Origin: a virus
DNA length: 23,854 bases
Direction: 5' to 3' (one strand)
Virus record (IMG/VR): IMGVR_UViG_3300026518_000059
Coordinates: 1-23,854 of that record
This document shows positions 1 through 23,854 of the stretch, one piece after another (positions within the stretch are counted from its first letter, which is position 1; each line of letters starts with the position of its first letter). The translations under genes and the position numbers were made by a program. The notes under the pieces were generated by a model. It was not told where the DNA came from. It worked only from the letters and a program-made list of their open reading frames with translations, and did not search any database.

Positions 1-46
1 TTTGATCCCCCGCCTGTAGAATCTTGTCGAGATTTGCCTCACTCAT
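1..46 (-). CDS. Partial CDS, 5' end only, unknown product
   Basis: An ATG at 46 is preceded by GGAGG with a 9-nt spacer, and the frame stays open to the window edge. Only about 15 residues are visible (MSEANLDKILQAGDQ), too few to assign a family. It lies downstream of the terminator at 167-203, so it probably belongs to a different transcription unit from the tail genes. The ribosome binding site is the main support. Confidence 0.5.
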   Translation of the reverse strand, partial: MSEANLDKILQAGDQ

Positions 47-227
47 GGAATGGAGCCTCCAGACCTAACCGTTCGACAATTTGCTTTTCTATCACCTCTC
101 TCAGCAGTTGAGATTTAGCTAGCTGATGCCGCGCAATATAATTCAGGGGTTCAGAGCGATATAATTAAAAAAAACGCCAATTGCGTAATGTATAACGCAA
201 TTGCAGTATCCATAATGCCAAAAACCA
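47..227. other. Intergenic region with terminator, AT-rich stretch and no clear gene
   Basis: Apart from the terminator, this stretch holds two TATAAT hexamers on the plus strand (137-142 and 160-165). On the minus strand there are TATATC/TATATT -10-like hexamers, but no convincing -35 at 16-18 nt in either direction. A minus-strand frame is open from 164 to its stop at 39 (41 residues) but has no normal start codon near a ribosome binding site. The minus-strand gene beginning at 46 probably has its promoter here. Confidence 0.4.
167..203 (-). terminator. Intrinsic terminator ending the tail operon
   Basis: On the minus strand a perfect 9-bp stem (CAATTGCGT / ACGCAATTG, 178-186 with 195-203) has an 8-nt loop. 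It is followed by GCG and then eight consecutive T (174-167). It starts 25 nt after the stop codon at 228 and so closes the late operon. In the plus direction there is no T-run after the hairpin, so it looks unidirectional. Confidence 0.85.
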
Positions 228-515
228 CTACCTCAAAACCACGTCTTCGTACAAAAACATAGGCCAGCAGGCCGTCACAGCAATATCAAGTAAAGATTCA
301 CGCAAGGTGTTTTGCTGCCCGTTGTTACGCACAATACGCTGTCCAATCTCGATAAGCATGCCATATATCAGACCGCTTAAACTGAAAGCCAGAATGCTAA
401 CCCACAATGGCGATCCGATCATGGCTGTAATACAAGTGGTTGCCAGCGCGGTGATGCAGCCGATCGTTGGGTGACGGTCGGCATGGTGGTTCTTATAGTG
501 GTCTATAACAATCAA
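228..515 (-). CDS. Small membrane protein, VanZ/YfiM-like
   Basis: This 95-residue protein has two hydrophobic segments at about residues 18-33 and 37-54. They are followed by a conserved-looking patch with E56, Q59, a basic stretch and D77 (LIEIGQR ... SLLDIA). That arrangement resembles the E..Q...R...D pattern of VanZ-like and YfiM-like inner-membrane proteins; the resemblance is from memory and is weak. The start is TTG at 515, chosen because AAGGAG lies 7 nt upstream and the TTG overlaps the gpD stop codon (TTGA). It is the last gene before the terminator at 167-203. Its function is unknown; a role in the host envelope or in late lysis is possible. Confidence 0.6.
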   Translation of the reverse strand: MIVIDHYKNHHADRHPTIGCITALATTCITAMIGSPLWVSILAFSLSGLIYGMLIEIGQRIVRNNGQQNTLRESLLDIAVTACWPMFLYEDVVLR

Positions 516-1540
516 GCCGCTTCTCCTTGTAGCGTTGTCTTATACCCACCCGCATCCAGCGTGTGCGTCACAGATGTGGCGTGATAATTGCCATCAACCC
601 CCGCGCGGAATCCGGACAGAGCCAGCGGCGAGCCGGAAGCGATCAGGGCATTGCCGGGCATGGTGAGATGCAGTGTGGTCGCGCCACGGTTTAGCGCGGC
701 CAGCCGGGCGGCAGCAGCTGTGTGAGCCGCCTGCTCATTGGCGAAGCTACCCGGCACGCTGGCCACCGGCACACCGGACGCATCTCCCACCCGTACCGGC
801 ACGCGCTTGGCGCTGGCGTGATCGTGGTAGTGCGCGATTGCAGCGACATACTTGCCGCGATCCGCCAGCGATGCGCGCCACGTAGTCACGCCAGCTGGGG
901 CGATGGTAACCTTATCCAGTACGCGGCCTGTGGCGCTGATGGGCGTTCCTCGCTCAACAAACAGCAGATAATCGCGCACCGGCTTGCAGACCGCGCCGTA
1001 ATCGCTGGCCAGCCGTGTCAGAAAATTCAGATCGGACTCTTCGCGCTGATCCAGATGCGGGATCGGGGCACCGATGGCTGGCGGATTGCCCGTGGCATAC
1101 TTGTCCGCCACCCGCGCCTGATAGCCGTGCTCGTGCGCGATGGTTTTGCAGATGTCGGCAATGGCGATGTTGTCCCATGCGCGTGTTTTGGCGCTGCGCA
1201 ACGTATCTGCCTTGCCGCCTTTAGTGGGTTGTCGGGACATATTGGCGGCCTTGGCGCTGATCGTCAGCGTGTCAGGGACGCCAGCCAGCTCGATCTCATC
1301 CACCGTCCACTTGCCCATATCGATCAGTCCATCCTCCTTGTACCCAAGGCTGATCGCCAGCTCCGCGCCCGTGCGTGGCAGGCTGATGGCGTGGTCACGG
1401 TCATCCAGTACGATCTTGACGCTGTCTGAAGTGTTCCCCGCCTGATCGGCAATGGTGAGGCGGAGCAAACGATCGCGGATCGCAGCGGTGAGGTCGTTGC
1501 CATCGGCGCTGATCGAGAAATCGGGCGTGAATGCGCGCAT
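512..1540 (-). CDS. D: Tail hub protein, P2 gpD family (late control protein D)
   Basis: This protein of about 342 residues matches the P2 gpD / T4 gp27-type baseplate hub family. The N-terminus reads as TPDFSISADGND followed by a predicted first beta barrel with LDDRD, typical of gpD. A second barrel and a charged RVADKY...PHLDQREESDLNFL segment follow in the middle, which is the family hallmark. The hub sits under the spike and forms the end of the tail channel. The start at ATG 1540 overlaps the gpX stop (TGATG); an upstream GTG at 1549 is the alternative. In P2 this gene also closes the tail operon. Assignment is confident. Confidence 0.93.
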   Translation of the reverse strand: MRAFTPDFSISADGNDLTAAIRDRLLRLTIADQAGNTSDSVKIVLDDRDHAISLPRTGAELAISLGYKEDGLIDMGKWTVDEIELAGVPDTLTISAKAANMSRQPTKGGKADTLRSAKTRAWDNIAIADICKTIAHEHGYQARVADKYATGNPPAIGAPIPHLDQREESDLNFLTRLASDYGAVCKPVRDYLLFVERGTPISATGRVLDKVTIAPAGVTTWRASLADRGKYVAAIAHYHDHASAKRVPVRVGDASGVPVASVPGSFANEQAAHTAAAARLAALNRGATTLHLTMPGNALIASGSPLALSGFRAGVDGNYHATSVTHTLDAGGYKTTLQGEAA

Positions 1541-1746
1541 CAATCCCACAGCCTCACTGGTTGCGATGGCACGGTTGGGGCGGCCAGTGCCGGTAGGTTG
1601 ATGATGACCCCGGCCGGCAATACGGAGCCATGATCTGCCAAGCCGGGATTGGTATTGAGCAGATCCACCACGGCCGACTCACGGCCATAGTGGCGATAGC
1701 AAATGGCGTCGATCACGTCGCCCTGTTTTGTTCGATATTGCGTCAC
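1540..1746 (-). CDS. X: Tail protein X, LysM-like, P2 gpX family
   Basis: This 68-residue protein contains the family pattern QYRTKQGDVIDAICYRHYG followed by LNTNPGLADHGSVLPAGVIINLP. That pattern is a LysM-like fold used by P2 gpX and T4 gp53-type proteins to fasten baseplate parts. The start is GTG at 1746, which overlaps the gpU stop as GTGA; the upstream extension of the frame lies inside gpU and is not needed. A G-rich stretch (GGGGG) lies 6 nt upstream. The order U-X-D is the same as in P2. Confidence 0.9.
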   Translation of the reverse strand: MTQYRTKQGDVIDAICYRHYGRESAVVDLLNTNPGLADHGSVLPAGVIINLPALAAPTVPSQPVRLWD

Positions 1747-2153
1747 TTGTCGCCCCCAAAGAACTGCAGGCTCATGCGAAATTCGACTTTGCGCGGCGCA
1801 CCACCGGCAACAAAGATAGTGCCGGTCTCCTCGATGCGCTTGATAACCCAATCACCATGCACCTCGCCGACCTGCCCCTTGGCCGAAATCAGCGTCAGCG
1901 GCTTACCAGCGGCAGCGGCTTTGCGCATCTCAGTGACTTGATCGCCGGTTTTGAACTCGGCCGGATAGATCACGCCGGATAGATCGATGGTCTCGCGCCC
2001 TTTGCCATCGTACTGCATGGCCGGATCGCGCCCGATGCGTGACTGCTCCTGCCAGCGATATTCCGAGACGCGGCGCAGCTCCTGATAGGCAGCCGTGTTG
2101 GCGGCAAATTTGTACTGACCGATCGCCATCATGACTTCATTGTTGATCGCCAC
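1743..2153 (-). CDS. U: Tail protein U, P2 gpU family
   Basis: The protein is about 136 residues from GTG 2153, or 129 from ATG 2132. It matches P2 gpU: an MAIGQYKF start, a Tyr/Arg/Trp-rich YRW segment, then DLSGVIYPAEFKTG and a GEVHGDWVIKRIEE motif, ending in a beta strand (EFRMSLQFFG). gpU links the tail tube, hub or tape measure end in P2-type tails. The GTG start is supported by AGGG about 8 nt upstream and lies 1 nt after the tape measure stop. The ATG pair at 2132/2129 aligns better with the usual gpU start. The longer open frame, which starts at 2261, overlaps the tape measure gene and was not used. Confidence 0.88.
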   Translation of the reverse strand: MAINNEVMMAIGQYKFAANTAAYQELRRVSEYRWQEQSRIGRDPAMQYDGKGRETIDLSGVIYPAEFKTGDQVTEMRKAAAAGKPLTLISAKGQVGEVHGDWVIKRIEETGTIFVAGGAPRKVEFRMSLQFFGGDK

Positions 2154-2154
2154 G

Positions 2155-4554
2155 TCACCCACCCTGATAGTCAAACAGCGCGCCGCGCGTGCGGGCAGCA
2201 TGTTCGCGCTCTTTCTCGGCCAGCGCCTCGGCGACTGCCTGCTTTGTCTGCTCCGGATCACCGCCCTGCACCGTCATGTGCAGCGTGTAGCTGGCGCGGT
2301 TATCCTGATGCACCACCGCAGGCGATGGTGATGACACCGCTCCAGCGGGGCGGACGGCCGACAGATCAGGCAACGACGCAATCGCCACCGGCTGAATCAG
2401 CGGCTTCGGTTGAGCCATCGCAGGCGCAGTGGCCACCATTGTTGCCGCCAGCGCGGCAGGGGCGGCTTTGGCGATGGCCGGCTTGTTGTCGGATGAAAAG
2501 AGCGAAGCCAGCTTGCCACCCAGCGCATCCCCCCCGATGCCGCCAAGAATAGAGCCGATCAGGCCGCCGACCGCCGTGCCGATGACGGGCACAACGCTGC
2601 CTATGGCTGCGCCAGCCGCGCCGCCGGCCAGAGCGCCGCCGATGCCGCCGACATCCTGTGTGATCTCCGCGCCCTTGTTTTTACTATCGCCCAGCAGGGT
2701 TGATGCAATCGATATGCCCGCAATGCCTGCGCCAATCAGGCCTCCCTTCCCTTTCAGGAAGCGGCCAGCGCCCTTCAGCTTGTTTTTCAGCCCCTTGCCG
2801 CCGAAGAAGCCGCCGCCGGATTGCTCCAGCGATTCCGCCAGCGCCCTCTTTCTTGCCAGCAACGCGCCTTTTGCCATGACGATGTTCAGTGCTGCATAGG
2901 CTGTGATCAGAGGCGCGGCGACCAGAGCCAGAGCGCCCAGCCCTCCAACCAACGCCAACACCACTGCGGTCACTTTTGGGAAACGATCAGCCAGCGCCGA
3001 AACCCAATCCACAACAGGGGAGACCGCATCCAGAACCTTGTTGAGCGCCGGTGTGAGCCGGTTTCCAAATGAGATCGCCAGCTTCTCCAGGCGATTGTTG
3101 AACAGTGTGATGGCGTTTTCGGTGGTTTTGCTGCGCACATCAAATTCGCGTTGCGCCGAACCGGCAAAGGCGGCTTTCTCGCGGGTCAAATCAAAGGCGT
3201 GGCGCACGTTGTCCAGATTTTTCAGCAGTGGCGCAATCGCACCGACTGTTTCCAGCCCGAACAACTGCTTCAAGATGGCCGGTTGCTTCGCCTTATCCAG
3301 TTTCGACATGGCGGCAAACACATCCATGATTGCGCCCTTTGCATCGGTCTGCATGCGCTCTGCCATCGCCGATGCATCCAGCCCCAAACTGGCCAGCGCA
3401 TCCTTCTGCATCTTCGTGGCGGCCGTTCCGGCAGCCAGCGACAAGGTTAGATTCTTCATGCCGGTTGCAGCGATCTCCGGGGCGGCACCGGATGAGAGCA
3501 GCGCAGCACCAAGGCTGGCCACCTCTGTTGACGTCAGCCCGGCGCTCATGGCCACCGCCCCCTGCCGCTCAATCACAAGGGAGAGATCAGCGGCATTCGC
3601 ATTCATATTGTTGGATAGATGGTTGACGGCATCGGCCAGGCTATTGGCCTGCTGTTGCGTCAGCCCCAGGCCTTGCCGCCAGTTGGCCATAATCTTGCCC
3701 GCCTGTTCACCGGTCAGATCAAAAGCGACCCCCATCTTTGCGGCGCTATCCGCGAAGGCGAGCAGCTGTTGGCGTGGGATATTGGCCTGACCTGCCGCCG
3801 CGATAATATCGCCAATCCCCTTCGCGGATAGAGGGATGACCGTGGAGAGATTCAGAATATCCTTGCGCATCTGCCTGAATTGTTGCGGCGTATCGAAATT
3901 CACCACCTTACGCACATCGGCCATCGTGGATTCAAATGACACGGCAGCTTCAACAGGCCGGGTCAGTGCCCCTGTGAGTTTACGACCAACATTTTCGACG
4001 CCGCCAGCAACCAGCGAGATGTTGGCCGCTTTCTGAATGGCCTGATCATATTTCTGCTGTGCGTGCTGCAGTCTGCCCTGCGCTTGAGCCATCTGCTCCA
4101 TCTTGCGTGTAGCGACATCCATCTTTGCATTGAGGTCATCCTCCGCCGATGCGAGATGGCGGACATCCACGCCCGCACCTTGCAGCTCATTGCGCAACGG
4201 CCGGAGCTCTTCAAGCTGCCTTTTGTATTGATCCTTGAGGCGGGCTGATATTCGCTTTGCCCGTTCAAACTCGCTAGCCATCTGCTTGGTCGGCTTATCG
4301 GTCGCGGCAATAGCCTTACCCAGCGCGGCAACCTTTGCCTGCGCTGCTCTCATGCTGGCTGCCGTTTCCCGTAGCCTGCCGCCCAATGCCCTGAACTGTG
4401 CGATTGTCCGCTGCTGATGCGCCAGTGCATTGATGGACTTCTGCCCTTTCAGCATGGCGCTGGTCATCTTATCGCTCATGCCGACGATCTTCTTCACGGG
4501 CGCGGTGAACTTATCAACAGCGCTGATGAGAATGGACATATCAAGCGATTTCAA
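2155..4554 (-). CDS. T: Tail tape measure protein, TP901 family
   Basis: This 799-residue protein sets tail length and is ejected ahead of the DNA. Residues about 40-180 are charged and helical (coiled coil). About 200-420 is the TP901-type core (SFESTMADVRKVVNF, GDIIAAAGQANIP, GLTSTEVASLGAALLSSG). After about residue 520 there are hydrophobic segments, then a long Gly/Ala-rich stretch that could insert in the host membrane, and a short acidic/basic tail. The start is TTG at 4554: AAGGAG sits exactly 8 nt upstream, while the first ATG (4539) is 23 nt away from it. By the usual rule of about 0.15 nm per residue the tail would be about 120 nm (inference). The 5' end overlaps a plus-strand promoter (4533-4561). 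Confidence 0.95.
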   Translation of the reverse strand: MKSLDMSILISAVDKFTAPVKKIVGMSDKMTSAMLKGQKSINALAHQQRTIAQFRALGGRLRETAASMRAAQAKVAALGKAIAATDKPTKQMASEFERAKRISARLKDQYKRQLEELRPLRNELQGAGVDVRHLASAEDDLNAKMDVATRKMEQMAQAQGRLQHAQQKYDQAIQKAANISLVAGGVENVGRKLTGALTRPVEAAVSFESTMADVRKVVNFDTPQQFRQMRKDILNLSTVIPLSAKGIGDIIAAAGQANIPRQQLLAFADSAAKMGVAFDLTGEQAGKIMANWRQGLGLTQQQANSLADAVNHLSNNMNANAADLSLVIERQGAVAMSAGLTSTEVASLGAALLSSGAAPEIAATGMKNLTLSLAAGTAATKMQKDALASLGLDASAMAERMQTDAKGAIMDVFAAMSKLDKAKQPAILKQLFGLETVGAIAPLLKNLDNVRHAFDLTREKAAFAGSAQREFDVRSKTTENAITLFNNRLEKLAISFGNRLTPALNKVLDAVSPVVDWVSALADRFPKVTAVVLALVGGLGALALVAAPLITAYAALNIVMAKGALLARKRALAESLEQSGGGFFGGKGLKNKLKGAGRFLKGKGGLIGAGIAGISIASTLLGDSKNKGAEITQDVGGIGGALAGGAAGAAIGSVVPVIGTAVGGLIGSILGGIGGDALGGKLASLFSSDNKPAIAKAAPAALAATMVATAPAMAQPKPLIQPVAIASLPDLSAVRPAGAVSSPSPAVVHQDNRASYTLHMTVQGGDPEQTKQAVAEALAEKEREHAARTRGALFDYQGG

Positions 4555-4561
4555 TTATACT
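4533..4561 (+). promoter_or_regulatory. Near-consensus sigma70 promoter reading rightwards
   Basis: A -35 box TGGACA (4533-4538, 5/6 match) is separated by exactly 17 nt from a -10 box TATACT (4556-4561, 5/6 match). The expected start of transcription is at 4568-4569, at or next to the ATG of the plus-strand ORF. It lies across the start of the tape measure gene but points the other way. It is the only near-consensus promoter found on the plus strand next to an ORF in a gap. Confidence 0.55.
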
Positions 4562-4568
4562 GCTCCTT

Positions 4569-4742
4569 ATGATGCGTATCGTTCACTATTTCAGCCACCC
4601 TATGCGCCTGTGCGGGCTGATTTTCTCACTTGTTACGCTGGCCGTGATGCTGCCTGTTGATGCGCAGCTGGCGATCATGCTAGCGCCGTGCATGTATCCG
4701 CTGGGCTGGGGCTTTATGGGGTTGATTCCTTCACTGGATTGA
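4569..4742 (+). CDS. Small two-helix membrane protein on the opposite strand, candidate moron
   Basis: This 57-residue ORF starts ATG ATG and exactly fills the gap between the tape measure start (4554) and the E' stop (4743). The protein has a basic N-terminus (R3, H6, H10, R13), then hydrophobic segments at about residues 14-30 and 33-54, with Pro/Gly/Trp (YPLGWGF) in the second. Seven of ten leucines use CTG, as expected for real coding sequence here. There is no Shine-Dalgarno sequence, but the promoter at 4533-4561 would start RNA at the ATG, fitting a leaderless message. The minus strand of the gap has no plausible ORF. The family is not recognised. An inner-membrane lysogenic-conversion or superinfection role is only a guess, and a chance ORF cannot be excluded. 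Confidence 0.5.
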   Translation: MMRIVHYFSHPMRLCGLIFSLVTLAVMLPVDAQLAIMLAPCMYPLGWGFMGLIPSLD

Positions 4743-4886
4743 TCACGCCTTATCTGTCAGCAGCCCCATTTCAAACGCGCCTTTCACGCACTCAATCGCC
4801 TCATCCACATCCATCCGCTTAATCTCGGATGGCTGCCAGTGAAACGCTGCGGCAAGCTGGATGGTCAGCCGCCGCAGCGTTTCCAT
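4743..4886 (-). CDS. E': Tail assembly chaperone E', GpE family; likely made as a -1 frameshift extension
   Basis: This 47-codon frame is too short for most gene callers. It carries the P2 GpE-type core (LAAAFHWQPSEIKRMDVDEAIE), in which Phe-His-Trp-x-Pro-Ser-Glu is the hallmark. It is in the -1 frame relative to the preceding gene, and the slippery heptamer at 4895-4901 joins the two in frame without an intervening stop. The internal ATG at 4886 has only a poor ribosome binding site, so the fused product (about 129 residues) is the likely main form. In P2 the equivalent E+E' product chaperones the tape measure protein. Confidence 0.85.
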   Translation of the reverse strand: METLRRLTIQLAAAFHWQPSEIKRMDVDEAIECVKGAFEMGLLTDKA

Positions 4887-4901
4887 GCCTATTCCAAAAA
4901 A
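4841..4901 (-). promoter_or_regulatory. Programmed -1 frameshift signal: slippery heptamer plus stem-loop
   Basis: The heptamer T_TTT_TTG (4901-4895) is in the correct phase of the upstream frame (TCT TTT TTG), two codons before its TAG stop. Eleven nt downstream begins a perfect 13-bp stem (GAAACGCTGCGGC, 4883-4871, with 4853-4841). The 17-nt loop can pair further (GCTG/CAGC). Slipping back one base reads TTT TTT GGA ATA GGC ATG and enters E' in frame. The same heptamer is the one described for P2 E/E'. Confidence 0.85.
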
Positions 4902-5131
4902 GAGGCCACAGCCTCACTGGCCTGATTGAAATCATGCGCATCCAGCCTGCGCACATCATCCGGCGCGATCTCGCCAATCAGGGAGAGCAGGCGAATCGAT
5001 TTGCCCAACTCGTCCTTTTCCCTGTTCATCAGCTCCAGATCGCCCACTGTGACGCGGCGCAGATTGAGGCTGGTGATTTTCTCACCAGCCACCTCGATGG
5101 GATACTTCAGCGTAATGACCTCACCGCTCAT
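4889..5131 (-). CDS. E: Tail assembly chaperone E (Mu gp41 / P2 gpE family)
   Basis: This 80-residue protein has the family pattern of small tail assembly chaperones. A short beta N-terminus (SGEVITLKYPIEVAGEKI) is followed by LRRVTVGDLELM and a helical acidic C-terminus with LTGE-like ISLIGE and DAHDF. It sits between tube and tape measure, as in all P2/Mu tails, and should bind the tape measure protein before tail polymerisation. ATG 5131 overlaps the tube stop (TGATG); TTG 5134 is the alternative start. The last codons contain the T_TTT_TTG slippery site. Confidence 0.9.
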   Translation of the reverse strand: MSGEVITLKYPIEVAGEKITSLNLRRVTVGDLELMNREKDELGKSIRLLSLIGEIAPDDVRRLDAHDFNQASEAVASFLE

Positions 5132-5640
5132 CAAACCACCCCAAGATTAGCGCGGGTCAGTGCCAGCTGATCCACGCCATTGACCTTGCGGATCATCCCC
5201 TGCACGTCGATCTCATGCAGCTCGACGCCCTCGATGGAGAGGTTGTAATACTCCAGCATCAGCTGGCATTTCAGCTTCGCCACTTCGCCCGGCTTCCAAG
5301 TGCCCATGTCGAGCTCTTTGATGCGGCCGCGCATCTTGACAACCACAGCCACCGACAGGCCGGTGGACGGGTTCTGCATGCTGCCACGCGCGGTGAATGA
5401 GCTGCTTGTGCCGATCTGGATGCCCCAGAGCGAGATGGTGTGCGGGTCATATTCGATCAGCGTAAAGTCGGCCTCCAGCTTCTCCATGCCGGTGTCCACC
5501 TCCAGCGGCACATCCATGCCACCGGCGCGCAGCTCCTCGGTTTTAAGCGTCAGCTTCGGCGGATTGATCTCCTCTGCCTTACCGAGAAAGCCGAAGCCAT
5601 CCACAAACAGATTAAAATCTTTCAATACACTGGCAATCAT
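5131..5640 (-). CDS. FII: Major tail tube protein, P2 FII family
   Basis: This 169-residue protein has the length and motifs of the P2 FII tube family. These are FNLFVDGFGFLGKAEEINPPKL at the start, AGGMDVPLEVDTGMEKLEADF, GTWKPGEVAKLKCQLMLEYY, and an ELHEIDV ending. It polymerises into hexameric rings to form the inner channel of the contractile tail. The ATG at 5640 overlaps the stop of the preceding 58-residue gene (ATGA), and AAGGAGG lies in that gene's last codons, giving coupled translation. Confidence 0.95.
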   Translation of the reverse strand: MIASVLKDFNLFVDGFGFLGKAEEINPPKLTLKTEELRAGGMDVPLEVDTGMEKLEADFTLIEYDPHTISLWGIQIGTSSSFTARGSMQNPSTGLSVAVVVKMRGRIKELDMGTWKPGEVAKLKCQLMLEYYNLSIEGVELHEIDVQGMIRKVNGVDQLALTRANLGVV

Positions 5641-5813
5641 TGTTTGCCTCCTTTTTTGGCGTTCGCGCCTTTTTGTTTTGTTGATTTGACTGCGATCAAC
5701 GTGCCATCGGCGAGCAGAAACTGCGCCGCGCGAGGCAGTAGATCGATGGTGTCACCCACATTGAGATGGGTGTTGTTGATATACGCAGGGCGTTGGGCTC
5801 GATAGGTCTGCAT
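5637..5813 (-). CDS. 58-residue phage protein between sheath and tube, DUF2635-like
   Basis: This short gene starts at ATG 5813 with an excellent ribosome binding site (TAAGGAGGGG, which contains the sheath stop codon). It ends in an ATGA overlap with the tube gene. The protein has a Tyr/Asn-rich N-terminus, then HLNVGDTIDLLPRAAQFLLA, then DGTLIAV and a Lys/Gly-rich tail. The V.....R.....L.DGTLI pattern is like the small Mu gp38/DUF2635 proteins, which normally precede the sheath gene; here it lies after the sheath. The function of the family is not known. Its expression signals are strong; its family assignment is weaker. Confidence 0.75.
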   Translation of the reverse strand: MQTYRAQRPAYINNTHLNVGDTIDLLPRAAQFLLADGTLIAVKSTKQKGANAKKGGKQ

Positions 5814-5824
5814 CACTCCCCTCC

Positions 5825-7336
5825 TTACTTCAGCAGCTCAATCAGATACTGATTGGTGATCGTGGCGTTGAAGCCGAGCTGCTCCAGCGGCGGCACTGGC
5901 GTGTAGTCGTAATCGATCCAGAGTTGCCCAGCAGCGAGTGTCTCCGGCGTATTCAGCTCCGGGTTGACCCATGCGTTGGCATCAACGATATACCCCTGCG
6001 CTTTGAGCTCGCGGAACTTGGCGTTAACGCCATCCACGATCTCTTCGATCAGGTTCTTGCTCATGGGCTTATCCATCGCCCAGAGGTGCGCCTCGGCGAT
6101 CGAATCGGCCAGCACGTCACCGGTACGCACTGCGGATTCAAAGGCAAACACCGGATCAGCCGATGGTGTACGGCTACCCCAGAAACGATAGCCATCCTGC
6201 ATGATGATCGTGGTGATCTCGTTCTCGTTGAGCAGATTGGCCTGTGAGTTCGCATCCTGCAGACCCCAGCTCACCGGCTTGGTGACGCCGGATACGCCGT
6301 TGACCGGGATATTGGAGATGGTCTTATGCCAGCCGATATCGTTATCCAGCTTGGCACGCATGCCGAGCGCACGTGCGGAGGCGGGCTGCTGCACCAGCGC
6401 GTTGGTGGCTGTATCCCACACTTCAAAGCCCGGCCAGAGCAGCATGCAGCGCTTGTTGCCGTAGGCGACGCGGTCGGTCAGTGCGGTCGGCACGTCGGCA
6501 GATGCTAGGTCGTAATATGCAAAGGCCTTGAGCTGCTCAGTGAGCGTGTCCATTGCTGCTGCCACCGGCTGGAACGATGTCCAGCCCGGTGCGCCAAGAA
6601 TACGCGGCTGCACGCCCAACTTGGTTTTGGCGGTCAGCAGCGCCTGCATGCCGGTGTGCTGGCCGGAGGCTGTGACGGTGCCGATGATATTGGATTGCGT
6701 CGCGGCCGCGCTTGCGCCCTCTGCCACACGTACTACCACCATGATCGGGGCGACCTGATCAAAGACGGCATCCATGCTCATGGGCAACGTGCCGAGGCCA
6801 TTGCCGGTCGTATCCAGCTTGGCCGCCAGTGCGCGATCCCCGACCACCAATACTGGTGTATCGAGCGGGAAGGCTTCATCTGCGCCGCCGGTGAGTGCAA
6901 CCTGCTTCATGGTGGCTGTAACCCCACCCGCGCCGGTAGATGCGCCCGTATTGGCCGCTGTAACCAGTGACGCCGCCTTGGCATTGCCTGCAATCGCTGC
7001 GGTCACGTCGGCGGCAGTTGAAGTAATCACCCCCGCAGCATCAGTGGCGAGGCTGACTGTGATCACCGTGCCGGCAACGGATACACTCAGCGCGGCGCTG
7101 TTGGCCTTCGGATCGGCCAGCATGATGCGGACACTGTTGCCCGCCGCACCCAGCGGGGCGGTGTAGGTGATGCCGTTGTTAGCGGCAACCGTGCCGGTCG
7201 TGGCGGTTGCCGCCGCAGCCGGCGCGGAATCCGGCGCAGTGCCGACAATGCCGATGATTCCTGTATTGATGGTGCGGATGTGCCGCGTCGCGTTGGTTTT
7301 TTCGACGACGCGCACGCCGTGTAGATATGCTGGCAT
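5825..7336 (-). CDS. FI: Tail sheath protein, P2 FI / Mu gpL type, with inserted domain
   Basis: This 503-residue protein starts at ATG 7336 behind AAGGAGG; the longer open frame to 7528 overlaps another gene. Residues 1-40 carry the sheath start (AYLHGVRVVE..., INTGIIGIVGTAPDS). Residues about 41-150 form an Ala/Thr/Gly/Val-rich insertion with the repeat-like pattern GITYTAPLGAAGNSVRIMLA ... STAADVTAAI. From 150 the sheath core resumes (FPLDTPVLVVGD), and the C-terminal domain has GYRFWGSRTPS, DSIAEAHLWAMD and the final PVPPLEQLGFNATITNQY. It forms the contractile outer tube that drives the spike through the host envelope. The insertion resembles a surface-exposed decorating domain seen in other Mu-like sheaths (from memory). 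Confidence 0.95.
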   Translation of the reverse strand: MPAYLHGVRVVEKTNATRHIRTINTGIIGIVGTAPDSAPAAAATATTGTVAANNGITYTAPLGAAGNSVRIMLADPKANSAALSVSVAGTVITVSLATDAAGVITSTAADVTAAIAGNAKAASLVTAANTGASTGAGGVTATMKQVALTGGADEAFPLDTPVLVVGDRALAAKLDTTGNGLGTLPMSMDAVFDQVAPIMVVVRVAEGASAAATQSNIIGTVTASGQHTGMQALLTAKTKLGVQPRILGAPGWTSFQPVAAAMDTLTEQLKAFAYYDLASADVPTALTDRVAYGNKRCMLLWPGFEVWDTATNALVQQPASARALGMRAKLDNDIGWHKTISNIPVNGVSGVTKPVSWGLQDANSQANLLNENEITTIIMQDGYRFWGSRTPSADPVFAFESAVRTGDVLADSIAEAHLWAMDKPMSKNLIEEIVDGVNAKFRELKAQGYIVDANAWVNPELNTPETLAAGQLWIDYDYTPVPPLEQLGFNATITNQYLIELLK

Positions 7337-7337
7337 A

Positions 7338-7661
7338 TTAAGCCTCCTTTTTTCCGAATTCGTGATTGTAGCTATTCCGGCAATGACCTCTGCCGAAAAA
7401 TAGATTGATGAACCGCTCGAACCATGCCGCGTAGCGATTGCCTCTGGCGCGCAGCCAGTAGGTACGGCTGGACACTGTCCAATCCGGCTCACCGTAAAGA
7501 ATAGAGCCGCCCAGCTGATCCAGCCCAATAGCCGTCGCCCACCAGAGCTCAGCCAGCGGCTTACGCATCATGAGATGACGCACGGCCTGACCAATCAGTA
7601 GCGGCAGCCCAAGCACAGCCATCAACACAGCTGCAACCAGCATTAGGATGAACGCACGCAT
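7338..7661 (-). CDS. Small phage membrane protein with HC..SY motif, unknown function
   Basis: This 107-residue protein has a hydrophobic N-terminal segment at about residues 3-24. A soluble part follows with GLDQLGGSILYGEPDWTVSS, then RTYWLR and finally FFGRGHCRNSYNHE. The aDQ....l.gG.pD.t.SsR.yR ... HC..sY..E pattern is shared by small conserved proteins of many phages (from memory), none with a firm function. The start overlaps the preceding stop (TGATG). It lies just after the fibre genes and just before the sheath, with a 1-nt gap. Confidence 0.75.
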   Translation of the reverse strand: MRAFILMLVAAVLMAVLGLPLLIGQAVRHLMMRKPLAELWWATAIGLDQLGGSILYGEPDWTVSSRTYWLRARGNRYAAWFERFINLFFGRGHCRNSYNHEFGKKEA

Positions 7662-8116
7662 CAGAGCGCCGCCTTGGCTCCCGCCTTAATGGCGTCATGT
7701 GTGACTGTGGCGCGCAGCTCCACATCATCAGTCACTTTTGCTGCCCCTTTAAGCTGATACGGCCAGCGGGTATTGCCCGCCTTGGTGTCGGCCACCAGCT
7801 TTGCGGTCTCAGCAGCAAGTGGACTGTTGGTGATGGCCGTCTTTAGCTGTGCCACGGTAGTGGCTGTTTTCGCTGCTTCGATCAGCTCGCAGTGCCAGAC
7901 CAAGAGCATCTGCGCCACATCGGCCACTGTGCCGAGCAGCGAAAGCGGATCACCTGCGTGACGATCGATTGAGCCGCGCACACGTGACAATACATAACGT
8001 GCTTCCTGCTCAGCCGCTAGCGCCTGCAGCTCCTGTGCCGTAAGCCGTGATGCTGTCGCACTGGCGGATGACAAGGCGTTGGTTTGATTATTCGTTTGTG
8101 TCGTTGCGTTTGGCAT
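7661..8116 (-). CDS. Unknown 151-residue protein behind the tail fibre gene, possible fibre assembly protein
   Basis: AAGGAG lies 6 nt upstream of ATG 8116. Residues 1-25 are Ser/Thr/Asn/Ala-rich and probably disordered. Residues 26-100 are predicted helical (LTAQELQALAAEQEARYVLS...) with a Trp/Cys/Glu WHCELIEA patch, and the tail is mixed. No family is recognised. Its place directly behind the fibre gene and its size fit a fibre assembly chaperone, but that is inference from position only. A minor baseplate or fibre-tip protein is equally possible. Confidence 0.65.
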   Translation of the reverse strand: MPNATTQTNNQTNALSSASATASRLTAQELQALAAEQEARYVLSRVRGSIDRHAGDPLSLLGTVADVAQMLLVWHCELIEAAKTATTVAQLKTAITNSPLAAETAKLVADTKAGNTRWPYQLKGAAKVTDDVELRATVTHDAIKAGAKAAL

Positions 8117-8129
8117 GGGTTACTCCTTT

Positions 8130-8825
8130 TTATACTGCGACAAAGCCGGGCAATAGGTTGGCGACAGGCGGTTGAATGCTGGCGATAGGGATCGGCTTCA
8201 CGTTCCAGTTGTTGGTTCCATCGTTGTATAGATTGGTGATGTTATTCACGCCCTTGGAGCCATCATCAAAGGTTAGACCTGACATACCACCATTGTGCGT
8301 AATGTGGTAGGTCAACCCGCCACCGCGAAGATATAGACCGGATACAGCTGCAGCGGCCGCACTCGAAGAACTCGCGGCATCGCTGAACATAAGAAATTGC
8401 ACATGGGAGCAGAGTTGAGCACCATATCGCTCCTGATAGCGCTTAATCTGTAAAAAATTAGCATCGCCATTCCAGCCAGTCGCATTACCCTCCATCTCCA
8501 ATAGTAGCGAGCCAATATGGACACCATTTTTCATGCCAATCAGGTTCGATACAGGTGTGCCTGCATCCTCATTGAAATTGCGATGCACCAGCATCTTTGT
8601 CGTGCCAAAGCTGTTGCTACGCATCGACCACCACACCGGGTAGAGATAATTCACATCTCCACCGATATGGATGGTTTGTATCACGCGCTTTTCGGGTGTC
8701 AGATTATTGAAATCGATCTGCGCCTGCGCCACCTTGGCGTCGATCGCGCTCATCTTGCCTGTCACTTCGCTTGTCAGGTTATTGGATGCAGTCGTTAAGG
8801 CTGCGATTTGTGCTTCAAGTGTCAT
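8130..8825 (-). CDS. Tail fibre / receptor-binding protein
   Basis: This 231-residue protein starts 1 nt after the preceding stop and has GGAGG 8 nt upstream. Residues 1-45 form a heptad-like helix (LEAQIAALTTASNNLTSEV...), a likely trimerisation or attachment coil. The rest is a beta-rich distal domain beginning IHIGGDVNYLYPVWW, with many Asn/Gly, an Ala/Ser run at about 150-162, and LRGGGLTYHITH. The IGGD....YPV ... LRGG pattern matches a distal fibre domain seen in other marine and environmental phages (from memory). It should decide host range. The C-terminus (PVANLLPGFVAV) is hydrophobic. Confidence 0.8.
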   Translation of the reverse strand: MTLEAQIAALTTASNNLTSEVTGKMSAIDAKVAQAQIDFNNLTPEKRVIQTIHIGGDVNYLYPVWWSMRSNSFGTTKMLVHRNFNEDAGTPVSNLIGMKNGVHIGSLLLEMEGNATGWNGDANFLQIKRYQERYGAQLCSHVQFLMFSDAASSSSAAAAAVSGLYLRGGGLTYHITHNGGMSGLTFDDGSKGVNNITNLYNDGTNNWNVKPIPIASIQPPVANLLPGFVAV

Positions 8826-8826
8826 C

Positions 8827-9351
8827 TTATAGACCTCCGTTTCGTAATCGTTCTTCGAGCCGCATCTGGCGCGTCATCGTGTCGATACCCGCAGCCGATA
8901 TCTCTGCCAGCTCACCAGCCAACATCAGTGATAAATTTTGCCCGGTGCCCTGTACGGTGATGCTACCCTCCGGCACTGCGGCGATGGTCAGATCAAACGC
9001 CAGCAATAGATCGACATTGGCGGTCTTATAGGCCAGCACCTGCGCCGGATCGCTCCATACAGCGAAGAGCGTGCCGTCAGCCAGATAGAAACCGACCTCT
9101 TTCACCCAGAACTGCAACGCGCCACTGGCCAGCGCGGTCAAGTGAATTTGTGTCGGCGAGACCGGCGCGCCGTCGGCAACGGGCACACGCATCACTTCGT
9201 GGCCAAGCGCCACCTGACTGGCGACGGGTGTATAGCCGTGATCGCCCAGTGCGATATGCGTGATCTCTGCCGCGAGGCCGGTATTGCTGGCATTAAATGC
9301 CGCTTGTAGCCCTGCATCGGTGATGACCGGGATGAGTGTTGATGACGCCAT
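8827..9351 (-). CDS. H: Tail fibre N-terminal adaptor, P2 gpH N-terminus family
   Basis: This 174-residue protein carries the P2 gpH-type N-terminal domain that docks on the baseplate. It has a VITDAGLQAAFNASNTGLAAEITHIALGD-type start, LHLTALA-like strands, EVGFYLADGTLFAVWSDP, and the typical LLLAFDLTIAAVPEGSITVQGTG. It ends soon after that domain in a basic helix (RLEERLRNGGL). In P2 the same domain is part of a fibre of over 600 residues, so here the fibre is split: this is only the adaptor and the next gene supplies the distal part. Its start lies 1 nt past the gpI stop (9353). Confidence 0.88.
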   Translation of the reverse strand: MASSTLIPVITDAGLQAAFNASNTGLAAEITHIALGDHGYTPVASQVALGHEVMRVPVADGAPVSPTQIHLTALASGALQFWVKEVGFYLADGTLFAVWSDPAQVLAYKTANVDLLLAFDLTIAAVPEGSITVQGTGQNLSLMLAGELAEISAAGIDTMTRQMRLEERLRNGGL

Positions 9352-9352
9352 A

Positions 9353-10000
9353 TCAGATCGCCTCCATAGGGAACCTTGCTACTGTGGCAAGTGATGAGGT
9401 AACAGCGGATGCGATTCCGCTTAGGGCAGCAAGCGGCGGCCGCGCGGTGGTGCCTTCGCGGCGGGTAAAGCATGAGCCCCCCATTGTCCCGGCCAGCGCA
9501 ACACCGTCTGTGAATCGAGCGCCGACCTTGAACGTAAAATGACTGCGCGCGGGCTTGGTCTCGTTCACCACTTCCAACAATGTCTCATACAGCCCTTGAT
9601 CAAGGATAGGCTTATCCGCTGGTGCCAGATTGGCGTTTGCCCATGCTGTGAGATCGAATGTGTGCGGCGCGCCGCCAGTCTCATACCACTCGCTCATCGT
9701 GACGGATGCGCCGAGCGCATCGAGCGCCTGCCGCACCGAAGCCTTCGTCCCCATCTTATTGTGCACATGCCAACTCGCCTTGATCGCTGCGCGCCGCGTA
9801 GCCTCCGGCCAGTCCGATTGCCACTGCTCCACATCCAGCGCCCATGCCAGCCACGGCAGCAGGTGCGCCGGGCAGGTGTCCGGGTTCCACAGGTCGCGGA
9901 TCGGCACGGGCAGCTGCTCAATGGTGGCGGTCGCCGACTGCTCGATATTGCGCTCCAACTGCGTTGCGTTGGGCGGCAACAGTGTCAACACATCCGCCAT
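9353..10000 (-). CDS. I: Baseplate/tail protein I, P2 gpI family
   Basis: This 215-residue protein contains the gpI core: LLPPNATQLERNIEQS at the start, IRDLWNPDTCPAHLLPWLAWALDVEQW, then RAAIKASWHVHNKMGTKASV. The order W-J-I-H is that of P2. It is a wedge protein of the baseplate. ATG 10000 overlaps the gpJ stop. The C-terminal 50 residues are Gly/Ala/Thr-rich and longer than the core needs. Confidence 0.93.
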   Translation of the reverse strand: MADVLTLLPPNATQLERNIEQSATATIEQLPVPIRDLWNPDTCPAHLLPWLAWALDVEQWQSDWPEATRRAAIKASWHVHNKMGTKASVRQALDALGASVTMSEWYETGGAPHTFDLTAWANANLAPADKPILDQGLYETLLEVVNETKPARSHFTFKVGARFTDGVALAGTMGGSCFTRREGTTARPPLAALSGIASAVTSSLATVARFPMEAI

Positions 10001-10896
10001 CAGACTGCGCTCCCTGCGATCGTCACGTTGATTGCCGTGGCATTGCTGGCGTGCAGATCATCCACCACCACGTCATAAACGGGGTCGGTCAAGGCAACAT
10101 TCTGCACGCCGGCCACGGTGGCTGCCGCAATCAGCCCGGCGCGGGTAATATCATGGCCGATGGCGTGATGCGCGGTGCAGTAATCGGTCACCGCCTGCAG
10201 TGCGTTGGCCTGTACGGTGATTGGATCGGGTCCCGGATAGACGGTCAGCGCAAGTGTGACGCTGTAATCGATGATGCCCGCCGCCTGTACGATCACATGA
10301 TCTGTCAGCGGCCGCACATCATCGGCATTGCACACCGCCAACACAGCGTCCAATACGGCCTGCGCAGGCACGCCGCTGCCAGCGCGTGAGAGCACCGTGA
10401 TAATCACATCGCCCGGATTCGGACTGGTGACACTCACATCGAGCACATCAGGATCGGCAGAGAGCGCGTAATAGCGGTACTGATTGACTGGTCCGGCGGT
10501 TGTGCGCGAATAGAGACTCAAGCGGATGCGGTCGCGATACGCTGCATCTGTCTCCATCACGGCCGGGATCGGCGGTGTTTTGCTGGTATCGGCCGGCTTA
10601 ATCTCCAGCCGCACGACGCCGTAATTGGCGCCCAATTGGTCGAGGTTTGATCCTGTCGCATAAGCGAGCATATTGGCGCGCGCCCCATCATTCACCCGCT
10701 GGCGCACGATCAATTCCCGGTATGCGCACACCTCAAGCAGCTTGGCGACCGGGTCAGACTCAAGGTCTGCCGCCGTCAGGCTTGCATCGCGCGCCAGCAG
10801 GTCAGCCTTCATGGCAGCGAGTATCGTCTCGTAGTCGAGCGGCTCGATCACCGCCGGTGCGGGGATGTTGGCGAAATCAATAACAGCAACGCTCAC
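10000..10896 (-). CDS. J: Baseplate protein J, P2 gpJ family
   Basis: This 298-residue protein has the usual gpJ length and sequence order. It runs from DFANIPAPAVIEPLDYETIL, through DPVAKLLEVCAYRELIVRQRVNDGARANMLAYATGSNLDQLGA, to YRDRIRLSLYSRTTAGPVNQYRYYALSADPDVLDVSV. It is homologous to T4 gp6-type wedge proteins that form the baseplate ring. The start at 10896 overlaps gpW by a few nt, showing coupled translation. Confidence 0.95.
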   Translation of the reverse strand: MSVAVIDFANIPAPAVIEPLDYETILAAMKADLLARDASLTAADLESDPVAKLLEVCAYRELIVRQRVNDGARANMLAYATGSNLDQLGANYGVVRLEIKPADTSKTPPIPAVMETDAAYRDRIRLSLYSRTTAGPVNQYRYYALSADPDVLDVSVTSPNPGDVIITVLSRAGSGVPAQAVLDAVLAVCNADDVRPLTDHVIVQAAGIIDYSVTLALTVYPGPDPITVQANALQAVTDYCTAHHAIGHDITRAGLIAAATVAGVQNVALTDPVYDVVVDDLHASNATAINVTIAGSAV

Positions 10897-11234
10897 AGCA
10901 CGATCCCATCCAGCGCGACCGGCGTCCCGTCAGGCGTATAGATGCCGGAGACGCTGATCTGCAGCCGGCCATCGTCAGTAGGCGTATCCACACGCACGCT
11001 GCTTAGCGAGAGACGCGGCTCCCAGCGCTTCAGCGCATCGGCCGTAGCAATAATTACATCCATCACACCGCCGCGATTCATCGGCGCATCAGTCAGCTCA
11101 AACAAGCGCGAGCCATAATCACGCCGCATCACCCGACTACCGAGCGGCGTGCCGAGAATATCGGCAATTGACTGGCGCAGATGCGCAATGCCGGTGAGCC
11201 GCTGGCCGGTAGAATTGTCCATGCCGATCATCAT
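10893..11234 (-). CDS. W: Baseplate protein W, gp25-like
   Basis: This 113-residue protein has the gpW/gp25 lysozyme-like fold signature: GIAHLRQSIADILGTPLGSRVMRRDYGSRLFELTDAPMN, then RWEPRLSLSSV. It forms the inner wedge of the baseplate and is thought to start sheath polymerisation. Three in-frame ATGs lie within 15 nt (11234, 11231, 11222); the first overlaps the gpV stop as ATGA and is used here. Confidence 0.94.
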   Translation of the reverse strand: MMIGMDNSTGQRLTGIAHLRQSIADILGTPLGSRVMRRDYGSRLFELTDAPMNRGGVMDVIIATADALKRWEPRLSLSSVRVDTPTDDGRLQISVSGIYTPDGTPVALDGIVL

Positions 11235-11842
11235 TGCGGCGCCCCCGTATTGCCCATGCCCGGCGTGACACCGCCATGCGTGTGCGTGTCGAGGCTGATG
11301 CCGCCCGCAACCACGTCACCCGTGGTGGTGATGGAGCCGGATTGCGTGGTGTTGCCCGCCTTGGTCTCGTTGCCGTTATGGATAAAATCGCCATCAAGGG
11401 TCAACTGGCCGATAAAGTGGATCGTGCTGCTGATCAGCTCTGTGCTTGCGCCAGCCGGCAGTGTGGCACGCAAATGGTGGGCAGCACGGTCGTAGGATAT
11501 AACTGCGCCATCCTTATATGTGCGAATATCCAGATCAGACGTATCGCCGTTGGCCGGATGCGCGCTCTGATAGATCGCCGGCAACACAAAGCCGTTACCA
11601 ATCTCGCCCGACGGTGAAATCACCGCCACCTGCTCGCCGATCTCCGGCGCGTCCCATGTGGTATCGCCGCCGGCGCGATGCGTCAGCCACGGCAGCCAGC
11701 CGGTCACCAGATCGCCAATCGCCACTTTCAGTCGCCCGGTGGCATAGTTGGCATCAGCCACCGTGCCCAGCAGTGCAATATTATGCATCTGCCGCTCAAG
11801 GCGCTCGATGCGCTGCAGGAGTGCAAGCATCGGATCACTCAT
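11231..11842 (-). CDS. V: Baseplate spike protein V, P2 gpV family
   Basis: In this 203-residue protein, residues 1-25 are helical (LLQRIERLERQM). An OB-fold follows with GDLVTGWLPWLTHRAGGDTTWDAP and GEQVAVISPSGE. A Thr/Gly-rich beta helix runs over about residues 135-185. The tip is THTHGG (H187, H189), the His-x-His motif that binds a metal ion at the point of P2-type spikes. The spike punctures the outer membrane when the sheath contracts. The gene starts inside the last codons of gp37 (4-nt overlap). Confidence 0.95.
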   Translation of the reverse strand: MSDPMLALLQRIERLERQMHNIALLGTVADANYATGRLKVAIGDLVTGWLPWLTHRAGGDTTWDAPEIGEQVAVISPSGEIGNGFVLPAIYQSAHPANGDTSDLDIRTYKDGAVISYDRAAHHLRATLPAGASTELISSTIHFIGQLTLDGDFIHNGNETKAGNTTQSGSITTTGDVVAGGISLDTHTHGGVTPGMGNTGAPQ

Positions 11843-12375
11843 GCCGGCACGTAGTCCGCTTCATGCCCGGCACCCACCGCAGGCGGCTGACCGATACGCA
11901 CATCGGTTAATGGTCCGTAATCATTCACCGGCGCAGCTCCAAGCCGAATATCTTGATCCCATGTGACAGACCAGATTGAGAATCCAGCCTTGTCCGCCGT
12001 AATATTGGTCATGCCCTGCAGCTGGTTGATGCGGGCGCAGCCGACACCGGCTAGACCCCAGTTGTTTTGATGAATCAGCACAGCCACAGCCTCAGCTAGA
12101 TCCACACAACCGGCCTCGCGCTTGTTGCGATCATTGGCAAAGCGTGCCAGCACATAGGCCGCCATGCGGCAACTCACATCAAACTGGCCAGTACCGGGAT
12201 CAGATAATGGCTTGCAGCCCAGAATAGCCACCAGCACGGCTGGCGCATGAATAGCCACACGGCCACCCGCATCACCGGCGAACTGGCCGGCATAGGGCTC
12301 GCACTGCGCCAGAGAGGGGATCGCAGCGCTGATCCCTGCAACGGCAGCAGACTGGAGTTCAGTCAGGGTGACCAT
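11839..12375 (-). CDS. Mu gp37-like protein, DUF1834 family
   Basis: This 178-residue protein has the DUF1834 layout: an N-terminal helix (LTELQSAAVAGISAAIP), HAPAVLVAILGCKPLSDPGTGQFDVSCRMAAYVLAR, a helical AGCVDLAEAVAVLIHQNNWG, and a final SIWSVTWDQDIRLG strand. In Mu this gene lies with gp35 and gp36 between the capsid gene and the tail genes; a role as tail terminator or connector is inferred from position. The start overlaps the gp36 stop at 12375. Confidence 0.88.
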   Translation of the reverse strand: MVTLTELQSAAVAGISAAIPSLAQCEPYAGQFAGDAGGRVAIHAPAVLVAILGCKPLSDPGTGQFDVSCRMAAYVLARFANDRNKREAGCVDLAEAVAVLIHQNNWGLAGVGCARINQLQGMTNITADKAGFSIWSVTWDQDIRLGAAPVNDYGPLTDVRIGQPPAVGAGHEADYVPA

Positions 12376-12803
12376 CAGTGGTAATCCGCCAGCGTTGCCG
12401 CATCGAATACGGGCGCATCTGCCCTGGTCTCAGGCATCGATGTTGCGGGCGTCAGCTGTTGCGCCGCATCCATCCCCAGATGAATCACGCCTTTGGCAAT
12501 ACCCTCCAGCGTTTTGATCGCGGCCTTGTAGCGCTTCTCGACATGCTCCGGCGGCAGATCGTCATACAGATTATAGCGTGCTATTGCGCGCGCCAGCTTT
12601 TTGATTAACAGTGGCGTGCTTGCCAACGGCAGGTTGTATTTTGATTGCAGATAGCCGTTGATCTCATCATCGGCATCCGCCAGCGCTGCATTGAGCACAA
12701 CATCATCGATCGCTCCGGTTGGCGGTGTGGCGCGATCCGTCAACTGAATCAGCTCATCCAGGCCGAAGCGATCGATCATCTCCTGCTTGCTGGCGTAGTT
12801 CAT
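12375..12803 (-). CDS. Mu gp36-like head-tail connector protein, DUF1320 family
   Basis: This 142-residue protein carries the DUF1320 pattern: YASKQEMIDRFGLDELIQLTDR, an acidic AALADADDEINGYLQSKYNLPL, then KKLARAIARYNLYDD and RYKAAIKTLEGIAKG. It is an all-helical adaptor expected to sit below the portal. It begins 3 nt past the stop of gp35. The last 30 residues are Pro/Thr/Ala-rich and look like a flexible tail. Confidence 0.92.
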   Translation of the reverse strand: MNYASKQEMIDRFGLDELIQLTDRATPPTGAIDDVVLNAALADADDEINGYLQSKYNLPLASTPLLIKKLARAIARYNLYDDLPPEHVEKRYKAAIKTLEGIAKGVIHLGMDAAQQLTPATSMPETRADAPVFDAATLADYH

Positions 12804-12806
12804 CTC

Positions 12807-13130
12807 TTATGCGTCAGCCAGAGCCGCATCGCGTTCAGCAGCAGTCACGCTGTAGCCGAGGATCGCTTCAATCGCTTCGGTTTTCGGCTTGCCGGACTTT
12901 GTCCACGCCTCGCCATCATCGGCGTCCAACTGATCCGTTGCGCTCCGGATCGCTTCGCCCAACTGATCGCCATCTTCCGGCTTGCGTGGAGCAGGGGTCA
13001 TTTCAGCCTCAACAGCAGAGCCAGACTCAATCAGCGCCCGGGCATCGGCATCGTCCAGCTCCAATACATCTTCGCCGGGCTGCATGATTTCGCCATTGAT
13101 TTTACTTGGATTGACAATCTTCACGAACAT
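12807..13130 (-). CDS. Mu gp35-like (HI1506-type) protein
   Basis: This 107-residue protein has two parts. The N-terminus (VKIVNPSKINGEIMQPGEDVLELDDADARALIESGSA) is a small beta domain found in many phage neck proteins. The C-terminus (DGEAWTKSGKPKTEAIEAILGYSVTAAERDAA) is a helical hairpin, the FluMu/HI1506-type domain. The start has AGAGG 8 nt upstream. It lies directly behind the capsid gene as in Mu. Its molecular role is unknown. Confidence 0.86.
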   Translation of the reverse strand: MFVKIVNPSKINGEIMQPGEDVLELDDADARALIESGSAVEAEMTPAPRKPEDGDQLGEAIRSATDQLDADDGEAWTKSGKPKTEAIEAILGYSVTAAERDAALADA

Positions 13131-13163
13131 CTGTTACCTCTCTTATTCCATCGTATTTGGCAG

Positions 13164-13197
13164 GCTGGCCGGAGGATTTTGAGTCCATCCGGCCAGC
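13164..13197 (-). other. Strong hairpin between capsid and gp35 genes, no U-tract
   Basis: A perfect 10-bp stem (GCTGGCCGGA / TCCGGCCAGC, arms 13164-13173 and 13188-13197) sits in the 99-nt gap after the major capsid stop codon. No T-run follows on either strand, so it is not a classical intrinsic terminator. It may protect the 3' end of the capsid message or attenuate transcription of the connector genes. The stem was read directly; the role is inference. Confidence 0.6.
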
Positions 13198-13229
13198 ACC
13201 CTCACTCTTCAGGCGTGCGTTTCGGCTGA

Positions 13230-14153
13230 TTAGCCTACGTTCTGCAGCAGGAAGCCGGAGGTGATACCGGAGAGCACCGGCACACGCTCATAGCCAACCG
13301 GATAGATCCAGCTCTTGCAGTTCTTGTCGTAGTACGGCTCTTCAACCAGCGGATTGCCATCCATCGTGTAGGTGTAGCCATAGGATGGCTCCTCCAGCGT
13401 GGAGGCCATGCTCGGCACATAGGCCAGCACAGCATCATTGCCCCAGATATCGGTTGATACACCCGCATCATTGAAGCTGATCGCTACGCCAACCACCACC
13501 TTCTGGAGGTTCCAGATGCTGGCCAGCATTTCAGCCGTCACGGAATCGGAGCTGGTGTATTTGAAGCGATTGAGCACATTGGCGTTGTTTTTGGCCGCAT
13601 TGAACGCCTTGGCCGACAGCACAATCACATTCGGATAGATGCCGACCGAGCTGCGAATCGCTTCGCGCCCCGCATCAATATCGGTGATCGGATTATTGGC
13701 ATCGTTTGTCCACTTGGCTGCAGCCAGATCGACCTTGTGATTGGCATCGTAGTTATTGGGATCACGCGCCAGCGCGGCCTGATCGTTTTCGAGCGCAAGG
13801 GATAGTGAGCTCATCACCATATTGACTGCTCGTGTTCCCAGATCGATGCCGGGCACAGCCTTGGCATCACGCAGGTGCTCGCGCGGCACCTGGCCTTCGA
13901 GCGAATCATCAACCAGCGCGAATGGCTTGCCGGTGTAGCCGAACTGCACGCGCTTGGTCGGTCCGCCTGGCACGCGGCGAGCCGCATAGAGCTTGAAGCT
14001 CTCTTTGCCGAACTCAATCACCTGGCCGCCGGATACCCCGACAGGCACGCGGGGGAACAGTGCGTTGCCGACATGCTCGGCGTGCTTGTAACCCTGAACT
14101 ACGTTACTGAGGATCGGATCGATGACCCGCACCTGTGAATTATTCATACCCAT
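13230..14153 (-). CDS. Major capsid protein
   Basis: This 307-residue protein lies right after the decoration gene, where major capsid proteins of this module type lie. Sequence features are an N-terminal HAEHVGNALFPRVPVGVSGGQVIEF, a loop with RVPGGPTKRVQFGYTGKPFALVDDSLEGQVPREH, helices with MVMSSLSLALENDQAALARDP, GREAIRSSVGIYPNVIVLSAKAF, and a beta C-terminus. It is not close to the classical Mu gpT sequence; an HK97-type fold is assumed from the family. AAGGAG lies 8 nt upstream. A hairpin at 13164-13197 follows it. Confidence 0.9.
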   Translation of the reverse strand: MGMNNSQVRVIDPILSNVVQGYKHAEHVGNALFPRVPVGVSGGQVIEFGKESFKLYAARRVPGGPTKRVQFGYTGKPFALVDDSLEGQVPREHLRDAKAVPGIDLGTRAVNMVMSSLSLALENDQAALARDPNNYDANHKVDLAAAKWTNDANNPITDIDAGREAIRSSVGIYPNVIVLSAKAFNAAKNNANVLNRFKYTSSDSVTAEMLASIWNLQKVVVGVAISFNDAGVSTDIWGNDAVLAYVPSMASTLEEPSYGYTYTMDGNPLVEEPYYDKNCKSWIYPVGYERVPVLSGITSGFLLQNVG

Positions 14154-14180
14154 ATTTCAATCTCCTTAAGTTATCTGTTC

Positions 14181-14519
14181 TTAATTCTGGATCAGCAGCA
14201 CTTCGATGAAGTCGCCGGCTGCGGCTGCGGCCTGTAGCGCCCGGCCAACTGTGACGCCTGTGGTTTTGGTAACAGCCCGGCCTGTTGCATCTGTTTCGAC
14301 CGCAGCGCCCGCCGCAATAGCGCCGCCGGCCTCAACAATGGCCGTGCCGACCACATCGATCGCCAGGCCTGCATTCAGCGTGGCATCTTCCCTAGCCACG
14401 CCAAGGGTGTTGACCCCGGCGCCAGCCTGAGTGTTGCCGGGGGTGACAAAACGGTGCTTTGTGATTGCGCCAGATGCCACGATGGACAGTGTTAAAATGG
14501 AAATGGATTGCATACTCAT
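14181..14519 (-). CDS. Capsid decoration/cement protein, DUF2190 family
   Basis: This 112-residue protein is very rich in Ala, Gly, Thr and Val, with the DUF2190 pattern: ITKHRFVTPGNTQAGAGVNTLGVAREDA, GLAIDVVGTAIVEAGGAIAAGAAVETDATGRAV, and VGRALQAAAAAGDFIEVLL. It is a small beta-barrel trimer that fastens the mature shell. An AGGAG ribosome binding site overlaps the protease end. It lies between the protease/scaffold and the major capsid gene, matching phage lambda D-like positions. Confidence 0.93.
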   Translation of the reverse strand: MSMQSISILTLSIVASGAITKHRFVTPGNTQAGAGVNTLGVAREDATLNAGLAIDVVGTAIVEAGGAIAAGAAVETDATGRAVTKTTGVTVGRALQAAAAAGDFIEVLLIQN

Positions 14520-14522
14520 GGT

Positions 14523-15029
14523 TTATTCTCCTGTTGAGACGGCCTTGACCGCAGTGATATAATCAACCTTGTTGGACTCCGCGAAGGCGATCGCTTTAGC
14601 ATGGATCGCGGCCTTTTCGCTGTTCACCTCAAAACCGGCCGGCACATTCACAGTCACCCCCAGTCCTTTATCAACTTCATCGCCCGATGCGTGCTCACCG
14701 AATTCAACAACCTTCGGCTGCGCATCCAGATAGCCCTTCATAAATTCCAGCGGCGTTTTCTTCACAGTCTCCTCGCCTTCTGCGAAATCGACCGTGGCCT
14801 CATGCTCCAGGCCGGCCATGAACTCGATCAGATTATCTTTCTGCGCCGGCATCACCTTGCCTGCATTCACCAGCGCTTCGACAAAGTCGGCACACGCGCT
14901 GCGGTGTGCCAACCGCTCCCGCTCCACCAATGCCTGTTCACGCTCGGAGAACGCCGCATTCTGGGCATTCAGTTCTTCCTGCCGGGCATCCAGCTCCGCC
15001 TGTCTGGCGGCAAGTTCTTCAGGTGTCAT
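14523..15029 (-). CDS. Z: Nested scaffold protein (Mu gpZ type), internal start in the protease gene
   Basis: An in-frame ATG at 15029 is preceded by AAGGAGG with a 5-nt spacer, a nearly perfect ribosome binding site inside the protease frame. The product would have 168 residues. Its first 45 form a heptad-like coiled coil (ELAARQAELDARQEEL..., SEREQALVERERLA), then helical segments, ending in KVDYITAVKAV. In Mu the scaffold Z is made the same way from the 3' part of gene I. Expected role: assembly core of the prohead, digested by the protease. Confidence 0.8.
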   Translation of the reverse strand: MTPEELAARQAELDARQEELNAQNAAFSEREQALVERERLAHRSACADFVEALVNAGKVMPAQKDNLIEFMAGLEHEATVDFAEGEETVKKTPLEFMKGYLDAQPKVVEFGEHASGDEVDKGLGVTVNVPAGFEVNSEKAAIHAKAIAFAESNKVDYITAVKAVSTGE

Positions 15030-15710
15030 CTCACCCTCCTTTAATGTTTTTTCTGAAAATGCAGGGGTGATTTCCCCTTGGGGTTGTTCTTTTTTTTCTT
15101 TCGCCGCTTCGGCCTGGAGATAATCAACGTCATATCCCGAGACGGCCACGTCGGCATCCTCTTTGCCGAACTTAGCCAGAATCCACTCACGCAGATTGCG
15201 CCACATACCAGCCTCGATACGATCCTCAAATTCTCCGAACTCCACCGTAAGGATATCGCCATCACCTTCCCCTTCCCCAAACTCAAACCCGCTGAGCCCT
15301 TTAATGGCAGGCGCCTGTGCGCCGAGAAAGCCAAGGTGACGCGGATACCATACGCCGGGAGCCGGGTTCAATTCATTGTCGGGGTGGTAGAAAGACATAC
15401 TGCGTTTTTTGAAAGCGCCGGAGTTATGCAGCTCAGCAAAATCGGGATTCACCTGTTTGGGAGTGACATAAAAATCAGCACCATCCACAGCACATGATTC
15501 AATCCAGCCATAGGCCGGCGCCTTGCCTTCGGGATGGCCAATCACCAGGGGTGCTTCGTGCAGATCAGGGTTGTATGCTTTTGCGGACTCCGCCAGATCG
15601 GCAGCGGTAATGGTCACCTTCTGGCCAAGCCTTGTGGTGTGCGTGCCTGCGATAAATGCATGGATGGGTTTGGTTTCGCCTGCTTTCCTGTTTGCCATAG
15701 GGCGAACCAT
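14523..15710 (-). CDS. I: Prohead maturation protease, with C-terminal scaffold domain (Mu gpI type)
   Basis: This protein has about 395 residues from ATG 15710. The protease part begins KPIHAFIAGTHT and continues with DLHEAPLVIGHPEGKAPAYGWI, FAELHNSGAFKKRSMSFYHP and GVWYPRHLGFLGAQAPAIKGL, the motif series of Mu-type capsid proteases. A Lys/Glu-rich linker (KEKKEQPQGE) follows, then a coiled-coil scaffold part. The open frame extends to ATG 15773 and TTG 15806, but a strong terminator lies over that part. Homologues start at about the KPIHAF segment, so ATG 15710 or 15698 is preferred, though neither has a clear ribosome binding site. Named by analogy with Mu gene I; the tail gene at 9353-10000 is the unrelated P2 gene I. 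Confidence 0.92.
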   Translation of the reverse strand: MVRPMANRKAGETKPIHAFIAGTHTTRLGQKVTITAADLAESAKAYNPDLHEAPLVIGHPEGKAPAYGWIESCAVDGADFYVTPKQVNPDFAELHNSGAFKKRSMSFYHPDNELNPAPGVWYPRHLGFLGAQAPAIKGLSGFEFGEGEGDGDILTVEFGEFEDRIEAGMWRNLREWILAKFGKEDADVAVSGYDVDYLQAEAAKEKKEQPQGEITPAFSEKTLKEGEMTPEELAARQAELDARQEELNAQNAAFSEREQALVERERLAHRSACADFVEALVNAGKVMPAQKDNLIEFMAGLEHEATVDFAEGEETVKKTPLEFMKGYLDAQPKVVEFGEHASGDEVDKGLGVTVNVPAGFEVNSEKAAIHAKAIAFAESNKVDYITAVKAVSTGE

Positions 15711-15717
15711 AGGGGGT

Positions 15718-15757
15718 AAAAAAAACGATCCCTCCGGAACCGCTTCCGCAGGGATCG
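15718..15757 (-). terminator. Strong intrinsic terminator in front of the protease
   Basis: On the minus strand CGATCCCT (15757-15750) pairs with AGGGATCG (15733-15726). After one mismatch CGGAA pairs with TTCCG around a GCGG loop, and eight T follow directly (15725-15718). It lies between gpG and the protease domain. If the longer protease frame were used it would be inside coding sequence; with start 15710 it is just upstream of the gene. Confidence 0.85.
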
Positions 15758-15833
15758 CATCTTCACCTGTCATGGGTAAGATGCCTCGGTTATGCGGTAT
15801 TGGCAAGGATTGGCCTGCGGCGGGACGCCCCTA

Positions 15834-15872
15834 CAATGAAATGCGGTTATACATCGCGTAATGATTTCATTG
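15834..15872. repeat. Inverted repeat across the gpG stop codon
   Basis: Arms of 9 bp (CAATGAAAT at 15834-15842 and ATTTCATTG at 15864-15872) surround a 21-nt loop and cover the end of the gpG gene. No T-run follows the hairpin on either strand. An adjacent GC-rich GTAGGGGCGTCCCGCC (minus strand) resembles edges of dispersed palindromic repeats, but only one copy is seen here. Confidence 0.4.
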
Positions 15873-16313
15873 CAGCGCAGCGGCAATATGATCATCGATG
15901 ATGTGCAGAATCTCCGCCTCATCGTCGCTACTGATGCCCAGGAACGGCCGGGCGGGGATGGCGCCATCTTCCGAGCCGAACTGGTGGGTCGCGCCGTAGA
16001 TCAGATTGGTGCCGAATTCCAGTTCATTGCCGCTGTTATTGTAGTGCAAGGATCCCATCAGGTCACCATGCTCAATCAACACCTTGTCAGCGTTCTTCTT
16101 TTTGCGCGCCAGCGTACTTTCGGCCAATGGCTCCCATTGCTTGCCTTCCGGATCCACGCCATCGGCAAAGCGCTGCCGGTGGGATCGAATCAGGTGTTCA
16201 CCAATCTCCGTAAGTGCAGGGGATATATCTCCGGCCACCTGCGCCAGCCGCTTTAGCCTGGCTTTCACTTCCTTATCATCGTAGGTGATGTGGATAATGC
16301 TTGCGCCTGCCAT
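15867..16313 (-). CDS. G: Virion morphogenesis protein, Mu gpG / P2 gpS family
   Basis: This 148-residue protein has the family order: a charged helical N-terminus (DDKEVKARLKRLAQVAGDISPALTEIGEHLIRSHRQRF), then DPEGKQWEPLAESTLARKK, HGDLMGSLHY, LEFGTNLIYGATHQFGSEDGAIPARPFLGIS, and an acidic helix. These proteins work at the head-tail joint or tail completion. The start has AGGAG 7 nt upstream. It is separated from the MuF gene by a 101-nt gap with a hairpin, one of the few places where the operon is not tightly packed. Confidence 0.92.
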   Translation of the reverse strand: MAGASIIHITYDDKEVKARLKRLAQVAGDISPALTEIGEHLIRSHRQRFADGVDPEGKQWEPLAESTLARKKKNADKVLIEHGDLMGSLHYNNSGNELEFGTNLIYGATHQFGSEDGAIPARPFLGISSDDEAEILHIIDDHIAAALQ

Positions 16314-16385
16314 GATAATCTCCTATAATGCTCCTGATCTCATGTGCGCTAGAGGGTTCCGGCTACCCGGCAATGACGTACAGAG

Positions 16386-16415
16386 AGAAAGGCTGCGCCG
16401 GAACGCAGCCTTTCT
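16386..16415. terminator. Hairpin terminator touching the MuF stop codon
   Basis: A perfect 12-bp stem (AGAAAGGCTGCG / CGCAGCCTTTCT) with a 6-nt loop begins at the last base of the MuF stop codon. On the minus strand it is followed by a pyrimidine-rich CTCTCTG, on the plus strand by TATTTTA. It could act in both directions. In the leftward direction the U-tract is poor, so partial read-through into gpG is likely. Confidence 0.6.
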
Positions 16416-17680
16416 TATTTTACTGCGCGCTTATAGAGGCGAACCCCGCGCCTGTTCTTATCCACCTTCCGATTAAAATCATCTGAGCTTTCCGATGTGT
16501 GTACGGTTATGCCTTCCCATGCCCCGGTGTTGCGCTGCATAACAATCAAGGCAAGATATTGCTCGCCGCCAACAATGTAGCGACTCACATACGCTCGGCT
16601 GGTAATGGCTGTCGCCTCTTTGCGATGCCATTCAACCCACGTCCAAATCTCATCAGGATGCTTCAGGGAATCAGCCAGCATATTCAATTGCGCGCTGCGG
16701 GTACCTTTACCCATCTTCCACCTGCCAGAATCGTTTTTAAACATGGCATCAGAAATCACCACAGCCTCGCCGCTAACATCGGTGAAGATGACTGGTTTTC
16801 CTACATCTGCCTTAAATTGCTTCAGGAACAGTCGGGCATATTTTTCATCCTGCCCTTTTGGCATGGGCGGCAATAGCTTGTCCTTGGGAAACGAACGGGG
16901 ATCCTGCATCAAATCCGGCGCGCCGCGCTCCGGCACCACCTTGAAATCATGTTTGCCGGTTTGGTCAAAGGGGAATGGAGATACATCACTGGCGCGCAGG
17001 GCGTGCGCATGCATCCAGGATGATCGACCCGGCGCATAAGCCCAGCCGGGGCCAACACCCTCAGGCACGGTGAGGGTGCGCGGATTCGGGCCGCGTGTGC
17101 CGATCTCCACTTTGCGCATGGAAAGATTGGGAGAGTCGGATATTTTCAGCCCCTTGCGATTCAATGCCGCCTTGCTGTGGCCGGTCACGGTGCATTTGCA
17201 GCCAAAACCATTCGGTGGGTAATTCGTATCCCAGAATGGATCATCCTTCGGCAGGATCAGGCCATCCCATTGCACATGCTGCTGACGGGCATTTTCAGAT
17301 GCGGGCGAGTGGTGATATTGCCAGTAGTCCAGCTTCTGCAGCTGGGCATATCGTCCGGCCTGATAGCTGGTGCGCAGGTTGGTTTCATAGATCACGCGCG
17401 AACGCCAGCCGCGCTTGCCGTTATATTCCCAGCCATGCGCCTCTACGATGCGATCAAACTCTTTGCGGAATTCGGCCAGGGTAGAGCCGTTTTCAATAGC
17501 CTTCTGAACCGATGCCTGGAAATCCTCCAGCAGCGCCATGCGATTGGCGCCGGCCACCACAAAGGCGTGGTCATGATTGCCGTGGATCATATCTGTCCAT
17601 GAGCGAGTTGGCAGCGCCAGTTTCTTTCTGAAAAAGGCGATCTGCGCATCAAACGGCAAAGAGCCGTGCTTCACCGCCAT
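16415..17680 (-). CDS. F: Minor head protein (Mu gpF family) fused to a PBECR2-like nuclease domain
   Basis: This protein has 421 residues. Residues 1-175 are the MuF domain: SLPFDAQIAFFRKKL, HAFVVAGA, YETNLRTSYQAGRYAQL, QHVQWDGLILPKDDPFWDTNYPPNGFGCKCTV. Residues about 180-285 are a linker. Residues 285-419 form a second domain: FLKQFKADVGKPVIFTDVSGEAVVISDAMF, then HPDEIWTWVEWH, and the strand pair SRAYVSRYIVGGEQYLALIVM with a basic tail. This matches the phage-Barnase-EndoU-ColicinE5/D-RelE-type nuclease domain found at the end of some MuF proteins (family knowledge). gpF binds the portal inside the head, so the extra domain could be delivered with the DNA. Start ATG 17680 has only a weak ribosome binding site. 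Confidence 0.92.
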   Translation of the reverse strand: MAVKHGSLPFDAQIAFFRKKLALPTRSWTDMIHGNHDHAFVVAGANRMALLEDFQASVQKAIENGSTLAEFRKEFDRIVEAHGWEYNGKRGWRSRVIYETNLRTSYQAGRYAQLQKLDYWQYHHSPASENARQQHVQWDGLILPKDDPFWDTNYPPNGFGCKCTVTGHSKAALNRKGLKISDSPNLSMRKVEIGTRGPNPRTLTVPEGVGPGWAYAPGRSSWMHAHALRASDVSPFPFDQTGKHDFKVVPERGAPDLMQDPRSFPKDKLLPPMPKGQDEKYARLFLKQFKADVGKPVIFTDVSGEAVVISDAMFKNDSGRWKMGKGTRSAQLNMLADSLKHPDEIWTWVEWHRKEATAITSRAYVSRYIVGGEQYLALIVMQRNTGAWEGITVHTSESSDDFNRKVDKNRRGVRLYKRAVK

Positions 17681-17791
17681 GAGAGATACTCTGTAACATA
17701 GTTATAACACGCTAGAGCAAGGGGGTTCGTTTTTTTGTGTCTGTTGGTGCGTCGGACTCTGTAAAAGCGACTCAGCGGCGATTCTGCGGGC
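17681..17791 (-). promoter_or_regulatory. Gap before MuF with possible extended -10 promoter
   Basis: This 111-nt gap between portal and MuF has no ORF on either strand. On the minus strand TGTTATAAC (17709-17701) is an extended -10 element (TATAAC, 5/6) with no recognisable -35 17 nt upstream. It lies about 20 nt before the MuF ATG. A weak internal promoter for the head genes is possible; there is no other evidence. Confidence 0.3.
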
Positions 17792-19348
17792 TCACCTCTC
17801 ACGGTTTACCTCATACTGCCCCGTCAACTCTGCCGTTGTCAATGCTTTGGCCATCACCTCGGTGATCTTCTCTGTGCTCATATCGCCCAGCAGCTCCGGC
17901 AGCCGGTTAGCGAATTCAGACAGATCGGCCACTTCATCGAGCAGGCCGCGCACCTGGTTAATCATGGCATCGGTGATCGGTGCAGCCTCTTTGGCCAACT
18001 GATCCGCCAGCAGCTCTGCAGCATCCGGCGCCGCCGCATGTTCGGCAAAGGATGCCGGGGGGCTGCCACCCGTCTTCGCGGGGGTGGCGGCAGGTGTGGT
18101 ATTGGACATGGGCGCGGATGGATCCCCCAGCTTCACATCGTACTGCTCTTCCACATAGACCTGATCGAGATGGCGGCCGGATGCCTGGCTCAGCTTCAGA
18201 TCGCGATCCGCCTTTTCACCCAGATCTTCGCAATCTTCCATATCGCGCCAGATATGCGGCGCTGCAGCACCGGGAAAGTTGAACTCGGTAAACCAGTACA
18301 TCAGCGTTTCATTCAGCGTGTCCGAAAGCAGATCGGCATCGGATTTGGCAACGGCATCCTTGACCCCTTCATGCACATTACCCAGTGCCTGACTGCCGCG
18401 ATCGCCCTGTGATGTGGTCAGCGTTTGCGACAGCACCGCCGTGGTAATGGCCTGATCCATGCGATCAATCAGTTGCTCATGCGTGCTGATGCCCGATTTT
18501 GCCGCCTCAATCAACTCCACTGCCATGCCTTCAGGTACTGCGGTGACCGAATTGGAACGCAGGGCGCGCAAGGCATCCAGCATCCTGTTTTTGGTCGCTT
18601 CATCGGCATCGGATGGATAAGTGCCCTTAGCCGATGGCGAGCCGAATTTATCGATAAACTGCAGCCACAGCCCCATGCCTTCGCGCTTGAATCGCACCGG
18701 CCAGTAGAGCCAGTAGCCCAGGCCAGTGCCATACGGGTTGTCATCATCCAGCCCGCCCACCGAATGCACGATGAATTTGCGCGGCGGCAGTTCTTCACCC
18801 TCAAAAGGCTTGTCACGTGTTTTCAGGCGCAGCACCGGCTCCAGCCGCAAGGCGCGCTTCACATCCTCATAACTGTTGCTGGCAGGCGTGCTGGTGTGCA
18901 GTGGTGCAAACACAAAACGCTGTGATCGCTTGATTTTGATCGCAGCCGGCCAGATCATGCCATCTTTGAGACTCCAGATGATTTCACCCACGCCCCAGCC
19001 CTTGAGCAGCGCCTGCAGCAGAAATCTCTCTGTCAGCCGATCAAAGCGCAGCGATCGAATCATCTCCTCCGCTGCTTCGGCGGCACGCTTATCCAGCGCC
19101 GAATCGCCGCCGGCGCGCACATCATAATCGCGCGATGTAACCGCTGTGATGCGTTGTTGCAGACATGATCGCACCCGATCATCACGATAGACATCCTCAT
19201 AGACCGAGAGCTTGCCGCCCACGGATTTAAGTACTTTATCTTCATTGATGCGGATATTGCCCAGATAACCGCGCGTGATATCAACTTGCGGATCATCGCT
19301 GGCATACTCGATGGTGAGATCGCTGCTTATTTTTGTTGTACTTGTCAT
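17792..19348 (-). CDS. Portal protein, DUF935 family (Mu gp29)
   Basis: This 518-residue protein starts at ATG 19348, 1 nt after the preceding stop (TGA A ATG); the longer frame overlaps the neighbouring gene and was rejected. DUF935 features are GYLGNIRINEDKVL, YEDVYRDDRVRSCLQQRITAVTSRDY, RFLLQALLKGWGVGEIIW, GYWLYWPVRFKREGMGLWLQFIDKFGSPSAKGTYPSDA, and SQTLTTSQGDRGSQALGNVHEGVKDA. The C-terminal 120 residues (Ala/Pro-rich, then a helical LLDEVADLSEFANRLPELL) are probably inside the head and near MuF. It forms the dodecameric DNA channel at the head vertex. Confidence 0.96.
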   Translation of the reverse strand: MTSTTKISSDLTIEYASDDPQVDITRGYLGNIRINEDKVLKSVGGKLSVYEDVYRDDRVRSCLQQRITAVTSRDYDVRAGGDSALDKRAAEAAEEMIRSLRFDRLTERFLLQALLKGWGVGEIIWSLKDGMIWPAAIKIKRSQRFVFAPLHTSTPASNSYEDVKRALRLEPVLRLKTRDKPFEGEELPPRKFIVHSVGGLDDDNPYGTGLGYWLYWPVRFKREGMGLWLQFIDKFGSPSAKGTYPSDADEATKNRMLDALRALRSNSVTAVPEGMAVELIEAAKSGISTHEQLIDRMDQAITTAVLSQTLTTSQGDRGSQALGNVHEGVKDAVAKSDADLLSDTLNETLMYWFTEFNFPGAAAPHIWRDMEDCEDLGEKADRDLKLSQASGRHLDQVYVEEQYDVKLGDPSAPMSNTTPAATPAKTGGSPPASFAEHAAAPDAAELLADQLAKEAAPITDAMINQVRGLLDEVADLSEFANRLPELLGDMSTEKITEVMAKALTTAELTGQYEVNRER

Positions 19349-19349
19349 T

Positions 19350-19895
19350 TCACCACCCCGTCGACCGCAATAGCAGTGCCAGCGGCACATAGAGAGCCAG
19401 CAGCCAGACACTGATTGCATAGCGCCTGATACGCTTTTCCAGCGCCTGCGTGGATCGTTTGTTGATTTCATCCAGCGTGGAGAGCAGACGCGCTTCTGTT
19501 TGATGGTCGGCCAATGCGTAAGGCTCATTAAACTCAACCATCAGCATGCCGGGAAGGGTAGCCTGCTGTGGTGACATCAGCGCCACTGAGAGGGCAAAGC
19601 CGCAAGCAAAACCAAAAGCCAGCCACAGATCGGCATGATGACCGCCAAACAGCCCCGCCGCTGTAAACAACGCTGACGCGGCCAGCCATAGATGCCCCAT
19701 GTTGCCCGCGCGTGTCACCACCGCCAGTTCACGTGCAATCAGGCGATCATGCATGCGCCGCGCTTCATCGATAAGCAGCTGCACCACTTCCTGCCTGGCC
19801 GGCTCCGGCAGTGGTGATGATTGCCCTGTTTCAACATTCAATACGACATTCAGTGCATCATCGTTACTCATGTTTAGCTTTGTCTTGTCAGCCAT
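19350..19895 (-). CDS. Three-helix membrane protein between terminase and portal, unknown function
   Basis: This 181-residue protein starts behind AGGAG (7-nt spacer). Residues 1-60 are soluble and charged (PARQEVVQLLIDEARRMHDRLIARELAVVTR). Hydrophobic segments lie at about residues 66-85, 89-108 and 159-177, separated by a helical stretch (LLSTLDEINKRSTQALEKRIRR). No family is recognised. Mu itself has no gene here. Possible roles are a second holin-like or envelope-associated protein or a superinfection factor; none is shown by the sequence. The reading frame is well supported by spacing (9 nt after terminase, 1 nt before portal). Confidence 0.75.
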   Translation of the reverse strand: MADKTKLNMSNDDALNVVLNVETGQSSPLPEPARQEVVQLLIDEARRMHDRLIARELAVVTRAGNMGHLWLAASALFTAAGLFGGHHADLWLAFGFACGFALSVALMSPQQATLPGMLMVEFNEPYALADHQTEARLLSTLDEINKRSTQALEKRIRRYAISVWLLALYVPLALLLRSTGW

Positions 19896-19904
19896 AAAAG
19901 ACTC

Positions 19905-21368
19905 CTATCGCGCGCCGGAAATGCCGGCGCTTGCTCCCATAAATGCGCCATAGTCAATATCCATTTCGCCCGTGTAGGCGGAACGGTCGGATGGCTTCGC
20001 ATCGGTTACAAAATCAACGTCGGCAACCGGCGTGGATGCCGCCTCGCAGGCCAGCGCCAGCGCCCAGAAGCGGTCGGCATGGCCGGCGGCGGTGCGTTCG
20101 GCGGTGAAGCGGATGTTGCCGGCGGCAGTGACCGTTTTGGTGACGGCACGCAGATCGGCGCGCACCACCGGATCGTAGGGGATGCGCAACTTGCGATCCT
20201 CCATGCGGCCGCGCACCGGATAGGCCATCGCCTCTTTGACTTGCCCGGAGAAGGTGACCAGCTCCACGCGATGCGCACCGAACTTCGCCTGGGCATCATC
20301 GCCCCAGCCGATGCCGAGGCCTGTATAGTCGAAATCGGTGCGGCGGCAGTGCGCAATCCACGGCCAGATGATCTTCTCCTGATCCGGCTTGCTCATCTTC
20401 TTCAGCGTGATGATCTTGCGCGTATAGAAGACATCGCCCAGTTTCTCGATAATCCACAGCACGGTCAGATCGCTGGTGCGGCCGATATCGAGCCCGGCAT
20501 AGAATTGCCGCTTCGATGCAGTGCTGACAAACGCATCGTAATCGATTTCCCAGGGCTCACCGGCGCCATATTCGCATGAGGCGATCAGGTCGTATTCCAG
20601 GAAGGCGCCATCATCATCGCCCGGGATGCACATATATTCCTGCTGGAATGATTCATCGTCAGCACAGCCATTGCGGATAAAGTCGAAATAGTCCGCCTCA
20701 TCCATATCCTGCTGCTCGGCGTCAACTGGCAGCGCCTGCTGCAGTTTGTAGAGGAAGCCCTGATCGAGCGCATCCTGCAGCGTCACTCTGTGCAGGCTCA
20801 GCTTTTTCGGATTGCCTTTTTCCCTGGCTTCGGTGATCAGTTCATTGAAGAAGTTCTTACTGCCGCGATGGGTGGAGATCACCTCCATCTGGCCGCCCCA
20901 TGTCAGGCCTGGGTAGGCAATGCTCCACATCTGGCGCGGATCGTTGCCGAGGGCAAACTCATCGAGCACACGGCCGCCGCGCTTGCCGGCCTGCGCATCG
21001 GGGTTGGAGCTCATGGAGTAGATGCAGCGGCCGGAGGCGAAACGCAGCACCTGCGCGGAGATGTTGCGCTTCTCATCGAGCACCACCTCGCCCAGATCCT
21101 GCGCAGCGGCATCGAATGCCTTCGCCCACATCTTGCAATCCATCAGAAACAGCTTGGCCTGAATCTCATCGCGGGAAGATACCCACATGTCCCACTTTGC
21201 ACCGGCCACAGAAACCCGCTCAACCAGCGGATAGGCAGTGCTCCACGATAAGCCGATCTGGCGCGACTTCTCCATCAATTTCAGCCGGGATCGATCCTTG
21301 ATCCAGCGCTCCTGATACGGGAGAAAGATCGCGTCGGGGTTGGCGGGGATGCATTTTGCGCGACCCAT
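19905..21368 (-). CDS. Large terminase subunit, Mu gp28 type
   Basis: This 487-residue protein is the packaging motor ATPase and nuclease. A deviant Walker A lies at residues 33-43 (EKSRQIGLSWS), Walker B at about 134-139 (VLDEFA), and the coupling motif at about 165-169 (STHRG). The C-terminal nuclease begins AGLDIGRTSDLTVLW (D294), with further acids in FDYTGLGIGWGDDA and in GHADRFWALALA. GAGG lies about 10 nt before ATG 21368. It pairs with the small subunit directly upstream. Headful packaging with host flanks is known for Mu-type enzymes but cannot be seen here. Confidence 0.96.
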   Translation of the reverse strand: MGRAKCIPANPDAIFLPYQERWIKDRSRLKLMEKSRQIGLSWSTAYPLVERVSVAGAKWDMWVSSRDEIQAKLFLMDCKMWAKAFDAAAQDLGEVVLDEKRNISAQVLRFASGRCIYSMSSNPDAQAGKRGGRVLDEFALGNDPRQMWSIAYPGLTWGGQMEVISTHRGSKNFFNELITEAREKGNPKKLSLHRVTLQDALDQGFLYKLQQALPVDAEQQDMDEADYFDFIRNGCADDESFQQEYMCIPGDDDGAFLEYDLIASCEYGAGEPWEIDYDAFVSTASKRQFYAGLDIGRTSDLTVLWIIEKLGDVFYTRKIITLKKMSKPDQEKIIWPWIAHCRRTDFDYTGLGIGWGDDAQAKFGAHRVELVTFSGQVKEAMAYPVRGRMEDRKLRIPYDPVVRADLRAVTKTVTAAGNIRFTAERTAAGHADRFWALALACEAASTPVADVDFVTDAKPSDRSAYTGEMDIDYGAFMGASAGISGAR

Positions 21369-21377
21369 GCGGCTAGC

Positions 21378-21932
21378 CTACCTCATGCCCAATACGTCGC
21401 GCCGGATCCGCTCCACTGTTTCGGGTGATACACCGGCCTGTGCCGCCACGGCGCCGGCCTTCTCGGCCGCCTCTTCGCGGGCGCGCCGGCGCTCATCTTC
21501 ACGGATATCGCGCTCGCGATCTTCATTGATGGCTGCGGCTTTCTCCAACCGTCCGATCGTCAGCGCCATGCTGTTGAGCATATCCTCATCCATCTCGATG
21601 GTGCCATTGTAAGCATCGCGCGTTTTGGCGAAGGCGAGCAGCTGCAGCATCTGGTTGGTGGTGCGGTTGGTGTGCACCGGATCACCGGCGAACTCGCGCT
21701 CCATCGCGCGGATCTCCTGCATGCGCGCCGATATCGATTTCTGCCGCTTGCCGAGCCGCGCCACTGCCGAGCGGCTGATCGGCTCATCCAGCTCAATGCC
21801 GCGCGCTTTGATCTGCGCCATCAGCCAGCGGTGATGGCCATCATAATCGCGATGGCCGGACTCCCGGATGCGATCGATCAGCTCATCACGCAGATCCTGC
21901 GGTAGTTGCGATATTTTACTCGGTGGCGCCAT
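21378..21932 (-). CDS. Small terminase subunit, DUF3486 (Mu gp27)
   Basis: This 184-residue protein starts at ATG 21932, overlapping the preceding stop (TAATG). Residues 8-65 are a helix-turn-helix part (LPQDLRDELIDRIRES, SRSAVARLGKRQ). A long helix with RTTNQMLQLLAFAKTRDAY follows, then a very charged coiled region (EDRERDIREDERRRAREEAAEKA). This is the DUF3486 layout of Mu-type small terminases that recognise the packaging start. It lies directly before the large subunit. Confidence 0.92.
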   Translation of the reverse strand: MAPPSKISQLPQDLRDELIDRIRESGHRDYDGHHRWLMAQIKARGIELDEPISRSAVARLGKRQKSISARMQEIRAMEREFAGDPVHTNRTTNQMLQLLAFAKTRDAYNGTIEMDEDMLNSMALTIGRLEKAAAINEDRERDIREDERRRAREEAAEKAGAVAAQAGVSPETVERIRRDVLGMR

Positions 21933-22231
21933 TATTCCCCCGGTCTCGGGCGAGCCACGCCCGGGTGACGCGCACGCCCCATGCCGACATCCACGCCGCG
22001 CTGGGTGGCCTTGGCCACAATCATCCCCGCGCCAGCCCGCTCTGTCGTAATCAGCCCCTGCTCTTCCAGCCAAGCGATATCCGCGCTCACCACATCGGCC
22101 GACACGCTGTGGCCATACTCCGAGAGCAGGCCATGCAGCACATAGTGATTGATGGCGTAATCCGGATCATCCGCCAGCGCGCGGAGAATCACCAAGCGAC
22201 GATGCTCGCGTTCAATATCAGACAGTGCCAT
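21932..22231 (-). CDS. Winged-helix phage protein, Mu gp26-like
   Basis: This 99-residue protein reads as a winged helix: IEREHRRLVILRALADDPDYAINHYVLHGLLSEYGHSVSADVV, recognition helix DIAWLEEQGLITTE, then a wing and a basic, Arg/Pro-rich tail. Proteins of this kind stand just before gp27 in Mu-like phages; their exact role is unknown, and a part in DNA recognition for packaging is possible. Both ends overlap neighbours (TAATG). Confidence 0.85.
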   Translation of the reverse strand: MALSDIEREHRRLVILRALADDPDYAINHYVLHGLLSEYGHSVSADVVSADIAWLEEQGLITTERAGAGMIVAKATQRGVDVGMGRARHPGVARPRPGE

Positions 22232-22530
22232 TACTTCTCCTTATTGATCAGGAATTCATGGATCAGATCCAGCGTGTGCATCTTGCCTTTGATCTCGGAG
22301 AGCTGGCGATCCATATTGTTCATGCGTTCGTATAGTGGCTTTAGTTCAGGGTGACCCACCGCAGACTTCAAGCGCTCTTCAATATGCGCCAGCTGCACAG
22401 CGTGCGTCTCCAGCTGCTCCTTGGTCACTTTGTTTTTGTTGCTGTTCCAGACAAAGAACCAGAGGCTGAGATTGATCGCGATCACAATCAGCTGCAGGAT
22501 TAATCGGATATCCTGATAGTTCAGATGCAT
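22231..22530 (-). CDS. DUF2730 phage membrane/coiled-coil protein
   Basis: This 99-residue protein starts at ATG 22530, overlapping the zinc finger stop (TGATG). AGGAG lies 8 nt upstream, which fits this ATG better than the upstream one at 22536. One transmembrane helix lies at about residues 9-28 (LILQLIVIAINLSLWFFVW). A long coiled coil follows (THAVQLAHIEERLKS, LKPLYERMNNMDRQLSEIKGKM). This is the DUF2730 (Mu gp25-like) layout. The topology is like an inner-membrane spanin (Rz), but no nested lipoprotein partner was found. Confidence 0.85.
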   Translation of the reverse strand: MHLNYQDIRLILQLIVIAINLSLWFFVWNSNKNKVTKEQLETHAVQLAHIEERLKSAVGHPELKPLYERMNNMDRQLSEIKGKMHTLDLIHEFLINKEK

Positions 22531-22748
22531 CACCATCGCTCCTGCATCTGCTGGCACTGCACGCAGCGCACCGCATGTGGCAGCACAGCCAATCGCGCCG
22601 GCGGGATCAGTGCATCGCATTCGCAGCACACACGTTCACCATCATCATTCAGGCAAGGCGATTCATGGCGCGCCTGTGTGACGCGGGCAATGGCATCGGC
22701 GCGGGCGTTCGCCTCGTGTTGCTCTGCCAGATCAGCGAGATCAGCCAT
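22530..22748 (-). CDS. TraR/DksA-type C4 zinc finger protein
   Basis: This 72-residue protein has a helical acidic N-terminus (ADLADLAEQHEANARADAI) and a C4 zinc finger, C41-x2-C44-x17-C62-x2-C65. The linker IPPARLAVLPHAVRC is typical of the TraR/DksA family. Phage members can bind RNA polymerase in the secondary channel and change host or phage promoter use; this is family knowledge. The gene overlaps the holin end by a few nt. Confidence 0.9.
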   Translation of the reverse strand: MADLADLAEQHEANARADAIARVTQARHESPCLNDDGERVCCECDALIPPARLAVLPHAVRCVQCQQMQERW

Positions 22749-23271
22749 GCTGCCCCTCCCCGATGATTCTGGTTTTATCTTTGGAGCCCGCAGAGCTGCC
22801 GAACCAAAAGTTGAGGATCTGCACCTGTGCGGCCGTGAGGATGCCGATCAGCGACCCGAAGAGGATCTGTTGCTGATCGGGTACGGCTACCTTGCCGGCC
22901 ATAAAGCAATACATGACCACGCCGTAGGCGATGGTATAGGCGACGGATAACACCACCTGCGGCTCTTTGCCTGTTTTCGCGGCCATCTGCCGGGCGCTAT
23001 CGCGATCATGGGCGGCGATCTTCTCTGCCTCCAGCCCCAGCTTCTTCAGCTGCACCTTGAATGCTTGATCCGCCTCTTTGAGCTTGAGCAACTGCTCCGG
23101 TGTCGCCTTGGCGACCGCGCTGGCCAGCTGCTCCTGCTCCTGCCCCTCCTGCGGCGTGACACCCAACGCATTCAGCCCGGCGCGCACCGCAGTGCCGGCC
23201 AATGGCCCCCCGATCACTGTGGCGATGGTGGGCGCGATGGTGGATAGCATCCCCTTCAGATCAAAGCTCAT
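22741..23271 (-). CDS. Holin, 3TM family
   Basis: This 176-residue protein starts at ATG 23271, 11 nt inside the endolysin end; the longer frame to 23499 overlaps the endolysin and was rejected. A hydrophobic N-terminus (about residues 9-37), a charged helical middle (LLKLKEADQAFKVQLKKLGLEAEKIAAHDRDSARQ) and two clear membrane helices at about 107-125 and 137-156 end in the typical FWFGSSAGSKDK. This matches the 3TM holin family also used by gene transfer agents. It should release the neighbouring endolysin. Confidence 0.88.
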   Translation of the reverse strand: MSFDLKGMLSTIAPTIATVIGGPLAGTAVRAGLNALGVTPQEGQEQEQLASAVAKATPEQLLKLKEADQAFKVQLKKLGLEAEKIAAHDRDSARQMAAKTGKEPQVVLSVAYTIAYGVVMYCFMAGKVAVPDQQQILFGSLIGILTAAQVQILNFWFGSSAGSKDKTRIIGEGQHG

Positions 23272-23836
23272 CTGCTTGCTCCCCGGCAGCTTTTTGGGCA
23301 CTGGCCTGCAGGCAAGCGAGCGCCTTTTCATAGAAGGCCATACGCTCCTCCAAGCCATTGTAGCCACCGTTGATGATGCGGGTGATGCGGCGCATATCGC
23401 CAACATCGGCCAGATCATTGAGCGCGTGTTGATCCCAGAACCATGCCGCCGACATCGCCACCAGCCCCGGCTGCTCCAGTAGGTGCGGCGCATTGACAAA
23501 ATCGATGCCCAATGCGCGGCTGGCCGCGGTGTAATTGTTGCGGCCGGTCAGCTGGATCAATCCGCGCCCCATAAACCGCTTGCCATCTCCCGGTTCGGTG
23601 TTGCCAAGATCGATGCGCCCTTCGTAGCGTTGCTGCCAGGGCATCGGTCCCCAGATCTCTTTCACATAGCGTAGCCGGCCGGATTCATGACCGACCTGGG
23701 CAACAAATGCGGCGATGCGCAATGGCGAATTGATCTCAAAGCATCTGCAAGCCCACGTCACCAGCGGGCTCCACTTTTCAGCACGCGCCTTTGGAATGCC
23801 GAATACATCCATCAATTGTTGTGCGGTGATCTGCAT
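23261..23836 (-). CDS. Endolysin, glycoside hydrolase family 19
   Basis: This 191-residue protein cleaves peptidoglycan glycan chains. The N-terminal segment is MQITAQQLMDVFGIP. The catalytic Glu is probably E51 in GHESGRLRYVKE. The GH19 core YEGRIDLGNTEPGDGKRF is followed by MGRGLIQLTGRNNY and INGGYNGLEERMAFY. There is no signal peptide, so it needs the holin encoded next. GGAGGGG lies 7-12 nt before ATG 23836. The region upstream (to 23854) is only the ribosome binding site. Confidence 0.95.
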   Translation of the reverse strand: MQITAQQLMDVFGIPKARAEKWSPLVTWACRCFEINSPLRIAAFVAQVGHESGRLRYVKEIWGPMPWQQRYEGRIDLGNTEPGDGKRFMGRGLIQLTGRNNYTAASRALGIDFVNAPHLLEQPGLVAMSAAWFWDQHALNDLADVGDMRRITRIINGGYNGLEERMAFYEKALACLQASAQKAAGEQADEL

Positions 23837-23854
23837 CTGATACGCCCCTCCATC

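Follow-up and report, generated by a model that had tools for sequence, protein, structure and literature searches.

Antisense genes for small predicted membrane proteins, probably leaderless, form a new family at the chaperone/tape-measure junction of P2-like phages

The window, which is the whole 23.9-kb contig that was analysed, comes from a genome assigned to the family Mariprofundaceae (Zetaproteobacteria), as do the named relatives, the MAG contigs JAUZQR010000114 and JALSZZ010000092. Its minus strand carries a P2-like tail operon in the order sheath, tube FII, E, E', T, U, D. The gene for the tail tube protein FII (5131..5640; PF04985) is followed by that for the tail assembly chaperone E (4889..5134; PF10109), which has a slippery site, TTTTTTG, near its 3' end ahead of the stop codon. 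E' (4743..4886), the frameshift extension of E, lies in the -1 frame after it, as in P2, and is like Phage_P2_GpE (PF06528) at a level below the cut-off. The tape-measure protein T (2155..4554; PF10145) was taken to start with the TTG at 4552-4554 and not with the ATG at 4539, given the fitting distance to the Shine-Dalgarno sequence AAGGAG (4563..4568, minus strand) and an ATG at the equivalent codon of the related locus L163. A Mu-like head module (MuF-like minor head protein, protease and portal) lies at 13230-22073 of the window despite the P2-like tail. No integration or repressor module was found in the annotated parts of the contig.

Between the end of E' (4743) and the start of T (4554) lie 188 nt without a sense gene, the only sizeable gap of the tail operon. 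An earlier note, made from the letters of this DNA, had proposed that the gap is filled by a plus-strand gene of 57 codons for a two-helix membrane protein. The ORF is present as described, running from an ATG at 4569 to a TGA at 4740-4742, and its stop codon directly adjoins that of E' (minus strand, 4745-4743). The feature flagged in that note begins at 4533 with a promoter that is located within the T coding sequence. The 57-aa product has two hydrophobic stretches, a basic N-terminus and an acidic C-terminus. AlphaFold2, run with a 17-sequence alignment, predicted a helical hairpin with helices at residues 3-27 and 32-56 (pLDDT 84, pTM 0.56). By the positive-inside rule, the charges of the termini suggest an N-in, C-in topology, with both ends in the cytoplasm and a tiny periplasmic turn.

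The E'-T spacing could be read automatically in 92 P2-like loci, with a reading that misplaces T in L159 and L098, and was at most 38 nt in 82 of them. E' and T overlap or are no more than 25 nt apart in P2, KS5, WO, ECOO78, MAR, FoX3 and AcaML1. The gap is also closed in L182, which has no antisense ORF. The antisense gene thus separates two genes that lie next to each other in relatives, as expected of a moron, and the suggestion of a moron-like insertion is upheld by P2, KS5 and L182, where the gene is absent and the gap closed. Other P2-like phages have small one-helix membrane proteins in the same slot, namely L058 (2526-2699) and L062 (2660-2875, both on reverse-complemented loci) and L087 (from about 4057). 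These share the position of the antisense gene but are encoded on the sense strand, have one helix and show no evident relation to it.

Loci of relatives were collected through FII, which served as the anchor, E and a T alignment. About 20 phage contigs of the window's clade have an E'-T gap of 170-460 nt, and in every one of them an antisense ORF is intact and encodes a small predicted membrane protein, in most cases with two helices. The survey of related phages that the earlier note had recommended therefore found the ORF in all gap-bearing members and a closed gap where it is absent. The proposed antisense membrane-protein gene is conserved as a protein across these contigs, and no close relative in the clade was found to have the ORF broken by stops in retained DNA.

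The relatives form two groups according to the type of T. Group A, with a T like that of the window, consists of the window locus (W), L163, L164, L170, L171, L173, L175, L176, L027, L159, L160, L025 and L026. Group B, with a different T, consists of L165, L166, L167, L168, L181, L184, L185 and L189, and its antisense ORF is ~90 aa long and runs antisense into E'. The Sedimenticola loci L161 and L028 are similar to group B but more weakly. In L160 (=L021), two tandem copies are fused in frame, giving a 143-aa antisense ORF with four predicted helices. The W ORF is homologous to the L163 ORF (z 6.4; none of 500 profile- and hydropathy-keeping shuffles was as good) and matches the group B profile (3 of 3000 shuffles as good). 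Within group A it matches other members via L163 only, and profiles from the rest of the group, including the first profile (L159, L025, L027 and L160), did not recognise it. W is therefore assigned to the family by way of L163 and the group B profile, and the family is either highly divergent or has been partly replaced by analogues.

No credible family for the antisense ORF was present in Pfam, PHROGs, PADLOC or NCBIfam, and an Rfam search gave no match. Neither tblastn of two family members against 50,697 phage records nor Foldseek against viral models (E ≤ 0.001) gave a match. Neither the ORF nor T retrieved any relative when scanned as a single protein, and the weak hits of the ORF in genomes (E 0.03-0.5) were consistent with chance. 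The earlier statement that no family was recognised holds for public libraries but has to be amended, as sequence comparison places the ORF in a new family, defined here and absent from the family libraries searched.

Taken alone, the W ORF is weak evidence for a gene and only modestly unusual. In dinucleotide shuffles of the gap, an ORF this long was found in 104 of 3000 and one also this hydrophobic in 26 of 3000, which is suggestive only; the significance derives from the relatives. Over clade pairs, dN/dS (Nei-Gojobori) was 0.07-0.48, with 0.07 for L027/L164, 0.17 between the tandem copies of L160 and 0.36 for W/L163, where dS is near saturation. The group B values were 0.21 (L165/L189), 0.22 (L166/L181), 0.31 (L166/L184) and 0.48 (L168/L185). 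In most pairs, the differences were concentrated at the third position of the antisense codons, as in L027/L164 (16/8/31 for positions 1/2/3, p = 0.0006), while the W/L163 pair was non-significant on its own (34/22/35, p 0.18). Antisense position 3 corresponds to position 1 of the codon-aligned sense frame, which argues against a sense gene. These patterns indicate that purifying selection operates on the amino-acid sequence of the antisense frame, and the ORF is almost certainly a real protein-coding antisense gene. That it is instead a chance ORF, in a spacer retained for DNA or sense-RNA reasons, draws on the ease with which shuffles reach 57 codons and is contradicted by the conservation of the family, the dN/dS values, the recurring promoter geometry described below and the in-frame maintenance of the L160 tandem duplication. 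We regard it as hardly credible.

The promoter proposed in the earlier note is present on the plus strand at 4533-4561 and is the sole promoter-like site in 4300-5000 (0.5 expected). Its -35 element, TGGACA (4533..4538), lies within the 5' end of T, antisense to it, and its -10 element, TATACT (4556..4561), lies 17 nt further on and 7 nt ahead of the ATG, with the Shine-Dalgarno sequence of T between the -10 and the ATG. No Shine-Dalgarno sequence precedes the antisense ATG at 4569, as had been claimed, and no plus-strand terminator was found in 4300-5000. At the sequence level, the gene thus has the promoter of its own that characterises a moron, without a terminator of its own, and the -10 about 6-7 nt ahead of an ATG that lacks a Shine-Dalgarno sequence is the arrangement of a leaderless gene.

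The distance between promoter and ATG is conserved in relatives, in keeping with the leaderless geometry first proposed for the window. In 10 of 11 group A lineages the ATG lies 6-7 nt past a near-consensus sigma70 promoter. The arrangement is perfect in L175 (TTGACA-17-TATAAT-6-ATG) and recurs in L163 (TGGACA-17-TATCAT-6), L170 (TGGACA-17-TAAAAT-7), L025 (TTGACA-17-TAAAAT-6), L027 (TTGACA-17-TATCGT-6), L164 (TTGACA-18-TATCGT-7), L159 (TTGACA-17-TAAATT-7), L160 (TTGACA-17-TATGTT-7) and, if the second Met is the start, L173 (TTGACA-18-TATCAT-7). Because some start codons had been hand-picked among several in frame, all in-frame ATGs were tested against every ATG of the same contigs. A score of at least 10/12 at 5-8 nt from the ATG was found for 10 of 11 group A loci, compared to only 10 of all 4711 ATGs. 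TTGACA is partly dictated by the T start ATGTCAA, and the -10 alone at the fixed distance was enriched too (Fisher p 1e-7 in group A, 2e-5 in group B). Group B loci mostly have an extended -10, TGC-TATNNT, 6 nt from the ATG and a weak -35. The exceptions are L176 and L167, whose TATACT stands 9 nt from the ATG and so beyond the range tested, and L161 and L028, which are without a clear promoter. The -10 lies upstream of the Shine-Dalgarno sequence of T in L025, L027, L160, L164 and L175 and downstream of it in W, L163 and L170. Since it sits on either side, the signals of T cannot explain the constant geometry. Leaderless expression, as predicted from this geometry, is strongly supported and very likely. 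The lambda cI message is a natural phage example, being leaderless with its AUG at the 5' terminus (PMC4965119); cI is a repressor, unlike the antisense membrane protein, and the 5' end of the antisense message is a prediction.

Two other readings bear on these features. As no plus-strand terminator was found, the RNA would continue antisense through E' and E, and the RNA itself could be the working product, one that in a lysogen would damp E and E' as well as tail genes upstream of them, with the peptide secondary. This is improbable, as the amino-acid sequence is under purifying selection and the RNA starts beyond the ribosome-binding site of T, which it cannot cover. The size of the product and its modelled hairpin topology resemble those of class II holins. 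A class II holin or antiholin is still less probable, given that the gene belongs to neither a lysis module nor a late operon but is antisense to the late tail genes, with a near-consensus sigma70 promoter ahead of it; a constitutive holin would kill the lysogen.

The antisense ORF is the deepest or sharpest identity trough between several pairs of close phages. Identity between L159 and L025 is ~95% along the tail and 48-62% in the ORF, and between L183 and L184 it is ~90% compared to 61% in the ORF. Such a local trough is as expected for a specificity gene. The first 500-600 nt of T diverge as well in L159/L025 and in L183/L177. In the former pair of otherwise ~95% identical phages, T residues about 60-200 are sharply divergent. 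Co-evolution of the ORF and T, assessed by identity correlation, was not seen across group A pairs (Spearman about 0.1), so that a linked specificity of the two is only hypothetical.

An integrase in two records of the clade and a Mu transposase in one (the record of L165) fit a temperate lifestyle. We propose that a sigma70 promoter, embedded in the opening codons of T and its ribosome-binding region, would start a plus-strand RNA at the ATG or one base ahead of it, giving a leaderless message. Expression would be expected in the prophage, while the tail operon is silent. The predicted product, a small inner-membrane hairpin, may then act at the inner membrane against incoming related phages, by blocking either their tape-measure protein or the entry of their DNA. 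Superinfection exclusion appears to be the most likely role, with a chance that we place at or a little short of even. It is preferred because of the slot in common with HK97 gp15, the prophage-type promoter geometry and the fast local divergence. Overall, a prophage-expressed leaderless antisense gene for an inner-membrane exclusion protein is the best explanation, with a probability of about 0.5.

HK97 gp15 excludes superinfecting phages by blocking DNA injection, and hybrids that carry different tube and tape-measure genes escape it (PMC10883804). It is a 62-aa moron product and predicted inner-membrane protein of about the size of the antisense product (PMC10883804), and its gene is likewise located between the frameshifted tail chaperone (Gp14) and the tape-measure gene. 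In contrast to the antisense gene, that of gp15 is sense-oriented and has an annotated terminator, and its product combines a single N-terminal helix with a charged tail. The two proteins therefore share the chaperone/tape-measure location and not sequence similarity: BLASTP gave no match between them and hhalign a probability of 0.1%. The fun(Z) gene of P2, annotated as lysogenic conversion, is likewise an antisense gene placed among the late tail genes of a P2-like phage, but it is long, lies between G and FI, not E' and T, and does not encode a small membrane protein.

The same gene anatomy would fit a small membrane protein that is expressed from the prophage but serves another function, such as membrane stress, growth control or a block of tail assembly by binding T, a reading that we consider rather unlikely. 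A precedent for the last of these is Tab, a moron product of Pseudomonas phage JBD26 that the prophage expresses constitutively and that targets the tape-measure protein as assembly proceeds (PMC10884400). However, Tab is located between terminase genes, unlike the gene in the E'-T slot, and blocking the phage's own T would require a counter-protein. A narrower form of the exclusion reading is more doubtful again. It holds that the locus is a fast-evolving exclusion cassette, in which the leaderless antisense gene is nested in the translation start of its target, T, and the lysogen excludes phages by their tape-measure protein.

The gene is ordinary in kind, a moron, and new as a family. Its arrangement is unusual, being antisense, probably leaderless and with a promoter embedded in the start of the adjoining tape-measure gene. 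These results add a small membrane gene family that is missing from the libraries searched, in phages of iron-oxidisers that have no isolate in the collections searched. Over many lineages, they link the geometry of leaderless expression to a phage gene that is probably active in the dormant phase, and they show that genes for small membrane proteins have repeatedly occupied the chaperone/tape-measure junction, on one strand or the other. If the cassette reading were true, an exclusion gene and its target T would be inherited as one block. If exclusion is the role, the locus would offer a compact system for studying how tape-measure proteins meet the inner membrane.
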